Assembly (NCBI RefSeq): GCF_900105335.1
Contig: NZ_LT629770.1
Coordinates: forward strand, 2,418,001-2,482,000
Direction of reading: 5' to 3'
DNA from: Microbacterium paraoxydans
GTDB lineage: Bacteria > Actinomycetota > Actinomycetes > Actinomycetales > Microbacteriaceae
Length of the DNA: 64,000 nt
The notes beneath the pieces are model-generated. The model saw only the letters and a list, made by a program, of their open reading frames with translations. It ran no database searches and was not told the DNA's origin. Of the stretch, positions 1-64,000 are shown piece after piece. The stretch's first letter is position 1. Each line of letters opens with the position of its first letter. Made by a program: the position numbers and the translations under genes.

Positions 1-1
1 G

Positions 2-2965
2 GACACGGTCTTCGGAACGACGCCCGTCCAGCCGGGCGAGACGGAGCCGGGAGAGACGACTCCAGGCGAGACGGAGCCCGGTGAGACCGAGCCCGGTGAG
101 ACGGAGCCCGGTGAGACGGGGCCCGGGGAGACGGAGCCGGGAGAGACGGCCCCGGGAGAGACCGAGCCGGCGCCCGCCGAAGCCGCCATCGAGGTGTTCC
201 TCGCCGACGGCACCACGCCCGCTGCAGGCGCTCGCCTCCAGGCCGGCGACGAGATCATCGTCAAGGGCACCGGATACGACCCGACCGCGAACGTCGGCGG
301 ACGCGGCGTCCCGATCCCGTCGAACCTGCCCCAGGGCACCTACGTGGTCTTCGGCAACTTCGCGTCCACGTGGCAGCCCTCACAGGGGGCGCCGTCCTCG
401 GCGCGTTCGGTCGGCGCACAGGCCTGGGCGCTCGCCGAAGGCGTGCTGGCCCAGGTCCCGACGCAGTACCAGGGCGCGATCCGCGCGCAGTGGGTGGACA
501 TCTCGCCCGAGGGCTCGTTCCAGGTCGCGCTGACGCTGAAGGACACCCCGGCGACGCCCGGCTCCTACGGGGTGTACACCTACCCGGCAGGCGGTGTCGT
601 CAACGCCGACCAGGAGCGCAGCGTCGCTCTGGACTACCGCATCGCCTCGGGGCTGACGACCACAGTGAAGGCGGCGACGGCCGAGGACGGCCTCACGGTC
701 ACGGCCGCGGCGACGAAGCTCGGTGCCGTCACCGGTGCCTACGCCGCGCTGATCGAGAAGGGCACGGAGGCCGATGTCACCGCCGGCGGCGGCTTCCTCG
801 CGATGCAGTACGTGCGCGGCATCACGGGCGGCGGCTTCACCGTCGACCTGACCGCGGCGGCGAGTGCTCTCGATCGGTCGAAGGCGTACGAGGTGATCGT
901 CTGGCAGCAGCACACGATGCCCAGCGCGGATACCATCTACGCACGCTCCACCGTCACCGTCACCGACGCGCAGTGGAACGCCCTGCTGCCCTCCTCCGGA
1001 CCGACGGTCACGACCGCCGTCACCGGCGCCACCGCCGCGGACGGGCTGACGGTGAAGGTCACCGCCGCCGACCTCGGCGCGGTCACCGGCGCCTACGTGG
1101 CGCTCATCGAGACGGGGACCGAGGCCGACGTGACCGCAGGCGGCGGCTTCCTCGCCATGCAGTACGTCCGGAACATCGGCTTCGGAGCCTTCGCCGTCGA
1201 CCTGAACGCGGCGGCGAAGAACCTCGACCGGTCGAAGGCGTATGAGGCGATCGTGTGGCAGCAGCACACGATGCCGACCGCCGACACCATCTACGCGCGC
1301 GGAGCGGTCACGATCACCGACGCACAGTGGCGCGCACTGCTCGGCGAGAAGCCGACCGAGCCGAAGCCCCCGGTCACGCCTAAGCCCCCGGTGACTCCGA
1401 CGAAGCCGGCCGCGACCGTCCCCGGCGGGTCGCTGCGCTGGGCCATCTCGTCCTCGTTCACGAACTACATCACCGGACCGATCGCCCAGGGCGCGATCGC
1501 CGTCTCCGGGGGCGCCACCCGATCCGGCGGCCAGTTCCAGTTCGGGCAGACCGTGGGCGGCGACTTCGACGCGGCTTCCGGACGCGGCAGTGTCGTCTAC
1601 CGCGGTGCCGTGCGCTTCACCGGCCACCACGGGGTGCTCGACGTCACCGTCGCCGATCCGACGATCCGGATCAGCTCGGCGTCCTCCGCCACGCTGTCCG
1701 TGACGAGCGGGGGTGCGCAGGTGCCGTTCGCGACCCTCGACCTCTCCCGCGCCGTCCGCACGGCGGCCGGTGGCGCCGTCACCTACACGGCGGCACCCGC
1801 CGCCCTCACGGACGCCGGACGCGACCGCGTGCTCTCGGGGTACGGCACCACGCTCAACCCCGTCTCGTTCACGATCGGCTCCGTCGCCGCCGCTCCCTCG
1901 GGCACGACGGGCACGGTCGCGGCGGCTGCGGTCGTCCCGAAGTCCACGCTCCCGACGACCGCCCCGACGGCGGCCGGCATCGAGGTCGACGAGGAGAACC
2001 TCGCCGCGCTCGCCGCCGGGAAGACGGCTACGGTCTCCGCCTCCGGCTTCCGTGCGAACGAGGAGGACATCAAGGTGGTCGTGTACTCGACCCCGGTGCT
2101 GCTCGGTACGGTGACGGCGGACGCGGCGGGGGTCGTGAAGTGGTCGGGTGCCCTCCCGGCCACACTCGCGGACGGCGAGCACACGCTCACCTTCCAGGGC
2201 TCGGTCGATCGCGGTCTCGCGTTCACGCTCGCAAGAGCGACCACGGAGATCGGCGTGTGCACGGTCGAGGGGGCGACCCTGCACTGGGGCTACAAGGAGT
2301 CGTTCCGCACGTACATCGAGGGCATCGCCCGGGGCGGCTGGACGCTCGCCGACGTGGCCTACGAGTATCCCGCCTTCGTGTGGTCGAACGGCACCGGTTC
2401 GCTGGATGACGCCGCGGGCTCGGGTCTGGTCACCTACGGCGGCGGCATCACCTTCACGGGCCACGACGGGGCGCTGAACACGACGTTGGCGAACGCGCGC
2501 GTCGAGCTCACGGGCGACGCCGGCTACCTCGTGTTCGATGTGACCGGGACCACTCAGGCGGGAGAGGCGGTGGCGCAAGAGGGTGTGCGTCTCGCCGAGT
2601 TCGCCCTCGCGGACGCCGCCGTGGTCGACGGCGCGCTGACCCTCGATGCGGTCCCCACGACGCTGACCCCGGCCGGGGCCTCCGCGTTCGGCACGTATGA
2701 GGCGGGCGAGGAGCTCGACCCGGTCTCCGCCGTGATCCCGGTCGACGGCGCCTGCGGCACTCCCGCCGAGGAGGAGTCTGAGCCGGAAGCCGAGGCGGAC
2801 GCGGCGGTGACCGCGATCAGCGCGCCGGTCGCCACGGAGGAAGCCCCGGTGTGGCCCTGGATCGTGGGCGGGCTGGTCGTCGTGGCCCTGGCCGCGACGG
2901 GCGGGGTGCTGATCGTGCGTCGCACCCGGAGGGGGGAGCCGGCCGAGACGACGACCGAGGTCTGA
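2..2965 (+). CDS. HtaA-domain heme-binding cell-surface protein (5' end missing)
   Basis: The frame is open to the left edge, so the start and signal peptide are missing. About 987 codons are visible. Nucleotides 32-172 encode a Pro-Gly-Glu-Thr tetrapeptide repeat, a flexible wall-spanning or low-complexity segment. Two similar repeats of about 115 residues follow (nt 655-1000 and 1006-1350), both containing VTAGGGFLAMQYVR and IVWQQHTMP. Next come two HtaA-like domains (about nt 1429-1890 and 2270-2740). Each starts with a W..SF..Y motif (FTNYI, FRTYI) and has FTGH later, matching the Tyr heme ligand and the nearby His known from corynebacterial HtaA. A single membrane helix (WPWIVGGLVVVALAATGGV) and an Arg-rich tail end the protein. 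In the family it captures heme at the surface and passes it to an ABC importer such as HmuTUV, which may lie upstream outside the window. The heme role is inferred from domains. Confidence 0.85.
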   Translation, partial: DTVFGTTPVQPGETEPGETTPGETEPGETEPGETEPGETGPGETEPGETAPGETEPAPAEAAIEVFLADGTTPAAGARLQAGDEIIVKGTGYDPTANVGGRGVPIPSNLPQGTYVVFGNFASTWQPSQGAPSSARSVGAQAWALAEGVLAQVPTQYQGAIRAQWVDISPEGSFQVALTLKDTPATPGSYGVYTYPAGGVVNADQERSVALDYRIASGLTTTVKAATAEDGLTVTAAATKLGAVTGAYAALIEKGTEADVTAGGGFLAMQYVRGITGGGFTVDLTAAASALDRSKAYEVIVWQQHTMPSADTIYARSTVTVTDAQWNALLPSSGPTVTTAVTGATAADGLTVKVTAADLGAVTGAYVALIETGTEADVTAGGGFLAMQYVRNIGFGAFAVDLNAAAKNLDRSKAYEAIVWQQHTMPTADTIYARGAVTITDAQWRALLGEKPTEPKPPVTPKPPVTPTKPAATVPGGSLRWAISSSFTNYITGPIAQGAIAVSGGATRSGGQFQFGQTVGGDFDAASGRGSVVYRGAVRFTGHHGVLDVTVADPTIRISSASSATLSVTSGGAQVPFATLDLSRAVRTAAGGAVTYTAAPAALTDAGRDRVLSGYGTTLNPVSFTIGSVAAAPSGTTGTVAAAAVVPKSTLPTTAPTAAGIEVDEENLAALAAGKTATVSASGFRANEEDIKVVVYSTPVLLGTVTADAAGVVKWSGALPATLADGEHTLTFQGSVDRGLAFTLARATTEIGVCTVEGATLHWGYKESFRTYIEGIARGGWTLADVAYEYPAFVWSNGTGSLDDAAGSGLVTYGGGITFTGHDGALNTTLANARVELTGDAGYLVFDVTGTTQAGEAVAQEGVRLAEFALADAAVVDGALTLDAVPTTLTPAGASAFGTYEAGEELDPVSAVIPVDGACGTPAEEESEPEAEADAAVTAISAPVATEEAPVWPWIVGGLVVVALAATGGVLIVRRTRRGEPAETTTEV

Positions 2966-2980
2966 GTCCGGCGGCTATCG

Positions 2981-3015
2981 GAACCGCCCTCCCCGGTGAT
3001 CGGGGAGGGCGGTTC
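2981..3015 (+). terminator. Rho-independent-type terminator hairpin
   Basis: A perfect 15-bp inverted repeat with a five-base loop (GTGAT) begins 16 bases after the stop of the HtaA protein gene. There is no long U tract, which is usual in high-GC actinobacteria. Confidence 0.8.
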
Positions 3016-3047
3016 CGCGTGCGGCTGCGCACGCCCGCAGAGGGTGG

Positions 3048-3053
3048 GACAAT
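3048..3053 (+). promoter_or_regulatory. -10 element of a leaderless promoter
   Basis: GACAAT is followed by six bases and the ATG at 3060. This puts transcription start at or next to the A of the start codon, the arrangement of actinobacterial leaderless mRNAs. No -35 box is obvious. Confidence 0.5.
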
Positions 3054-3059
3054 GGAGGC

Positions 3060-3395
3060 ATGCCCTCCCACGACACCCACCAGACCGTCGAAGCGACCGT
3101 GCGCCGCGTACCGCGGTACGGCGTGCTCATGGGCATCGGGGTCGTGCTGGGCGTCATCGCCGCCGGCATCCTCACGATGGTCGGCAGCTTCGAGCAGTCG
3201 CAGGCGCTCGATGTCGTCTACCCGCCTGGTCAGGTCTTCGGCTTCCTGCTGCTCTGGACCGTGCCGATCGGTCTGGCTCTCGGTGGCGTCGCCGGTCTCG
3301 TGCTCGAGCGGATCGCCCGCCGCCACGACCGCGTCGTGAGGGTCGACCGGGAGACCGTGGTCGACGAGGACGACACGACGACCGACCGCGCCTAG
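3060..3395 (+). CDS. Small two-helix membrane protein, function unknown
   Basis: A 111-residue protein. Residues about 22-43 (VLMGIGVVLGVIAAGILTMVG) and 61-83 (VFGFLLLWTVPIGLALGGVAGLV) form two membrane helices, followed by an acidic, Thr-rich cytoplasmic tail. Similar short proteins are common in Microbacteriaceae, often called potassium-transporter trans-acting or hypothetical, and I cannot assign a role. The ATG is supported by the -10 hexamer six bases upstream. The gene converges on the next one, and both stop codons fall within one CTAG tetranucleotide (3392-3395). Confidence 0.75.
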   Translation: MPSHDTHQTVEATVRRVPRYGVLMGIGVVLGVIAAGILTMVGSFEQSQALDVVYPPGQVFGFLLLWTVPIGLALGGVAGLVLERIARRHDRVVRVDRETVVDEDDTTTDRA

Positions 3396-3997
3396 GCGAG
3401 CTCGGCGATCACCGGGCGGATGGCGGAGTCGAACGCCACGACGTCCCGGCGGAGGCCGTCGGTCACCGCGACCGTGAGGTCGCCGATCCACCAGATCCCG
3501 CGCTGCGACAGCGGCAGCACCTGTACGTTCAGCTCGAACGAGTGCGCGCGTCGTCCGATGTCTCGTTCGAACTCCGCGATCGCGCTCGCGTACGCCCGAT
3601 AAGCGTCTCCGCCCGTGTGGCTCTTCATCGACCCGACGTATCGGTCGTGCGCGGCGTTGGCGTACCGGAGGGCGGTGCCGGCATGCGGACGGATCGCGGT
3701 CGAGAGCGCTTCGGCGCCGGTCGCCGGGAGGGCCACCAGGGTGTCGAAACCGTCGATCAGCTCGAGCGGAACGCCGGAGTGGTGGGCCCGCGGCTCCACG
3801 GTCATGTCCCAGTAGCCCTGCCACTGCGCCTCGACCTCGGGGGAGGCGTCGGGGGCATCGGGCGCGCGCACGGACAGGTCGCGGAGGGACGGCAGGTCCA
3901 GCGGCGCTCTGATGCCCAGCAGCTGGCGCAGGGCGAGCGCGACGAGCACGGGGACGCTCGCGTCTTCGCGGATGAGCCACTGCGGCTTGTCGGCCAT
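3392..3997 (-). CDS. Conserved hypothetical protein
   Basis: A soluble protein of 201 residues (MADKPQWLIREDASVP...). It has no signal peptide, membrane helix or motif I recognise. A central region rich in Ala, His and Tyr (HDRYVGSMKSHTGGDAYRAY) and a late WWIGDLTVAVT segment suggest a compact alpha/beta fold. I do not know the function. The frame stays open upstream of the ATG at 3997, but TACGAT lies exactly six bases before this ATG, which makes it the best start. Confidence 0.7.
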   Translation of the reverse strand: MADKPQWLIREDASVPVLVALALRQLLGIRAPLDLPSLRDLSVRAPDAPDASPEVEAQWQGYWDMTVEPRAHHSGVPLELIDGFDTLVALPATGAEALSTAIRPHAGTALRYANAAHDRYVGSMKSHTGGDAYRAYASAIAEFERDIGRRAHSFELNVQVLPLSQRGIWWIGDLTVAVTDGLRRDVVAFDSAIRPVIAELA

Positions 3998-4003
3998 GGC
4001 CCC

Positions 4004-4009
4004 ATCGTA
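4004..4009 (-). promoter_or_regulatory. -10 element of a leaderless promoter
   Basis: On the minus strand TACGAT is separated by six bases from the ATG at 3997. It decides the start of that gene. Confidence 0.5.
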
Positions 4010-4148
4010 GGCGGGTGCGGCTACGGTGCGGAGTCCCGGCACGGTAATGCCCTCCGCGAGCCGCGTCAACCCTCGCTGTGATCGCCGCACCCGGGGGTAG
4101 ACCTGCTCACACGCCGGCGGCCGTCGGCGGGAGTCGAGAGGAAGAACG

Positions 4149-5024
4149 ATGTCGCAGAGCAATGCAGAAGGTGCCGCGGGCAGCGGTACGACCGAGTCTC
4201 CGGGCACCGTCCGGACCGCCGCGCATGAGGCCGCGGGTGTCGCCGACACGGCGAAGGGTCAGGCCGCGGACGTCGTCGAGACGGCGAAGGCCGAAGCCGG
4301 GGCGGTCGCCCACGAGGCCAAGGACCAGGTGCGCGACCTGTACCACCAGACCAAGACGGAGCTGTCGGAGCAGGCGGCGGTGCAGCAGCGCCGCGTCGCG
4401 GACGGACTCCGGTCCGTGGGCGGGGAGCTGGGCACGATGGCGGAGCGTTCCGACGGCGGTGTCGCCGCCGACCTCGTGCGCCAGGCGTCGACGCGTATCC
4501 AGGGCATCGCCGGCTGGATCGGCGACCGCGACCCCGGTTCGCTGCTCACCGAGGTGAAGTCCTACGCGCGGGCGAAGCCCGGCACGTTCATCGCGGTGGC
4601 CGCGCTCGCCGGTCTCGTCGCCGGCCGGCTGACCAGGGCGCTCTCCGAGGGCGCCGCCGAGTCCGCCTCGTCCGGCGCGGCATCGGGCTCGGGCTCCCCG
4701 TCGGGGGCGGGAGCGGCGGCACCCGCGGTCCCGCCGCGTCCCGTCGTCGCCCCGGCGACCACGCCCGGCGCCATCCCCGGCAGCGCGGGCGCCGCGGGAG
4801 TGGTCGGAGGCGCGGGGACCGCAGAGAACACCACTCTCGGTGAGCCGCCGCTTCCCACCGACGGCACCGTGCCCGGAGCGCCGGACGGCATGAGCGGCAT
4901 CGATGCCGGCACCGCCCCGTGGGGCGTCACGCCGCGCGGCGAGACGGTCGACGACGGGGACACCCCGCTCTACGACCGCACGGACGCCGCCTCCCGCGGC
5001 ACCGATGAAGAGGGGCGACCATGA
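4149..5024 (+). CDS. Ala/Gly-rich envelope or stress protein, first gene of a three-gene operon
   Basis: A 291-residue protein. The N-terminal half is a long amphipathic helix of LEA/apolipoprotein-like repeats (AAHEAAGVADTAKGQAADV, VVETAKAEAGAVAHEAKDQV). A hydrophobic segment (PGTFIAVAALAGLVAGRL, about residues 147-164) follows, then a low-complexity Ser/Gly/Pro/Ala tail. It starts after GAGAGGAAGAACG. Its stop overlaps the next start as ATGA, and the same happens at the next junction, so three products are translationally coupled: this protein, a holin-like DUF1469 protein and a DUF3618 protein. This trio is widespread in actinobacteria. It is probably membrane-associated, with an unproved envelope or stress role. 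Confidence 0.75.
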   Translation: MSQSNAEGAAGSGTTESPGTVRTAAHEAAGVADTAKGQAADVVETAKAEAGAVAHEAKDQVRDLYHQTKTELSEQAAVQQRRVADGLRSVGGELGTMAERSDGGVAADLVRQASTRIQGIAGWIGDRDPGSLLTEVKSYARAKPGTFIAVAALAGLVAGRLTRALSEGAAESASSGAASGSGSPSGAGAAAPAVPPRPVVAPATTPGAIPGSAGAAGVVGGAGTAENTTLGEPPLPTDGTVPGAPDGMSGIDAGTAPWGVTPRGETVDDGDTPLYDRTDAASRGTDEEGRP

Positions 5025-5443
5025 CCGACGCCACCCCCACGCCCTCGGAGCAGAAGGCGGAGACCACGTCACTCGGCGATCTGCTCAGCGAGGTCACCAC
5101 CGATCTGTCGACCCTCATGCGGCAGGAGCTGGAGCTGGCCAAAGCCGAGCTCAAGCAGTCGGCCACGCGTGCGGGCCGGGGGGCGGGGATGCTCGGCGGA
5201 GCGGGATACGGCGCACTGATGGCCGTGTTCTTCCTGTCGGTCGCCCTCTGGTGGGCCCTCGGGGCCTATGTCACCGGCCTCGGCTGGTCGGCCGTGATCG
5301 TCGCCGTCATCTGGGCGGTGATCGCGCTCGTCCTGTTCGTGATGGGACGCAAGCAGTTGAAGAGCATCGAAGGGGCTCCGCGCACCGTGGACAGCCTCAA
5401 GCGCATCCCTGATGCGGTGAAGAGGAATGAGGAGAACAAATGA
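5021..5443 (+). CDS. Phage holin family protein (DUF1469, actinobacterial Holin-X)
   Basis: A 140-residue protein. A polar N-terminal helix (SLGDLLSEVTTDLSTLMRQE, then LELAKAEL) is typical of DUF1469/PF07332. Two hydrophobic helices follow (GYGALMAVFFLSVALWWALG and WSAVIVAVIWAVIALVLFVM) and then a basic tail. Despite the name there are no lysis genes nearby, so this is a chromosomal housekeeping membrane protein and not a prophage part. ATGA overlaps link it to both neighbours. Confidence 0.85.
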   Translation: MTDATPTPSEQKAETTSLGDLLSEVTTDLSTLMRQELELAKAELKQSATRAGRGAGMLGGAGYGALMAVFFLSVALWWALGAYVTGLGWSAVIVAVIWAVIALVLFVMGRKQLKSIEGAPRTVDSLKRIPDAVKRNEENK

Positions 5444-6006
5444 GCGATTCACCCGACGCGATCCGCGCCGACATCGAGCGGACCCGAGCGGAGTTCGGCA
5501 GGGATGTCGATGCCCTCGCCGACAAGGTCACCCCCTCGAAGGTCGTGCACCGGCAGACGCAGAAGATGAAGGGCGCCGTGCGCTCGGCGGTCGACCGCGT
5601 CATGGGCGCCGCCGACGACGCGGGGGACCGACTGGGGGATGCCTCCTCCTCGGTCGCCGACGCCGGACGGCACACCGTGGCCAAGGCGCAGGGCAACCCG
5701 CTGGCGGTGGGGCTCATGGCCTTCGCTGCGGGGCTCGTCGTGGCCGCCGTCATCCCCGCCTCCTCGAAGGAGAAGGAACTGGCCGAGGACATCAAGGAGA
5801 AGGCCCAGCCTCTCGTCGATGAGGCGACCGACGTCGCCAAGACCATCGGCCAGGACCTCAAGGAGCCGGCACAGGAGGCCTTCGCCGCCGTCAAGGACGA
5901 GGCCGCGGGTGCCGCCGCCCACGTCCGTGACGACGCGACCCACGCGGTCGACGAGGTCAAGAGCAGCGCTCAGGACGCTCGCGACAACGTCACCGGCGGG
6001 AACTGA
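5440..6006 (+). CDS. DUF3618 domain protein
   Basis: A 188-residue protein starting MSDSPDAIRADIERTRAEFG, the characteristic DUF3618 opening of a charged helix with I..DIE.TR. A hydrophobic segment (AVGLMAFAAGLVVAAVIPA, about residues 88-106) follows. The rest is repeated amphipathic helix (EATDVAKTIGQDLKEPAQEA, VKDEAAGAAAHVRDDA) similar in style to the first gene of the operon. It is probably anchored in the membrane with a coiled helix on one side. The molecular role is unknown. It is the last gene before a bidirectional terminator. Confidence 0.8.
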   Translation: MSDSPDAIRADIERTRAEFGRDVDALADKVTPSKVVHRQTQKMKGAVRSAVDRVMGAADDAGDRLGDASSSVADAGRHTVAKAQGNPLAVGLMAFAAGLVVAAVIPASSKEKELAEDIKEKAQPLVDEATDVAKTIGQDLKEPAQEAFAAVKDEAAGAAAHVRDDATHAVDEVKSSAQDARDNVTGGN

Positions 6007-6027
6007 TCCCCGCGCATCCACCACATG

Positions 6028-6061
6028 AGGGGCCCGGTCCGATCCGTCGGACCGGGCCCCT
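6028..6061. terminator. Bidirectional terminator between convergent genes
   Basis: A perfect 15-bp stem with a four-base loop (TCCG) lies between the stop of the DUF3618 gene (6006) and the stop of the convergent surface-protein gene (6079). Confidence 0.85.
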
Positions 6062-6078
6062 CGCCTGCCGGGGCCGGG

Positions 6079-7635
6079 TCAGCTCTCGATGCCGGTGCGT
6101 CCCGGTGCGGAGTCTGCGCGGGTCCCGACGCGCCGGCTGAGCAGGATCCCCGCCGCGAGCGCGAGCACCGCCCCGGCGGCGAGTCCGGTCAGGCCGCCGG
6201 CGTCGCCGCCGGTGGCCGCGAGGCCCCGGGAGGGAGGAGCGGGCGGCGTCGCGGGAGCCGAGGGGGACGGCGGCTCGACCGTGGTCGGCGGCGTGGTCGG
6301 GGACGGCGGGGAGAGCGTGGTCGGGTTGCGCAGCTCGACGGCCACGACGGATTCCGCGCTGATCGTGAGCTGTGCGCCTCCGTCGGTGGCCGTCACCCCG
6401 TCGCCGGTGAACTGCGGGCTTCCCCACACGACGCCGGGGACGGCATCGGCCCGGTGCTCGGACAGCGTCACGACCGCTCCGGCCGGAATCCCCCCGACGG
6501 CGTGAGCGGTGCCGTCCGCGAGCAACGTGAGCGTGCCGGTCACCGGGCCGTCCGCGGTGGGGTAGGAGTAGTCGACGGCGAACGTCGCATCGGCCGGGAC
6601 GAGGGGTGCCCCCTCCCCGACGATCCGTTTCGCGACCGCGAACCCGCCGCGCCCGTCCCCTTCGCCGTCGCCGCCCGCCACGCTCGTGGTCACGGTCGCC
6701 GTGGTGCTGGTGACGCTCGATCCGGAGACGGTGTTGGCGAACACCTGGCCGTTGTGCGCATCCGCCGGCAGCTGGGTCTGATACGACAGTCGATACAGGC
6801 GGTCGGCCTGAGCCGGCGCCGTGAACTCCACGGTGAACGACGAGCTCGCGGTGCCCGGAGTGAGGACGAAGTCCGACCCCGCCGCGAGCGGGTGCAAGTC
6901 CGCCGGGTCGAAGAGGCCGCCGGCCCACGCGTCGGTGGCGACCGATCCGATCGCCACGGTGTCCGGCAGCAGGGTCAGCCCGGGCGTCGCGGTGTCGGTG
7001 AGGGTCGGGCGCTCTCCACTGAGCAGTCGTCCGGGCACCCAGATGTACCACTCGATCGTCCCGTCGGTGGTCTGCACGCCCGACTTGGTCGCGTCCGTCG
7101 GCACCGGCTCGGGGCGCTGCGGGCCGACGCCGCCCCCGGGGATCTCCACGGTGATCGGATCCCCGTCCCCGGTGGTGAAGGTCACGGTGTCGACGTCGGT
7201 GGTCTCCTCCGCCTTCATCTGGAAGAACAGCGTCCCGCGGACGTTGTCGTGCGTGAGGACGTAGTCGCTCAGCGTGCACGTGATCGCGCTCGCCGTGACG
7301 GTGCAGGTGCCGACCACGGCTCCGTCGGGATCCCGCAGCGGGAACGTCGAGGAGACCCCGACGAAGCGGGGCGTCGTGGGAAAGGCGAGCGAGAAGGTGT
7401 CCCCCGGTTGCGCGCTGTCCGGAACGGCCCAGGTGGCCTCGAGTCGGAGCGTGTCGTACAGGTGGATGTCGCCTGTCGGTTCCACCACCCTCACCGCCGT
7501 GATGGCATCCAGCTCCGCCGCCTGCGCCGCCGGCGGCACCGCGAGTCCGACCAGGGCCAGGAGGGCGACGGCGCTGCTCACCGCGCCCCGGCTTCTCCTG
7601 CGTCGTCGCTCCGTTCTCTTCTCCTGTATGCGCAC
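6079..7635 (-). CDS. Sortase-anchored Ig-like surface protein (adhesin-type)
   Basis: About 518 residues. A twin-Arg-rich N terminus and hydrophobic core (AVSSAVALLALVGLAVPPAA) ending at AQA form a signal peptide. The mature part resembles Gram-positive adhesins: an SdrD/ClfA-like Ig fold (early TLRLEATWAVPDSAQPGDTF), a second beta-rich domain, and a DUF5979/SpaA-type domain (FAVAKRIVGEGAPLVPADAT). A Pro/Ser/Thr stalk, the sorting motif LAATG, a hydrophobic helix (GGLTGLAAGAVLALAAGILL) and an Arg-containing tail follow. This is the class E sortase (LAxTG) pattern. The GTG at 7635 was chosen because AGGAGAG lies at good spacing, and the GTG at 7641 abuts the same box. The ligand is unknown. 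Confidence 0.75.
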   Translation of the reverse strand: MRIQEKRTERRRRRSRGAVSSAVALLALVGLAVPPAAQAAELDAITAVRVVEPTGDIHLYDTLRLEATWAVPDSAQPGDTFSLAFPTTPRFVGVSSTFPLRDPDGAVVGTCTVTASAITCTLSDYVLTHDNVRGTLFFQMKAEETTDVDTVTFTTGDGDPITVEIPGGGVGPQRPEPVPTDATKSGVQTTDGTIEWYIWVPGRLLSGERPTLTDTATPGLTLLPDTVAIGSVATDAWAGGLFDPADLHPLAAGSDFVLTPGTASSSFTVEFTAPAQADRLYRLSYQTQLPADAHNGQVFANTVSGSSVTSTTATVTTSVAGGDGEGDGRGGFAVAKRIVGEGAPLVPADATFAVDYSYPTADGPVTGTLTLLADGTAHAVGGIPAGAVVTLSEHRADAVPGVVWGSPQFTGDGVTATDGGAQLTISAESVVAVELRNPTTLSPPSPTTPPTTVEPPSPSAPATPPAPPSRGLAATGGDAGGLTGLAAGAVLALAAGILLSRRVGTRADSAPGRTGIES

Positions 7636-7803
7636 AGTCACCTCTCCTGTTCTTTCCGCGACATCCGGTCGTCGAGCCCGCCCGATTCGCCGACAGACTC
7701 TCACATGTGCGGATGATTACGCTACAGATGAGGACGTTTCGGTATCGCGCGATCCGCCCTGCACTCGAAGAGGGCCGCGAGCCGACGGGGCGCCCGCGGG
7801 CGG

Positions 7804-7809
7804 TAGGCT
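7804..7809 (+). promoter_or_regulatory. -10 element of leaderless purM promoter
   Basis: TAGGCT, then six bases, then the GTG start of purM at 7816. There is no Shine-Dalgarno sequence in between, so purM is probably translated from a leaderless mRNA. Confidence 0.55.
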
Positions 7810-7815
7810 GTTCGA

Positions 7816-8928
7816 GTGGCTGCCTCCCCCACCAACCCCTATTCCGAAGCCGGCGTCGACACCGCAGCGGGTGACCTCGCCGTCGAACTGATGAAGTCGT
7901 CCGTGCGCGCGACGCACGGCCCCGAGGTGCTCGGCGGTGTCGGCGGTTTCGCCGGTCTGTTCGACGCCAGCGCCCTGCGCGACTTCCGGCGTCCGCTGCT
8001 CGCGACCAGCACCGACGGCGTCGGCACCAAGGTCGCCATCGCGCAGGCCATCGACAAGCACGACACGATCGGCCAGGACCTCGTCGGCATGGTCGTCGAC
8101 GACATCGTCGTGGTGGGCGCGAAGCCGCTGTTCATGACCGACTACATCGCCTGCGGCAAGGTCGTTCCCCAGCGGATCGCGGACATCGTGCGCGGTATCG
8201 CCGAGGCGTGCGCCGCGACGGGCACCGCGCTCGTCGGCGGCGAGACGGCGGAGCACCCCGGTCTCCTGGGCCCTCGCGACTACGACGTCGCCGGCGCGGC
8301 GACGGGTGTGGTCGAGGCCGATGCCATCCTCGGCGCGGAGCGTGTGCAGGACGGTGATGCGGTCATCGCGGTCGCCTCCAGCGGCCTGCACTCCAACGGC
8401 TACTCGCTCGTGCGGCACATCATCACCCGTGCCGGGATCTCCTACGGCGACAACGCCGAGGACTTCGGCTCGACGTGGGGCGAGGCTCTGCTCGAGCCCA
8501 CGCGCCTCTACACGCTGCCGCTGCTGCGCCTGATCGAGGCCTCCGGCGGCGTCCACGCGCTGAGCCACGTCACCGGCGGCGGCATCGCCGCCAACCTTGC
8601 GCGCGTGCTCCCCCGGGGAAGCTGGGTCGAGGTCGACCGCAGCACCTGGTCGCCGAGCCCGGTGTTCCGCGTGCTGAGCGACATCGCCGGTTCCACGCTG
8701 GAGTCCGCCGAGGGCACCTGGAACCTCGGCATCGGCTTCCTCGCCGTGGTGGCGGCGGACAGGAAGGACGCCGCGATCGCGGCGCTGAACGCCGAGGGCA
8801 TGCCCTCCTGGCAGGTCGGCACGGTGGGCTTCGGCCCGCGTCCGGCCGGCGAATTCGAACAGGGCGCCAAGGGCGTCGATGGTGGAGCAGTGCGCCTCGT
8901 CGGCGCCTACGCGGACGGAGCGAAGTAA
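7816..8928 (+). CDS. purM: Phosphoribosylformylglycinamidine cyclo-ligase
   Basis: A 370-residue AIR synthetase that closes the imidazole ring: formylglycinamidine ribonucleotide plus ATP gives aminoimidazole ribonucleotide, step 5 of de novo purine synthesis in the cytosol. Family motifs are clear: NPYSEAGVD, the STDGVGTKV loop, DLVGMVVDDIVVVGAKPLF, ALVGGETAEHPG and GLHSNGYSLVR, then THVTGGGIAANL-type residues (SHVTGGG). Length is normal. purF follows after six bases, so the two are cotranscribed. The GTG start fits the leaderless -10 element at 7804. Confidence 0.97.
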   Translation: MAASPTNPYSEAGVDTAAGDLAVELMKSSVRATHGPEVLGGVGGFAGLFDASALRDFRRPLLATSTDGVGTKVAIAQAIDKHDTIGQDLVGMVVDDIVVVGAKPLFMTDYIACGKVVPQRIADIVRGIAEACAATGTALVGGETAEHPGLLGPRDYDVAGAATGVVEADAILGAERVQDGDAVIAVASSGLHSNGYSLVRHIITRAGISYGDNAEDFGSTWGEALLEPTRLYTLPLLRLIEASGGVHALSHVTGGGIAANLARVLPRGSWVEVDRSTWSPSPVFRVLSDIAGSTLESAEGTWNLGIGFLAVVAADRKDAAIAALNAEGMPSWQVGTVGFGPRPAGEFEQGAKGVDGGAVRLVGAYADGAK

Positions 8929-8934
8929 GAGCCC

Positions 8935-10407
8935 ATGTGCGGCATCGTCGGAATGGTGGGCTCTGCCCCGGTCAATCAGGACATCTACGACGCCCTCCTG
9001 CTGCTGCAGCATCGCGGGCAGGACGCGACGGGCATCGCCACCGCCGAGGCGAACGGCGTCATGCACAACGCCAAGGCCCAGGGGATGGTGCGCGAGGCGT
9101 TCCGCACCCGCGACATGCGCGGACTGCTGGGCAACGTCGGTCTCGGCCACGTCCGCTACGCCACCAAGGGCACCGCGTCCAGTGAAGAGGAGATGCAGCC
9201 GTTCTATGTGAACGCGCCCTACGGCATCATCCTCATCCACAACGGCAACCTCACGAACACGCGTGAGCTCGCCGCCGACATGGCGCAGCGCGACCGCCGG
9301 CACCTGAACTCGTCGAGCGACACCGAGCTGCTGCTCAACGTGCTCGCCGGTGAGCTGCAGGCCACGACCTCCACGGTCGACCTCGACCCGGACCGGATCT
9401 TCGAGGCCGTCGCCCGCACGCATGACCGCATCGAGGGCGCGTACGCGGTGATCGCCGTCATCGCCAACTACGGCCTGCTCGCGTTCCGCGATCCGTTCGG
9501 CATCCGTCCGCTGATCCTGGGCCGCCGCCCGTCCACGGTCCCCGGAGCCGAGGGCAAGGACGAGTGGGTCGTGGCGAGCGAGTCCCTCGTGCTGGAGAAC
9601 GGCGACTACGAGGTCGTGCGCGAGGTCGAGCCCGGCGAGGCCGTGTTCATCACGAACGAGGGCGAGCTGTTCACGAAGCAGTGCGCCACCGAGACGCACC
9701 TCGCGCCCTGCGCCTTCGAGTACGTCTACCTCGCTCGTCCGGACTCCGTCATGAACGGCATCTCGGTGTACGAGTCCCGCCTGCGGATGGGCGACAAGCT
9801 CGCCGACACGATCGCGAAGCACGTCCCGATGGACAAGATCGACGTGGTCATGCCGATCCCCGACTCGTCCCGTCCCGCGGCCATGGAGGTCGCCCGCAAG
9901 CTCGGCATCGAGTACCGCGAGGGCTTCTACAAGAACCGCTACGTCGGCCGCACCTTCATCATGCCGGGGCAGGCGGTGCGCAAGAAGAGCGTCCGTCAGA
10001 AGCTCAACGCCATGTCGACGGAGTTCCAGGGCAAGAACGTGCTGCTGATCGACGACTCCATCGTGCGGGGCACCACCTCGAAGGAGATCATCCAGATGGC
10101 CCGGGATGCCGGAGCCGCCTCGGTGACCTTCGCCTCCGCCGCCCCGCCCGTCCGACACCCGCACGTGTACGGCATCAACATGCCCTCGCGGCACGAGCTC
10201 ATCGCCCACGGCCGCACGATCCCCGAGATCGCGGAGGAGCTGGGCTGCGACCACCTCGTGTACCAGGAGGTCGACGACCTGAAGGCCGCGATCACCGAGG
10301 GTTCCGTACTGGAAGACCTCGACATGAGCTGCTTCGACGGCCGCTACGTCACCGGCACCGTCACCGACGAGTACCTCGCCTGGGTGGAGGGGTCGCAGAC
10401 CTCTTGA
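8935..10407 (+). CDS. purF: Amidophosphoribosyltransferase
   Basis: 490 residues. It catalyses the first committed step of purine synthesis: PRPP plus glutamine gives 5-phosphoribosylamine. The protein begins MCGIVGMVG, so Cys2 becomes the N-terminal nucleophile of the class II glutamine amidotransferase domain without a long propeptide. Other motifs are LQHRGQDATGI, GHVRYATKG, HNGNLTNTREL and the PRPP-binding LLIDDSIVRGTTSKEI in the C-terminal phosphoribosyltransferase domain. The order purM-purF is the reverse of mycobacteria. The stop overlaps the next ATG by one base. Confidence 0.97.
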   Translation: MCGIVGMVGSAPVNQDIYDALLLLQHRGQDATGIATAEANGVMHNAKAQGMVREAFRTRDMRGLLGNVGLGHVRYATKGTASSEEEMQPFYVNAPYGIILIHNGNLTNTRELAADMAQRDRRHLNSSSDTELLLNVLAGELQATTSTVDLDPDRIFEAVARTHDRIEGAYAVIAVIANYGLLAFRDPFGIRPLILGRRPSTVPGAEGKDEWVVASESLVLENGDYEVVREVEPGEAVFITNEGELFTKQCATETHLAPCAFEYVYLARPDSVMNGISVYESRLRMGDKLADTIAKHVPMDKIDVVMPIPDSSRPAAMEVARKLGIEYREGFYKNRYVGRTFIMPGQAVRKKSVRQKLNAMSTEFQGKNVLLIDDSIVRGTTSKEIIQMARDAGAASVTFASAAPPVRHPHVYGINMPSRHELIAHGRTIPEIAEELGCDHLVYQEVDDLKAAITEGSVLEDLDMSCFDGRYVTGTVTDEYLAWVEGSQTS

Positions 10408-11729
10408 TGTCCGGGTCCCTGAGCTCGCCGCAGGGCCGACCCCTCTGGCAGGGGCGCGCCCTCGCGTTGATCGGGATCGTGCTGGTCGCGTTCTCGCTGC
10501 GGTCGGCCGTCGCCTCGCTCTCTCCGGTCCTCGACCACGTCGCCCAGGACTTCCCGGTGGCCCCCGTGATCGTGGGGCTGATCGGTGCGGCTCCACCCGT
10601 CTGCTTCGCGCTGTTCGGGCTGCTGACCCCGCTGTTCGAGCGCCGGTTCGGGCTGGAGCGGATGGCAGTGGTGGCCATCGTGCTGATGGCGGCGGGCATG
10701 CTGCTGCGCGGCCTCGCCCCCGACTCGTGGAGTCTGCTCGCCGCGACCGCGGTCGTGTTCGCCGGCGTGGGGTCGGGCAACGTCCTGCTGCCACCGCTGG
10801 TCAAGAAGTACTTCGCCGACCGGCTCGGCGTCATGATGACCGCGTACTCCACGACGCTCGCGGTCTCGACCTTCCTCCCGCCGCTGGTCGCCGTCCCCGT
10901 CGCCGACTCGCTCGGCTGGCGGATCTCGCTCGGCATGTGGGGCGTGGTGGCCGCCCTCGCGCTCGTGCCCTGGGTGACGCTGCTGGTGCGCTCCCGCGGC
11001 GACGAGCGCGCGGTGCCGACGGAACTCCTGGTTCCTGACCCCACCGACGGCGTGGACGATGTGCGCGACGCGGTCGCCGCCTCGACCGGGCCGATCACGA
11101 CGCAGTCGGCGAACCCCCGCGTCTTCGGCCGGCTCTGGCGGCTGCCGTTGGCGTGGGCGCTCGCCCTCGTGTTCGGCACGTCGTCGACCATGGCCTATGT
11201 CGCCTTCGCCTGGCTGCCCACCATCCTCGTCGACCTCGGTGGCGTGACCCCGGCGACCGCCGGCTTCCTGCTCTCGCTGTTCGCTCTCGTCGGGCTGCCC
11301 TGCTCCATGCTCGTGCCGGTGCTCGTCGTGCGGTTCCAGGCCACCCGCCCGCTCTTCTTCGTGGCCGTGGTCGCCGGTCTCGTCGGGCTCGGCGGCCTGC
11401 TGCTCTTCCCGACCGTCGCGCTGCCGCTGTGGGTCGCGATCTTCGGGCTCACCGCGATCATGTTCCCGCTGAGCCTCGTGCTCCTGAGCATCCGCGCCCG
11501 TACGCCGGAGAGCGCCGTCGCCCTCAGCGGCTTCGTGCAGAGCATCGGCTACGCGATCGCGGCGGTGTTCCCGCTCCTCGTCGGGCTCCTCCACGACACC
11601 AGCGGAGGGTGGCAGGTGCCGCTTCTCGTGGTGGCCGGGGTGCTGGTCGTCTCGGTGCCGGCGGGGATCATCGCGGGTCGCCGCCGCACGATCGAGGACG
11701 AGTGGGAGCGCCGCCACGGCCGCTGGTGA
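10407..11729 (+). CDS. MFS transporter, CynX/NimT-like
   Basis: A 440-residue protein with about 12 membrane helices in two sixes, separated by a polar loop (RSRGDERAVPTELLVPDPTD...). The first helices contain VAFSLRSAVASLSPVL, a version of the R.a...l.P.L signature of the CynX/NimT branch (cyanate/nitroimidazole exporters). The substrate is unknown. It overlaps purF by one base (TGATG), so it is cotranscribed with the purine genes and could export purines or analogues, but only position supports that. It converges on the LacI gene with nine bases between stops. Confidence 0.85.
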   Translation: MSGSLSSPQGRPLWQGRALALIGIVLVAFSLRSAVASLSPVLDHVAQDFPVAPVIVGLIGAAPPVCFALFGLLTPLFERRFGLERMAVVAIVLMAAGMLLRGLAPDSWSLLAATAVVFAGVGSGNVLLPPLVKKYFADRLGVMMTAYSTTLAVSTFLPPLVAVPVADSLGWRISLGMWGVVAALALVPWVTLLVRSRGDERAVPTELLVPDPTDGVDDVRDAVAASTGPITTQSANPRVFGRLWRLPLAWALALVFGTSSTMAYVAFAWLPTILVDLGGVTPATAGFLLSLFALVGLPCSMLVPVLVVRFQATRPLFFVAVVAGLVGLGGLLLFPTVALPLWVAIFGLTAIMFPLSLVLLSIRARTPESAVALSGFVQSIGYAIAAVFPLLVGLLHDTSGGWQVPLLVVAGVLVVSVPAGIIAGRRRTIEDEWERRHGRW

Positions 11730-11738
11730 CGATCGCCG

Positions 11739-12773
11739 TCAGCGCGCGACCCGCGGTGGGGCGGTCGAAGAGCGCACGATGAGCTGCGGGTCGGTGGAGG
11801 GCATCTCGCCGACCGGGTCGTGGCCCTCGATCTGGGTGATGAGCCGTAGCGCGGCGGCGCGGCCCATGGCCTCGAACGGCTGACGGACGGTGGTCAGGGC
11901 GGGGGAGGCGTAGGCGGCGAGGGCGATGTCGTCGACACTCACGACGGAGATGTCCTCCGGCACGCTGCGCCCCGCCTCGTGCAGGGCGCGGATGAGGCCG
12001 AACGCCATCTCGTCGCTGCTGACGAAGACCGCGGTCGCCTCGGGGATCGCGGCGATCGTGCGGCCTGCCCGGTACCCGGACTCCGGGGTCCAGTCCGCCG
12101 GGATCACGGGCGGCGGGACGATGCCGCGCTCGCGGAGCGTCTGCTCCCAGGCCTCGCTGCGCTGCTGCGTCTCCGTCCAGTAGTCGTCGCCGGAGACATG
12201 CCACACGGTCTCGTGGCCGAGGTCGAGGAGATGCTCCACGGCGAGGCGGGCGATCGCGCGCTGGTCGACCGCGAGCGGGGCGTCCTCCTCGAGGGAGGTG
12301 CGCTCACTCCGGGTGGCGGGCGTCCGTTCGGTACGCGCCCGCATCGCCGGCGTGTCCAGGGCGATCGGAACACCGAGGATGATGCCCTCCGCGCCCTGCC
12401 GCTCCAGGCGATCGAAGGCCTCGAGGAACGCGTCGTCCGAGGCGTGGTCGGCCACCGCCGCCGTGGTCACGGTGTAGCCGTTCGCCGCCGCGGCTTGCTG
12501 GATGCCGACGCCGAGCGCGGCGGAGGAGTAGCGATCGGTCGAGACCACGATCACGCCGAGCACACGGGTGCGGCCCGAGGCGAGCGACGCGGCGGCGGCG
12601 TGCACCCGGTAGCCGAGTTCCTCGACCGCGGCGAGAACCCGTCGTGCGGTCTCCGGGCGGACGTTGTCCTGTCCCGACATCACGCGCGAGACGGTCTGGG
12701 TGGAGACGCCGGCGAGGCGGGCGACGTCGACCTGGCTGGGGGCGCGGTCGTCTTTCGGACGGCGAGGGGACAT
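11739..12773 (-). CDS. LacI-family repressor of the O-glycan locus
   Basis: 344 residues. The N-terminal helix-turn-helix is QVDVARLAGVSTQTVSRVMS with the hinge helix AAASLASGRTRVLG. A periplasmic-binding-protein-like sensor domain follows, with GVIVVSTDRYSSAALG and VSVDDIALAAYASPALTTVR. It is divergent from the GH35 gene. It is the only LacI gene beside four copies of one operator (12836, 14721, 14777, 23741), so it is the likely repressor, induced by an imported galactosyl-GalNAc product. The ATG at 12773 is preceded by TACCAT six bases upstream (leaderless), which favours it over an in-frame ATG further upstream. Confidence 0.85.
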   Translation of the reverse strand: MSPRRPKDDRAPSQVDVARLAGVSTQTVSRVMSGQDNVRPETARRVLAAVEELGYRVHAAAASLASGRTRVLGVIVVSTDRYSSAALGVGIQQAAAANGYTVTTAAVADHASDDAFLEAFDRLERQGAEGIILGVPIALDTPAMRARTERTPATRSERTSLEEDAPLAVDQRAIARLAVEHLLDLGHETVWHVSGDDYWTETQQRSEAWEQTLRERGIVPPPVIPADWTPESGYRAGRTIAAIPEATAVFVSSDEMAFGLIRALHEAGRSVPEDISVVSVDDIALAAYASPALTTVRQPFEAMGRAAALRLITQIEGHDPVGEMPSTDPQLIVRSSTAPPRVAR

Positions 12774-12779
12774 GCCCCA

Positions 12780-12785
12780 ATGGTA
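12780..12785 (-). promoter_or_regulatory. -10 element of leaderless lacI-type promoter
   Basis: Minus-strand TACCAT lies six bases before the ATG at 12773. It is about 50 bp from the operator at 12836, so the repressor may also control itself. Confidence 0.45.
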
Positions 12786-12830
12786 GCGATCCATCGGCGG
12801 AAAACCAGGGAGCGCGGACATCGGCGATGC

Positions 12831-12849
12831 GATAATGTGAACGCAAACA
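12831..12849 (+). promoter_or_regulatory. GH35 promoter -10 with overlapping LacI operator
   Basis: The -10 box GATAAT (12831-12836) runs directly into TGTGAACGCAAACA (12836-12849), a copy of the 14-bp near-palindrome TGTNNGCGCNNACA with one changed core base. A repressor bound here would cover the transcription start. The GH35 ATG lies 18 bases downstream. Confidence 0.7.
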
Positions 12850-12866
12850 ATTCAGCTGGGAGTGCA

Positions 12867-14684
12867 ATGTCCGACCTTCTCGCCGCGGCTTCCGACGGCT
12901 TCTCCACCGCCGTCGCCGCGCCGACAGACGCCGCTGCCCCCGGCGCCCCCGCCCTGTCCTGGCGCGACGGGGAGATCCTCCGCGACGGTGCGCCGCACCG
13001 CATCCTGTCGGGCTCGATCCACTATTTCCGCGTGCACCCGGACCAGTGGGAGGACCGCCTGCGCCGGCTCGCCGCGATGGGCGCGAACACGGTCGACACC
13101 TACGTCGCCTGGAACTTCCACGAGCGGGTCGAGGGGGACATCCGTTTCGACGGCTGGCGGGACGTCGAGCGCTTCGTGCGGCTGGCCGGCGAGGTCGGCC
13201 TCGACGTCTTCCTCCGGCCGAGCCCCTATATCTGCGCGGAGTGGTCGAACGGCGGGCTGCCCTTCTGGCTCACCGGCCGGGTCTCGGCCCTGCGCACGAG
13301 CGATCCCGCATTCCTCGCCGCCGTCGACGCCTGGTACGACGCGCTGCTCCCGCGGCTCGTGCCCCTGCAGGCGGCGTACGGCGGGCCGATCGTGGCGATC
13401 CAGGTCGAGAACGAGTACGGATCGTTCGGCAGCGACGCCGCCTACCTCGCCCACCTCCGTGACGGACTCCGGCGACGGGGCATGGTGGAGATGCTGACGA
13501 CGGCGGACGGGATCACCCCGGACATGATCGCGCACGGGAGCGTGCCGGGCGCGATGACGACGTTCACGTTCGGCACCGGGGTGCCGGTGGCGGCCTCGCT
13601 GCGTCGGCACGGGGAGGCGCTCATGTGCAGCGAGCTCTGGGGCGGCTGGTTCGACCACTGGGGGGAGCGGCACCATGTGCGGTCGGCGGACAGCATGGGC
13701 GGGACGATCCGCGACCTCCTCGACGAGGGCGGCTCGGTCAGCCTCTACATGGCGCACGGGGGCACCAACTTCGGCCTGTGGAACGGCGCGAACCACGACC
13801 TCGTGCTGCAGCCCACGGTGACGAGCTACGACTCCGACGCCCCGATCGGCGAGGACGGCACGCTCGGGGAGAAGTTCCATGCGCTTCGCGCGCTCTTCGC
13901 TCCCTTCCACGCGGACGCGCTGCCGCCGGTCCCCGACCAGCCGCGGCGGCAGTCCGCGGCCTCCGCGCCTCTGGAGCCGCGGGCGGGTCTGCTCGACGTG
14001 GTCCGGGCGACCCCTGCGGCGGGCGCGCTCTCGCCCCGTCCACTCACCTTCGAGCAGCTCGGGGCGGAGGACGGTCTCGTGGCCTATGAGGCCGACGTGT
14101 CGTTCCCCGAGGAGGCGACACTGACCATCGACGGCCTGCATGATCGCGCGGTCGTCTTCCTCGACGACCGCCGCCTCGGTGTGCTCGAACGGGACGGCGA
14201 GACGTCTCTCGCTCTGCCCGTGGACGGCGGCTCCGGTCGGCTGACGCTCGTCGTCGAGAGCCTCGGACGCATCAACTACGGGCCGTACACCGGCGAGGGC
14301 AAGGGCATCATGCGCGGGGTGATGATCGGCCGCCGCCTTGTGAACGGCTGGACGCATCGCCTCCTGCCGCAGACGGCACCGGCGGCGGACGCCGCCGGGT
14401 CGGGCGTAGCGGACGGCCTCGCCGTCGCCGGGTTCGATGTCGATGAACCGCTGGACGCGTGGCTCGCCTTCCCCGGTGGCGGCAAGGGCATGGTGTGGCT
14501 GAACGGATTCCTGCTCGGACGTTACTGGAGCGTGGGGCCGCAGGAGACGCTCTACGCCCCCGCGCCGCTGTGGCGCGCCGGGCGCAACGAGATCGTGGTG
14601 CTCGACACCGACGGCCTCGGGGCGACGGTGGAGATCCGGGAGGCGCCGTCCTTCGGGGAGACCGAGGAGTTCATCGGCTCCTGA
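12867..14684 (+). CDS. Family GH35 beta-galactosidase, cytoplasmic
   Basis: A 605-residue retaining beta-galactosidase. The GH35 barrel shows LSGSIHYFRVHPDQWEDRL, GANTVDTYVAWNFHE, FLRPSPYICAEWSNGGLP and the acid/base NEYGSFG (Glu183). The nucleophile is in SELWGGWFDHWG (Glu256). C-terminal beta-sandwich domains contain GRINYGPY and KGMVWLNGFLLGRYW. There is no signal peptide, so it acts on an imported sugar. Some bacterial GH35 enzymes such as pneumococcal BgaC prefer beta-1,3-linked galactose, which would fit Gal-beta-1,3-GalNAc released by the neighbouring GH101, but linkage preference is inferred. The start has GGGAG seven bases upstream. It is under the LacI operator at 12836. Confidence 0.93.
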   Translation: MSDLLAAASDGFSTAVAAPTDAAAPGAPALSWRDGEILRDGAPHRILSGSIHYFRVHPDQWEDRLRRLAAMGANTVDTYVAWNFHERVEGDIRFDGWRDVERFVRLAGEVGLDVFLRPSPYICAEWSNGGLPFWLTGRVSALRTSDPAFLAAVDAWYDALLPRLVPLQAAYGGPIVAIQVENEYGSFGSDAAYLAHLRDGLRRRGMVEMLTTADGITPDMIAHGSVPGAMTTFTFGTGVPVAASLRRHGEALMCSELWGGWFDHWGERHHVRSADSMGGTIRDLLDEGGSVSLYMAHGGTNFGLWNGANHDLVLQPTVTSYDSDAPIGEDGTLGEKFHALRALFAPFHADALPPVPDQPRRQSAASAPLEPRAGLLDVVRATPAAGALSPRPLTFEQLGAEDGLVAYEADVSFPEEATLTIDGLHDRAVVFLDDRRLGVLERDGETSLALPVDGGSGRLTLVVESLGRINYGPYTGEGKGIMRGVMIGRRLVNGWTHRLLPQTAPAADAAGSGVADGLAVAGFDVDEPLDAWLAFPGGGKGMVWLNGFLLGRYWSVGPQETLYAPAPLWRAGRNEIVVLDTDGLGATVEIREAPSFGETEEFIGS

Positions 14685-14720
14685 GCCGCACACGGGCCGC
14701 GGGTGGTGACCTTCGGCCAA

Positions 14721-14734
14721 TGTTTGCGCATACT
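14721..14734 (+). promoter_or_regulatory. LacI operator, upstream copy for GH101
   Basis: TGTTTGCGCATACT is an imperfect copy of the locus operator. It lies upstream of the GH101 -35 box and 56 bp from a second copy at 14777. That is roughly five helical turns, a spacing that would allow looping between two bound repressors. Confidence 0.6.
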
Positions 14735-14747
14735 TCGCGCTCGACGC

Positions 14748-14790
14748 TTGTCTTAAGCCACCGCGTCGCTCTACGGTGATAGCGCAAACA
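14748..14790 (+). promoter_or_regulatory. GH101 promoter with LacI operator at the start site
   Basis: TTGTCT (14748-14753) and TACGGT (14772-14777) are 18 bases apart. The operator TGATAGCGCAAACA (14777-14790) begins at the last base of the -10 box. The leader to the GTG at 14870 is about 85 bases and contains no clear terminator. Confidence 0.6.
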
Positions 14791-14869
14791 TGGGTTTCGA
14801 TCCATGATCCACCTGCGGCGCATCGGGGCGTCCTTTCCTCCGGCCGTCGCACCGTTCGAGAGGCAAGAC

Positions 14870-17800
14870 GTGTCGACATCTTCCCGACCGCCGCGCACCG
14901 CCGTCGCCGTCAGCTCCCTGCTGGCGACGGCCCTCGCGCTCGGCGGAGCGCTCCTCCCCGCGACCGCGGCGCAGGCCGCCGATCTCGTCCCCGTCCCGCA
15001 CGCGGACTACCGACTGCACGCGGTGTCCAGCGAAGCCGATCCGTATCCGGCGCCGCCTTCGCTCGACGGCACGGCTCTCGGTGCCTTCGACGGCGACTAC
15101 GCGACGCAGTGGACGTCGAGGTACTCGGCCAACGCCCCTTTCCCGCACTGGATCTCCCTCGATCTGCAGCGGTCCCTCTCGGTGAAGGCGCTGGACTATT
15201 CGGTCAAGCGCGGGCAGAGCGTCGCGGCGAAGACCGTCGAGGTGTACGTCACGGACGACGCGGACGCCGCGCGCACCTCGCCGGCCGACGGGGGATGGGG
15301 CGCCGCCGCGGCGGCCGCGACGCTGCACGCGCCCACCGCGAACGACGAGAAGCAGCGCATCACTCTGGACACCGCGAAGGACGGCCGGTACGTCGCCCTC
15401 CTCATCATCGATGCGCAGGGCACCACGGGCGGCGGCGCCGGCGAGATCCAGGTGCTCTCCGACGAGGAGCTCCCGCCGATCGTGACCGAGCCGGAGACGC
15501 CGGAGCAGCCGGAGCCCGGGGACACCGTCGAGATCGCCGCGGGCGGCACCACGGCCACCGTCTCCTCCGCGTTCCCGCAGATCCTCGGCTACCGCGTGGG
15601 CGATGAGCGCCTCGGCGGGCAGAAGGGCTCCCCGCGCACCTGGGCGGTCAACGGCACCGCCTATGCGTCGACCACCACCTCCACGGCGACGGCGACCGGC
15701 GTCGACTACGTCTCGACCCTGACCGGCATCGACGTCACGGTGCGCAGCAGCATCCGGGTCGCCGCGAACGGCACGGTCGAGTTCGCTGTCACCGGAGTCG
15801 ACGGCTCCACCGCGGTGAACACCCTGGGGCTCCCCGAGAACGCCTTCCTCTCCGCGACGGCCGCGGACGGCGCCGTCCTCGACCGCACCGTCATCAGCCC
15901 GAACAGCACCACGAACGCCGACGAGCACATCGCGGTGGGCGCGACGACGGCCACCGGCACGAAGGGCGCGGCCTTCGCGTTCCTCGGCCACGGGACCCTC
16001 GCCGGCAGCGTGATCACGAACGCGACGACGCAGGCCTCCGGCGGCACCGCCTCGTGGAACACCCGGCTCACGACGCGGGTGACCGCGGTCGACGGCCGGA
16101 CCGCGGAGATCGGCTCGAACACCTGGCTCATCCATCCGACCACCGCCGTCGACAGCCGGGTGACGACCTACGCCCTGCCGAAGGTCACGGTGCTCCTCAC
16201 CGCCGACCGCAACGGCGACGAGACCGTGGACTGGCAGGACGCCGCGATCCGCTACCGCGAGGTCGATGCCCCGCGCCTCGGTGCCGACCGGGTGGCCGAC
16301 CGCGTGGTCAGCCGCATCCCGTTCAACTTCGCCTCGAGCGCCACGAACTACTTCGACCTCGTGCTCGACAACACCAAGCGCATCGCGAACCAGACCGACG
16401 GCCTCGGGCAGTGGGTGCTCAACAAGGGCTTCGGCAGCGAGGGACACGACTCCGCGAACACCGACTACGGCGGGAACTACAACGAGCGTGCGGGCGGCCT
16501 CGCCGACCTCAACCGCCTCGTCGACGAGGGGGCGAAGCTCAACGCCGACATGAGCGTGCACGTCAACGCCACGGAGATCTACCCGCAGGCGGACGCGTTC
16601 GACGCGGCGATCCTCGACGGCACCCCGCCCTACAAGCCGGGCTGGAACTGGCTCGACCAGTCGTACTACATCAATCAGCAGACCGACCTCGGCACGGGAC
16701 GCGTGCTCGACCGCTTCCAGCAGCTGCGGGACGAGGTGCCCGGGCTCAGCGGCGTCTACATCGACGTGTACTACTCCAACGGCTGGGTGGCCGAGGAGCT
16801 CGCGGACGAGCTGAACGCCATGGACCTCGAGGTCGCGACCGAGTGGGGCGACAAGTTCGTCGACAGCACGGTCTGGTCGCACTGGCCGAACGACCTCGCC
16901 TATGGCGGCAAGGACAACAAGGGCATCAACTCCACCATGGTGCGGTTCATCCAGAACGCGCAGGCGGACGTCTGGAACGACGACGTCCTGCTCGGCCAGC
17001 AGCGTCTCGTCGATGCCGAGGGCTGGGTGGGCAACCGCAACTGGGACGGCTTCATCGGCAACATCTGGTCGCAGAGCCTGCCGACGAAGTTCCTGCAGCA
17101 CTTCGACCTGCAGACGTACGAGGCGGGGGTCGAGGCGACCTTCACCGATGACGTGGCGGTCCGGCTCGACGGCGGCACGCGGGTCGTCACGATGGACGGC
17201 GCGACCGTCCTGCGGGGCGACTCCTACCTGCTGCCGTGGCAGTCGCTGGAATCGAGCGCCGAGTCGGGTTCGCCCGTCGACGCGGACAAGATGTACTTCT
17301 TCACGGCCTCCGGCGGCGAGAAGACGTTCGGTCTCACGGACGGCTTCCGCGGGAACACGACTTTCGACGTGTTCGCGCTCGGCGACCAGGGCCGCGAGAA
17401 GGTGCGCACCGTCACCGCGGTCGACGGGAAGCTGACGCTGTCCGGTGAGAAGGGGACGGCCTACGTCGTCGTGCCCCAGGGCGGGGCGCAGCGGGCGCCG
17501 ATTGAGTATCACGACGCGGGCCTGACCGATCCCGGGTTCAACTCGGGCGCGCTCGACGGGTGGAACCCCCGGGGCGACGTGACCATCGAGCGCACGGACC
17601 TCGGGGCGGCGAAGAACGCCTCGCGGGGCGACAACATCGCGGTGTTCGGCTCGTCCGCCTCCGCGATCTCGCAGACCGTCACCGGCCTCACCCCCGGGGA
17701 GCGCTACGCGTTCTCCGCGCAGGTGCAGATCGATCCGACGGCCACGCGGGACGTGAGCCTCGCGGTCGACACCGGGGGCGGCGTCGTGAGCCGCACCTGG

Positions 17801-20053
17801 AACCTCTCCCCGACGTACAACTACATGCGCGCCGACTCCAAGGCCGGACAGTACTACCAGCGCGGATCGGTGTCGTTCGTCGCCCCGGCCTCCGGCGAGG
17901 TGACCGTCTCGGTCTCGGCGGTCGCCGGCGACGCGACGGTACGGATCGACAACGCCAGGGTGATGGCGGATACGACGGCCCCCGCCGCGTCCGGCACCGT
18001 GTACTCGAACGACTTCGAGGGCAATCAGCCCGGCTGGGGCCCGTTCGTGAAGGGCGACGCCAACGGCATCGACGACCCGCGCACGAGCATCTCGCGGCGG
18101 CACGACCCGTACACGACGAGCGACTGGCGCAACACGGCCAAGCCGTTCGACAGCGGAGCGCTCGCGGGGCTGGCGGTGGACACCACTCTCACCGGCGAGC
18201 ACTCGCTGATGTCCCACTCCGAGAACTCCGGCGTCGTCTACCGGACCGACCCCACGCTGGTGCCGCTGCAGGCCGGGCACACCTATCGCATCGGGTTCGA
18301 CTACCAGGCCGGTGCGAGCGGGGCCTACCGCTGGCTGACCGGCACCGACGCCGTGCTCGGCGGGGAGATCTCCTCGACGACCCTGCGTCGCACCCCCGTC
18401 GTGCAGGCCCTGGAGACCACCGCGTTCCAGGAGGACGTGATCGTGGGGTGCGGCGACTACACATGGGTCGGTCTGGAGCGCGTCGGCGGCCCGGACGTCG
18501 ACTTCGTCCTCGACGACTTCACGGTCACCGACCTCGGTCCGACGGAGGGTGGCACCCCGTGCGCCACGGTCTCCGGCGAGGCCGTGACCCTGAGCCCGGG
18601 GGCGCAGACACCCTTCACCACGACCTTCACCAACAGCGAGGACATCCTGGCGGAGAACGTCGGTGTGCAGCTCGACCTCCCGGAGGGCTACACCGTCGAG
18701 GTCGCAGACGGGTCGTCGAACCTGTTCGCGAAGGTCGCCCCCGGCGAGAGCGTGACGACGGACTGGCTGCTGACGGCACCGGCGTCGGCCGCGGGCTCTC
18801 CGGTGAGCATCGGCATCGCAGCCACCTACCTCGTCGACTGCGACGTGCGGACCGTGCAGACCGCGCAGGAGGCGGCTGTCGCCTCCCGTGCCCGCATCCC
18901 GAACGCGCAGATCACCGCGACCGCGAGCTCCGAGGAGACCGCTGGTGAGGACGGCGAGGCGGCGAACATGCTCGACGGCAACGCCGGGACGTTCTGGCAC
19001 AGCCGCTGGAGCAGCGACGCCCCCGGGTATCCGCACGTGCTCACGTTCGATCTCGGGGCGGCGGAGACGGTCGACGGCATCTCCTATCTGCGGCGCGGCG
19101 CGAACCAGAACGGCCCCATCAAGGGCTTCCAGGTCGCGGTCTCCGCCGACGGGCAGACCTTCACCGACGTCGCGGCGGGTGAGTGGAAGAACGTCGCGGA
19201 GTGGCAGGATGTCGACTTCGACGCGACCACGGCGCGATACGTGCGGGTGACGGCGACCTCGTCGATCTCGGGCACGCCGTTCGCGGCCGTGGCGGAGATG
19301 GCGGTGTACGGCACCACCGTCCCGCAGGCGGGGCACGCCCCGGAGAAGCGGCCCGAGGACGACCTCGGGGCCTGTGCTGCGGAGACCGATCCGGCGTTGA
19401 CGCTCGGCGCGGATTCCGTGCGGGCGGGGGAGACGGTCGAGGCCGTGCTCTCGGGCTTCGCGCCCGACGGCGTCGTCTCGTTCTGGCTCGACGGCGTGCG
19501 GCTCGCGGACGCGACGGTCGATGCGCGCGGCGCGCTGACCACCCGCGTGCTCATCCCCGCGGATGCGACGGTCGGGAAGCACCGCTTCCTCGTCAAGGAC
19601 GCCTCCGGCGCGGAGGTGGCCGGCGCCGCCCTCACAGTCAAGAAGGCGAAGCCTGCGAAGAAAGCCGTCCTCACCCCGTCGGTCGGCACCGCGGCGGCAG
19701 GAGACTCCCTCCGCGTGCAGCTCCGCGGCTTCGACCCCGAGGCGGTCGTGCAGCTCTGGCTCCACTCGGAGCCGGTCCGCGTGGGGGAGGTGACGATCGC
19801 CGCCGACGGCAGCGCGGTCGCGACCGTCCTCATCCCGGCGGGCACGCCCGCGGGTGCCCATGCGCTCGTTGCGACGGACGCCGAGGGCGCCGAGCTGGCC
19901 CGTGCGGATCTCGCGGTCACCGCGGCCGCGACCGCCGCGGGCGGGGCGCTGGCCACGACCGGCGCGGAGGGGATGACCTGGCTGGCGGTGGCTGTCGGGG
20001 CTCTCGCGCTGAGCGCCCTCGGCGCGGGGCTCTGGCGGCGGCGACGCAGCTGA
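14870..20053 (+). CDS. Cell-wall-anchored endo-alpha-N-acetylgalactosaminidase (GH101)
   Basis: 1,727 residues from the GTG at 14870, which has GAGAGG upstream and directly opens a signal peptide (VSSLLATALALGGALLPATA, ending AQA). The order is: an F5/8-type (CBM32-like) domain, residues about 45-190; a beta-sandwich; the GH101 barrel; jelly-roll domains; a second F5/8-type domain, about 1345-1480; two Ig-like repeats; then LATTG (1694-1698), a hydrophobic helix and an Arg tail for LAxTG sortase. Catalytic signatures match GH101: YIDVYY with nucleophile Asp632 and ATEWGD with acid/base Glu658, plus HVNATEIYPQA and GWNWLDQSYYI. The enzyme releases Gal-beta-1,3-GalNAc (core 1) from Ser/Thr of mucin-type glycoproteins. 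Family identity is firm, but the exact glycan range is not shown by sequence. Confidence 0.92.
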   Translation: MSTSSRPPRTAVAVSSLLATALALGGALLPATAAQAADLVPVPHADYRLHAVSSEADPYPAPPSLDGTALGAFDGDYATQWTSRYSANAPFPHWISLDLQRSLSVKALDYSVKRGQSVAAKTVEVYVTDDADAARTSPADGGWGAAAAAATLHAPTANDEKQRITLDTAKDGRYVALLIIDAQGTTGGGAGEIQVLSDEELPPIVTEPETPEQPEPGDTVEIAAGGTTATVSSAFPQILGYRVGDERLGGQKGSPRTWAVNGTAYASTTTSTATATGVDYVSTLTGIDVTVRSSIRVAANGTVEFAVTGVDGSTAVNTLGLPENAFLSATAADGAVLDRTVISPNSTTNADEHIAVGATTATGTKGAAFAFLGHGTLAGSVITNATTQASGGTASWNTRLTTRVTAVDGRTAEIGSNTWLIHPTTAVDSRVTTYALPKVTVLLTADRNGDETVDWQDAAIRYREVDAPRLGADRVADRVVSRIPFNFASSATNYFDLVLDNTKRIANQTDGLGQWVLNKGFGSEGHDSANTDYGGNYNERAGGLADLNRLVDEGAKLNADMSVHVNATEIYPQADAFDAAILDGTPPYKPGWNWLDQSYYINQQTDLGTGRVLDRFQQLRDEVPGLSGVYIDVYYSNGWVAEELADELNAMDLEVATEWGDKFVDSTVWSHWPNDLAYGGKDNKGINSTMVRFIQNAQADVWNDDVLLGQQRLVDAEGWVGNRNWDGFIGNIWSQSLPTKFLQHFDLQTYEAGVEATFTDDVAVRLDGGTRVVTMDGATVLRGDSYLLPWQSLESSAESGSPVDADKMYFFTASGGEKTFGLTDGFRGNTTFDVFALGDQGREKVRTVTAVDGKLTLSGEKGTAYVVVPQGGAQRAPIEYHDAGLTDPGFNSGALDGWNPRGDVTIERTDLGAAKNASRGDNIAVFGSSASAISQTVTGLTPGERYAFSAQVQIDPTATRDVSLAVDTGGGVVSRTWNLSPTYNYMRADSKAGQYYQRGSVSFVAPASGEVTVSVSAVAGDATVRIDNARVMADTTAPAASGTVYSNDFEGNQPGWGPFVKGDANGIDDPRTSISRRHDPYTTSDWRNTAKPFDSGALAGLAVDTTLTGEHSLMSHSENSGVVYRTDPTLVPLQAGHTYRIGFDYQAGASGAYRWLTGTDAVLGGEISSTTLRRTPVVQALETTAFQEDVIVGCGDYTWVGLERVGGPDVDFVLDDFTVTDLGPTEGGTPCATVSGEAVTLSPGAQTPFTTTFTNSEDILAENVGVQLDLPEGYTVEVADGSSNLFAKVAPGESVTTDWLLTAPASAAGSPVSIGIAATYLVDCDVRTVQTAQEAAVASRARIPNAQITATASSEETAGEDGEAANMLDGNAGTFWHSRWSSDAPGYPHVLTFDLGAAETVDGISYLRRGANQNGPIKGFQVAVSADGQTFTDVAAGEWKNVAEWQDVDFDATTARYVRVTATSSISGTPFAAVAEMAVYGTTVPQAGHAPEKRPEDDLGACAAETDPALTLGADSVRAGETVEAVLSGFAPDGVVSFWLDGVRLADATVDARGALTTRVLIPADATVGKHRFLVKDASGAEVAGAALTVKKAKPAKKAVLTPSVGTAAAGDSLRVQLRGFDPEAVVQLWLHSEPVRVGEVTIAADGSAVATVLIPAGTPAGAHALVATDAEGAELARADLAVTAAATAAGGALATTGAEGMTWLAVAVGALALSALGAGLWRRRRS

Positions 20054-20069
20054 GTCCGTCTGCGCACAA

Positions 20070-20097
20070 AGAGGCCCGGGGTTCGCCCCGGGCCTCT
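20070..20097. terminator. Terminator after GH101
   Basis: A perfect 12-bp stem with a TTCG loop starts 17 bases after the GH101 stop. It may also stop leftward transcription from the ABC operon. Confidence 0.85.
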
Positions 20098-20188
20098 TCT
20101 GCACGCGGCGGGGAGTTTGCCGGTTCTCCACGGGTCGCAGTTCCGGGGCGGGAGAGCATGTCCCGGTGCACGAGGGGCGCGCCGGGCG

Positions 20189-20360
20189 GTGACCGTCGTC
20201 GACGCCTCGATCGTCGTCGACCTGGTCTGCACCGGAACGTCGACCGGTGTCCTGGGGTCGTGGCTGGAGGACGAGTTTCTGCTGCCCGCTCCTCACGCAC
20301 GACCGGAGGCTCGCGCGGGCGGCCTCCGGTCTGTGTGCGGTCGAGGTGCCTAGCCCTTGA
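20189..20360 (+). pseudogene. Remnant of a vapC-type PIN-domain toxin gene
   Basis: From the GTG at 20189 the frame encodes VTVVDASIVVDLV, the first strand of VapC/PIN proteins with the catalytic Asp, continuing to LEDEFLLPAPH, where a VapC would read on to its second conserved motif. From 20292, in a different frame, come LTHDRRLARAASGL and CAVEVPSP, the typical VapC end with the last conserved Asp, then TGA at 20358-20360. The central part (about 70 residues in a normal 130-residue VapC) is missing and the ends are out of frame. No vapB antitoxin is visible upstream. The end overlaps the stop of the ABC permease gene. The call rests on pattern recognition of short ends. Confidence 0.6.
20301..20331 (-). 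terminator. Possible terminator of the ABC importer operon
   Basis: A perfect 10-bp stem with an 11-base loop begins 19 bases past the stop of the last permease gene on the minus strand. It lies inside the vapC remnant, so it may have arisen from coding sequence. Confidence 0.45.
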
Positions 20361-21270
20361 CGGCGCCGGCGGCGAGACCGGAGCGCCAGTACTTCTGCAG
20401 CGTGAAGAACAGGGCGATGAGCGGGATCACGCCGAGCAGTGCCCCGAGCATGACGGCGCCCTTGTCGGGGGAGAAGTAGCTCATCATGCCGTAGAGGCCG
20501 AGCGTGACCGGCTTGAGGTCGGGGCTGGAGATCATCATGAGCGGGAGGAGGAAGTTGTTCCACGTGGCCACGAAGATGAACAGGAAGATCGTCACCATCG
20601 CGGGGCCGAGCAGCCGCAGCACGATCGTGAAGAAGATCCGGGCCTCACCGGCGCCGTCGATGCGGGCGGCCTCCAGCAGCTCCGTCGGCACCGAGGACTG
20701 CGCGTAGACCATGCCGAGGAAGACGCCGAACGGCGAGACCGCCGAGGGGATGATGATCGCCCACACCGTGTTCGTGAGGCCGAGCGCCTGGAACTCGATG
20801 TACAGCGGCACCGTGAGCAGGGCGACGGGCAGGAGGAGCCCCGCCATGATGATGCCGACCGCGAGCTTCTTCCCGGGGAAGGCGAACTTGGCGATCGCGT
20901 AGCCGGCCATCACGGCGAACAGCGTGCCGATGACCCCGGCGCTGAGCGAGTAGAACAGGGAGTTGCCGACCCAGCGCCAGAACAGCCCCTGCGTCCAGCC
21001 CATGAGGCTGTCGTAGTTGGCAGCGAGGTTCGGCTCGGCGAACCAGAAGCCGAACGTCGACGTGAGGTCGGTGTTGTTCTTCGTCGAGGCGACCACGAGC
21101 CAGAACACCGGTACGAGGAAGTACAAGGTGGCGACGACGAGGGCGATGATGCCGAACGTGCGCGCGGCGGGGCCGGGGGCGATCGAAGGAGGAGGGGCGT
21201 CCGCCGCCTGCGGCCTGCGGGAGCGCCGCTTCGTCGGCGGAGCCACGGTGACGAGTCGTGTGGTGGTCAT
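20350..21270 (-). CDS. Carbohydrate ABC transporter permease (MalG type)
   Basis: A 306-residue inner-membrane subunit with about six helices. A polar N terminus (MTTTRLVTVAPPTKRRSRRP) precedes the first helix. The EAA loop that docks the ATPase reads EAARIDGAGEARIF, as in the MalG/CUT1 family. GGAAGGG precedes the ATG, which overlaps the stop of the upstream permease (ATGA). Together with the next two genes it would import an oligosaccharide, here probably Gal-beta-1,3-GalNAc. No ATPase gene is linked. CUT1 systems in actinobacteria usually share an MsiK-like ATPase encoded elsewhere. Confidence 0.9.
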   Translation of the reverse strand: MTTTRLVTVAPPTKRRSRRPQAADAPPPSIAPGPAARTFGIIALVVATLYFLVPVFWLVVASTKNNTDLTSTFGFWFAEPNLAANYDSLMGWTQGLFWRWVGNSLFYSLSAGVIGTLFAVMAGYAIAKFAFPGKKLAVGIIMAGLLLPVALLTVPLYIEFQALGLTNTVWAIIIPSAVSPFGVFLGMVYAQSSVPTELLEAARIDGAGEARIFFTIVLRLLGPAMVTIFLFIFVATWNNFLLPLMMISSPDLKPVTLGLYGMMSYFSPDKGAVMLGALLGVIPLIALFFTLQKYWRSGLAAGAVKG

Positions 21271-22241
21271 GCGTCGCCCTTCCGCCGCTGGAGCAGTGCG
21301 TACACGATCGCGAGCACACCCGCGATGCCGGCCATGAGCAGCGAGTACGCCGACGCCGGACCGCTGCCCGACGGCGACAGCTCGCCCATCATCGTGTTGT
21401 AGGTGAGCATCATCGGCGTGAAGTCCTTGCCCATCCAGGAGTTCGCAGCCTCCAGGATGACCGGCTCGTTGAACAGCTGGATCGTGCCGATGATCGACAG
21501 CAGCACGGCCAGCAGCGCGGCACCGCGTACGAGCGGCACTTTGATGCGGGTCGCGATCTGGGATCCCGTCGCGCCGTCCAGGCGGGCGGCCTCGTAGAGG
21601 TCGCGCGGGATGGCCTGCAGGGCGCTCAGGAAGATGAGCATGTTGTAGCCCGTGTACGTCCACGTCGTCATGTTCGCCATCGAGAAGAGGATCGTCTGCG
21701 GCGACATGAGGTCGGTCCCCTCCGGCAGATACGGCAGGAAGGGCGACACCTCGGGCGTGTAGAGGTAGAGCCACATCATCGCCGCGATGATGCCGGGGAC
21801 CGCGTACGGGAGGAAGAAGGCGAGGCGGAACAGCGCGGGGCGGCGCACTATGAACGAGTCCAGCAGCAGGGCCAGGGCGAGGGCCGCGATGATCATCACC
21901 GGGATCTGGAACGCCGCGTAGAGCACGACCCGTCCCATGCCGGCCCAGAAGGCGCCGTCGGTCGCTGCCGCGGCGAAATTGTCGAGGCCGACGAAGGTGT
22001 CGACGAGCTCACCGCCGCCGTACAGGCCGCCGCCGGCGGGTACCTGGGCGAAGAACGACGACCGGACCGACACGATGATCGGGATGAGGAAGACGACGGC
22101 GAACAGCAGCGCGAACGGCGCCATGAACAGCCACCCGGTCAGGCCCTCTCTTCGGATCCGCGATCGACGGGTCGACGGGGCGACGGGACGGCGCGCGGGA
22201 GGGAGCGGCGCCGCTGCCCTCGTCTCGGTCACTGTGGCCAT
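21267..22241 (-). CDS. Carbohydrate ABC transporter permease (MalF type)
   Basis: A 324-residue partner of the preceding permease. A basic N terminus is followed by WLFMAPFALLFAVVFLIPII, a periplasmic loop, then the usual core helices and the EAA loop EAARLDGATGSQIA. It lies between the binding-protein gene, from which it is separated by 89 bases holding a strong hairpin, and the second permease with which it overlaps by four bases. Confidence 0.9.
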   Translation of the reverse strand: MATVTETRAAAPLPPARRPVAPSTRRSRIRREGLTGWLFMAPFALLFAVVFLIPIIVSVRSSFFAQVPAGGGLYGGGELVDTFVGLDNFAAAATDGAFWAGMGRVVLYAAFQIPVMIIAALALALLLDSFIVRRPALFRLAFFLPYAVPGIIAAMMWLYLYTPEVSPFLPYLPEGTDLMSPQTILFSMANMTTWTYTGYNMLIFLSALQAIPRDLYEAARLDGATGSQIATRIKVPLVRGAALLAVLLSIIGTIQLFNEPVILEAANSWMGKDFTPMMLTYNTMMGELSPSGSGPASAYSLLMAGIAGVLAIVYALLQRRKGDA

Positions 22242-22262
22242 GATGTGCCTCTCGCTCTCACG

Positions 22263-22304
22263 ACGACGGCGGAGTGCACGATCGCCCGTGCACTCCGCCG
22301 TCGT
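22263..22304 (-). terminator. Intercistronic hairpin (attenuator) between binding protein and permeases
   Basis: A perfect 18-bp stem with a six-base loop lies between the solute-binding protein stop and the first permease start. Such hairpins usually stabilise or partially terminate the mRNA so that binding protein is made in excess over permeases. Confidence 0.75.
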
Positions 22305-22330
22305 TCATCCGATGATGCCGTCCGGTCCCG

Positions 22331-23644
22331 TCATTCCGCGACCGGAAGGCCGAGGTCCTTCAGCGACGCGACGGCGGTGTCCTGCGCCGTCGTGAAGATG
22401 TCGGCGACAGTGGCGGTGCCGGCGGCGGCCGCGGCGGCCGTCTCGTTCATGTTCGCCAGCGTCGAGAAGCCGGGGGCGTAGGGGAAGTCGGGGTTGAGGT
22501 TCTCGGTGGCGGTGCCGAGCTCGGCGAGCACATCCTGACCGCCGAACTGACGCAGCATCTTCTCAGGCGTCTCCACCTCGCCCTTCGCGGCGACGACGAG
22601 GCCCTGGGAGGCGAGGTCGTCGACCTGCGTGTTGAACCAGTCGTTGAACTCCATGGCGGCCTCGGGGTTCTCGCAGCCCTTCATGACCGAGACGCCGGAG
22701 CCGCCGTCGGGGCCGGTCATCGCCCCGGCGCCGAAGTCGGGGAGCTGGGCGACGCGCCACTGCCCCTCGGCCGGGGTGCCGTCCAGGGAGTCGAGGAGGA
22801 ATCCGGCCTCCCACGCCGCTCCGACGTGGCCGATGAGGCTGCCGTTGTTCAGCGCCGCCGTGAAGCCCTCACCCCAACGCTCGGTCGCGAGCGTCTGCTT
22901 GCCGTCGAGCAGGCCCTGCCAGAAGGCGGCGACCCGCTCGGAGCCCGCACCCTCGGCGTCCACCTTCCACTCCTCGCCCTCCGTGGAGAACCAGGTGTCT
23001 CCGGCGGCGGCAGCCTGTCCGGAGAGCCAGTTCTGCGCCTCGTCCGGGGTGAAGGCGGTGACGAACTTGCCGGCGGCGGCGGCCGTGGCGGAGGCGGCGG
23101 TCAGGTCGTCGAGCGTCGCCGGGGCGTCGAGGCCGAGCGCCTCGAACTCCGCGGTGTTGTAGAAGTAGACGAGGGGTCCGGTGTCCTGCGGGAGGCCCAC
23201 GATGGCGTCGCCGACCCGCATGCCGCTGAACGCTCCGGCCGAGTAGTGGTCCTCGTACTTCTCGGCCTCCGCGGCGACGTCCTCCAGCAGCCCCTTCACG
23301 TAGAGCTGGGGCACCTCGGAGTATCCGGTCTGCGCGAGGCAGGAACCGTTCCCGGCCTTGATGTCGGTCTCGAGCTTGAGGATCATGTCGCTGGCCTTGC
23401 CGTCGAACTTCGTGGCCTTGACCTGGATGTCGGGATGCTCCTCGTTCCAGCGGTCGACGATCTCCGCGACCGTGGTCATGCCCTCGCCGTCGGGGAGGCG
23501 GTGCATGTACTCGATGGTGACGGGCTCACCGCCGGCGTCGCCGCCCCCGGAGGCGGCCGGGGCGCAGGCCGCGAGTCCGAACGCCGACACCGCGCCGAGG
23601 GCGACGACCGCGGCGACGCGGGGGGTGCGTGAGGTGGGTGCCAT
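22331..23644 (-). CDS. ABC sugar-binding lipoprotein (family 1), O-glycan locus
   Basis: A 437-residue family 1 extracellular solute-binding protein. The signal peptide ends in the lipobox GLAAC (Cys27), so it is a lipoprotein on the outer face of the membrane. The mature part opens EPVTIEYMHRLPDGEGMTTV and has the family-typical NTAEFEALGLDAPATLDDL segment. It would capture the disaccharide released by GH101 and hand it to the two permeases encoded downstream. Its promoter carries an operator identical in type to those of GH35 and GH101. The substrate is inferred from this context. Confidence 0.9.
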   Translation of the reverse strand: MAPTSRTPRVAAVVALGAVSAFGLAACAPAASGGGDAGGEPVTIEYMHRLPDGEGMTTVAEIVDRWNEEHPDIQVKATKFDGKASDMILKLETDIKAGNGSCLAQTGYSEVPQLYVKGLLEDVAAEAEKYEDHYSAGAFSGMRVGDAIVGLPQDTGPLVYFYNTAEFEALGLDAPATLDDLTAASATAAAAGKFVTAFTPDEAQNWLSGQAAAAGDTWFSTEGEEWKVDAEGAGSERVAAFWQGLLDGKQTLATERWGEGFTAALNNGSLIGHVGAAWEAGFLLDSLDGTPAEGQWRVAQLPDFGAGAMTGPDGGSGVSVMKGCENPEAAMEFNDWFNTQVDDLASQGLVVAAKGEVETPEKMLRQFGGQDVLAELGTATENLNPDFPYAPGFSTLANMNETAAAAAAGTATVADIFTTAQDTAVASLKDLGLPVAE

Positions 23645-23726
23645 GCTGTTCTCCTCTTTGAGGTCATGTTCCTGCGGATCGCCCGAAGCGGGGACGCGGC
23701 GAGGGTGCGCCGTCGATCACATGCAC

Positions 23727-23755
23727 ATCAAATCAGAAAATGTTTGCGCTCACAA
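23727..23755 (-). promoter_or_regulatory. ABC importer promoter with LacI operator
   Basis: On the minus strand TTGTGA (23750-23755), a 17-base spacer, and TTTGAT (23727-23732). The operator TGTGAGCGCAAACA (23741-23754) covers the -35 box and spacer. It is the best-matched palindrome of the four copies. A leader of about 75 bases follows before the ATG at 23644. Confidence 0.7.
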
Positions 23756-23891
23756 GACGTGGATCAGCGGTATGGCGACGCACTCGGCTCGCGTCGAGGG
23801 AGCGCTGACATGCCGGAGGCATCGGGTTCCGGACGGTAGGCGTGATCACGGCAGCGCGCGACGCCGCCCGCCCGCAGCCGCCCGGGAACGA

Positions 23892-23924
23892 CGAAACACC
23901 CGCACGAGCCGTGCGGGTGTTTCG
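23892..23924. terminator. Terminator after DUF3073 gene
   Basis: A perfect 14-bp stem with a five-base loop lies ten bases beyond the stop of the DUF3073 gene on the minus strand. The 290 bases between the binding-protein start and this gene otherwise hold only the operator-promoter at 23727-23755. Confidence 0.8.
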
Positions 23925-23934
23925 AACCGAGGGG

Positions 23935-24126
23935 CTACGCCTTCTCTAGTTCGTCTTCGTCTTCGTCCGCGTACTCGTCGGCCCACTTGTCGACGTAGGC
24001 GTCTTCGTCGGAGTCGCTCGAATGCGCGAGCTCGCGCTCCAGCGCCGAGTAGTTCACCGACGGACTGTACGCCTTGAGTTCGCGGGCGATCTTGGTGTGC
24101 TTCGCCTTCTGACGGCCACGGCCCAT
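23935..24126 (-). CDS. DUF3073 protein
   Basis: 63 residues: MGRGRQKAKHTKIARELKAY, the fixed DUF3073 start, then a strongly acidic tail (DSDEDAYVDKWADEYADEDE). It is found throughout actinobacteria, and in mycobacteria it sits beside purF-purM. Here it is separated from purM-purF by the MFS gene and the whole 12-kb O-glycan locus. Its function is unknown. The basic head and acidic tail suggest a nucleic-acid- or ribosome-associated small protein, which is speculation. Confidence 0.9.
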   Translation of the reverse strand: MGRGRQKAKHTKIARELKAYSPSVNYSALERELAHSSDSDEDAYVDKWADEYADEDEDELEKA

Positions 24127-24275
24127 GCCTGAGACCCCCTCACGAGTTAAGCTGCGGGCAGACGGGCGCCCGAGTCATTCACGACACCGGCTCGAGGCCG
24201 GTAAGAGTAGCATTCAGGATAGCACGCGGGGAACAGACCCTGGCCGCGGCCAGGCCGGCGAAGGGAGCGATCTCC

Positions 24276-24818
24276 ATGACCGACAGCACCTCCACTCCGT
24301 CCGACGAGGCCACGCAGAACGCCGCTCTGCAGAAGGCCGTGATCGTCGGGATGCAGCTCGACCAGGACCCGCACGTTCTCGATGAGGCCGTCCGCTTCGC
24401 CCGGCTGCTGAACGCACCGCTCGTGGTGGCCCACGTCGACATCACGCGCTTCGTCACCTACGAGGATCCGGACGGCTACGTGCACTCCGCTCCCATCGAC
24501 ATCAACTTCGACGCGGGGGCTGCCGAGTTCGAGGCCGTCGAGGCGGCAGCGGCCACGGTGCTCGACGGCAAGGGCGTCACCTGGACGGCACGTCAGCTCG
24601 TCGGCGACCCGGCGCTGGCCATCAAGCAGCTCGCGAACAAGCTCGACGCGCAGCTCATCGTCGTCGGTACCCGCAAGCGCGGTATCGGTGAATCCATCCG
24701 GGAGTTCTTCACCGGCTCGGTCGCCGCGCGCCTCGCCCATCGCCAGCACCGCTCCGTGCTCGTCGTCCCCCTGGGGGAGTCCGTGCCGGACGAGCAGAAG
24801 GAGATCTGGCCGGAGTGA
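24276..24818 (+). CDS. Universal stress protein (UspA family)
   Basis: A single Usp domain of 180 residues. It starts with AVIVGMQLDQDPHVLDEAVR in place of the usual strand-1 motif. The nucleotide-binding end is VVGTRKRGIGESIREFFTGS followed by VAARLAHRQHRSVLVVPL, matching G-2x-G-9x-G(S/T) of ATP-binding Usp proteins. It is a cytosolic stress or growth-arrest protein. The start has GGGAGCGATCTCC upstream. The 149 bases before it hold no other gene. Confidence 0.88.
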   Translation: MTDSTSTPSDEATQNAALQKAVIVGMQLDQDPHVLDEAVRFARLLNAPLVVAHVDITRFVTYEDPDGYVHSAPIDINFDAGAAEFEAVEAAAATVLDGKGVTWTARQLVGDPALAIKQLANKLDAQLIVVGTRKRGIGESIREFFTGSVAARLAHRQHRSVLVVPLGESVPDEQKEIWPE

Positions 24819-24830
24819 TCCGCACACGAC

Positions 24831-24862
24831 GAGGCCCCGCCGACGGATGTCGACGGGGCCTC
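24831..24862. terminator. Bidirectional terminator, usp / padR
   Basis: A 13-bp stem with one mismatch between the stop of the universal stress gene (24818) and the stop of the convergent PadR gene (24882). Confidence 0.8.
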
Positions 24863-24881
24863 GTGCGGTCATGCCAGGTGC

Positions 24882-25508
24882 TCAGGAGTCCGGCTGACTC
24901 AGCGCCACCGTCACGCTCCGGGCGGCCTGATCCAGCGCGTTCTCGAGGTCGGTGACCACCGACGACGGGAGGACGCCGCCCTTGGCGACATGGGTGCGCA
25001 GGTCGGTGCGGATGCGGGCGCGGAAGGCGTTCACGACGGCGTCCGCGCGGTGCAGCTCCTCGCGGCTGGTCAGCCGTGCATCGTCGCCCGCGGTGCGCGG
25101 CCTGTTCTTCGCCGCCGCCCGGTCGTCCTTGGTGGCTGTCGCCAGGTCGGCGCGAAGGCTCTTCATCGCCTCCTGCACGCTCTGGCGCACCTCGTTCGCG
25201 ATGAGGCGGACGGTGTCGGTGATGCCCGCCTCGATGTCGGCGAGGTCGCTCTGGCGCGAGGCCAGCTCGGCGCGTCCGGCCTCGGTGATCGCATAGATCG
25301 TCGTGCGTCCGTCGACGGTCTTGGTGACCAGCCCCTCCTCCTCGAGCTTCGCGAGGCGCGGGTAGATGGTGCCGGCGCTCGGCGTGTACGTGCCACCGGT
25401 CCGATCCGTGAGGGACTGGATGATGCCGTAGCCGTGCTGCGGGGACTCCGCGAGCAGCGACAGCAGGTACAGGCGCAGATCGCCGTGGGAGAAGACCGCG
25501 GGGCTCAT
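24882..25508 (-). CDS. PadR-family regulator
   Basis: 208 residues. The winged helix (residues about 8-85) reads LRLYLLSLLAESPQHGYGII, then TYTPSAGTIYPRLAKLEEEG and TIYAITEAGRAEL, the PadR signature. A long helical C-terminal region follows, as in the PadR-s2-like class that dimerises through it. Its ATG overlaps the stop of the DUF4097 gene, so both are made from one mRNA. It probably represses its own operon through the CACGATATATCGTG palindrome at 26371. Confidence 0.88.
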   Translation of the reverse strand: MSPAVFSHGDLRLYLLSLLAESPQHGYGIIQSLTDRTGGTYTPSAGTIYPRLAKLEEEGLVTKTVDGRTTIYAITEAGRAELASRQSDLADIEAGITDTVRLIANEVRQSVQEAMKSLRADLATATKDDRAAAKNRPRTAGDDARLTSREELHRADAVVNAFRARIRTDLRTHVAKGGVLPSSVVTDLENALDQAARSVTVALSQPDS

Positions 25509-26344
25509 GCTTCCCACTCCGGGTCGTTCTCGATCGTCTGCGGGGCGCGGCGGAGGACCGTCACCCCTCCGGAGACGGAGTTGGCGCGGAGATCGACGAA
25601 CCGTCCCGCGAGCTCCCCGGTGGTGCCGTTGTACGTGCTCGGGCCGGACGAGCTGCGCTCGACGCCGTCGATGAGGAGACGGCCACTGAGCGAACGGATG
25701 ACGTAGTTCGCCGCGAGGGACTCGTCGAGCCGCACCGTGGTGCCGCCGGAGACCGAGTTCACGGTGATCGTGTTGACGTCGCCCGCCGCGTCCACCAGTG
25801 TCGCGCCGGAGACGATGTCGACCGTGGCCTTGCGGATGGCGCCCGTGACGGCCACGTCGCCGGAGACGCTGTTGGCGCTGAGCGAGCCGGTGAGGTTGCG
25901 GATCTGCACGTCGCCGGAGACCGAGTTCACGCTGAGGTCGCCGATGAGGGTGTCGACGATGATGTCGCCGGACACGGTGTTCAGGCGGGTGTCGTTGCGG
26001 ATGCCGGACACGAGGGCGCCGGCGCTCACGACGCCGAGGGTCAGGGCGATGCTGCGCGGGACGGCCACGCTCACCTCGGCGCGCGGACCGCCGGAGCCGA
26101 AGTTCCGGAACACCTCCAGGAAGTTGTCCCAGCCGAGCTGCGGGTGGTCGATCTCGACCTCGCCGTCGCGGGACTCGATCCGGAGGTCCTTCGTGGTGAC
26201 GCCGTGCACCTCGATCCTGATGCCGGGTTCGTCGTGGGCGATGACGTCGACCTGTCCGCCGACGAGGCCCACCTTGAGCCGGGTCGCGGAGGCGATGTCG
26301 ATGACGCGTTCCTCGCCGGGGGCGATGAGCCACTTCTCGGTCAT
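25505..26344 (-). CDS. DUF4097-type beta-solenoid protein
   Basis: 279 residues. It opens with MTEKWLIAPGEERVIDIAS and contains at least six short repeats of the NSVSGD type (NTVSGDIIVDTLIGDLSVN, NSVSGDVQIRNLTGSLSAN), a right-handed beta-solenoid typical of DUF4097. There is no signal peptide or membrane helix. Proteins of this family are commonly encoded directly upstream of a PadR gene, sometimes called adhesin-like, and the function is unknown. It is cotranscribed with padR by a four-base overlap. The start has AGGAG ten bases upstream. Confidence 0.8.
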   Translation of the reverse strand: MTEKWLIAPGEERVIDIASATRLKVGLVGGQVDVIAHDEPGIRIEVHGVTTKDLRIESRDGEVEIDHPQLGWDNFLEVFRNFGSGGPRAEVSVAVPRSIALTLGVVSAGALVSGIRNDTRLNTVSGDIIVDTLIGDLSVNSVSGDVQIRNLTGSLSANSVSGDVAVTGAIRKATVDIVSGATLVDAAGDVNTITVNSVSGGTTVRLDESLAANYVIRSLSGRLLIDGVERSSSGPSTYNGTTGELAGRFVDLRANSVSGGVTVLRRAPQTIENDPEWEA

Positions 26345-26370
26345 GTCTGCTTCTCCTGTGTCGAGGGATT

Positions 26371-26410
26371 CACGATATATCGTGTTGCCGTCACGATAAC
26401 ACGATATATC
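26371..26410 (-). promoter_or_regulatory. PadR-type operator pair
   Basis: A perfect 14-bp palindrome CACGATATATCGTG (26371-26384) and a second near-copy containing ACGATATATC (26401-26410) lie in front of the DUF4097-padR operon, with CACGATAA between. Two sites about 30 bp apart suggest cooperative autoregulation by PadR. Confidence 0.65.
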
Positions 26411-26497
26411 TCGATCTGGACACCCGCCTTCGCTTCGAATCGCCTGATTGGCCCCATTTCGGCCGGGAATCGAGCAAATCACGCGATTCGAACGAGG

Positions 26498-26528
26498 TTG
26501 ACCTTGACGTAACGGCAACTTCTACCGT
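26498..26528 (+). promoter_or_regulatory. MerR-type promoter with long spacer
   Basis: TTGACC (26498-26503) and TACCGT (26523-26528) are 19 bases apart. The spacer contains TTGACGTAACGGCAA, an imperfect palindrome. A 19-base spacer with a centred dyad is the hallmark of promoters activated by MerR-family proteins through DNA untwisting. It drives the MerR gene itself. Confidence 0.65.
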
Positions 26529-26558
26529 GGAGGGGAACGACACGGAAGGGTGGGCGGG

Positions 26559-27443
26559 ATGGACGAGAAGGACTGGTCGATCCAGGAGATCGCGCGACTG
26601 GCGGGGACGACGAGCCGCACGCTGCGGCACTACGACGACATCGGGTTGCTGCCTCCGTCGCGGATCGCAGCCAATGGCTATCGGCACTACGACGCGGCGT
26701 CGCTCGTGCGGTTGCAGCGGATCCTCCTGCTGCGGGAGCTCGGGCTCGGGCTGCCGCAGATCGCGGAGGTGCTGGGCCCTTCGACAGGCTCAGGGACCCA
26801 GGTCCGCGGCTCAGGGACCCAGGGCGGGGGCTCAGGGACCCAGGGCGGGGGCTCAGGGACCCAGGGTGGGGGCTCGGCGGCGGAGGCGTCGGCGCTTGAG
26901 ACGCATCTCGCGCTGCTGCGCGAGGAGCAGACCAGGCTGGCGCGGCAGATCGCGTCGGTCGAGTCCACCATCACGGCATTGAGAGGAGGTGAGAACCTCA
27001 TGGCAGAGAACATGTTCGACGGCTTCGACCACACGCAGTACAAGCAGGAGGTCGAGGACCGCTGGGGGAAGAAGGCCTACGCCGACAGCGACCGCTGGTG
27101 GCGCGGGATGAGCGACGCCGAGCGTGCCGAGTGGCAGCAGCGCGTGTCCGACCTCGGACGCGACTGGATCGCCGCGGCGGAGAGCGGTATCGATCCCGCG
27201 TCCGCCGAGGCGCAGGAGCTCGCGCGCCGTCACGTGGCCTGGCTCACGGGCATCCCGGGCACTCCCGCCGCCGCGCTCCGGCAGGGACCGGACGCGGGTG
27301 CCAAGGCCTACGTCATCGGTCTCGGCGAGATGTACGTCGCAGACCCGCGCTTCGGTGCGAACTACGCGACGTCCGCGGGCGGTACGCGCGGCGCGGAGTT
27401 CGTCCGCGACGCGCTCCGCATCTACGCGGAAGCCTCCCTCTGA
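26559..27443 (+). CDS. MerR-family regulator with TipAS-like domain and in-frame repeat insertion
   Basis: 294 residues from the ATG at 26559, with GGAAGG nine bases upstream. An in-frame GTG nine bases earlier abuts that box. Residues 5-71 are the MerR winged helix (WSIQEIARLAGTTSRTLRHY, IAANGYRHYDAASLVRLQRI). Residues about 72-107 are four heptads of the GSGTQGG type encoded by 21-bp repeats. A coiled-coil helix (ALETHLALLREEQTRLARQI) and a TipAS-like effector domain (from about residue 150) follow. TipAS-like domains bind small molecules, often covalently bound thiopeptides. The glycine-rich insert sits exactly between DNA-binding and dimerisation parts, so it may weaken or retune signal transfer. 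Confidence 0.85.
   Translation: MDEKDWSIQEIARLAGTTSRTLRHYDDIGLLPPSRIAANGYRHYDAASLVRLQRILLLRELGLGLPQIAEVLGPSTGSGTQVRGSGTQGGGSGTQGGGSGTQGGGSAAEASALETHLALLREEQTRLARQIASVESTITALRGGENLMAENMFDGFDHTQYKQEVEDRWGKKAYADSDRWWRGMSDAERAEWQQRVSDLGRDWIAAAESGIDPASAEAQELARRHVAWLTGIPGTPAAALRQGPDAGAKAYVIGLGEMYVADPRFGANYATSAGGTRGAEFVRDALRIYAEASL
26774..26880 (+). repeat. 21-bp tandem repeat inside the MerR gene, related to the intergenic repeat at 58.4 kb
   Basis: The first 29 bases (26774-26802) are identical to 58401-58429 and include CTTCGACAGGCTCAG. Units starting CTCAGGGACCCAGG occur at 26789, 26810, 26831 and 26852, each 21 bases, with a degenerate fifth at 26873. Because 21 is a multiple of three, the MerR frame stays open. 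Confidence 0.85.
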
Positions 27444-27455
27444 TCCGTCGAGCGG

Positions 27456-27519
27456 CCCCCTTGCGTGCGACCCACCCCGCTGCGGTCGTACTCAAGGGGG
27501 CGGCTCGCACGCAAGGGGG
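27456..27519. repeat. Long inverted repeat downstream of the MerR gene
   Basis: Arms of 18 bases (27456-27473 and 27502-27519) match at 17 positions, around TTGCGTGCGA, with a 28-base loop. It probably acts as a terminator for the MerR gene or as a REP-like element. Confidence 0.55.
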
Positions 27520-27544
27520 TGGATCGGGGGAGGAGGGGAGGGCG

Positions 27545-27550
27545 TAGGGT
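27545..27550 (+). promoter_or_regulatory. -10 element of a leaderless promoter
   Basis: TAGGGT, six bases, then the ATG at 27557. The spacing is the same as at purM and the lytS-type gene. Confidence 0.5.
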
Positions 27551-27556
27551 CGTGCC

Positions 27557-27940
27557 ATGACGGGGCGACGGAAGCGGGGGCGCGACGAACGCCCCGCGTC
27601 CGGAGCCTTCGCGGCGGCGGCGACGGCCTATGCGGCGAACTGCGCCCTCGGCGCCGCGGTGGCGGCGCGGCTCATCGACACGCGTCGTTTCCGCTGGGTG
27701 CACCACGCCCTCTACATCCTCACCTGCGCGACGACCGGACTCGCCGTCGTCGCCGGTCTCGCCACCCGCACGCCGCGCAGCCATCGCGCCGCCCTGGCCC
27801 TCCTCCCCGCCGCCGTCCCCCTGGCCGCGATCCCCTACGCCGGGACGCACACCCGGCGGCACCCGCTCGTCGCCGTCACGGCGGCGCCCTTCGTCCTCGC
27901 GGGCCTCGTGGTCTCGCGCCTCCCCTCCGACCGGAAGTGA
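27557..27940 (+). CDS. Small integral membrane protein, function unknown
   Basis: 127 residues. An Arg-rich N terminus is followed by about four hydrophobic segments (FAAAATAYAANCALGAAVAA, ALYILTCATTGLAVVAGL, ALALLPAAVPLAAIPYAG, LVAVTAAPFVLAGLVVS). I do not recognise a family. It is followed after four bases by the nitroreductase gene and is probably cotranscribed with it. The start is supported by the -10 hexamer upstream. Confidence 0.65.
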   Translation: MTGRRKRGRDERPASGAFAAAATAYAANCALGAAVAARLIDTRRFRWVHHALYILTCATTGLAVVAGLATRTPRSHRAALALLPAAVPLAAIPYAGTHTRRHPLVAVTAAPFVLAGLVVSRLPSDRK

Positions 27941-27944
27941 CCGC

Positions 27945-28750
27945 ATGGAACTGCTCGACGCCATCCGCCGCCGCAAGACCACGAACGGGGCCTTCCTGCC
28001 CGACCCCGTCTCCGAGGAGCACCAGCGCATCCTCCTGGAAGCGGCCGGGCGCGCGCCTCGCAGCTCAACAGCCAGCCCTGGCGCTTCGTGGTGATCGAGA
28101 ACAGGGACACGATCGACGAGATCGCGCGCATCTCCGGCGAGAGCATGACGGAGGCCATGTCGAACGGCACGTTCTTCGAGCGGTACAAGCCGTACTTCCG
28201 CTTCAGCCAGGAGGAGATGGAGGAGAAGCGCAGCGGCATGCTGTTCGACAAGCTCCCCGCGCCGCTTCGGCCCTTCACATCCCAGGTGTTCACCAAGCGC
28301 GGCCAGACGCTCATGAACACGTTCGGCGTGCCGAAGACGCTGGGCTCGGAGAACCGCAAGCTCGTCGCCGGATCGCCGCTGCTCCTGGGCGTCATGCTCG
28401 ACCGCAGCGAGTACCGGCCCGGGCAGCTGTCGTCGTTCTACTCCGTGTTCAGCATGGGGGCGGCCATGGAGAACGTCTGGCTGACCACGGTCGAGCTGGG
28501 CATGGGCATCCAGTTCATCTCGTTCCCGATGGAGGTGCCGGGGCGCTGGGACGAGATCGTGCGGCTGCTGCGGGTGCCCGACGACCTGGAGCTCATGGCC
28601 GTCTACCGGCTGGGCTACCTGCCGCCCGAGCAGCGCCGCCCGGCGATCGACTGGTCGAGCAGCCAGCGCAAGCTCGTGTCGCAGTACGTGTTCCGCGAGG
28701 ACTGCGACAGCCCGCAGCAGGGATGGGACGCTCCGCCGCCGCGGACCTGA
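27945..28750 (+). pseudogene. Nitroreductase family protein, frameshifted
   Basis: The start encodes [20 protein letters not shown] and LLEAAGRAP. The homologous continuation [15 protein letters not shown] lies in the +2-shifted frame from about 28058 to the TGA at 28748. Adding one C in the run at 28056-28057 restores a normal FMN-binding nitroreductase of about 268 residues (RRRKTT and QLNSQPWR are the FMN phosphate and loop motifs). The rest reads as intact and under selection, so this is either a very recent inactivation or a sequencing error in a short C run. If intact it would be a NAD(P)H-dependent oxidoreductase. Confidence 0.8.
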
Positions 28751-28751
28751 G

Positions 28752-30281
28752 TCAGGAGCCCCCGACCGTCCGCGGCACCTCAGGGAGATCGTTCAGCGCC
28801 GGTCCCTCGATGCGTGTGCCGTCCGCGGCGAACCGCGACGCGTGCAGCGGGCAGTCCCACGTGCACTCGGCGTCGTTCCAGTCGAGGATGCCGCCGAGGT
28901 GCGGGCACACCGCGCTGACGGCCCTGGTCACGCCGTCGACCGTGGAGATGGCGACCGGGCGACCGCCGCGATTCGCCACGACGCCTTCGCCCTCCGCGGG
29001 CTGCGGAACCGGGACCGGCGTGGTCTCGGCCTCGACCCAGCCTTTCGTGGCGGCGGCGGCCACCTTCGCGCCCTCGACGGCGCCGCGCGCGAGATCGGCG
29101 GGGACGGTGAGTCGGGTGCCGAGGCGCAGCATCCAGGACGGACGCTCGCTGCGCTTCGTCCCGATGATCTCCTCCGTGAGCCGCAGGGCCGCGGCGGGCG
29201 CGTTCGACAGCCCCCATTTCGCATGTCCGGTGGCGATGCGGATGCGCCCGAGGCCGCGCGGCAGCGCGCCGACGAACGGGATGAGGTTGTGTGACTGGTA
29301 GTCCTGCGCAGACCAGCGGTGCGTCTCCTCCGCATCCGGGAAGTGCAGGCGGGTCCAGTCCACCAGGTCGTCGATCGCCGCGGTCTCGCCGTCCGAGCGG
29401 CCGACCGGATGCCCGTTGCCGCCGACCACGAGCTGCGCGGTGTCGGCGGGGCCGTCGGCGGCGGACACCGGCCGGATGGACCGCGTCGGGCCGTCGGCCG
29501 AGATGAACGAACCCTCCGGCACCCCGCCGGAGACCCGGAACGAGACGCAGTACGACCGCATCCCGGCGACCTTGGAGAAGTACAGGCCCCGGTCGAGGAT
29601 CGGGGTCCCCGTCGCGAGGACGATGTGCTCGGCGAACATCGGGCCCGCCGTGGTCTCCACCCGGGGCTCCGGGAGGGCGTGCGCGCCGGTCACGCGGACG
29701 CCGGTGTGCAGCGTGCCGCCGCCCGCGAGGAACTCCTTCGCGAGCGCGTCGGCGACGGCGACAGGGTCGATCGTCACCTGCGAATCGAGGGCGACCGCGC
29801 CCGCGACGGGGAACGGCGTCGACAACTCGCCCGCGGTGAGCAGCCGCGTCGGCAGTCCCGCCTCCCGCGCGGCGGCATGTTGGGCTCTCACCGCCTCGAG
29901 CCCGTCCGGACCCTGGGCGTAGGTGTGGTCGGTCCGCTCGGTGTAGCTCAGGCCGGCGGTGTCGGCGAAACCGGTGAGCCACTCCATGCCGGCCCGGTTG
30001 GCGTCGACGTACGCCTGGACGAGCGCCGCCGGATGGTGCTTCCGGATGGTGGCGAGCTGCTGCCCCTGGAGGAGCGAGAGCTTGCCCGTGTTGCCGCCCG
30101 TCGACAGCTCCGCCACGTCCCCCGCGTCCACGACCACGACGTCGAGTCCGGCGCGGGTCAGGAGCACCGCGGTCGAGAGCCCGGTCAGGCCCGCCCCCAC
30201 GATCAGCACGTCGTGCTGCGCGCCGGGATCGAAGGGAGTGCCGTGGGGTGCGTCCTGGTCGACCTTCCAGAGGGGCTTCAT
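28752..30281 (-). CDS. FAD-dependent oxidoreductase with C-terminal Rieske domain
   Basis: 509 residues. A DAO-type FAD domain begins DVLIVGAGLTGLSTAVLLTR (GxGxxG) and ends with the second FAD contact (IRIATGHAKWGLSNAPAAA). Residues about 420-509 form a Rieske domain with CPHLGG and CPLHAS, the four ligands of a [2Fe-2S] cluster. This architecture (DadA-like plus Rieske) is common in soil bacteria. The substrate is not known, with amines or imino acids as candidates. The ATG at 30281 was chosen by family alignment (MKPLW..). Its Shine-Dalgarno is weak, and the frame extends upstream. Its stop is one base from the convergent nitroreductase stop. Confidence 0.85.
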   Translation of the reverse strand: MKPLWKVDQDAPHGTPFDPGAQHDVLIVGAGLTGLSTAVLLTRAGLDVVVVDAGDVAELSTGGNTGKLSLLQGQQLATIRKHHPAALVQAYVDANRAGMEWLTGFADTAGLSYTERTDHTYAQGPDGLEAVRAQHAAAREAGLPTRLLTAGELSTPFPVAGAVALDSQVTIDPVAVADALAKEFLAGGGTLHTGVRVTGAHALPEPRVETTAGPMFAEHIVLATGTPILDRGLYFSKVAGMRSYCVSFRVSGGVPEGSFISADGPTRSIRPVSAADGPADTAQLVVGGNGHPVGRSDGETAAIDDLVDWTRLHFPDAEETHRWSAQDYQSHNLIPFVGALPRGLGRIRIATGHAKWGLSNAPAAALRLTEEIIGTKRSERPSWMLRLGTRLTVPADLARGAVEGAKVAAAATKGWVEAETTPVPVPQPAEGEGVVANRGGRPVAISTVDGVTRAVSAVCPHLGGILDWNDAECTWDCPLHASRFAADGTRIEGPALNDLPEVPRTVGGS

Positions 30282-30321
30282 GCCGACAGTCAACGCCTGT
30301 CCCCGCCCCCACCCCAACGCC

Positions 30322-30350
30322 TTGACATCCGACGGTCGCGCTGTCATACG
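30322..30350 (+). promoter_or_regulatory. crcB operon promoter
   Basis: A consensus -35 box TTGACA (30322-30327) is followed 17 bases later by CATACG (or TCATAC at 16). The predicted start is within a few bases of the GTG at 30360, so the transcript is leaderless or nearly so. No fluoride riboswitch is seen. Confidence 0.5.
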
Positions 30351-30359
30351 GCGACTACA

Positions 30360-30743
30360 GTGGCGAGCGTGAGTCTCCGTCGTGTCCTGCTCGTCGCGCT
30401 CGGCGGCACGCTCGGGACGGCGGCGCGGCTGGGCCTCGGACTCCTCGTGGACGATCCCGGCGGTTTCCCCCTCGCGGTGCTGCTGGCCAACGTGCTGGGC
30501 GCCCTGCTCATCGGGGTCGTGGCGGCGCGGCTCCCGGCCTCGGCGGAGCTGCGGCTGCTGCTGGGCACCGGCGTCCTCGGCGGCTTCACGACCTACAGCG
30601 CCTTCATGACCGGCACGCTGGCTCTGTGGGGGTCGGCACCGCTCCTCGCTGCGGCGTATGCCGCAGGCAGCCTCGTCCTCGGTCTCCTCGCGGCAGCCGT
30701 GGGGCTCCGGGTGGGACGCCCGCGCCGGGGAGGGGCCGCGTGA
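30360..30743 (+). CDS. crcB: Fluoride ion channel subunit CrcB/Fluc
   Basis: 127 residues and four helices. Family motifs are GGTLGTAARLGLG in helix 1, NVLGALLIG in helix 2, and GGFTTYSAF with the conserved Phe/Thr/Ser of the fluoride path in helix 3. It exports fluoride across the cytoplasmic membrane. It is paired with a second crcB by a GTGA overlap, so the pair probably forms a heterodimer of opposite orientation, as in other Gram-positives with two genes. The start could be the GTG at 30360 or that at 30369. Confidence 0.92.
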   Translation: MASVSLRRVLLVALGGTLGTAARLGLGLLVDDPGGFPLAVLLANVLGALLIGVVAARLPASAELRLLLGTGVLGGFTTYSAFMTGTLALWGSAPLLAAAYAAGSLVLGLLAAAVGLRVGRPRRGGAA

Positions 30744-31099
30744 GTCCGCTGCTGTTCCTCGCCGCCGCGCTCGCCGGGGGCGTCGGCGCCGTCCTGCGCT
30801 ATCTCGTCGATGTCGGAGTCGCCCGGCTCGTCGGCCGTCGGTTCCCGTGGGGGATCCTCGTCGTCAACCTCACCGGCTCCTTCGCGCTGGGGCTCGTGAC
30901 GACGGCGCTGCCGGAGGCGGCGTTCGTGCTCGGGGCCGGTCTGCTCGGCGGCTACACGACCTTCAGCACCGCGATGCTCGACGCGGTCGCTCTGTGGCGA
31001 GACGGCGAGCGCGGCGCCGCTGTGTTCGACGCGGTCGGCATGCTCGTGCTCGGTCTCCTCGCCGCGGGACTGGGGCTGGCGCTGGGGGCTGCGCTCTAG
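30740..31099 (+). CDS. crcB: Fluoride ion channel subunit CrcB/Fluc, second copy
   Basis: 119 residues with GGVGAVLRYLVDVGVARL, NLTGSFALGLV and GGYTTFSTAMLDAV. It is closer to the canonical Fluc motif (GxxGAxxRY) than its partner. It overlaps the first copy by four bases. Confidence 0.93.
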   Translation: MSPLLFLAAALAGGVGAVLRYLVDVGVARLVGRRFPWGILVVNLTGSFALGLVTTALPEAAFVLGAGLLGGYTTFSTAMLDAVALWRDGERGAAVFDAVGMLVLGLLAAGLGLALGAAL

Positions 31100-31146
31100 C
31101 CGACGCTTGCGCAGAGCCGTCGGCGCGCGCTACTCTCACTGCTAAT

Positions 31147-31162
31147 CGTTTAACGCTAAACG
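31147..31162 (+). promoter_or_regulatory. LacI-family operator of the second sugar importer
   Basis: CGTTTAACGCTAAACG is a near-perfect palindrome with a CG centre, the usual LacI-family layout. It is clearly different from the GCGC-centred operator of the O-glycan locus. GGTTAAC follows directly. It lies 48 bases before the start of the binding-protein gene and is the likely site of the LacI protein encoded at 34324. Confidence 0.65.
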
Positions 31163-31210
31163 GTTAACATCGCGCACCGCCTTCTCGTGCACCCGTCAAA
31201 GGAGACCTCG

Positions 31211-32470
31211 ATGCCCCGCACCTCCCGCCGCGCCCTGGGCGCCCTCGCCGCCTCCGCGGCCGCCGTCCTGGCACTCTCCGCCTGCTCCTCCTCCGCCACC
31301 GGGGAGTCGGGCGGCGACATCACCCTCAGCTACGCGATCTGGGACGAGAACCAGAAGCCCGCGATGGAGGACATCGCCGCCGCGTACACCGAGGAGCACC
31401 CGAACGTCTCGATCGAGATCCAGGTCACGCCGTACAAGGAGTACTTCACCAAGCTCCAGACCGCGGTGACGGGCGGCTCGGCCGCCGACGTGTTCTGGAT
31501 GAACGGCCCGAATTTCCAGCTCTACGCCTCGAACGGCCAGCTCGCCCCGCTCGACGACGTGGACGCCGCCGACTACCCTCAGGGGCTCGTCGACCTCTAC
31601 ACCTACGACGACGCGCTCTACGGCGCCCCCAAGGACTTCGACACCGTCGCGCTCTGGTACAACAAGGCGCTGTTCGACGCCGCGGGGGTGGAGTACCCGA
31701 GCGCGGGCTGGACCTGGGACGACTTCCGTTCCGCGGCCGCGAAGCTGACCGACCCCGCGAAGGGCCAGTTCGGCGTCGCCGCCAGCCAGTACGGCCAGGA
31801 GAACTTCTACAACTCCATCGCGCAGGCCGGTGGCGAGGTCATCTCCGCGGACGGCACCGAGAGCGGATACGGCTCCCCCGAGGCTCTCGAGGGCATCGAG
31901 CTGTGGACCGACCTCATCGCCGACGGCTCCTCGCCCACGGCGCAGCAGATGACGGACACGAACCCGGAGGACTTCTTCCTGTCGGGCAAGGTCGCCATGT
32001 TCCAGAACGGCTCCTGGGCCGCCATCGCCTACGCGGACAACGCGGACATCGGCGGCAGCGTCGACGTGGCCCCGCTGCCGGCGGGTCCGGAGGGCAACCA
32101 GAGCGTGATCCACGGCGTCGGGAACGTCGCGAACGCCAAGAGCGCGCACGTGGAGGAGGCCAAGGACTTCGCCGCCTTCGCCAGCGGCGAGCAGGCCGCG
32201 AAGATCCAGGCCGAGACCGGCACCGTGATCCCCGCGTACAACGGCACGCAGCAGGCGTGGGTCGACGCCCTCCCGCAGTACGACCTGCAGGTCTACATCG
32301 ACGCGCTGGAGACGGCCGTCCCGTACCCCGTGTCGAAGAACACCTCCGCGTGGACGAGCATCGAGAGCGAGGTGCTGTCCCAGGTGTGGTCCGGAGCAGT
32401 GTCCCCGAAGGACGGCCTGCAGGACCTCGCCGCGCAGATGCAGACCGCGCTGGACGCCGAGCAGGAGTGA
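31211..32470 (+). CDS. ABC sugar-binding lipoprotein (family 1), second system
   Basis: 419 residues. The signal peptide ends in the lipobox ALSAC (Cys25). The mature part begins GGDITLSYAIWDENQKPAME and has the SBP family 1 core (FWMNGPNFQLYASNGQLAPL, FDTVALWYNKALFDAAGVEY). It binds an unknown mono- or oligosaccharide for the two permeases that follow. AAAGGAG lies eight bases before the ATG. The operon order is binding protein, MalF-type, MalG-type, LacI, dehydrogenase. Confidence 0.9.
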   Translation: MPRTSRRALGALAASAAAVLALSACSSSATGESGGDITLSYAIWDENQKPAMEDIAAAYTEEHPNVSIEIQVTPYKEYFTKLQTAVTGGSAADVFWMNGPNFQLYASNGQLAPLDDVDAADYPQGLVDLYTYDDALYGAPKDFDTVALWYNKALFDAAGVEYPSAGWTWDDFRSAAAKLTDPAKGQFGVAASQYGQENFYNSIAQAGGEVISADGTESGYGSPEALEGIELWTDLIADGSSPTAQQMTDTNPEDFFLSGKVAMFQNGSWAAIAYADNADIGGSVDVAPLPAGPEGNQSVIHGVGNVANAKSAHVEEAKDFAAFASGEQAAKIQAETGTVIPAYNGTQQAWVDALPQYDLQVYIDALETAVPYPVSKNTSAWTSIESEVLSQVWSGAVSPKDGLQDLAAQMQTALDAEQE

Positions 32471-32474
32471 CCGC

Positions 32475-33437
32475 ATGACCGTCCTCGCGCCTCGCGCGGT
32501 CGCCCCCGCCGCCGGACGGACCCCGGAGGCCCCGCCCTCCGGGGGCCGTCGGCGACGCCGCACCCCCGGTGCCTCGCCGTGGTGGGCCCTGGTGTTCCTC
32601 GGGCCCACCGCCCTGGGCTTGGCCGTGTTCTACCTGTGGCCGACCGTGCGCACGCTCATCATCTCCTTCACGAAGTCGGGGCCGTTCGGCGGTGCGGAGT
32701 GGATCGGGTTCGAGAACTACGTGCGGCTGTTCCAGGACCCGGAGCTCCTCGGCGCCCTCCGCAACACCGCGGTCTACACGGTGATCGCGCTGATCGGCAT
32801 CCCCCTCGCGGTCGGGATCGCCGCGCTGCTGAACACCACGGGTCTGAAGGGCCGCAGCGCCTACCGCACCCTCTACTTCATCCCCGTCGTCACCATGCCC
32901 GCGGCGATCGCGCTCGTCTGGCGCATGATCTACAACGGCGACTATGGTGTGCTGAACGCGGCCCTCGGTGCGGTCGGCATCGAGGGGCGGAGCTGGCTGA
33001 CCGACCCGAACACCGCGCTGATCGCGATCGCCGTCGTCGGCATCTGGGCCGGCCTCGGGACCAACATCGTCATCTTCCTCGCCGGACTCCAGGGCATCCC
33101 GGACACGATCATGGAGGCGGCCGACCTCGACGGGGCGGGCCCCGTGCGCAAGTTCTTCTCCATCACGATCCCGCTGCTGTCGCCCTCGATCTTCTTCGTC
33201 AGCGTCATCAGCGTGATCGGGGCGCTGCAGGTGTTCGACCTCATCTACATGATGCTCGGCCGCAGCAACCCCGCGATGCCGAACACCCGGACGGTCGTCT
33301 ACCTGTTCTACGAAGCGGGTTTCCTCGACAACGACCGCGGCTACGCCGCCGCCGTCGCCTTCCTCCTGCTGCTGATCATCCTCGTCCTGACGATCGTGCA
33401 GTTCCGGCTGCAGAAGAAGTGGGTGCACTATGAGTGA
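32475..33437 (+). CDS. Carbohydrate ABC permease (MalF type), second system
   Basis: 320 residues, six helices. A Pro/Arg-rich N terminus precedes WWALVFLGPTALGLAVFYLW. The EAA loop is EAADLDGAGPVRKFFSITIP. The stop overlaps the next start by eight bases. No ATPase gene is linked, so an MsiK-type ATPase must be shared. Confidence 0.9.
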   Translation: MTVLAPRAVAPAAGRTPEAPPSGGRRRRRTPGASPWWALVFLGPTALGLAVFYLWPTVRTLIISFTKSGPFGGAEWIGFENYVRLFQDPELLGALRNTAVYTVIALIGIPLAVGIAALLNTTGLKGRSAYRTLYFIPVVTMPAAIALVWRMIYNGDYGVLNAALGAVGIEGRSWLTDPNTALIAIAVVGIWAGLGTNIVIFLAGLQGIPDTIMEAADLDGAGPVRKFFSITIPLLSPSIFFVSVISVIGALQVFDLIYMMLGRSNPAMPNTRTVVYLFYEAGFLDNDRGYAAAVAFLLLLIILVLTIVQFRLQKKWVHYE

Positions 33438-34320
33438 CGTCTCCCTCGACACCCGTGCGGTCGTCGGTGCGGCCCCCGCACGATCGCGGAGGGCGGGCAC
33501 CCCCCGGAACCGCGGACTGTGGATCGTGCACGTCGTGCTCATCGTCGGCGCCGCGCTCATGGTGTTCCCGTTCGTCTGGCAGCTGCTGACCTCGTTCAAG
33601 ACGCTGTCGGACTCGGTGCAGGTGCCGCCGTCGTTCCTCCCGCGCGAGTGGGTGTTCACCAACTTCGCCGAGGTCTTCGACTCGATGCCGTTCGGGCAGA
33701 TGTTCCTGAACTCCGTGCTCCTCACCGTCGGGCGCACGGTCGGCCAGGTCGCCCTGTGCACCATGGCGGGCTACGCGTTCGCGCGCATCGCCTTCCCCGG
33801 CCGGAACGCCCTGTTCGTCGTGTTCCTCTCAGTGCTCATGGTGCCCTCGCAGCTCTACCTGCTGCCGCAGTACGAGATCATCCAGGCGCTCGGCTGGCTG
33901 AACACGCTGCAGGCGCTCATCGTGCCCGGCATCTTCAGCGCCTTCGGGACCTTCCTGATGCGGCAGTTCTTCCTCTCGATGCCGGCCGAGTTGGAGGAGG
34001 CGGCGCGCATCGACGGGGCGAATCCGTGGCAGACCTTCTGGCGGATCATGGTTCCGCTCGCGAAGCCTGGCATCATCGCACTTGTGGTGTTCACCGTGCT
34101 GTGGTCCTGGAACGATCTGCTGTGGCCGCTGATCGTGACGACCGATCCGGCGAAGATGCCGCTGTCGGTCGGGCTCTCGCAGCTCGTCGGCATCCACGGC
34201 ACCGACTACCCGGTGCTCATGGCGGGTGCGCTGCTGGCGACCCTGCCCATGCTGGTGACGTTCATGATCCTGCAGCGGCAGTTCATCCAGGCCATCGCGT
34301 TCAGCGGGACGAAGGGCTGA
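33430..34320 (+). CDS. Carbohydrate ABC permease (MalG type), second system
   Basis: 296 residues, six helices (LWIVHVVLIVGAALMVFPFV first). The EAA loop is EAARIDGANPWQTFWRIMVP. It is the second membrane subunit of the 31.2-kb importer, and the LacI gene follows after three bases. Confidence 0.9.
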   Translation: MSDVSLDTRAVVGAAPARSRRAGTPRNRGLWIVHVVLIVGAALMVFPFVWQLLTSFKTLSDSVQVPPSFLPREWVFTNFAEVFDSMPFGQMFLNSVLLTVGRTVGQVALCTMAGYAFARIAFPGRNALFVVFLSVLMVPSQLYLLPQYEIIQALGWLNTLQALIVPGIFSAFGTFLMRQFFLSMPAELEEAARIDGANPWQTFWRIMVPLAKPGIIALVVFTVLWSWNDLLWPLIVTTDPAKMPLSVGLSQLVGIHGTDYPVLMAGALLATLPMLVTFMILQRQFIQAIAFSGTKG

Positions 34321-34323
34321 GAC

Positions 34324-35379
34324 ATGGCACAGCGTGAGCACGCCCCGAGCCGCCGGCCGACCCTGCGGATGGTGGCGGAACGTGCCGGAGTGTCGACCGC
34401 GACCGTCTCGTACGTGTTCTCCGGGCGGGCAGGCGCGAGTGGCGCGGGCGTGGCCGAGGCCACCGCGGCGCGGGTGCTCGCGGCGGCGGACGAGCTGAAC
34501 TACCGGCCGAACACGGCGGCCAGGGCGATCCGCACCGGCCGCAGCGGCATGGTGCAGCTCTCCCTGCACATGCTGAGCGATCCGTGGTCGCTGGCGGTGG
34601 CGGACGCCGTGAACGCCGAGGCGAACCGGCACGGACTCACGACGCTGATCCTCGCCGACGGCGACTGGCACGCGGCCCTCGACCGTGTCGAGAGCGACGT
34701 GGCGTACCTCGACGGCGTCGGCCTGGACGAGGAGGACGCCCGACGGCTGGGCGACCTCGTCAAGCGCGGCCAGCGGCTCGTGGTGTTCTCGGAGCATCTG
34801 GAGCCGGACGGCTTCGACGTCATCCGCTCGGACGCGATCCCGGGGTGCGAACTCGCGATGGATCACCTGCTGGAGCGGCACACGGCCATCGGCTGCATCG
34901 CCGCGGAGGGTGCCGTCCGCCTCGCGGGAACCCAGGTCACGCGCTACACGCCGTACGTCGAGAAGCTCGCGGCGGCCGGCATCTCCCCGGATCCGGCGTG
35001 GACCGTGACCTATGCGGAGACCCAGGCCAGCGCCTTCACCGCCGCGATCGAGCTGCTGTCGCAGGAGAACCGCCCGGACGCCGTGTACGCGACGACCGAC
35101 TTCGCCGCGATCGCCGCGATCAACGCCGCGCACATGCTCGGGCTCCGCGTCCCGCACGACGTCGCGGTGATCGGCGTCGGCAACACGCCGGACGCGCGGC
35201 TCATCGCGCCCACCCTCACCACCGTCGGCCCCACGGACTTCTACGAGCGTCAGGCGCGCATCATCGTCGAGAAGGCGCTCGAGAACGAGCCCTCACCCGG
35301 CGCGCTGCACGAGTTCCCCTGGGCTCTCGTGCCCGGAGGGTCGACCGACCTCGACGCCCCGGCCTCCCGCGGCCGCTGA
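34324..35379 (+). CDS. LacI-family regulator of the second sugar importer
   Basis: 351 residues. HTH TLRMVAERAGVSTATVSYVF, hinge AARAIRTGRSG, and a sensor domain with VAVIGVGNTPDARLIAPTLT. It is unusual in being the fourth gene of the operon it probably controls. The operator at 31147 is the likely site, giving negative feedback. The inducer is unknown. Confidence 0.88.
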   Translation: MAQREHAPSRRPTLRMVAERAGVSTATVSYVFSGRAGASGAGVAEATAARVLAAADELNYRPNTAARAIRTGRSGMVQLSLHMLSDPWSLAVADAVNAEANRHGLTTLILADGDWHAALDRVESDVAYLDGVGLDEEDARRLGDLVKRGQRLVVFSEHLEPDGFDVIRSDAIPGCELAMDHLLERHTAIGCIAAEGAVRLAGTQVTRYTPYVEKLAAAGISPDPAWTVTYAETQASAFTAAIELLSQENRPDAVYATTDFAAIAAINAAHMLGLRVPHDVAVIGVGNTPDARLIAPTLTTVGPTDFYERQARIIVEKALENEPSPGALHEFPWALVPGGSTDLDAPASRGR

Positions 35380-35419
35380 GCCCCCCTCCTTTCTCCCCCT
35401 CTGTCACGAAGGACTTCTG

Positions 35420-36607
35420 TTGGACCTCCACATCGGCATCATCGGCTTCGGCGCGCGCTCCACCCTCCAGGAGGAGGTGCACCGGCCGGGCCACGGTTCC
35501 CGCATCACGGCCGTCTGCGACCTCGCCCCGCGCGCTCGCGCGGACGCCAGGGCGCTCGTCCCCGACGCGCTCATCACCGACTCCCCCGACGAGCTGCTCG
35601 CATCCGGTGTCGACGCGGTCATGGTGCTGACCCCGGACGACACGCACGCCGCCCTGACCATCCGGGCGCTGGAGGCCGGGGTACCCGTCTTCTGCGAGAA
35701 GCCCCTCGCGATCGATCTGGCCGACGCCGACCGCATGCTGGAGACCGCGCGACGCACCGGCACCCGGCTCTACATCGGGCACAACATGCGGCACATGCCC
35801 GTGATCACCCTCATGCGCGGGCTCATCCAGGACGGGCGCATCGGGCAGGTGAAGGCCGTGTGGGTGCGGCACTTCGTGGGGCACGGCGGCGACTTCTACT
35901 TCAAGGACTGGCACGCCGACCGGAGCCGCACCACCGGACTCCTCCTGCAGAAGGGGGCGCACGACCTCGACATCATCCACTGGCTGGCCGGCGCGTACAC
36001 CGAGCAGGTGGCGGCGATGGGCGGCCTGAGCGTCTACGGCGACATCACCGACCGGCGGGACCGCACGGGGGAGCGGATGCCCGACTGGTTCAGCATGGAC
36101 AACTGGCCGCCGACCGCGCTCACGGGACTCCACCCCGTCGTCGACGTCGAGGACATCTCGATGGTGAACCTGAGGCTCGAGGGCGGGATCTTCGCCTCGT
36201 ACCAGCAGTGCCACTTCACCCCGGACTACTGGCGGAACTACACCGTGATCGGCACCGAGGGGCGCATCGAGAACTTCGGCGACGTGGCCGGCAGCGAGGT
36301 GAGGTTGTGGAACCGTCGGCACGCCGGAGCGGCCGACGCGGACGAGGTGTTCATCGTCCCCGAGGTGCCCGACGCCGGACACGACGGTGCCGACGCGCTG
36401 CTCGTGGCCGAGTTCCTCCGGTTCGTGCGGCACGGTGGTCTCACGGCGACCTCTCCCGTCGCGGCGCGGGAGGCCGTGGCTGCCGGGATCCTCGCGACCG
36501 CGTCCCTCCGGGGCGACGGCTCCGCGATCTCCGTCCCCCCGCTCGACCCCGAGCTCGTCGCCTACTTCGAGCGCGGCCAGACCCCCTCCTCCTCCCCCGC
36601 CGCCTGA
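35420..36607 (+). CDS. Gfo/Idh/MocA-family sugar dehydrogenase
   Basis: 395 residues. The Rossmann domain begins LHIGIIGFGARS and continues to PVFCEKPLAIDLADADRML, where Lys of EKP is the conserved catalytic-site residue. The C-terminal domain has GLLLQKGAHDLDIIHWLAG, with the second conserved Asp/His pair. It uses NAD(P) to oxidise or reduce a sugar or inositol derivative. It probably acts on the compound imported by the upstream ABC system, after a 40-base gap. The start is TTG with AAGGA seven bases upstream. Confidence 0.87.
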   Translation: MDLHIGIIGFGARSTLQEEVHRPGHGSRITAVCDLAPRARADARALVPDALITDSPDELLASGVDAVMVLTPDDTHAALTIRALEAGVPVFCEKPLAIDLADADRMLETARRTGTRLYIGHNMRHMPVITLMRGLIQDGRIGQVKAVWVRHFVGHGGDFYFKDWHADRSRTTGLLLQKGAHDLDIIHWLAGAYTEQVAAMGGLSVYGDITDRRDRTGERMPDWFSMDNWPPTALTGLHPVVDVEDISMVNLRLEGGIFASYQQCHFTPDYWRNYTVIGTEGRIENFGDVAGSEVRLWNRRHAGAADADEVFIVPEVPDAGHDGADALLVAEFLRFVRHGGLTATSPVAAREAVAAGILATASLRGDGSAISVPPLDPELVAYFERGQTPSSSPAA

Positions 36608-36667
36608 CCCCCACCGTCTCGCCCGCCCCCTCCCACCCTCTCGCCCGCCCCCTCCCACCCTCCGGGT

Positions 36668-36783
36668 GGGAGTGCAATATGCCACCCCCACCGCGCGTTC
36701 AACGCCCCTTTCCCGTCCCGCCACCGCCTGACCCACCCGGCACCGGATCCAGCCCCCCGGCAGGGGAGTGCAATATGCCACCC
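36668..36783 (+). repeat. Direct repeat pair in a 407-base gene-free stretch
   Basis: The 20-mer GGGAGTGCAATATGCCACCC occurs at 36668-36687 and again at 36764-36783, 96 bases apart. At each copy GGGTGG or GGGG pairs with CCACCC to form a short hairpin. Nearby, CTCGCCCGCCCCCTCCCACC is also duplicated (about 36619-36660). The rest of 36608-36960 is purine- or pyrimidine-rich without a gene. I see no coding sequence here. Confidence 0.7.
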
Positions 36784-36974
36784 GAACCGCGGCTCCCAGG
36801 CACGTTTCTGATCCCGCAGCGCTGCGGGGGTGCTCCGCCTGTGGGAGGGCGAAAGGGGGCGGGGAAGGGAGGTGAGGGGTGCGGAAGTGATCTCGCGGGG
36901 CGGGGAAGGGGGGAAGGGGAAAGGGGGAGATGGGGAGATGGGCGGGGGCTCTCAGGGAGTTCACACCGGAGCGA

Positions 36975-36990
36975 ATGTACAAACGTACAT
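36975..36990 (+). promoter_or_regulatory. TetR operator upstream of the efflux operon
   Basis: ATGTAC-AAAC-GTACAT is a perfect interrupted palindrome 24 bases before the TetR gene. It is extended by an overlapping GTACATGTAC. It is the likely autoregulatory site of the TetR-RND operon. The coordinate is good to about one base. Confidence 0.7.
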
Positions 36991-37014
36991 GTACGGATGT
37001 CCAGGGGGTGAGTG

Positions 37015-37602
37015 ATGGCGGAGAGCGCGCGTCGGCGGCGGGATCCCGAAGCGCGCCGCCGGGAGATCGTCACCGCGACCGCCGAGCTGATCGTCGAGGT
37101 CGGGGCCGACGCCATCACGCACCGCATGGTCGCCGCCCGCGCCGGAGTGCCGCTCGGCGCGACCACCCAGTACTTCGACACCCTCGACGACCTGCGCAGC
37201 GCCGCCTTCCGTGCCCTCGCGGACGAGATCGAATGCCGGCTCGACGGAGTGCGGCAGACCCTCGCCGAACGCGGAGCCGGGGCCGACGTCATCGCCGCGC
37301 TCGTCCACGACAGCATCCACGACGGACACGCCGTGCAGGCGGATCGCGCCGTCGTCACGGCAGCCGTCCACGATCCGCGGCTGCGCGCGCTCGCGCGCCA
37401 CCTGTCCGACCGCCTTGTCGACCTCCTGGAGCCGACCTATGGCGCCGACCGGGCCCGAGCGGCGATGATCTTCATCGACGGCGTCATGTGGAGCACGCAG
37501 ATCCGCGACGTCGATCTCGAACAGTCCTTCCTCGAATCCGCACTGGCGCGGATCCTCGGAGAACCTCTCTCCCTCCCATCCGCAGCGACCGCCACCCCCT
37601 GA
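37015..37602 (+). CDS. TetR-family repressor of the RND efflux gene
   Basis: 195 residues. The HTH region is RREIVTATAELIVEVGADAI then THRMVAARAGVPLGATTQYF, a standard TetR N-terminal domain. The C-terminal ligand domain has TYGADRARAAMIFIDGVMWS. It is 16 bases upstream of the RND transporter gene and has a palindrome at 36975, so it should repress itself and the pump. GGGGGTG precedes the ATG, and an adjacent GTG (37012) is an alternative start. Confidence 0.88.
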   Translation: MAESARRRRDPEARRREIVTATAELIVEVGADAITHRMVAARAGVPLGATTQYFDTLDDLRSAAFRALADEIECRLDGVRQTLAERGAGADVIAALVHDSIHDGHAVQADRAVVTAAVHDPRLRALARHLSDRLVDLLEPTYGADRARAAMIFIDGVMWSTQIRDVDLEQSFLESALARILGEPLSLPSAATATP

Positions 37603-37618
37603 CACCGAGGACCCCGCC

Positions 37619-40600
37619 TTGTCGAAACTCGCCATCCTCAGCCTGAAGAACCGCGCCCTCATCGCGCTCGTGACGATCGTCGCCGCGGTGTTCGGCGGGC
37701 TCGCGTTGACCAACCTCAAGCAGGAACTCATCCCGTCGCTCGAGCTGCCGGCGCTCGTGGTCATGACCACCTACCCCGGCGCCTCACCCGAGGTGGTCGA
37801 GAACGACGTCTCGACGCCGATCGAGTCGGCCATCCAGGGGGTGCCCGACCTGGAGTCGACCACCGCGACGAGCACGACCAATGCGTCCATCGTGCAGGCG
37901 ATGTTCTCGTACGGCACGAACCTCGCGACCGCAGAGCAGAAGATCCAGCAGGCGATCAACCGGATCTCCTCCCAGCTCCCGGAGGACGTCACGCCGCAGG
38001 TGCTCTCGGTGTCGATCGACGACTTCCCGGTGATCCAAGTCGCGGTCACCGGCTTCGAGGACGCGGACAACGCCCAGGCCCAGCTCGAGAGCGTCGCGAT
38101 CCCCGATCTGGAGGACGTCGACGGGGTGAACGCGGCCGAGATCGTCGGCGGCGTCGGACAGCGCATCACCATCACCCCCGACCTCGCGAAGCTCGCCGCC
38201 GCGGGACAGAGCAGCGAGGCGATCAGCACGGCACTCCAGCAGAACGGCACGCTCTTCCCCGGCGGCGAGATCACCGAGGACGGCGAGACCCTCACGGTGC
38301 AGACCGGAGCGAAGATCACCTCCGTCGACGAGGTCGCCGCCCTGCCGCTCGTCGGCACCGCGGTCACCATCGGCGACGTCGCGACGGTGGAGCAGGTGTC
38401 CGACCCGGTGACCTCGATCTCCCGGGTCGACGGCGAGGACGCCCTGTCGATCTCCATCACGAAGCTCCCCGCCGCCAACACGGTCGAGGTGTCGCAGGGG
38501 GTCATCGCGGCCCTCGACGAGATCGGGGAGGCGCTCCCGGACGCCGAGTTCACGGTCGTGTTCGACCAGGCGCCGTTCATCGTGCAGTCCATCGACACCC
38601 TCGCCACGGAGGGTCTGCTCGGCCTCGTGATGGCCGTGCTCGTGATCCTCGTGTTCCTCATGTCGGTGCGCTCGACCCTGGTCACCGCGATCTCGATCCC
38701 GACCTCGGTCCTCATCACCTTCATCGGGCTGCAGGCCTTCGGCTACTCCCTCAACGTGCTGACCCTCGGGGCGCTCACGATCGCGATCGGCCGCGTGGTC
38801 GACGACTCCATCGTGGTGATCGAGAACATCAAGCGCCACTACGTGGGCGACGCGGACAAGGGCGATGCGATCCGTCTCGCCGTGCGCGAGGTCGCCGCCG
38901 CCATCACCGCCTCGACCATCACGACGGTGGCGGTGTTCCTGCCGATCGTGTTCGTCGGCGACATGGTGGGCGAGCTGTTCCGTCCGTTCGCGATGACCGT
39001 CACGATCGCCATGGTCGCGTCGCTCTTCGTGGCGCTGACGATCGTCCCGGTGCTCGCGTACTGGTTCCTCAAGCCCGGCAAGCCGCTCCTCGACGACCAG
39101 GGGAACGCGATCGACCCGGAGGACCCGGCCGCCCCGCCGACGAGGCTGCAGCGCGGCTACCGCCCCATCCTCGGCTGGACGCTGAAGCACTCGGGCATCA
39201 CGGTCGCGCTCGCGGTGGTGGTCCTCGCCGGGACGCTCGCCGCCGCCCCGCTGATGAAGGTGAACTTCCTCAGCGACTCCGGTCAGAACACCATGACCGT
39301 GACGCAGGACCTCGGTCCGACGGCGAGCCTGCAGGCGAAGTCCGACGCCGCCGTCCCCGTCGAGGAGGCCCTCCTCGACATCGACGGCATCGAGCACGTG
39401 CAGGCCTCTATCGGGTCGAGCGGCTCCGCGCTGCGCGACGCGTTCTCCGGCGGTGCGGGCATCACCTACTCCGTGCTCACCGACGGCGACGCCGACCAGG
39501 AGAAGCTGCGCGCCGAGGTGCAGGACGCGATCGACGGTCTCGGCGACGAGGTCGGCGAGGTCACCGTCGCGGCCTCCGCCGGCTTCGGCTCCAGCGACAT
39601 CGAGATCACCGTGTCGGCCGCGAGCGGTGACGACCTCGCCACCGCCACCTCCGCCGTGGTGGACGAGCTCGACGGTCGCGAGGGCATCGGGCAGGTCACG
39701 GACAACCTCGCCGAGGCGCTGCCGTACATCGCCGTGGTCGTGGACCGCGAGGCCGCCGCCCGGGTCGGGCTGTCCGAGGTCGCCGTCGGATCGATCGTGT
39801 CGAACACGATGCGTCCGCAGCAGATCGGCTCGGTCGAGATCGACGACACCGCGCTCACCGTGTACCTCGTCAACCCCGAGCCGCCGACGACCGTCGCCGC
39901 CCTCCAGCAGCTCGCGATCCCCACCGCGGCGGGCATCGTGCCGCTGCAGGACATCGCGACCGTCGAGCAGCGCAACGGTCCGACCTCGATCACCACCGAG
40001 CAGGGACGGCGCACCGCGACCGTCACCGTGCCGCCCGCCTCGGACAACCTCGCGGTCGCCACCCAGTCGGTCACCGAGGCGCTCGCCGCGGCGGACCTGC
40101 CGGACGGCGCCTCGGCCGAGGTCGGCGGCGTCGCCTCGCAGCAGGCCGATTCGTTCGCGCAGCTCGGCCTGGCCATGCTCGCCGCGATCCTCATCGTGTA
40201 CGTGGTGATGGTGGCGACGTTCAAGTCGCTGCGTCAGCCGCTGCTGCTGCTGATCTCGGTGCCGTTCGCGGCGACCGGCGCCATCCTGCTGCAGATCATC
40301 ACGGGCGTGCCGCTCGGCGTGGCCTCGCTGATCGGCGTGCTGATGCTCATCGGCATCGTGGTGACGAACGCGATCGTGCTCGTCGACCTCGTCAACCAGT
40401 ACCGGGAGAAGGGGCTGTCGACCGCGGAGGCGGTGATGGCGGGAGGGGAGAAGCGTCTGCGTCCGATCCTCATGACCGCGCTCGCCACGATCCTCGCCCT
40501 CACCCCGATGGCGCTCGGGATCACCGGGCACGGCGGATTCATCTCGCAGCCGCTGGCGATCGTGGTGATCGGCGGGCTCGTCTCCTCGACCGTGCTGACG

Positions 40601-40759
40601 CTCATCGTGCTGCCGACCCTGTACAACCTCGTCGAGGGGGCGCGGGAGCGCCGTCGCGCGCGGAAGGGCGAGCCGCACGACGATGGCGCCCCGGTCCCCG
40701 TGCACACGGACGGCACGCCGGTCAGCCGGCGCGAGCTGCGCGAGAACCACGGCGAGTAG
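37619..40759 (+). CDS. RND-superfamily efflux transporter (AcrB/HAE-like)
   Basis: 1,046 residues, the normal length for AcrB-like pumps. It starts MSKLAILSLKNRALIALVTI, then the porter-domain signatures (QELIPSLELPALVVMTTYPG, ASPEVVENDVSTPIESAIQG). TM4 reads AIGRVVDDSIVVIENIKRHY with the paired Asp residues of the proton relay. The second half repeats the fold (LIGVLMLIGIVVTNAIVLVD). No membrane-fusion or outer-membrane partner is encoded, as expected for an actinobacterium with a single membrane. The substrate is unknown. The start is TTG with GAGG upstream. Confidence 0.9.
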   Translation: MSKLAILSLKNRALIALVTIVAAVFGGLALTNLKQELIPSLELPALVVMTTYPGASPEVVENDVSTPIESAIQGVPDLESTTATSTTNASIVQAMFSYGTNLATAEQKIQQAINRISSQLPEDVTPQVLSVSIDDFPVIQVAVTGFEDADNAQAQLESVAIPDLEDVDGVNAAEIVGGVGQRITITPDLAKLAAAGQSSEAISTALQQNGTLFPGGEITEDGETLTVQTGAKITSVDEVAALPLVGTAVTIGDVATVEQVSDPVTSISRVDGEDALSISITKLPAANTVEVSQGVIAALDEIGEALPDAEFTVVFDQAPFIVQSIDTLATEGLLGLVMAVLVILVFLMSVRSTLVTAISIPTSVLITFIGLQAFGYSLNVLTLGALTIAIGRVVDDSIVVIENIKRHYVGDADKGDAIRLAVREVAAAITASTITTVAVFLPIVFVGDMVGELFRPFAMTVTIAMVASLFVALTIVPVLAYWFLKPGKPLLDDQGNAIDPEDPAAPPTRLQRGYRPILGWTLKHSGITVALAVVVLAGTLAAAPLMKVNFLSDSGQNTMTVTQDLGPTASLQAKSDAAVPVEEALLDIDGIEHVQASIGSSGSALRDAFSGGAGITYSVLTDGDADQEKLRAEVQDAIDGLGDEVGEVTVAASAGFGSSDIEITVSAASGDDLATATSAVVDELDGREGIGQVTDNLAEALPYIAVVVDREAAARVGLSEVAVGSIVSNTMRPQQIGSVEIDDTALTVYLVNPEPPTTVAALQQLAIPTAAGIVPLQDIATVEQRNGPTSITTEQGRRTATVTVPPASDNLAVATQSVTEALAAADLPDGASAEVGGVASQQADSFAQLGLAMLAAILIVYVVMVATFKSLRQPLLLLISVPFAATGAILLQIITGVPLGVASLIGVLMLIGIVVTNAIVLVDLVNQYREKGLSTAEAVMAGGEKRLRPILMTALATILALTPMALGITGHGGFISQPLAIVVIGGLVSSTVLTLIVLPTLYNLVEGARERRRARKGEPHDDGAPVPVHTDGTPVSRRELRENHGE

Positions 40760-40765
40760 CCGCGC

Positions 40766-40850
40766 GTTCACAACTCAGGAGAAAGGCCCCGGTCCCGTCC
40801 GTAGGACGAGGATCGGGGCCTTTCGGCGTCGGTTCTCCGGAGTTGTGAAC
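40766..40850. terminator. Large nested bidirectional terminator
   Basis: Between convergent stops at 40759 and 40856. The outer arms (40766-40782 and 40834-40850, GTTCACAACTCAGGAGA against its complement with one mismatch) enclose a second stem AAAGGCCCCG / CGGGGCCTTT. The outer arms are unusual for a simple terminator. Confidence 0.8.
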
Positions 40851-40855
40851 CGCGG

Positions 40856-41752
40856 TCAGGCGAAGGTGAGGCCCCACTCCAGGGTCCAGGTCTCGCCGGG
40901 AGCGAGACGGCGCAGGCCCCGGCCGCTGTTGAACGCGTCGGCCGGCGCGGTCATCGGCTCGATCGCGACCGCGAGCGGGGTATCGGGGTAGTTCGTGGCC
41001 GTGTACACCTGCACGAAGTCGAAGCCCTCGCCCTGCCAGAGGGTGATCGCGCGGCCGTCGGGAGCGGTCAGCGTGTGCCGCACCCGGCCGTCGGCGTCGC
41101 GTTCGAGGTCGGTGAAGCCGGTGTCGAGCGCGATGTCGCCGACGCGGACGCCCTCTCGCAGGGCGGACTCGGCCGGACGGGTGCCGACCGGCAGCATCCG
41201 GTCGTCCGTCGCGAAGGCGGTGCGGGCGGGGACGCGGAGGACGAGGTCGTGCGGATCGACGTCGCCGATCGTCGGGAACGGGTGCGTGCCGAGCGCGACC
41301 GGCGCCGCGGAGTCGGACCAGTTCGTGAGCGTGTGCGTCACGTCGATCCCGTCCGCGGTCAGGACGTACGCGACGGACGTCTCGATCAGGTACGGGTACC
41401 CGGTCTGCGGGAAGACGGTCGCGCGCAGGGTCGCGGCGCCCTCGGTCTGCTCGACCGTATAGGCGGTGAAGCGCAGCAGGCCGTGACTGGCGTTGTTCGT
41501 CTTGGGCTCGGTGACGGCGAGCTGACGGACTGTGCCCTCGTCGTCCCAGCGGCCGTCGCGCACCCGGTTGGGCCACGGCGTCAGCACCACTCCGGAGCAG
41601 GAGGGGGTCGGGATGTCGAGCGGGTAGGGCGACACGAGATCGACCTCGCCGATCCGGAGGGCACGCAGCGAGGCGCCGACCTGGGCGATCTGCGCGGTCA
41701 CGTCGCCGAGGCGGAGGTGCACCTGGGTGCCGGTGGGAGAGACGGAGTTCAC
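40856..41752 (-). CDS. Aldose 1-epimerase family protein
   Basis: 298 residues of the GalM/YihR beta-sandwich fold. Family features are VVLTPWPNRVRDGRW, NNASHGLLRFTAY with the catalytic His region, LGTHPFPTIG with a second conserved His, and VAIEPMTAPADAFNSG with the catalytic Glu. It interconverts alpha and beta anomers of sugars in the cytosol. Galactose from the GH35 reaction would be one substrate, though it is not in that operon. The GTG at 41752 is fixed by TACGAT six bases upstream (leaderless). Confidence 0.9.
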   Translation of the reverse strand: MNSVSPTGTQVHLRLGDVTAQIAQVGASLRALRIGEVDLVSPYPLDIPTPSCSGVVLTPWPNRVRDGRWDDEGTVRQLAVTEPKTNNASHGLLRFTAYTVEQTEGAATLRATVFPQTGYPYLIETSVAYVLTADGIDVTHTLTNWSDSAAPVALGTHPFPTIGDVDPHDLVLRVPARTAFATDDRMLPVGTRPAESALREGVRVGDIALDTGFTDLERDADGRVRHTLTAPDGRAITLWQGEGFDFVQVYTATNYPDTPLAVAIEPMTAPADAFNSGRGLRRLAPGETWTLEWGLTFA

Positions 41753-41758
41753 CTCGAC

Positions 41759-41764
41759 ATCGTA
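41759..41764 (-). promoter_or_regulatory. -10 element of a leaderless promoter
   Basis: Minus-strand TACGAT, six bases, GTG at 41752. It decides the start of the epimerase gene. Confidence 0.5.
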
Positions 41765-41809
41765 GTGCCGCAGGCCGCCGGAGTGCGGGGGTCTCCCAGG
41801 GATGCCGGG

Positions 41810-42025
41810 TAGACTGAGACGGTCGGCTTCGGACACCCGCGCAGGGCGCGGACGTTTTTCAGTGTGTGAAGTGTGAGTCCAGGGGCCGATGGTGCGCGTC
41901 GATCGACGCGAATCAACCATCACAGGAATGGCCCCGGCCGCAGATCGTCCGGACTCCGCTGGATCGGAGTGCTCGCGCGTGCGCGCAGCGCTGTTCTCGT
42001 GCGAGAACGCAAGAAGGACACCCGA
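41810..42025 (+). promoter_or_regulatory. Promoter and structured 5' leader of the DEAD-box helicase gene
   Basis: TAGACT at 41810-41815 is the best -10 candidate, giving a leader of about 200 bases. The leader can fold strongly: GGGGCC (41882-41887) with GGCCCC (41930-41935), GATGGT (41888-41893) with ACCATC (41916-41921), and between them the perfect 16-base palindrome CGCGTCGATCGACGCG (41895-41910). Further hairpins are ACTCCG/CGGAGT (from 41953) and GTTCTCG/CGAGAAC (around 42000). Long structured leaders are known for cold-induced helicase mRNAs. This specific structure matches no RNA family I know. Confidence 0.5.
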
Positions 42026-44134
42026 ATGCCCAAGAACAAGAAGCCCCGCGGCGGTCGCGCCGCTGCGAACTTCGAGCCGCGCTACGGCGCCAAGAAGACC
42101 TCGTTCCACGACCGTCACCGTCCGGCCGGCGGTCGGGACACGGCTCGTGACGAGCGTCCCGCGCGCGACGACCGCGAGGGTCGCGCGGCCGGCGGGTACG
42201 ACCGTCGCCCCGGCAGCCGCAGCCCCGGGCACCGCGGCTACCGCCCGGAGGAGACCGAGTCCGGTGCTCCGAAGCGCCGCTGGAGCTCCCAGGAGCGCGC
42301 CGGTCGCGACGAGGCCCGCAGCATCCGCACCCGTGCGGAGTCCGGGCGTCGCGAGGCCCCGCACCGCCGCGACGACCGCGCCGGTGGCGGCCGGTTCGAC
42401 GACCGCGCCGAGCGTCCGCGGTACAACGACCGGTCCGGCGCTGGACGGTTCGACGACCGTCCGCGGCGCGACGACCGCGGCGGCTCGCAGCGACAGGGGT
42501 TCCGCGACAACGACCACCGCGACGGCGGACGTCCGCGCTTCGACGACCGTCGGACGGAGCGCCCGCGCTTCGACCGCGACGACCGCCCGCGCTTCGATGA
42601 CCGCCGGACCGAGCGTCCCCGCTTCGACCGCGACGAGCGTCCTCGCCGCGACGATCGCGACCGTGCGGGGGACCGGGGAGGCGAGCGTTCGTACGACGCC
42701 GCCCGTGCGCGCCGCGCGTTCGACCGCGACCGCACGCAGCGCTCCTTCGAGGGCGGACGCGAGCGGCCGTCGACCGGAGGGGCCTACCGCACCGAGCGGC
42801 CCCGTCGGGACGAGCGCCCTCGTCGCGACGAGCGTCCGACCCGGAGCGACTGGAACGCGAAGCCGAAGGCGGCGTTCGAGCAGGCCGACGACGTCGTCCA
42901 CGAGCGCCTCGAGGCACAGGCCGTGCAGGCCGTCGAGGTCGAGGGCGTCACGTTCGCCGACCTCGGCCTGGGCTCCAACATCACCGAGACCCTGAACAAC
43001 ATGGGCGCCGCGACGCCGTTCCCGATCCAGGCGGCGAGCATCCCCGCCGTCCTCGAGGGGCGCGACGTACTCGCCCGCGGACGCACCGGCTCCGGCAAGA
43101 CCATCGCCTTCGGGGCGCCGCTCGTCGAGCGGGTGCTGCAGTCGCAGGCGGGCAAGCGCCGCGAGTTCGGACGGGCGCCGCGCGCGATCATCCTCGCCCC
43201 CACGCGCGAGCTCGCGCTGCAGATCGACCGGACCATCCAGCCGATCGCCCGCAGCGTCGGCCTCTTCACGACGCAGATCTACGGCGGGGTGCCCCAGGGC
43301 CGCCAGGTGGGCGCGCTGAAGAAGGGCGTCGACATCGTCATCGGCACCCCGGGCCGTATCGAGGACCTGATGAACCAGGGCAAGCTCGACCTGTCGGACT
43401 GCCGGATCGCGGTGCTCGACGAGGCCGACCACATGTGCGAGCTCGGATTCGTCGAGCCCGTGCAGCGCATCCTCCGCCGCACGGCCGAGGGCAGCCAGAA
43501 GCTCCTGTTCTCCGCGACCCTCGACCGCGAGGTCGCGGCGCTGGTGGACGAGTTCCTCGTCGACCCCGCCGTGTTCGAGGTCGCGGGCGAAGACCAGGGC
43601 TCCAGCACCATCGAGCACCGGGTCCTCGTCATCGAGCACCGCGACAAGGCGGACATCCTCACGTCGCTCGTCGACCGCGAGGGCAAGACGCTGGTCTTCG
43701 CCCGTACTCGCGCCTACGCCGAGATGCTGGCCGACCAGTTCGACGACGCGGGGATCCCGGCCGTCTCGCTGCACGGCGATCTCAACCAGGCCAAGCGCAC
43801 GCGGAACCTGGAGAAGCTGACCTCGGGTCGGGTGAACGTCCTCGTCGCCACCGATGTGGCCGCGCGGGGCATCCACGTGGACGACATCGACCTCGTGGTC
43901 CAGGCCGACGCGCCGGACGAGTACAAGACGTACCTGCACCGCTCCGGTCGCACGGGTCGCGCGGGGCGCTCGGGCCGGGTCGTCACGCTCATCACGCGAC
44001 AGCGCCAGCGCCGGATGACCGAGCTGCTCGGTCGCGCCGAGATCGAGGCCCCGTTCGAGCAGGCCCGCCTGGACGACGACGTGATCGAGGAGATCGCCGG
44101 GCGCGTGCCGTCCGCCGCCGAGCTCACTTCCTGA
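42026..44134 (+). CDS. DEAD-box RNA helicase with long Arg/Asp-rich N-terminal extension
   Basis: 702 residues. Residues 1-about 275 are low complexity with repeated RFDDRRTERPRFDRD-type units, an RNA-binding disordered region. The helicase core follows: Q-motif FPIQAASIPAVL, motif I GRTGSGKT, Ia PTRELALQ, II DEAD (465-468), III SAT, then the C-terminal domain with VATDVAARGIHVDD and HRSGRTGRAGR. It unwinds structured RNA for ribosome assembly or RNA decay, often at low temperature. Most DEAD-box proteins carry Arg-rich tails at the C terminus, so the N-terminal position here is notable. AAGGA lies before the ATG. Confidence 0.92.
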   Translation: MPKNKKPRGGRAAANFEPRYGAKKTSFHDRHRPAGGRDTARDERPARDDREGRAAGGYDRRPGSRSPGHRGYRPEETESGAPKRRWSSQERAGRDEARSIRTRAESGRREAPHRRDDRAGGGRFDDRAERPRYNDRSGAGRFDDRPRRDDRGGSQRQGFRDNDHRDGGRPRFDDRRTERPRFDRDDRPRFDDRRTERPRFDRDERPRRDDRDRAGDRGGERSYDAARARRAFDRDRTQRSFEGGRERPSTGGAYRTERPRRDERPRRDERPTRSDWNAKPKAAFEQADDVVHERLEAQAVQAVEVEGVTFADLGLGSNITETLNNMGAATPFPIQAASIPAVLEGRDVLARGRTGSGKTIAFGAPLVERVLQSQAGKRREFGRAPRAIILAPTRELALQIDRTIQPIARSVGLFTTQIYGGVPQGRQVGALKKGVDIVIGTPGRIEDLMNQGKLDLSDCRIAVLDEADHMCELGFVEPVQRILRRTAEGSQKLLFSATLDREVAALVDEFLVDPAVFEVAGEDQGSSTIEHRVLVIEHRDKADILTSLVDREGKTLVFARTRAYAEMLADQFDDAGIPAVSLHGDLNQAKRTRNLEKLTSGRVNVLVATDVAARGIHVDDIDLVVQADAPDEYKTYLHRSGRTGRAGRSGRVVTLITRQRQRRMTELLGRAEIEAPFEQARLDDDVIEEIAGRVPSAAELTS

Positions 44135-44150
44135 CGCATTCGGGATCAGA

Positions 44151-44182
44151 AAGGCCCCGGAGACTTCGGTCTCCGGGGCCTT
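44151..44182. terminator. Bidirectional terminator, helicase / yaeQ
   Basis: A perfect 14-bp stem with a TTCG loop between the stops at 44134 and 44202. Confidence 0.88.
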
Positions 44183-44201
44183 GTCGCACTCTGCACCGGG
44201 G

Positions 44202-44741
44202 TCAGGGGAGGGTGTGCTCGTGGAGGGATGTCGTGAGGGCGGTGCCGTTGAGGTCGAGGTAGAGGACGCCCTCGGTGACCGTGAGGGTCAGGGTGTTGCG
44301 GCGGGCGAGGTGAGGCGTGGCGGTGTCGACGAACCCGGGATCGAAGCTGTAGACCCGGATGTCCTCGGCCCGGTGGATGCGCTTGTCGGCCCACGGCGCC
44401 ATGACCTTGGCCGGATCGCGGTGCGTGTAGACCACCGTCCGGTCCGCGAGGCGGGAGGCATGGTGCAACCGCGCGGCATCGGGAGCGCCCACCTCGATCC
44501 AGACGGTCACCCGGCCCGTGAGGTCGCGCACGAGCACGGCGGGCTCCTCGGTGTCGGAGACGCTGCCGCCGAACGCGATGCCCTCCGCGAACTCGAGCCC
44601 GTACGCGAGCACCCGGGTGAGCATGTACGCGTCGGTCTCGGAGGGATGCCGGGCGGCGCGGAGCGAGACGTCCTCGTAGACCCCGCGATCGGTGTCGGCC
44701 AGCTGCATCTCGAACGTGTGGACTGTCGAACCGATCGCCAT
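44202..44741 (-). CDS. YaeQ family protein
   Basis: A protein of 179 residues. The opening IGSTVHTFEMQLADTDRGVY then EDVSLRAARHPSETDAYMLT is the YaeQ signature. The fold is PD-(D/E)XK nuclease-like, and the residues LEFAEGIAFG and VWIEVGAPDAARLHHAS match the active-site region with Glu and Lys/His variation. The function is unproved, with early links to transcription antitermination in enterobacteria. The -10 TAGGCT ends eight bases before the ATG, so the leader is one or two bases. Confidence 0.88.
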   Translation of the reverse strand: MAIGSTVHTFEMQLADTDRGVYEDVSLRAARHPSETDAYMLTRVLAYGLEFAEGIAFGGSVSDTEEPAVLVRDLTGRVTVWIEVGAPDAARLHHASRLADRTVVYTHRDPAKVMAPWADKRIHRAEDIRVYSFDPGFVDTATPHLARRNTLTLTVTEGVLYLDLNGTALTTSLHEHTLP

Positions 44742-44784
44742 GATCCTCGAGCCTACGCGGCGAAGCACCCCCTCCGTGACCGAC

Positions 44785-45876
44785 TCAGAACAGCATCGGC
44801 TGGGGAGGGGACGCGGCGGCGCGGCCGCTCGGGGTGAACATCACCGGCCCCGCCGCCGGCGTCTCCGTCTGCACGTGGCCTTGGCCCGGGCGGAACCCGC
44901 GCCGCGGATAGTCGTCCTCGTGCCGGCCGTCGAGTCCGTGCATCCGGATGAGGGGACGAGCGCGCTTGGCGAGCCACTGCCGATACGGCTTCGGCGCCTC
45001 GACGGACGCTCCGGGATAGAGCCCCCGGTACGACGACACGAGGTCGGGACGGTTCTCGCCGAGCCACTGGAAGAACCACGGCTTGACGCCCGGACGCAGG
45101 TGCAGGGCTCCGTAGATCACGCTCCGCGCTCCGGCGGCCTTGATGCGGCGCAGGGCGTCGTCGATCGCGGCGAGGGAGTCGGTGAGGTGCGGCATGATCG
45201 GCATGAGGAACACCGTCACCGGGAACCCGGCGTCGGCGAGGGCGCGCACCGTGTCGAGGCGGGCCTGCGTGGTCGGAGCGCCGGGCTCGATCGCCTTCTG
45301 CAGCGCGTCGTCGTACATCGCGATCGACATCTGCACGTCGACCGGCACGCGCTGCGCTGCCTTCTTCAGCAGCGGGATGTCGCGGCGGATCAGCGTGCCC
45401 TTCGTGAGGATCGACATCGGAGTGCCCGACGCCGCGAGCGCCTCGATGATGCCGGGCATGAGGGCGTAGCGCCCTTCGGCCCGCTGATACGGGTCGGTGT
45501 TCGTGCCGAGAGCGACCGTCTCGTGCTGCCAGCTCCCGCGGCGCAGCTCCCGTTCGAGCACCTCCACGACGTTGACCTTGACGACGATCTGGGTGTCGAA
45601 GTCGGCGCCGCCGTCGAGGTCGAGGTACTCGTGCGTGCCCCGTGCGAAGCAGTAGGTGCAGGCGTGGGAGCAGCCGCGGTAGGGGTTGATCGTCCAGGCG
45701 AAGGGCATGCGCGACGCCCCGGGGACGTGGTTGAGGGCGGACTTCGACAGCACTTCGTGGAACGTCATCCCGGCGAACTCGGGCGTCGTCACCGTGCGGA
45801 GGACGCTGGACCGGTTCTCGAGACCGGGCAGCGCCGCCTCGTCGCTGTCCGCGAGCTTCTGTCCCTGCCACCGCAT
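44785..45876 (-). CDS. Radical SAM protein (Rv2578c / SplB-like)
   Basis: 363 residues. The [4Fe-4S] motif NPYRGCSHACTYC supplies Cys69, Cys73 and Cys76. Then GTNTDPYQRAEGRY, the SAM-binding TKGTLIRRDIPLLKKAA, and a C-terminal ARPLIRMHGLDGRHEDDYPR. This belongs to COG1533, which includes spore photoproduct lyase relatives and mycobacterial Rv2578c. DNA repair or small-molecule methylation roles are suspected but unproved. A possible imperfect LexA box (TCGAACAAAGAATCGA, 45885-45900) lies just upstream of the ATG. Confidence 0.87.
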   Translation of the reverse strand: MRWQGQKLADSDEAALPGLENRSSVLRTVTTPEFAGMTFHEVLSKSALNHVPGASRMPFAWTINPYRGCSHACTYCFARGTHEYLDLDGGADFDTQIVVKVNVVEVLERELRRGSWQHETVALGTNTDPYQRAEGRYALMPGIIEALAASGTPMSILTKGTLIRRDIPLLKKAAQRVPVDVQMSIAMYDDALQKAIEPGAPTTQARLDTVRALADAGFPVTVFLMPIMPHLTDSLAAIDDALRRIKAAGARSVIYGALHLRPGVKPWFFQWLGENRPDLVSSYRGLYPGASVEAPKPYRQWLAKRARPLIRMHGLDGRHEDDYPRRGFRPGQGHVQTETPAAGPVMFTPSGRAAASPPQPMLF

Positions 45877-45950
45877 CGTCCTAGTCGAACAAAGAATCGA
45901 ATTGAAGTCAAGCGAGTGTGGCATCAATGTTCGAATGGAAGAATGGACCC

Positions 45951-46880
45951 ATGCCCTCCTCGCCGTACGCTCAGCATGCGGCGCCGCGCTCCCCGATCCT
46001 CGGACCCGCCCTCCCGGTCGGGCTGGCGGTGACCGCGCTCGGCGTGGTGCTCTCCCTCACCGGGGCGGCCGCGACCCCCGTGGCGTCAGAGCCCCTCCCG
46101 CGCCCCGTCGCGGTGATGCAGGTGCCGTCGGTGCAGAACGCGGCGACGCCGGCGGCGGACCCTTGCGCCGACCCCGGGGTGCAGGAGGCGATCGCGGCGG
46201 GGGACGACGCCGCCACCATCGCGGGGTTCGGCGGCGGAGCGCGCTTCCGTGAGGCGGTGGTCGCCGGGAACGCGCCCTGCGTCTCGCTCAGCGATCCCGC
46301 CCGGATCTGGGTGGTGGTCAACAAGGGGCGTCCGCTCGACCCCGCCGCCTACGAGCCCGAGGGGCTGGGCCAGGTGCCGCTGCAGATGACGACGCCGTCG
46401 GGCCGCGTGCGCGCGGAGGTCGCCGACGCGGCCGGGCGCATGGCGGAGGCCGCCGAGGCTGCGGGCGTCGGCCGCCTCGGCGCGAACAACGGCTACCGGT
46501 CCTATGGGCTGCAGGTCGCGACCTACGGCGCGCACGTGCGGGACCAGGGGCAGGCCGACGCGGACGCCGGCTCGGCGCGGCCGGGTCACAGCGAGCATCA
46601 GACCGGTCTCGCCCTCGACGTCGTGGCCTGCGATGCCGGGTGCGGCGGTCTCGACGGCTTCGGGGCGACGCGGCAGAGCGAATGGGTGGCCGCGCACGCC
46701 TGGGAGTACGGGTTCATCGTGCGCTACGAGCAGGTCGGCACCCCCGTCACCGGATACGCGCCGGAGCCCTGGCACCTGCGCTACGTCGGCACGGAGCTCG
46801 CGGCGGCGTATCACGAGGGCGGCTTCCACACCCTCGAGGAGTTCTTCGGCCTGCCCGCCGCTCCCGACTACGAGCACTGA
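45951..46880 (+). CDS. M15 family D-alanyl-D-alanine carboxypeptidase (VanY-like)
   Basis: 309 residues. An N-terminal hydrophobic segment (PALPVGLAVTALGVVLSLTG, residues 19-38) is a signal anchor or signal peptide, followed by a Pro/Ala linker. The catalytic domain has GYRSYGLQ, then SEHQTGLALD, giving zinc ligands His216 and Asp223, and PWHLRYVG, giving His275. It trims the terminal D-Ala of peptidoglycan stem peptides outside the cell. A hexamer AAGAAT lies six bases before the ATG, another possible leaderless start. Confidence 0.9.
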   Translation: MPSSPYAQHAAPRSPILGPALPVGLAVTALGVVLSLTGAAATPVASEPLPRPVAVMQVPSVQNAATPAADPCADPGVQEAIAAGDDAATIAGFGGGARFREAVVAGNAPCVSLSDPARIWVVVNKGRPLDPAAYEPEGLGQVPLQMTTPSGRVRAEVADAAGRMAEAAEAAGVGRLGANNGYRSYGLQVATYGAHVRDQGQADADAGSARPGHSEHQTGLALDVVACDAGCGGLDGFGATRQSEWVAAHAWEYGFIVRYEQVGTPVTGYAPEPWHLRYVGTELAAAYHEGGFHTLEEFFGLPAAPDYEH

Positions 46881-46916
46881 GCGGCGCGTCCGCGGTGTCG
46901 CCCGGCGTGCTCTGAG

Positions 46917-46960
46917 GCATCCCACAAACGCGGTACCCAGTCCCACCCGGGATGGGATGC
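46917..46960 (+). repeat. Inverted repeat between carboxypeptidase and acyl-CoA dehydrogenase genes
   Basis: Arms GCATCCCA (46917-46924) and TGGGATGC (46953-46960) enclose 28 bases containing CCCACCCGGGATGGG, which can form a smaller alternative hairpin. It is a possible terminator of the M15 gene. The following bases carry a candidate -10 TAGACT (46999-47004) for the next gene. Confidence 0.5.
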
Positions 46961-47043
46961 ATTCTCACAATCGCCTGTCCTGCCCCGTGTTCCCGCCGTA
47001 GACTCGCCGGAGCAACGACGCACGACACGTTCGGGAGGACGGC

Positions 47044-48207
47044 ATGGAACGCGACATCTACGAAGAGGATCACGAGGCCTTCCGCGACCTCGTCAAGGAT
47101 TTCGTCAAGCGCCACGTCACGCACGAGGCGATCGAGAAGTGGGACGCCGCCGGCGAGGTGGACCGCGCCACGATGCGCGCCGCCGGTGAGGCGGGCATCA
47201 TCGGGCTCTCCGTGCCCGAGGAGTTCGGCGGCGCCGGGATGCTGCAGGACTACCGCTTCCGCGCGATCGTGAACGAAGAGGTCATCGCGGCCGGAGCGGG
47301 CTCGCTCGCCGGGGCCTTCGGCATCCAGGACGACCTGGCCGTGCCGTACCTCGTGCACATGGGCACGCAGGAGCAGAAGGAGAAGTGGCTGCCCCGCATG
47401 GCCACCGGCGAGGTCGTCGGCGCGCTCGCGATGACCGAGCCCGGTGCGGGCTCCGACCTGCGCGGCATCAAGACCACGGCGAAGAAGGTCGACGGCGGCT
47501 ACCTCGTCAACGGCGCCAAGACGTTCATCTCGTCGGGGGCGACCGCCGACCTCGTCGTGACCTTCGTCAAGACGGGCGAGGGCAACCGGCCCGACGCGTT
47601 CAGCCTCGTCCTCATCGAGAAGGGCATGGAGGGGTTCGACAACGGCAAGAAGCTCTCGAAGATGGGCTTCCACGGCCACGACACCGCCGAGCTGTCGTTC
47701 AGCGACGTGTTCGTTCCCGAGGAGAACCTCATCGGCGGCGTCGAGGGCAAGGGCTTCATCCAGCTCATGATGAACCTCCCGCTCGAGCGCCTCTCGATCG
47801 GCGTGGCCGGAGCCGCCGCCGCGCAGGCCGCGTTCGACTGGACCGTCGCGTACACCAAGGACCGCGAGGCCTTCGGGGAGCGCATCATCGACTTCCAGAA
47901 CAGCCGCTTCACCATCGCCGACATGTCCGCCACGGTCGACGCGCTGTGGGCCTTCATCGACCGCGCGCTGCTGGCCTACAAGGACGGCAGGCTCTCGGCC
48001 GAAGAGGCCGCGAAGGTCAAGTTCTGGGCCACCGAGCGTGAGTGGGAGGTGCTCGACGCCGGCGTCCAGCTCCACGGTGGCTACGGCTACATCACGGAGT
48101 ACCCCATCGCCCGCGCCTTCCTCGACGCCCGTGTGCACCGCATCTACGGCGGCACGAACGAGATCATGCGCGAGATCGTCGGGCGTCAGATCGCCGGCAA
48201 GCGCTGA
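47044..48207 (+). CDS. Acyl-CoA dehydrogenase
   Basis: A 387-residue FAD flavoenzyme oxidising acyl-CoA to enoyl-CoA. Motifs: GIIGLSVPEEFGGAGM, LAMTEPGAGSDLRGIKTTAK (FAD site), KMGFHGHDTAELSFSDVFVP and RIYGGTNEIMREIVGRQI. The position that carries the catalytic Glu in medium-chain enzymes (IYEGT) is Gly here. A Glu is present in LPLERLSIG, the alternative base position used by isovaleryl- and long-chain-type enzymes. It therefore probably acts on branched or long acyl-CoA. GGGAGGAC precedes the ATG. Confidence 0.92.
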   Translation: MERDIYEEDHEAFRDLVKDFVKRHVTHEAIEKWDAAGEVDRATMRAAGEAGIIGLSVPEEFGGAGMLQDYRFRAIVNEEVIAAGAGSLAGAFGIQDDLAVPYLVHMGTQEQKEKWLPRMATGEVVGALAMTEPGAGSDLRGIKTTAKKVDGGYLVNGAKTFISSGATADLVVTFVKTGEGNRPDAFSLVLIEKGMEGFDNGKKLSKMGFHGHDTAELSFSDVFVPEENLIGGVEGKGFIQLMMNLPLERLSIGVAGAAAAQAAFDWTVAYTKDREAFGERIIDFQNSRFTIADMSATVDALWAFIDRALLAYKDGRLSAEEAAKVKFWATEREWEVLDAGVQLHGGYGYITEYPIARAFLDARVHRIYGGTNEIMREIVGRQIAGKR

Positions 48208-48237
48208 GGTCTCCAGGCACAGCTTCGGAGATCCCCG

Positions 48238-48277
48238 ACGACACGCCGGGGCGGCCTCGTCCGCCCCGGCGTGTCGT
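48238..48277. terminator. Bidirectional terminator, acyl-CoA dehydrogenase / siderophore protein
   Basis: A perfect 17-bp stem with a six-base loop between the stops at 48207 and 48305. Outer flanks (GGCACAGCTTCGGAG on the left, CTCCGAACTTGTGCC on the right) are also mostly complementary and resemble the outer arms of the terminator at 40766-40850. Confidence 0.85.
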
Positions 48278-48304
48278 GCTGTGGCTCCGAACTTGTGCCC
48301 GGGC

Positions 48305-49180
48305 TCAGGCGAGAGGCTCGGCGGCGGCCTCGCGGGCGGCCTTCGAGGCGGGGGAGGCGGCGCCGATCTTCCAGTAGCCGCAGAAGCTGACGGCGTTCTT
48401 GTCGACGCCGCGCTCGCCGACGAGCTGCTTGCGGACGCCGGAGGCCAGGGCCTGCTCGCCGGCCGCGTACGCGTGGAACGGAGCATCGGGCAGAGCGGTG
48501 CGAGCGAGGGCGTCCAGGGCGAGAACCCCGGGCGGGATCTCGTGAGGCCGCACGATCCACACCACGTCGAGCCCCGACGGATGCGCGAACTCCAGGGCGT
48601 CCTCCGCGGACGGGACCTCGATGATCGCCGTGCCCGCGGCGTCGGCCGGCAGGGAGGCGCTGATCGACGCGATCGCGGGGAGGGCGGTCTCGTCGCCCAC
48701 GAGCACCACCCGGTCGGTGCCCCGCTCGGGGTTGAATGTCAGGCCCTCGTCGATGATGAGGACGTGCTCGCCGGGGGCGCAGGTCTCCGCCCATCGGGAG
48801 GCCGGACCGGCGGTGCCGTCGGCCGCCGAGCCGTGCAGCACGAAGTCGACGTCGAGCTCGGCGCCGGTCTCGGGCGTGGCCGGGCGGTACGCGCGCACGG
48901 TGTAGTTGCGCATCACGGGGCGCTCGCCGTCGGGGATGCGGAGGAACTTCAGATACCCGAACATCCGGTTGGCCTTGGCGGGCACGCGCTCCAGTCCGGC
49001 CTCCCCGCCGATCGGCAGGAACAGCCGGAACCATTGGTCGTAGCCCATCGGACGGAAGCGGTCGATCTCGCCGCCGCCCAGGGTCACCCGCACCCAGTGC
49101 GGCGCGAGCCGTTCGGTACGGAGCACGGTGAGGTGCAGGAGCTCGGCCGTCTCCGGCTTGACCATCTTGCTGAATGCCAT
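48305..49180 (-). CDS. Siderophore-interacting protein (ferric reductase, SIP family)
   Basis: 291 residues. A FAD-binding beta-barrel with YDQWFRLFLP and the flavin motif R91-N-Y-T (VMRNYTVRAYRP). Then a NAD(P)H-type domain with VLVGDETALPAIASI, the hallmark of SIP proteins, and FCGYWKIGA near the end. It reduces Fe(III)-siderophore or heme-type complexes inside the cell to free iron. It is the last gene of a minus-strand operon with the ATPase and membrane subunit of an ECF transporter, 11 bases after the membrane gene. An iron box at 51712 precedes this operon. Confidence 0.9.
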   Translation of the reverse strand: MAFSKMVKPETAELLHLTVLRTERLAPHWVRVTLGGGEIDRFRPMGYDQWFRLFLPIGGEAGLERVPAKANRMFGYLKFLRIPDGERPVMRNYTVRAYRPATPETGAELDVDFVLHGSAADGTAGPASRWAETCAPGEHVLIIDEGLTFNPERGTDRVVLVGDETALPAIASISASLPADAAGTAIIEVPSAEDALEFAHPSGLDVVWIVRPHEIPPGVLALDALARTALPDAPFHAYAAGEQALASGVRKQLVGERGVDKNAVSFCGYWKIGAASPASKAAREAAAEPLA

Positions 49181-49191
49181 GCGGGCGCCTT

Positions 49192-50010
49192 TCAGGGGAG
49201 CTGCCAGGGGAAGAACACGACGAAGATCGCGGCCGACACGGCGAGCATGACCACGGTGAAGACGGTGTCCCTCGTGCGGAACGGCACGAGGTGCCGCTCG
49301 GTCCGCGTCGGATGCGCACCGAACGCCCGGGAGTCCATCGCGAGGGCGACGCGCTCCGCATGCCGGATGGCACCCGCGAGCAGGGGGACGATGCACCCCC
49401 AGCCGCGGGCGATCCGTGCGAAGGGGCCGCGGCCGCCGTGGTAACCGCGCACCCGGTGCGCGGCGCGGATGACGGCGAGCTCGTGCCCGAACCGGGGCAC
49501 GAAGCGGAAGGCGGCCAGGGCCGTGTACCCGATGCGGTACGGCACGCGCAGCTGCTGCACGCTCGCACGCACGAGGTCGGAACCGCTGGTGGTGAGGCCG
49601 CCGACGAGCGCGAGCGCGACGATCGATCCGAGTCGGAGCGCCGTGGCGAACCCGATGAGGAGGGCGCCGTCGTAGAGGGTCCAGTCACCGATCGTCACGA
49701 CGGAGGTGGTGTCGGCGACCAGGGCCGCGTCGACCCACAGCGAGAAGCCGACGCCGATCGCGACCATGCCCACGGGCAGACCGAGCAGGAGCAGCGCGAG
49801 GAGGCGCCCCGTCACCCGCGCCCCGACGAGGATGAGGACGTAGGCGAGCACGAGGAAGGCAGCGGGGGTGGCCAGATCCCGCACGAAGACGAGGAGCAGT
49901 ATCGCGGGGGCGAAGCCGGCGACCTTCGCCAGCGGGTTGAGGCCGTAGAGGAACTGCCGCCGCGACGTGGCCGTGAGCGGCGCATACGGATCGAGCGTGG
50001 TCATCGTCAT
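49192..50010 (-). CDS. ECF transporter transmembrane (T) component
   Basis: 272 residues of the CbiQ/EcfT fold. It begins LYGLNPLAKVAGFAPAILLL and has the coupling motifs (R)AADAMESRGF-like ERVALAMDSRAFGAHPTRTE, the Ala-Arg-Gly-type helix that contacts the ATPases. The ATG overlaps the stop of the ATPase gene (ATGA). It connects the substrate-binding S component to the energising ATPase in the membrane. Confidence 0.88.
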   Translation of the reverse strand: MTMTTLDPYAPLTATSRRQFLYGLNPLAKVAGFAPAILLLVFVRDLATPAAFLVLAYVLILVGARVTGRLLALLLLGLPVGMVAIGVGFSLWVDAALVADTTSVVTIGDWTLYDGALLIGFATALRLGSIVALALVGGLTTSGSDLVRASVQQLRVPYRIGYTALAAFRFVPRFGHELAVIRAAHRVRGYHGGRGPFARIARGWGCIVPLLAGAIRHAERVALAMDSRAFGAHPTRTERHLVPFRTRDTVFTVVMLAVSAAIFVVFFPWQLP

Positions 50011-51674
50011 GGCGACACCTCCCACCCGGCCGCGGTGAGCACGCGCTGCAAGGCGGGGACGCGCAAGCCCGCGGAGGGGAGGATCGCGGGATCGGCGAAC
50101 AGCTCCGCCGTCGGACCGGCGGCCCGGACCCGCCCGTCGGCGAGGACGACCGTGTCGGTGGCGTGCTCGGCGACGAGCTGCAGGTCGTGAGTGACGATGA
50201 CCACGGTCGTGCCGTCCGCCCGGAGGCTCTCCAGCAGCGCCAGGAGCTCGGCCGCCCTGGCGCGGTCCTGCCCGAAGGTGGGCTCGTCGAGGGCGAGGAC
50301 ACGGGGACGGCTGATGAGGGCGGTGCCGACCGAGAGCCGTCGCTTCTCACCGCCGGAGAGGAGGAACGGGTGCACCCCGGCCTTATGCGACAGCCCGAAC
50401 CGCTCCAGCATCTCCGCCACACGCGTGCGGACCTCGTCGTCCGGCACGTGGCGCAGGCGGAGACCGTGGGCGAGCTCGTCGAACACGGTGGCGGCGATGA
50501 ACTGGTGCTCCGGGTTCTGGAACACGAAGCCGATGCGGGCCGCGAGCTCCCGAGGGGAGGCCGTCCCTGGATCGATGCCGTCGGCGGAGACTCGACCCCT
50601 CGGCGGCGGCACGACTCCGGCGAGAGCCTGGATCAGCGTCGTCTTGCCCGCCCCGTTCGCCCCGACGATCGCGGTGAGGCTCCCGGCGGCGATGTCGAGG
50701 TCGACCCCGTGCAGGATCTCGGTGCGGCGCCGCGCGACGGTGAGGCCGCGGGCCCGGATGATCGGCTCCGGTCCGGCGGGGCGAGGATCGCCGACCGGCA
50801 TCGAGGAGGCGGCGCCGGGGCCGGGAGGAAGCGCGGCGGCCAGCGCCTCCGGCGTCAGCGGCAGCGGATCGAGGACGACGCCCCGGTCGCGGAGGCGGAG
50901 CGCGGCGAGCGTCGCGGCGGGCAGCCAGACCCCCATCGCCAGGAGCTCGTCGGCGTGCGCGCGGATGGTCTCGGCCGCCGGACCGTCGAAGACCACCCGA
51001 CCCTCGCGGTCGAGCACGATGGTGCGCGTGACGAAGCGCATCGCCGCATCGAGGTTGTGCTCGACGAGGAGGATGGCCCGGTCTCCGGCGGCCACGACCT
51101 CGGTCAGCGCCGCGTACACGTCGTCGATCCCCTGCGGGTCGAGGTTCGCGGTCGGCTCGTCCAGCACGATGAGAGGAGAGCCCATCGCGAGGGCGCAGGC
51201 GATGGCGAGACGCTGCCGCCCGCCGCCGGACAGGTGGTCGGGGTTGTCGTCGCGGCGCTCCCACAAGCCGACGCGCCGCAACGCCTCCTCCACGCGGGCG
51301 CGCACGGCCTCCACCGGGAGCAGGAGGTTCTCCGGGCCGAAGGCCACCTCGTCGTACACCGTCCCCGTGACGATCTGCGCGTCCGGATCCTGGAAGACCA
51401 TGGCGACGTGCGTGCTGAGCGTCGCGGTGTGCGCGGTGGTGGTGTCGATACCTCCGGCCTCGACCGTGCCGGTCATCGTCGTGGGGAGCGCGTGCGGGAT
51501 GAGGCCGTTGAGGGCGAGCGTGAGCGTCGACTTCCCGGAACCGGACGGGCCGAGCAGCAGCACGACCTCGCCGGGATCGATGTCGAAGGTCACGTCACGG
51601 GGCGACGGGTGCACGGCGTCCGCGTGGGTGAGGGTCAGCTCGCGCACGCGGAGGAGGGGTGCGGATGGGCGCAC
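50007..51674 (-). CDS. ECF transporter ATPase, two ABC domains fused
   Basis: 555 residues with two complete nucleotide-binding domains. The first has Walker A GPSGSGKST, Q-loop MVFQDPDAQIVTGTVYDEVA, signature LSGGGRQRLAIA and Walker B LIVLDEPTANLDPQG. The second has GANGAGKTT, FVFQNPEHQFIAATVFDELA, LSGGEKRRLSVG and LALDEPTFGQD. The FQ(D/N)P.....tV..E(V/L)A motif is typical of EcfA/EcfA' rather than importers with periplasmic binding proteins. It is the first gene after the iron box. The GTG start has AGGGAC upstream. Confidence 0.92.
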   Translation of the reverse strand: MRPSAPLLRVRELTLTHADAVHPSPRDVTFDIDPGEVVLLLGPSGSGKSTLTLALNGLIPHALPTTMTGTVEAGGIDTTTAHTATLSTHVAMVFQDPDAQIVTGTVYDEVAFGPENLLLPVEAVRARVEEALRRVGLWERRDDNPDHLSGGGRQRLAIACALAMGSPLIVLDEPTANLDPQGIDDVYAALTEVVAAGDRAILLVEHNLDAAMRFVTRTIVLDREGRVVFDGPAAETIRAHADELLAMGVWLPAATLAALRLRDRGVVLDPLPLTPEALAAALPPGPGAASSMPVGDPRPAGPEPIIRARGLTVARRRTEILHGVDLDIAAGSLTAIVGANGAGKTTLIQALAGVVPPPRGRVSADGIDPGTASPRELAARIGFVFQNPEHQFIAATVFDELAHGLRLRHVPDDEVRTRVAEMLERFGLSHKAGVHPFLLSGGEKRRLSVGTALISRPRVLALDEPTFGQDRARAAELLALLESLRADGTTVVIVTHDLQLVAEHATDTVVLADGRVRAAGPTAELFADPAILPSAGLRVPALQRVLTAAGWEVSP

Positions 51675-51711
51675 GGCACGTCCCTGGTTCGACGGAGGGT
51701 GTGCCTCTAAC

Positions 51712-51728
51712 TTAGCTGAGCCTTACCT
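51712..51728 (-). promoter_or_regulatory. DtxR/IdeR-like iron box
   Basis: TTAGCTGAGCCTTACCT matches 14 of 17 positions of the actinobacterial iron-box consensus TTAGGTTAGSCTAACCT. It lies 38 bases before the GTG of the ECF ATPase gene and in the 79-base gap behind the S-component gene. Iron-loaded DtxR/IdeR would repress the ATPase-T-SIP genes when iron is plentiful. Confidence 0.65.
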
Positions 51729-51753
51729 GTGCTGCCAGTGGGCCCGTGCGCGA

Positions 51754-52299
51754 TCAGCGGCGCGCGACCCCGGCGGTGCGCAGCGCCGAACCGATGGCGA
51801 GGCCGATCGCCGTCCAGGCCACCGGACCGAGCACGGAGATCGTCAGGTACAGCAGCTGGGCCCACAGCGGCATGACCGCGAGGTTCGCCGCGAAGAACAC
51901 CGCCACCGCCACGACGACGCCGATCACGACCGCCGAGACGAAGAACCGCCAGGCGCCCCAGGAGCGATAGCGGGTGAGGGCGGCGACACCCTCCTGGATG
52001 AGGCCGAAGAGCAGCGCCGTGCCGATGAACCGCAGCGACCACGCCGGGTTGAAGGCGCTCGCGATGAGCGCCGCGAACACGTGCGTGATGAGCGCCACGA
52101 ACGGCAGTCGCAGCACCTCCTGCGCGATGATGCCCGGCAGCACGTGCGAGCCCAGCACGAGCCCGTAGAGGAACAGCAGGGGGCTGGCCAGGAGGAGGGG
52201 AGTGACCCATCCGGCGATGCCGCCGAGGATGCCCGTGGCGACACCGATCGCCGCGCAGATCAGCAGCACTCTGGTCGACAGGACGGAGGTTCGGGCCAC
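51754..52299 (-). CDS. ECF transporter substrate-binding (S) component
   Basis: 181 residues with five to six hydrophobic helices (VLLICAAIGVATGILGGIAG, LLFLYGLVLGSHVLPGII, ..). It resembles the YkoE/CblT-like group of S components in size and in having a short basic C terminus. S components give an ECF transporter its substrate, and this one cannot be assigned from sequence. YkoE relatives move thiamine precursors, but the linked siderophore reductase and iron box suggest an iron chelate or heme. GGAG lies close to the GTG start. Confidence 0.75.
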   Translation of the reverse strand: MARTSVLSTRVLLICAAIGVATGILGGIAGWVTPLLLASPLLFLYGLVLGSHVLPGIIAQEVLRLPFVALITHVFAALIASAFNPAWSLRFIGTALLFGLIQEGVAALTRYRSWGAWRFFVSAVVIGVVVAVAVFFAANLAVMPLWAQLLYLTISVLGPVAWTAIGLAIGSALRTAGVARR

Positions 52300-52474
52300 G
52301 TCTCCAGCCTACTGGCGACATTCGGAGAGTCGGCCGCCGTCCATCCTGACCGATCGGCACGATCGGGGGCGACCATCGTTCAGTTCTCGATCCGGCGCCG
52401 GAAGGCGGGGCTATCGTGAGCCGCGGTGCGGCGACGACGCGGCATCGGGATCATCGGATCATCAGGAGCGAGAT

Positions 52475-55400
52475 ATGGGTCGAACACCCCTTCGGATCGC
52501 AGCAGCCACCACCCTGGCGACGCTGTTCATCGCATCGACGGCAACCGCAGGCCACGCAGCGACCGGGGAGGTGACGCACCCCGTTCCGGTCGCGGGGACC
52601 CCCGGGCACTACATCGTGATCATGAAGGCCGATCCCCTCGCCAGCTACGAAGGCGACGTCAAGGGCCTGAAGGCGACGAAGCCTGACGAGGGCGAGCAGC
52701 TCGAGACGCAGTCGCAGGACGCGCGGCGCTACGTCAAGCACCTCGAGTCGGAGCAGAAGAGCCTCATCAACGACGTCGGCGTCACCCCGGACACGACCTA
52801 CCAGGTGGTGCTCAACGGTTTCAGCGCCGACCTCTCGGGTGAGCAGGTGGACCAGCTCCGCGCCTCGAAGGACGTCCTCGGGGTGTACCCCGACGAGATC
52901 CGTCACCCCGATGCGCAGACCTCCACCGACTACCTCGGCCTCGGCGACGACCGCAAGGGGCGTGGCGGGGTGTGGCAGCAGACCGGTGGCGTGAAGAAGG
53001 CGGGCGAGGGCGTCGTGGTCGGCGTGATCGACACCGGCATCGCTCCCGAGCACCCCTCGTTCGAGGGCAAGAAGCTCAAGCAGCAGAAGAAGCAGAACAG
53101 CCGGCACAAGGGCACGGAGCCGTACACCGACGGCACCTACGTCTACTTCGACAAGTCCGACGGCGGACAGTTCCGCGGCGCGATGGTCGAGGGTCAGGAC
53201 TGGGACGAGCGCGACTACTCGACGAAGCTCATCGGCGGACAGTACTTCTTCGCGGGAGCCCAGGCGGCCGGGTTCGACTTCCAGTACGACTACCTCTCCC
53301 CGCGTGACGGCGACGGTCACGGCTCGCACACGGCGAGCACCGCCGCAGGCAACTTCGGAGTGGACGCCGAGATCGAGGGCGTCGACTTCGGAACGGTCTC
53401 CGGCGTCGCCCCCGGGGCGAAGGTCGCGGCCTACAAGGCCTGCTACGTCGGGCCGGACACGACCGTGACCACGGATGACATCTGCGCCCTGAGCGACCTC
53501 GTCGCCGCCATCGATCAGGCCGTCGCAGACGGCGTCGACGTTATCAACTACTCGATCGGCGGCGGCGCCGCGAGCACCGTGATGGCTCCGGAGGACCTGG
53601 CGTTCCTCAACGCCGCGGCCGCCGGTGTCTTCGTCGCGACCAGCGCGGGCAACGACGGCCCCGATCCGGTCACCGCCGACCACGCCTCGCCGTGGTACAC
53701 CACGGTCGCCGCCTCCACCATCCCCACGTGGGAGGGCACCGTGCAGTTCGACGGCTTCGAGCAGGCCGGCGCCTCGGTGACCGTCCCGTTCGGCGAGAGC
53801 GTCTCCGGCCCCTCCATCGCCGCTGTGGATGCCGCGGCGTCCGGTGCGGCGGATGCGCAGCTGTGCCTGCCGGGCACCCTCGACCCGGCGAAGGTCGCCG
53901 GACACATCGTCGTCTGCGACCGCGGCGGCAACGCCCGCGCGGAGAAGTCGCAGGTCGTGAAGGACGCCGGGGGCATCGGCATGGTCCTGGTGAACGTGCC
54001 CGGTGGTGCGGACTCCCTCGACAACGACTTCCACGCCGTGCCCACGGTGCACCTGAACGCCGTGCACCGTGCGGCCGTGCTCGCCTACGTGCAGGGCGGC
54101 GTCGATCGGCCGATCACCCTCGTCGGCGAGAACACCACCGGTGTGACCACGCCGACCCCGCAGATCGCGGGCTTCTCGAGCCGCGGACCGGTCCTCGCCG
54201 ACGGCACCGATGTCCTCAAGCCGGACATCGCCGCTCCGGGAGTGGCGATCCTCGCCGCCACGCACAACGCCCCGGGTGAGGACCCGACCTTCGGCATCCT
54301 CTCCGGGACGTCGATGGCCTCCCCGCACATCGCCGGCCTCGGCGCGCTCTACCTCGGGGAGCACCCGCGGGCGACCCCGGGCGAGATCCGTTCGGCCCTG
54401 ATGACGACGGCCTCCGACACCGTGCTCCCCGACGGCTCGAAGAACACGAACCCGTTCGAGCAGGGAGCCGGACAGGTCGATGCGACGCGGTTCCTGAACC
54501 CCGGTCTGCTCTACCTCAACGGCTTCAAGGACTGGGCGGCGTTCCTCGACGGGAAGGGGCTGTCGGACTTCCCCGGCATCGACCCCATCGACGGCAGCGA
54601 TCTGAACCAGGCATCGATCTCGATCGGCTCCCTGGCCAGCGCGCAGACCGTCACCCGCTCGGTCACCTCGACCGAGAAGGGCGTGTTCACGGCGAAGGCC
54701 TCCGTCCCCGGCGTGAACGTCACCGTCACGCCGTCCCAGCTCTCCTTCGACAAGCCGGGGCAGACGAAGACCTTCACGGTCACGTTCGACAGCACCACCG
54801 CGCCGGTCGAGCAGTGGGCCACGGGTTCACTCACCTGGACGAGCAAGAAGAACACGGTGCGCTCGCCGATCGCGGTGTTCCCGGTCACGGCGGATGCCCC
54901 GGCCGAGGTCACCGGCACCGGCGTCGACGGCAGCACGACGGTGGACATCACCCCCGGCCTCGACGGTGATCTGGCGCTGGGCGTCTCGGGTCTCACGCCG
55001 TTCCAGCTCCTCAGCGACCCGGACAACCCGGTCGAGGGGCATTCCGGGAACGAGAAGTCGGGCGACGCGAACAAGGACGTGTCCTGGATCGTGGACGTGC
55101 CGGAGGGCGCCACCCTCTCGCGGTTCGACCTCGACTCGTCCGACGACGAGGGCAGCGATCTCGACCTCACCGTCTACCGGGTGGTGAGCCCCGATGACCT
55201 GCGCTACTACGAGCGCTGGCAGTCGGCGACGGGCTCGGCCGACGAGCAGGTGACGATCCCCGCCCCGACAGCGGGCACCTACCTCGTCGTCGCCAACGTG
55301 TACGCGACCACCGGGCCGATGACGTGGGACATGACCCACGCCTCCGTGCTGCCGGACGGGGAGGGGTCGTTCACCGCGACGCCGAACCCGATCGCCGCGG

Positions 55401-55660
55401 TCCGCGGGGAGAAGACGAGCTACGAGCTGAGCTGGAGCGGTCTCATCGCCGGCACCCGCTACCTCGGACTCGTCCAGTACGGCGACTCGGCCGTGCGCAC
55501 CGTGGTGACGGTCACGACGCCCGCGGATGCCGCGCCGACGCCGACTCCCGCGCCGAAGCCGTCGCCGACTCCCGAGCCGACGCCGACCCCGGATCCGACT
55601 CCGACGCCGGGGCCGACTCCGGAGCCGACCGAGCCTCCGGAGACCGACGCCCCCGGGTGA
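52475..55660 (+). CDS. Secreted subtilisin-like serine protease (S8) with PA domain
   Basis: 1,061 residues. A signal peptide (RIAAATTLATLFIASTATAG) is followed by an I9-type propeptide (GHYIVIMKADPLASYEGDV). The protease domain has catalytic Asp186 (VIDTGIAP), His282 (GHGSHTAST), oxyanion Asn393 (SAGNDG) and Ser613 (SGTSMASPH). A protease-associated domain is inserted at about residues 450-540 (HIVVCDRGGNARAEK). Fibronectin-III-like and pre-peptidase C-terminal domains and a Pro-Thr repeat tail complete it. There is no sorting motif, so it is released or held by the tail. It would degrade extracellular proteins, possibly the backbones exposed after GH101 deglycosylation, which is inference. 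AGGAG precedes the ATG. Confidence 0.92.
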   Translation: MGRTPLRIAAATTLATLFIASTATAGHAATGEVTHPVPVAGTPGHYIVIMKADPLASYEGDVKGLKATKPDEGEQLETQSQDARRYVKHLESEQKSLINDVGVTPDTTYQVVLNGFSADLSGEQVDQLRASKDVLGVYPDEIRHPDAQTSTDYLGLGDDRKGRGGVWQQTGGVKKAGEGVVVGVIDTGIAPEHPSFEGKKLKQQKKQNSRHKGTEPYTDGTYVYFDKSDGGQFRGAMVEGQDWDERDYSTKLIGGQYFFAGAQAAGFDFQYDYLSPRDGDGHGSHTASTAAGNFGVDAEIEGVDFGTVSGVAPGAKVAAYKACYVGPDTTVTTDDICALSDLVAAIDQAVADGVDVINYSIGGGAASTVMAPEDLAFLNAAAAGVFVATSAGNDGPDPVTADHASPWYTTVAASTIPTWEGTVQFDGFEQAGASVTVPFGESVSGPSIAAVDAAASGAADAQLCLPGTLDPAKVAGHIVVCDRGGNARAEKSQVVKDAGGIGMVLVNVPGGADSLDNDFHAVPTVHLNAVHRAAVLAYVQGGVDRPITLVGENTTGVTTPTPQIAGFSSRGPVLADGTDVLKPDIAAPGVAILAATHNAPGEDPTFGILSGTSMASPHIAGLGALYLGEHPRATPGEIRSALMTTASDTVLPDGSKNTNPFEQGAGQVDATRFLNPGLLYLNGFKDWAAFLDGKGLSDFPGIDPIDGSDLNQASISIGSLASAQTVTRSVTSTEKGVFTAKASVPGVNVTVTPSQLSFDKPGQTKTFTVTFDSTTAPVEQWATGSLTWTSKKNTVRSPIAVFPVTADAPAEVTGTGVDGSTTVDITPGLDGDLALGVSGLTPFQLLSDPDNPVEGHSGNEKSGDANKDVSWIVDVPEGATLSRFDLDSSDDEGSDLDLTVYRVVSPDDLRYYERWQSATGSADEQVTIPAPTAGTYLVVANVYATTGPMTWDMTHASVLPDGEGSFTATPNPIAAVRGEKTSYELSWSGLIAGTRYLGLVQYGDSAVRTVVTVTTPADAAPTPTPAPKPSPTPEPTPTPDPTPTPGPTPEPTEPPETDAPG

Positions 55661-55682
55661 TCCGGGACCGTCTGCACGACCC

Positions 55683-55722
55683 CGGCACGGCCGCACGAGG
55701 AATCCCTCGTGCGGCCGTGCCG
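55683..55722 (+). terminator. Terminator after the subtilase gene
   Basis: A perfect 18-bp stem with an AATC loop starts 23 bases after the stop codon. The following 130 bases hold no gene. Confidence 0.85.
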
Positions 55723-55851
55723 TCGCATTTGGGCATCCGTTCGTCGCACGGCCGCCGCCGCTCGTCGCAGCGTCCCCGGATCCGGAAGCGACAGCGGGAC
55801 GCCCTCCCTACCGTGGGGAGACGCAATGATGCGCCCCCAGAGGAGAACCCC

Positions 55852-58137
55852 ATGACCGCACCTTCGTCGCGCCGCCGCGACGGCGCCGGGCTCGTCGACG
55901 ACGACCCCGTCATCGAGACCGACCCGAACCTCCCACCCGTCGCCCTCTCCGCGGAGCACGAGGCGAAGAGCCGCCGCTGGACCCTGCCGAAGATCCTGCT
56001 GTGGACCGCCATCGCCCTCCTCGGCGGCGTCGCCTGGGTGATGCTCGCCATCGTGCGCGGGGAGACCGTGAACGCGATCTGGTTCGTGTTCGCCGCCGTC
56101 TGCACCTACCTGATCGGCTACCGCTTCTACTCCAAGGTCATCGAGCGGTACATCACCCGCCCCGACGACCGCCGCGCCACGCCCGCCGAGGTGAAGCAGG
56201 ACGGCAAGGACTACGTCCCCACCGACCGCCGGGTGCTCTACGGTCACCACTTCGCCGCCATCGCCGGCGCCGGACCGCTCGTCGGCCCCGTGCTCGCGGC
56301 GCAGATGGGCTACCTCCCCGGCACCATCTGGATCATCGTGGGCGTCGTGCTCGCGGGAGCCGTGCAGGACTACACGGTGCTCTTCTTCTCGATGCGGCGC
56401 GGCGGCAGGACCATCGGCCAGATGGCGCGCCAGGAGCTCGGCAAGATCGGCGGCACCGCGGCGATCATCGCCTCGCTGCTCATCATGCTCATCATCGTCG
56501 CGATCCTCGCGCTCGTCGTCGTGAACGCCCTCGGGGAGAGCCCGTGGGGCGTCTTCTCCGTCGCGATGACCATCCCGATCGCCCTCTTCATGGGCGTGTA
56601 CCTGCGCTACCTGCGTCCCGGCAAGGTGACCGAGGTCTCGATCATCGGCTTCGTGCTGCTCATGGCCGCGATCATCGGCGGCGGCTGGGTCGCCGGCACC
56701 GAGTGGGGTCAGGCGCTCTTCCACCTCGACCGCACCACGATCGCGTGGGGCATCATCATCTACGGCTTCATCGCCGCGGTGCTGCCGGTGTGGCTTCTGC
56801 TCGCGCCGCGTGACTACCTCTCCACCTTCATGAAGATCGGCGTCATCGTGATGCTCGCCGGGGCAATCGTCCTCGTGCGTCCGGAGATCTCGGTCCCCGC
56901 GGTCAGCATCTTCGGTGAGAACGGCATGGGTCCGGTGTTCGCCGGGCCCCTGTTCCCCTTCCTGTTCGTGACGATCGCGTGCGGCGCGTTGTCCGGATTC
57001 CATGCGCTGATCGCGTCGGGCACCACACCGAAGCTCGTCGAGAAGGAGCGGCAGACCCGGTTCATCGGCTACGGCGGCATGCTCATGGAGTCGTTCGTCG
57101 CGATCATGGCCCTCGTCGCCGCGATCTCGATCGACCAGGGCATCTACTTCGCCATGAACGCCCCGGCCGCCGCGACCGGGGGCACCGTGGAGGGAGCGGT
57201 CGCCTTCGTGAACTCGCTCGGGCTGACCGGGGTGAACCTCACCCCCGACATGCTCACGGGCACGGCGGCGGCGGTCGGCGAGGAGTCGATCGTCTCGCGC
57301 ACCGGTGGTGCTCCGACGCTCGCGCTCGGCCTCGCGCACATCATGCAGCAGGCCCTCGGCGGACAGGCGCTCATGGCGTTCTGGTACCACTTCGCGATCA
57401 TGTTCGAGGCTCTGTTCATCCTCACGGCGGTGGACGCCGGAACCCGGGTCGCCCGCTTCATGCTGCAGGACTCGATCGGCGCCTGGTTCCCGAAGTTCCG
57501 CGACGTCTCCTGGCGTCCCGGGGTGTGGATCTGCACCGCGATCATGGTGGCCGGCTGGGGAGCGATTCTCATCCTCGGCGTCACCGACCCGCTCGGCGGC
57601 ATCAACACGTTCTTCCCGCTGTTCGGCATCGCGAACCAGCTGCTCGCGGCGATCGCGCTCGCCGTGGTGCTGGCCATCGTCGCCAAGCGTGGTCGCAGCT
57701 ACTTCCGGTGGCTGTGGATCATCGCGCTGCCGCTCGCCTTCACCGCGGTCGTCACCATCACGGCGTCGCTCTACAAGATCTTCTCGCCGGTGCCGGCGAT
57801 CGGATACTGGGCGAACCACTTCCGCTACCTGGAGGCGCTGAACTCGGGCGACACCACGCTCGGCGCGCCGGAGGTGCTGCAGGCGGTCATCCGCAACACC
57901 GCGGTGCAGGGCACGTTGTCGATCATCTTCGTGGTGCTCGCGATCATCGTCATCGTCATGGCGGTCATCGCGACCGTGAAGGCGATCCGCAACGGCGGCG
58001 GTGAGAACACCGAGGACCCGCCCGTCCCGTCGCGCCGCTTCGCCCCGGCCGGGTTCCTCCCCGACGCGGAGGAGCGCGAGCTGGAGAAGCAGTGGGAGCC
58101 GATCCTCGCCGAAGAGCGCGCGGCGGCACGGCACTGA
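55852..58137 (+). CDS. cstA: Carbon starvation protein CstA, peptide/pyruvate transporter family
   Basis: A 761-residue protein with about 17 helices. CstA signatures: RRVLYGHHFAAIAGAGPLVG, PVLAAQMGYLPGTIWIIVG, QDYTVLFFSMRRGGRTIG, CGALSGFHALIASGTTPK and DAGTRVARFMLQD. CstA and its paralogue BtsT carry pyruvate (and possibly peptides) into enterobacteria. The small partner protein follows after one base. The position next to a LytS/LytTR pair mirrors the known control of CstA/BtsT genes by such systems. CAGAGGAG precedes the ATG. Confidence 0.93.
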   Translation: MTAPSSRRRDGAGLVDDDPVIETDPNLPPVALSAEHEAKSRRWTLPKILLWTAIALLGGVAWVMLAIVRGETVNAIWFVFAAVCTYLIGYRFYSKVIERYITRPDDRRATPAEVKQDGKDYVPTDRRVLYGHHFAAIAGAGPLVGPVLAAQMGYLPGTIWIIVGVVLAGAVQDYTVLFFSMRRGGRTIGQMARQELGKIGGTAAIIASLLIMLIIVAILALVVVNALGESPWGVFSVAMTIPIALFMGVYLRYLRPGKVTEVSIIGFVLLMAAIIGGGWVAGTEWGQALFHLDRTTIAWGIIIYGFIAAVLPVWLLLAPRDYLSTFMKIGVIVMLAGAIVLVRPEISVPAVSIFGENGMGPVFAGPLFPFLFVTIACGALSGFHALIASGTTPKLVEKERQTRFIGYGGMLMESFVAIMALVAAISIDQGIYFAMNAPAAATGGTVEGAVAFVNSLGLTGVNLTPDMLTGTAAAVGEESIVSRTGGAPTLALGLAHIMQQALGGQALMAFWYHFAIMFEALFILTAVDAGTRVARFMLQDSIGAWFPKFRDVSWRPGVWICTAIMVAGWGAILILGVTDPLGGINTFFPLFGIANQLLAAIALAVVLAIVAKRGRSYFRWLWIIALPLAFTAVVTITASLYKIFSPVPAIGYWANHFRYLEALNSGDTTLGAPEVLQAVIRNTAVQGTLSIIFVVLAIIVIVMAVIATVKAIRNGGGENTEDPPVPSRRFAPAGFLPDAEERELEKQWEPILAEERAAARH

Positions 58138-58138
58138 G

Positions 58139-58384
58139 ATGACCTCCACGGTGGATCGGACGGATGCCGCGACCTCCCCGCTGCGGGCGCTGTGGAGCGC
58201 CCTCGGCCGGGTCGGCCGCGGCATCCGCTGGTACATGACGACGCTGATGGGCGACACCGCGTACGCCACGTACGTCACCCATCACCGGCGGCATCATCCG
58301 GACGAGGAGCCGCTGACGGAGCGGCAGTTCTGGCGTCAGCGGATGGACGACCAGGACCGCAATCCCGGTGCCCGCTGCTGCTGA
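58139..58384 (+). CDS. YbdD/YjiX family CstA partner
   Basis: 81 residues: IRWYMTTLMGDTAYATYVTH, then HHPDEEPLTERQFWRQRMD and a C-terminal CC pair, the signature of YbdD/YjiX. These small soluble proteins are encoded directly after cstA or btsT and are needed for pyruvate uptake in enterobacteria. It begins one base after the CstA stop. Confidence 0.9.
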   Translation: MTSTVDRTDAATSPLRALWSALGRVGRGIRWYMTTLMGDTAYATYVTHHRRHHPDEEPLTERQFWRQRMDDQDRNPGARCC

Positions 58385-58386
58385 CC

Positions 58387-58584
58387 CTTCGACAGGCTCA
58401 GGGCCCTTCGACAGGCTCAGGGACCCAGGGTGGGTCGCTGAGCCTGTCGAAGCGCGGTTCGCTGAGCCTGTCGAAGCGCCAGGGTGGGTCGCTGAGCCTG
58501 TCGAAGCGAGGGTCGCTGAGCCTGTCGAAGCGCCAGGGTGGGTCGCTGAGCCTGTCGAAGCGCGGGTCGCTGAGCCTGCCGGCG
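58387..58584 (+). repeat. Array of CTTCGACAGGCTCAG repeats in both orientations
   Basis: The 15-mer CTTCGACAGGCTCAG occurs twice in direct orientation (58387, 58406). Its complement CTGAGCCTGTCGAAG occurs five times (58438, 58462, 58492, 58516, 58546), plus a degenerate copy (58570). The inverse copies alternate at 24- and 30-base steps, so a 54-base unit is tandemly repeated. Direct and inverse copies can pair into a long hairpin, which could end the cstA transcript. 58401-58429 is identical to a segment inside the MerR gene at 26774. Confidence 0.9.
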
Positions 58585-58590
58585 CGTCCC

Positions 58591-58596
58591 TAGGCT
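58591..58596 (+). promoter_or_regulatory. -10 element of leaderless kinase promoter
   Basis: TAGGCT, six bases, ATG at 58603: the same hexamer and spacing as at purM. Confidence 0.55.
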
Positions 58597-58602
58597 GAGC
58601 GC

Positions 58603-59784
58603 ATGAACGACGTCGTCCTCGCCGCGATCCTCGGCGCGCTCGGCGGCATCGCCCTCACGGCGCTGCTGCTGCTCGCCCGGCGGTTCGCGCGCGGCTCGGC
58701 CGACCTCGGCAGCGAGGCGGAGCAGGGGGCGCTGCGGGCGCTGCACCAGGCGAGCCTCGCCGCCCCGCACCTCCGCGGCGGACTGGCCGGCCCGGATGCG
58801 GTCAAGGCCGCCCGGCACCTGCGGACTCTGCTGGGCAGCGCCGCGGTCGCCATCGTCGGCGAGGACGACACGGTCACCCTCGACGGCGCCGCGGACGGGC
58901 TCGAATCCGCCGCCGTGCGCATCGCCGCCCAGGTGCGCGCGTCCGGGCGGCGGCAGGTCTTCCCCGCGCCCTCGCGGACGGACGACCTGGAGGCGGTCGG
59001 CGCGCCCATCCTCGTCGACGGGGTGCCGGTCGGGGTGGTCGTCGCCTTCGCGTCGCCGGTGCGGGCCGCCCTCGTGCGGGCGGCGGAGGAGGTGGCCGAC
59101 TGGTGTGCGGCGCAGGTCGAACTCGGCGGACTCGAGGCCTCCCGCACCCAGCTCGCCGAGGCGGAGCTCCGGGCTCTGCGTGCGCAGATCTCCCCGCACT
59201 TCATCTACAACGCGCTCACCGCGATCGCCTCGTTCATCACGACCGACCCCGACCGGGCCCGCGACCTCGTGCTCGAGTTCGCCGACTTCACGCGCTACTC
59301 CTTCCGCCGGCACGGAGAGTTCACGACGCTCGCGGAGGAGCTGGGCAGCATCCACTCGTACCTCGAACTGGAGCGGGCGCGGTTCGGCGAACGCCTGCGG
59401 GTGACGCTGCAGATCGCGCCCGAGACGCTCGCGACGGTCATCCCCTTCCTCTCGGTGCAGCCGCTCGTGGAGAACGCCGTGCGGCACGGCCTGGAGCCGG
59501 GAGAGGGCGGGGGCGAGATCCGCATCACCTCCCGCGACGACGGCACGCACACCGAGATCCTCGTCGAGGACGACGGCGTCGGCATGGACCCGGCGGGTCT
59601 GCGCGCGCTGCTCACGGCGCGTGAGGACGGCGGTCACGTGGGCCTGCGGAACGTCGACACCCGGCTTCGCCAGGTCTACGGCAGCGGGGGTGGTCTGGTC
59701 GTCGAGACCAACGCCGGCGCGGGTACCCTGGTGCGCATGCGAGTCCCGAAATCGCAGCCCCTCCACGACCCGGACGACGACTGA
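58603..59784 (+). CDS. LytS-family sensor histidine kinase
   Basis: 393 residues. One N-terminal helix (VLAAILGALGGIALTALLLL) and a GAF-like sensor region (residues about 45-180: VAIVGEDDTVTLDGA, VGAPILVDGVPVGVVVAF) precede the HisKA_7TM/His_kinase core. The phosphoacceptor is His199 in RAQISPHFIYNAL, and the ATP site is PLVENAVRHGLEP and LVEDDGVGMD. LytS-type kinases pair with LytTR regulators. Unlike E. coli BtsS it has one rather than several membrane helices, so the signal is probably cytoplasmic. It is transcribed with the next three genes. Confidence 0.9.
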   Translation: MNDVVLAAILGALGGIALTALLLLARRFARGSADLGSEAEQGALRALHQASLAAPHLRGGLAGPDAVKAARHLRTLLGSAAVAIVGEDDTVTLDGAADGLESAAVRIAAQVRASGRRQVFPAPSRTDDLEAVGAPILVDGVPVGVVVAFASPVRAALVRAAEEVADWCAAQVELGGLEASRTQLAEAELRALRAQISPHFIYNALTAIASFITTDPDRARDLVLEFADFTRYSFRRHGEFTTLAEELGSIHSYLELERARFGERLRVTLQIAPETLATVIPFLSVQPLVENAVRHGLEPGEGGGEIRITSRDDGTHTEILVEDDGVGMDPAGLRALLTAREDGGHVGLRNVDTRLRQVYGSGGGLVVETNAGAGTLVRMRVPKSQPLHDPDDD

Positions 59785-59792
59785 GGAGCGGC

Positions 59793-60512
59793 ATGATCGA
59801 CGTCCTCGTCGCCGACGACGAGCAGCCGGCCCTCGACGAGCTCGTGCACCTGCTGCGCGCCGACCCGCGCATCGGCGAGATCCTCACCGCGAGTAACGGC
59901 GCCGACGCGCTGCGTCAGCTCTCCGCGCGTGCGGTGCGGATCGCCTTCCTCGACATCCACATGCCCGGCTTGCTCGGCACCGAGCTCGCCCGCGCGCTCC
60001 TCGGCCTCGCGGAACCGCCCGCGGTCGTGTTCGTCACCGCCGACGAGGCCCGCGCGGTCGAGGCTTTCGAACTGCGCGCCGCGGACTACCTCCTCAAGCC
60101 GGTCCGGCGGGAACGGCTCCGAAACGCCGTGGACCGGGTGATCGAGCAGGAGGCCGCACCGCGCGGCGAGGACGAGGTGCTGCCCGTGACCGTGGGCGCG
60201 TCCGTGCGGTTCGTGCGGCGCAGCGACGTGCGCTGGGTGCAGGCACAGGGCGACTACGCGCGCCTGCACACCGAGGACGACGGGCCCGGCCATCTCGTGC
60301 GCATTCCGCTCTCCGAGCTCGAGACGCGGTGGGCGCCGGCCGGATTCCTCCGCATCCACCGTTCCACCCTCGTCCGGATCGCCGCGGTGACCGAGGCGCG
60401 GCTGTCGGGCGGGGAACCCGTCGTGGTCGTCGGCACGGCCGTGCTGCCGGTGAGCAGAAGGCTCGTCGCGGCGGTGCGGGAGGCCCTCGTGCGCGGAGAG
60501 GGGGCCGGATGA
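59793..60512 (+). CDS. LytTR-family response regulator
   Basis: 239 residues. The receiver domain begins MIDVLVADDEQPALDELVHL, with phosphorylated Asp54 in IAFLDIHMPG, Thr/Lys switch residues (FVTADEARA, LLKPV), and a C-terminal LytTR DNA-binding domain (VRWVQAQGDYARLHTEDDG, FLRIHRSTLVRI). It starts eight bases after the kinase stop. It likely activates cstA-ybdD and/or the symporter gene. The binding sites were not identified. Confidence 0.92.
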   Translation: MIDVLVADDEQPALDELVHLLRADPRIGEILTASNGADALRQLSARAVRIAFLDIHMPGLLGTELARALLGLAEPPAVVFVTADEARAVEAFELRAADYLLKPVRRERLRNAVDRVIEQEAAPRGEDEVLPVTVGASVRFVRRSDVRWVQAQGDYARLHTEDDGPGHLVRIPLSELETRWAPAGFLRIHRSTLVRIAAVTEARLSGGEPVVVVGTAVLPVSRRLVAAVREALVRGEGAG

Positions 60513-60883
60513 CCGAGGCGCCGAAGCGGGTGCGCGTCACGGCGGACACCCCGCCGCGCCGCTCCTCCGCCTCCACCCGGGGGATCGCGCTGCCCGGTGC
60601 CCCGGTCGCGGAGGCCGATGCCGTCTACGCCCGTGCCCTGATGCGCAGCCAGCTCCGGCTCGCCCTCGGCACCGTCGCCGGCTTCGTGGTGGTCGTCGTC
60701 GCCCTGGCACTCGGGATCGCGCTCATCCCCGAGATCGACGCCGTCGTCCTCGGCGGGCTGCCGCTGTCGTGGCTCCTCCAGGCCTTCGCGTTCTACCCGG
60801 TGATCCTCGTCTTCGCGGTGCTGTACGTGCGCACGGCGGTCCGCAACGAGCGGCGGTACCGCGCCCTGCGGGACCGCGAGTGA
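60509..60883 (+). CDS. Small two-helix membrane protein of a symporter pair (DUF485-like)
   Basis: 124 residues. A basic cytoplasmic head is followed by two helices (LALGTVAGFVVVVVALALGI and SWLLQAFAFYPVILVFAVLY) and a charged tail (VRNERRYRALRDRE). Size, topology and position between the regulator and an SSS symporter match the DUF485/YjcH subunits that accompany acetate permease ActP, although the sequence is divergent. Overlaps of four bases on both sides (ATGA, GTGA) couple it to the regulator and symporter. Confidence 0.75.
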   Translation: MTEAPKRVRVTADTPPRRSSASTRGIALPGAPVAEADAVYARALMRSQLRLALGTVAGFVVVVVALALGIALIPEIDAVVLGGLPLSWLLQAFAFYPVILVFAVLYVRTAVRNERRYRALRDRE

Positions 60884-62337
60884 ACGCCGTGCTCGACCTC
60901 GTCGGGGTCGCCCTGGTCGTGATCGCCACCCTCCTCATCGGCGTGTACGGGCTGCGGGTCTCGCGCACGACGAGCGACTTCTTCGTGGCCTCGCGGACGG
61001 TGCGTCCGGTCTGGAACGCCTCGGCCATCAGCGGCGAGTACCTCTCGGCCGGCACCTTCCTCGGCCTCTCCGGGCTGGTGCTGCTGGACGGCGCCCGCGG
61101 CTTCTGGTTCCCCATCGGGTACGCCGCGGGGTACCTGCTCGTGCTCGTCTTCGTGGCCGCGCCCCTGCGCCGCAGCGGGGCGTACACGATCCCCGATTTC
61201 GTCGAGGCCCGGCTCGACTCGACCGCCGCGCGCCGTGTCACCAGCCTCGCGGTCCTCATCATCGGCTGGCTCTACATCGTGCCGCAACTGCACGGCGCGG
61301 GCATCACTCTCGTCGTGGTGGCCGGGCTGCCGGAGTGGGTCGGGGCCGTGACGATCGCGGTGCTCGTGGCGGCGGCGGTCGCCGCGGGCGGCATGCGCGC
61401 GATCACCTTCGTGCAGGCCTTCCAGTACTGGCTCAAGCTCACGGCGCTCCTCGTGCCGGTGGTGTGCATCGCTTTCGCCCTGAGCGGCGGGCCGCACGAC
61501 TTCGATCCCGCGCTCGTCTTCCCCGCTGAGGCCGGGCCGTCCGGCTTCGACGCCTACGAGACCGCGTCGCTGCTGCTCGCCCTGCTCCTCGGCACGATGG
61601 GTCTGCCGCACGTCCTGGTGCGGTTCTACACGAGCCCGACCGGAGCCTCCGCGCGGCGGACCACCGTGATCGTCATCGCCATGGTGAGCGCGTTCTACGC
61701 CGTGTCGAGCGCGATGGGGCTCCTGGCGCGGATCGCCGCCCCCGACCTCGCACGGCCGGGGGTCGCCGACACCGTGGTGCTGCAGCTCCCGTCGCGGGTG
61801 TTCCCTGGACTCGCGGGTGAGCTGCTGACGGCGCTCATCGTCGCCGGAGCCTTCGCCGCGTTCCTGGCGACCTCGGCCGGGCTCGTGGTCTCGCTCGCGG
61901 GGGTCATCAGCCAGGACGTCTTCTCCGGCTCCGTGCGCTCCTTCCGGCTGTCCGCAGTGCTGTGCGCGCTCGTGCCGCTGGGGATCGCGCTGCTCACGGT
62001 TCCCGCGGGACTCGTGTCGAGCGTGGGGGTGGTGTTCGTCGTGGCGGCGTCGACGCTCTCGCCCGTGGTGCTGCTGGGCGTGTGGTGGCGCGGCCTCACC
62101 GCGCGCGGGGCGGTCGCGGGCATGGTGTGCGGCGGCGTCGCGACCGGGCTCGCCCTGCTCGTGCACGCCGCGGTGGACGGGGTCGGCGTCGCGGCGCCCT
62201 ACCTCGCGCAGCCCGCCGCCTGGACGATCCCGCTGGCGACCGGGGTCACCGTCGCCGTGTCGCTGCTCGACCCTCGAGGACCCTCGCCCCGCACGGACCG
62301 CTTCCTCGCCCGCGTGCACACCCCCGACCGCGCCTGA
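60880..62337 (+). CDS. Sodium:solute symporter (ActP/MctC-like)
   Basis: 485 residues and about 13 helices. SSS features: TTSDFFVASRTVRPVWNASA, ISGEYLSAGTFLGLSGLVLL, RRSGAYTIPDFVEARLDS and LGTMGLPHVLVRFYTSPTG, the last a signature of the acetate/monocarboxylate branch. It would import acetate, pyruvate, propionate or a similar acid with Na+ or H+. It closes a four-gene operon with the LytS/LytTR pair and sits next to CstA, so the block may be dedicated to carboxylate uptake. Confidence 0.9.
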   Translation: MNAVLDLVGVALVVIATLLIGVYGLRVSRTTSDFFVASRTVRPVWNASAISGEYLSAGTFLGLSGLVLLDGARGFWFPIGYAAGYLLVLVFVAAPLRRSGAYTIPDFVEARLDSTAARRVTSLAVLIIGWLYIVPQLHGAGITLVVVAGLPEWVGAVTIAVLVAAAVAAGGMRAITFVQAFQYWLKLTALLVPVVCIAFALSGGPHDFDPALVFPAEAGPSGFDAYETASLLLALLLGTMGLPHVLVRFYTSPTGASARRTTVIVIAMVSAFYAVSSAMGLLARIAAPDLARPGVADTVVLQLPSRVFPGLAGELLTALIVAGAFAAFLATSAGLVVSLAGVISQDVFSGSVRSFRLSAVLCALVPLGIALLTVPAGLVSSVGVVFVVAASTLSPVVLLGVWWRGLTARGAVAGMVCGGVATGLALLVHAAVDGVGVAAPYLAQPAAWTIPLATGVTVAVSLLDPRGPSPRTDRFLARVHTPDRA

Positions 62338-62915
62338 GTCTGCTTCTGCCTCCCGGACTCTGCCTCCTGGAACAGGCGATCGCGCGGGTTCAGGCCGGTG
62401 AAAGCCCATCGAGCCTGAGCCGGCGCGAGTGCCTGAAGAGCGGGGAGGGTCGGTGCGGTCGAGTCAGGGGACTCCAGCGCGTTGGCAGGCCCTGGCGCGA
62501 GAACAGGCAGGGAGACCCAGGAGTGCCTGAGCTCGCGTGGGTGCCTGAGCTCGCGTGGGTGCCTGAACTCGCGTGGGTGCCTGAACTGGTTGGAGTGCCT
62601 GAACTCGCGTGGGTGCCTGAACTGGCGTGGGCGCCGGTTCGGGCGCGTCAGCGAGGTCGCGCGCGAGGGCAGGCAGTGGCGTGAGAGCAGGCAGGGAAGG
62701 GAGGGAGTGCCTGTTCTGGCGGGAGTGCCTGGACTGGCGTGGGTGCCTGTTCGGGCGCGACAGCGAGGTCGCGCGCGAGGGCAGGCAGTGGCGTGAGAGC
62801 AGGCAGGGAGAGTCCTGGGTGCCTGAATCAGCGGGAGTGCCTGAATCAGCGGGAATGCCTGGATCAGCGGGAGTGCCTGTGCAGGAGTGCCTGTGCAGGA
62901 GTGCCTGTGCGGGGG
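62338..62915. repeat. Gene-free stretch with an 18-bp minisatellite and a 55-bp duplication
   Basis: Units beginning GTGCCTG recur at exactly 18 bases: 62523, 62541, 62559, 62577, 62595, 62613. They recur again at 62707, 62725, 62743, and at 62819, 62837, 62855, 62873, then at 14-base steps (62887, 62901). Between these clusters a segment of about 55 bases (62641-62696 and 62753-62808, containing GAGCAGGCAGGGA) is duplicated with a 112-base offset, and a third, degenerate copy lies near 62486-62513. All six frames read as low complexity, so I do not call a gene. 62338-62480 shows nothing else. Confidence 0.8.
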
Positions 62916-63833
62916 TCAGAGGGAGCGGCTGCGTGGCATCAGGCGCACCGGGGGGAGTGGCGGCGCGGGGATGCGCTGGTCGTGCCCCTCGACGACGCCG
63001 AACCGGGGGGATGCGGCCTCCCAGTCCTCGCGGGCGGCGGCGATCTCGTCGTGGGAGCGCCCGGCGAAGTTCCACCACATGACGATCTCGTCCTCGAACG
63101 GCTCACCCCCGAGCAGGAACAGCAACCCGCCCTCGCTGCTGGTCACCTCGACGCCGTCGCGGGAATCGCCGAGGTAGAGCATGTCGTTGCGGGTCATCGC
63201 GTGCTCGGGGACGGCGGCGTCGCCCTCGACGAGGAGCAGCGCGTGCTCCCACTCGGGCCGCAGCGGCAGGCGCACCGTGGTTCCGGCCGGCACGACGATC
63301 TCCGCCCCGACGATCGGCGTGTGCACGGTCGCCGGCGAGTGCACGCCCGCGAACTCGCCGAGCACGACTGTGGCCGTGGCGTCCGATCCGGTCGCGGCCG
63401 AAAGGGTCGTCGTCGGCAGGTCGGTGTGCCGCTCGAAGCCGCCGTCGCCGTGGCGCGCGGACTCGGGGAGAACGACCCAGAACTGCAGCGCGTCCAGCGG
63501 GACGGGGCCCTCGCCCACGGAGTACTCCGAGTGCGAGATGCCGTTGCCGGCGGTCATGAGGTTGAGCTGACCGCGCCGGAGGTCGGCGTCGCTGCCCAGC
63601 GAATCGCGGTGCCGGATCTCGCCGACCAGTGGCCACGTCACCGTCTGCAGACCGATGTGCGGGTGCGGCTCGACGCGCATCCGGGTCTCGGCCGGGCCGA
63701 ACCGGTCGAGGAAGCACCACGCGCCGATGGTGGGGAGGTTGCGATGCGGCAGCACCCGCAGCACCTCCATGCCGCGCACGCCCCCGAGCGGCACCGCCCG
63801 GGGCTCGAGGACGAGGCGGCGTTGCCCGATCAT
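62916..63833 (-). CDS. Pirin family protein
   Basis: 305 residues, a bicupin. The N-terminal metal site includes EPHPHIGLQTVTW and GNGISHSEYS, giving the His/His/His/Glu ligands of pirin. The C-terminal cupin has FEDEIVMWWNFAGRSHDEI. Pirins are Fe(II) proteins. Some oxidise quercetin and others act as redox sensors or inhibit pyruvate dehydrogenase. The role here is unknown. The ATG overlaps the stop of the upstream acetyltransferase gene. Confidence 0.93.
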   Translation of the reverse strand: MIGQRRLVLEPRAVPLGGVRGMEVLRVLPHRNLPTIGAWCFLDRFGPAETRMRVEPHPHIGLQTVTWPLVGEIRHRDSLGSDADLRRGQLNLMTAGNGISHSEYSVGEGPVPLDALQFWVVLPESARHGDGGFERHTDLPTTTLSAATGSDATATVVLGEFAGVHSPATVHTPIVGAEIVVPAGTTVRLPLRPEWEHALLLVEGDAAVPEHAMTRNDMLYLGDSRDGVEVTSSEGGLLFLLGGEPFEDEIVMWWNFAGRSHDEIAAAREDWEAASPRFGVVEGHDQRIPAPPLPPVRLMPRSRSL

Positions 63834-64000
63834 TCCGCCCTGCCCGTGGGGTCCTCATCCGCGCCGGCCGACTCCTCCTGCACCGGGGCGTCCGCCGTCG
63901 AGCCCGGGCGCTGCGGCCAGCGGATCTCGGCGCCGGGCACCTCGCGCGTCTTGAGGTACTTCGCGATGTACGGGCAGAGCGGCACGATCGCGTCGCCCGT
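63830..64000 (-). CDS. GNAT-like acetyltransferase, C-terminal end only
   Basis: The last 56 codons of a gene running in from the right edge. AIVPLCPYIAKYLKTRE is the characteristic end of the small YidJ/COG2388 GNAT domain (PLCPY.A.Y...H). A Pro/Glu-rich tail follows. The stop overlaps the pirin start (ATGA), so the two genes form an operon. The rest of the gene is outside the window. Confidence 0.75.
   Translation of the reverse strand, partial: TGDAIVPLCPYIAKYLKTREVPGAEIRWPQRPGSTADAPVQEESAGADEDPTGRAE

Follow-up and report, generated by a model that had tools for sequence, protein, structure and literature searches.

Dedicated use of core-1 O-glycans is best known from gut bifidobacteria, whose GNB/LNB pathway, as outlined in PMC8106489, combines a secreted GH101 enzyme, an ABC importer with its solute-binding protein and phosphorolysis by GH112. 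The gnb cluster of Lactobacillus casei consists of a PTS importer, associated with aga genes, and the intracellular hydrolase GnbG; as far as the account in PMC5583593 goes, no GH101 is tied to it. The POGases are GH101 enzymes of Actinomycetota that act on a wide range of O-glycans; they carry several carbohydrate-binding-type domains (PMC11861894), as does the GH101 studied here. We analyzed a locus in a window (the whole stretch of DNA examined) of 64,000 nucleotides from Microbacterium paraoxydans. Like the bifidobacterial pathway, it encodes a homologous importer binding protein and a secreted GH101, whose catalytic and stacking residues are shared with the bifidobacterial enzyme. Unlike that pathway, it includes a LacI repressor and a dedicated operator inside the cluster, and hydrolysis by GH35 is predicted in place of GH112, which was not found. 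It differs from the L. casei cluster in ABC import and in that AgaS was not found. The locus combines known parts in a new way and does not amount to a new type of system. The cluster spans positions 11739-23760 and comprises the following genes:

11739..12773, minus strand: LacI-family repressor (PF00356 and Peripla_BP_3), with an adjoining operator
12867..14684, plus strand: GH35 beta-galactosidase, 605 aa (PF01301, 344 bits)
14804..20053, plus strand: GH101 endo-alpha-N-acetylgalactosaminidase, 1749 aa (Pfam; alignment to 3ecq and 2zxq)
20350..21270, minus strand: CUT1 permease B (PF00528; start ATG)
21267..22241, minus strand: CUT1 permease A (PF00528)
22331..23644, minus strand: GL-BP-like solute-binding lipoprotein (PF01547; LAAC lipobox by eye)

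This cluster is probably a LacI-controlled regulon for the core-1 disaccharide Gal-beta-1,3-GalNAc (galacto-N-biose); homology and comparative genomics lend good support to predicted release, uptake and intracellular hydrolysis under one LacI repressor. The wall-attached GH101 would free galacto-N-biose from Ser/Thr-linked O-glycans, and the GL-BP-type lipoprotein with the two CUT1 permeases would import it with energy from a shared ATPase whose gene lies elsewhere. The cytoplasmic GH35 would then split it into galactose and GalNAc. The LacI protein would repress three transcription units via one operator until, presumably, the disaccharide or a product releases it. The enzyme specificities, the repression and the inducer are all predicted here.

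The GH101 catalytic domain (PF12905, residues 478-751) scored 355.6 bits against a cut-off of 25. It is flanked by a mutarotase-like domain (247-477) and the GH101 C domain (758-865); further domains are domain 5, a GalBD-like domain, an NPCBM-associated domain (1264-1341) and two F5/8 stretches, the best at 1372-1499. A secretion signal (by eye), a LATTG anchor motif at residue 1716 and a single sortase gene (PF04203) in the genome together make up the signal peptide, LAxTG-type C-terminus and sortase expected of a sortase-anchored surface protein, and the enzyme is probably attached to the wall. In the alignment, D549, D654 and E680 match the catalytic residues of SpGH101, and they are kept in all aligned rows. 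Tryptophans W614 and W616 lie in motif 1, GWNWLDQ, which is the same in SpGH101 and EngBF. By alignment, the enzyme carries the DDE triad and active-site lid tryptophans expected of the family, both of which PMC11861894 and PMC8106489 name. Counting along the alignment by hand places D1091 at the position of SpGH101 D1254, described as crucial for recognizing the T-antigen (PMC12550630). Release of the core-1 disaccharide is the probable activity of this enzyme.

Action on different or wider O-glycans, such as sialylated core 1, in the manner of the actinomycetotal POGases appears unlikely. The position of SpGH101 Q868 is occupied by V742, whose side chain is small, like that found there in POGases (PMC11861894), and no BNR_2 (PF13088) sialidase, the one sialidase family searched, was found in the genome with a model that matched 5 of 14 controls; both points would fit such a substrate. 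Motif 2, WPNDLAY, is neutral, sharing four of seven positions with POGase WANEEAY and four of seven with WAADLTY of the enzymes of family f4 (GH112-linked). Against this alternative, motif 1 is that of SpGH101 and EngBF rather than the POGase AWGWMNQ, so that the motif pair given for the POGase subgroup in PMC11861894 is absent, and D1090 retains the acidic charge of SpGH101 E1253, the loss of which favors a sialylated substrate (PMC12550630).

For the GH35 protein, the closest solved chain was 4mad (490 bits). We take this chain to be the beta-1,3-specific BgaC of Bacillus circulans. No signal peptide was seen by eye, and the aligned glutamates E183 and E256 are presumably the catalytic ones by homology. 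The binding protein matched three PDB chains, 7vfr, 7vfq and 2z8d, at E values from 9e-134 to 4.4e-132; 2z8d stood at 4.4e-132, the generically named 7vfr and 7vfq slightly better, and the next chain, 6h0h, at 9.6e-26. Judged by these matches, it is a close relative of GL-BP. All 42 Microbacterium homologues carry its HRL motif (40 HRLPD, 2 HRLDN), and the arginine aligns with that of 2z8d; we infer that it corresponds to Arg49 of PMC8106489. Identity to the family-f4 homologues is only 47-55%. In all nine family-f4 genomes with a GH112 match, a binding-protein homologue lies 2.1-2.3 kb from GH112, and six of the nine also have a GH101 catalytic domain no more than 10 kb from GH112. GL-BP-like proteins are also named from Agromyces, Leucobacter and Leifsonia. 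The first-pass annotation had listed a CUT1 importer, which applies to the binding protein and two permeases; the operon has no ATPase gene of its own. An ATPase scoring above the UgpC cut-off is encoded elsewhere in the genome and is the likely partner.

That the cluster serves some other beta-galactoside, its resemblance to a core-1 pathway being coincidental, is highly implausible. The GH35 family is broad, and none of the six cluster proteins received an NCBIfam name above the curated cut-off. However, the binding protein, GH35 and GH101 each give a separate specificity signal that points the same way, and in many genomes these genes are joined by one operator.

The operator pattern TGTTTGCGCNNACA, with at most one mismatch, has four sites over the three promoter regions:

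12836..12849, minus strand: operator TGTTTGCGTTCACA in the divergent lacI/GH35 region
14721..14734, plus strand: operator 1 ahead of GH101, TGTTTGCGCATACT
14777..14790, minus strand: operator 2 ahead of GH101, TGTTTGCGCTATCA
23741..23754, plus strand: operator ahead of the importer operon (binding protein), TGTTTGCGCTCACA

The general LacI consensus TGNNANCGNTNNCA had no match within the window, and the pattern was therefore taken from the cluster sites themselves, which makes the cross-genome comparison the real control. Across the whole genome, five sites were found at up to one mismatch, four of them within the cluster. The fifth, at C1:1038371, has a different LacI gene on one side and an SBP_bac_5 oligopeptide-type importer on the other; it was excluded from the regulon. 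Among Microbacterium relatives, which as genomes of one genus are not independent, a site with at most one mismatch to the window-derived pattern was present upstream in 47 of 47 GH35 loci, 39 of 41 binding-protein loci (two had no operator) and 39 of 40 GH101 loci. The reversed pattern at the same threshold gave none in any of the three sets. These counts cover 350 nt ahead of the first aligned residue and omit two GH35 matches and one binding-protein match below 60% identity, as well as one binding-protein locus without an upstream stretch. They replace an earlier count from extrapolated start codons (GH35 36/49, binding protein 40/42, GH101 29/40), which missed sites where the N-terminus was unaligned. 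Conservation reached 1.86, 1.94 and 1.57 bits per operator column versus 0.40, 0.49 and 0.23 in the flanks. The first-pass annotation is thus borne out for the shared operator at all three promoters, as it is for the LacI gene, the GH35 and the GH101 with its wall-anchor motif and catalytic residues. The locus offers a testable operator with a predicted sugar, enzyme and regulon.

GH112 was found in none of the 43 importer-bearing Microbacterium genomes in a search whose control matched in 9 of 10 family-f4 genomes; it was likewise not found in the window's own genome, in a first search in which the control was silent. The locus would thus pair a GL-BP-type importer with a hydrolase in place of the GH112 phosphorylase. 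Beyond GH35, the cluster contains no gene for GalNAc breakdown. AgaS, presented in PMC5583593 as a signature of GalNAc catabolism, was not found in the genome: the best match scored 30 bits where the cut-off is 529, with a model (TIGR02815) that matched 7 of 14 controls, above cut-off in one. Half of the sugar may therefore go unused or follow an unknown route. Of the complete core-1 route claimed earlier, release, uptake and hydrolysis are supported, and completeness is unproven.

GH101 was detected in 46 of 366 Microbacterium genomes, one of these (G074) by a weak partial match, and order-wide in 46 of 396 genomes and 22 of 109 genera. The earlier view that such systems are not known from Microbacteriaceae agrees with the literature searched but not with these counts. 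Given this spread, the locus does not imply host association. Dedicated core-1 O-glycan use would extend to environmental and nematode-associated Actinomycetota.

Within Microbacterium, the binding protein was present in 30 of the 46 genomes with GH101 versus 13 of the 320 without it, and GH101 and the importer co-occurred far above chance in both genus and order. Because 13 of the 43 importer genomes had no detectable GH101, the imported sugar may have other sources, including lacto-N-biose, a possibility we lean against. GL-BP also binds lacto-N-biose, and 14 of the 59 fetched loci had lacI, GH35 and the importer with no adjacent GH101; 10 of these 14 genomes showed no GH101 at all, and four (G041, G042, G253 and G328) encoded it elsewhere. 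Against such sources stand the co-occurrence, the operator ahead of GH101, the 22 of 59 loci with all five components side by side and the 8.5-fold preference of GL-BP for galacto-N-biose (both ligands in PMC12345172).

Importer, GH35 and LacI appear to form the core module of the system, with GH101 as an add-on that can be exchanged. The operator or a close form lies ahead of at least three GH101 lineages, TGTTTNCGC preceding the other lineages, in a tree where the placement of L086 and other long branches is unsure. Regions for this tree came from 75 rows (two loci yielded none); removing six that were duplicates or partial left 69, in which one genome (G158) is present twice. The lacI copies beside window-type GH101 in relatives are 89-100% identical. 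Of the 14 named Microbacterium loci with window-type GH101, several come from isolates of nematode microbiota (MYb45, MYb54, MYb62 and MYb72). We tentatively suggest, with considerable doubt, a modular switchboard in which the importer-GH35-LacI module scavenges Gal-beta-1,3-HexNAc, while GH101 genes of at least three distinct lineages came under an identical or almost identical operator with changing niches. As no BNR_2 sialidase was found, the window form might target core-1 O-glycans that lack sialic acid, as in nematodes and other invertebrates. If repeated recruitment of GH101 holds, this would be a clear example of distantly related genes with a shared function being gathered under a single regulator.

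In the flanks fetched for two Streptomyces loci (L015 and L017), no importer match was found at E 1e-20, unlike in the window. Both loci have the lacI-GH35-GH101 order and strands seen here, at 51% (lacI), 53-54% (GH35) and 50% (GH101) identity to the window, and the two gaps inspected contain no site with fewer than two mismatches to the operator.

The cluster (positions 11739 to 23760 of the window) comprises lacI (−), GH35 (+) and GH101 (+), followed by a convergent importer operon (−) encoding the binding protein, permease A and permease B, in this order. Pfam and PDB sequence searches confirmed all four components named in the first-pass annotation (GH101, GH35, importer and LacI). Inspection of the proteins by eye revealed a signal sequence in GH101 and a LAAC lipobox in the binding protein, with no signal sequence visible in GH35. 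The C-terminal end of GH101 (residue 1716) consists of a LATTG motif and a hydrophobic tail, and one sortase gene (PF04203) was detected in the genome. Because the importer operon lacks an ATPase gene of its own and an ATPase scoring above the UgpC cut-off (470 vs 432 bits) is encoded elsewhere in the genome, we infer that the importer shares an ATPase encoded outside the operon. The closest solved chain to GH35 is 4mad (490 bits), which we take to be the beta-1,3-specific Bacillus circulans enzyme, followed by 3thc (399 bits) and 4e8c (372 bits), presumably the human and pneumococcal GH35 enzymes, respectively. A remnant of a VapC-like (PIN) gene lies between GH101 and permease B (20190 to 20360); in the same place, a related locus (L076) contains a longer VapC-like frame preceded by a VapB-like frame, all named by resemblance only.

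The 14-mer operator TGTTTGCGCNNACA, with at most one mismatch, occurs five times in the 3.55-Mb genome, and four of these sites are within the cluster. Since this pattern was taken from the window's own sites, related genomes provide the stronger test. We compiled 59 loci from Microbacterium genomes having GH101, the binding protein or both, and scored the 350-nt stretch ahead of each gene for operators, allowing one mismatch. The operator was found upstream of GH35 in 47 of 47 loci (at least 60% identity; two weaker hits excluded), of the binding-protein gene in 39/41 (one weaker hit excluded and one locus dropped for missing upstream sequence), and of GH101, for which no identity limit was set, in 39/40; at the same mismatch threshold, the reversed pattern was found in 0/47, 0/41 and 0/40, respectively. 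The two binding-protein loci without the site (L103 and L110) gave no lacI hit either. The sole GH101 locus lacking it (L086, genome G211) carries lacI, GH35 and a highly divergent GH101 without the tryptophan motif, along with a 32% identical binding protein that has its own operator-like site. Among upstream sequences thinned to <80% identity over 94 nt (24, 27 and 31 for GH35, binding protein and GH101), operator columns carry 1.86, 1.94 and 1.57 bits vs 0.40, 0.49 and 0.23 in the flanks, the sequences having been selected for the site, so that the operator values, unlike those of the flanks, are partly built in.

The fifth site, TGTATGCGCTTACA (G000:C1:1038371-1038384; L152:8371), lies between a different LacI gene and an SBP_bac_5 (oligopeptide-type) importer operon. 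In genome G102, the operator is found a second time without mismatch, roughly 1 kb past the importer promoter (L065:15613), where it possibly marks a further regulon gene. A second locus of M. algeriense contains a perfect match, TGTTTGCGCTGACA (L019:9826), flanked by a 31% identical lacI-like gene and a protein resembling parts of the GH101 protein, in which the GH101 catalytic region gave no match.

GH101 is present in 46 of the 366 Microbacterium genomes (including a weak partial match in G074) and the binding protein (E 1e-60) in 43, with 30 encoding both (Fisher p 2e-22, uncorrected for relatedness). Across 396 genomes of the order, the two draws being taken as the same genomes from their listed handles, GH101 was detected in 46 (including weak partial matches in G512, G526, G572 and G606), the importer in 31 and both in 19 (p 2e-12); without family f4, GH101 is present in 36 genomes, the importer in 20 and both in 10. 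The count of 46 of 396 falls short of the statement in PMC11861894 that most Actinomycetota species have such an enzyme. Within the open literature searched, no description was found of Microbacterium with galacto-N-biose or of the lacI-GH35-GH101-importer cluster, and the genus is named alongside GH101 (endo-alpha-N-acetylgalactosaminidase) once, in a list.

The full set was found in 22 of the 59 loci. A further 14 encode LacI, GH35 and the importer without GH101 (in four of these, GH101 is encoded elsewhere in the genome), seven combine lacI and GH35 with another type of GH101 and no close importer, and one has all components with an other-type GH101; the remaining 15 are partial sets, some at the end of a contig or fetched stretch. 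In the GH101 tree (69 rows), three Microbacterium types occupy separate, supported places: window-type sequences (22 rows, two of them from a single genome), the G144 sequence, placed with Streptomyces and representatives of two further families, and a group of 11 rows close to another genus of Microbacteriaceae. The operator precedes the first two, and the 11-row group has a close form, TGTTTNCGCNNACA, to which we infer the same LacI binds. Replacement of the GH101 gene by transfer fits as well; our reading is that a single regulator has recruited GH101 genes more than once.

In the PDB search with the binding protein, 6h0h and 6q5g were the next chains (E about 1e-25) after 7vfr, 7vfq and 2z8d. 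According to a review (PMC8106489), Arg49 of the bifidobacterial galacto-N-biose/lacto-N-biose binding protein (GL-BP), replaced by Trp in a beta-1,6-galactobiose-binding protein, correlates with second-sugar preference. All 42 Microbacterium homologues contain an HRL motif (40 HRLPD and 2 HRLDN), which we take to hold the equivalent Arg. Family f4, which we take, partly from gene content, to be Bifidobacteriaceae, encodes homologues 47-55% identical to the window's binding protein; GH112, the phosphorylase of the bifidobacterial pathway, is present in nine of the 10 f4 genomes tested, in all nine 2.1-2.3 kb from the homologue, and the same search found it in 0 of 43 importer-bearing Microbacterium genomes. 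Among the best 120 of 675 proteins from a search scoring the top 8000 candidates, GL-BP-like proteins are listed under Agromyces, Leucobacter, Leifsonia and other names.

Against the complete core-1 route proposed in the first-pass annotation, AgaS was not found in the genome (best 30 bits vs cut-off 529). A NagA-like gene scores just below its cut-off (225.1 vs 225.65); it (G000:C1:2914332-2915441; L153) adjoins a GH20 gene, and the two may form a GlcNAc/GalNAc salvage pair. A search of the genome for BNR_2 sialidases found none. PMC6908608 lists 11 Microbacteriaceae isolates of the C. elegans microbiota, and four of them (MYb45, MYb54, MYb62 and MYb72) recur among the 14 named Microbacterium loci whose GH101 is of the window type; this overlap is suggestive but does not amount to a test.

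The best solved relatives of GH101 are 3ecq and 2zxq, which we take to be SpGH101 and EngBF (PMC8106489). The alignment shows that the window protein retains D549, D654 and E680, which by SpGH101 numbering would be the catalytic positions, along with the tryptophans W614 and W616. The DDE triad and EGHD motif are named in PMC11861894. By hand count on the alignment (offset 36 residues), SpGH101 D1254, E1253, K1156 and Q868, positions whose role is described in PMC12550630, correspond to D1091, D1090, Arg and V742. Motif 1, GWNWLDQ, is the same as in 3ecq and 2zxq and differs from AWGWMNQ of the POGases, Actinomycetota enzymes with a broad O-glycan range (PMC11861894). Motif 2, WPNDLAY, decides nothing because it agrees equally, at 4/7 positions, with POGase WANEEAY and f4 WAADLTY. 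V742, a small residue where SpGH101 has Q868, is POGase-like, and the enzyme may tolerate sialylated core 1 to some degree. In genome G016 (L061, 5612-10809), GH101 may be interrupted, since it aligns as two pieces (tblastn) and has a shorter open frame of 1207 aa.
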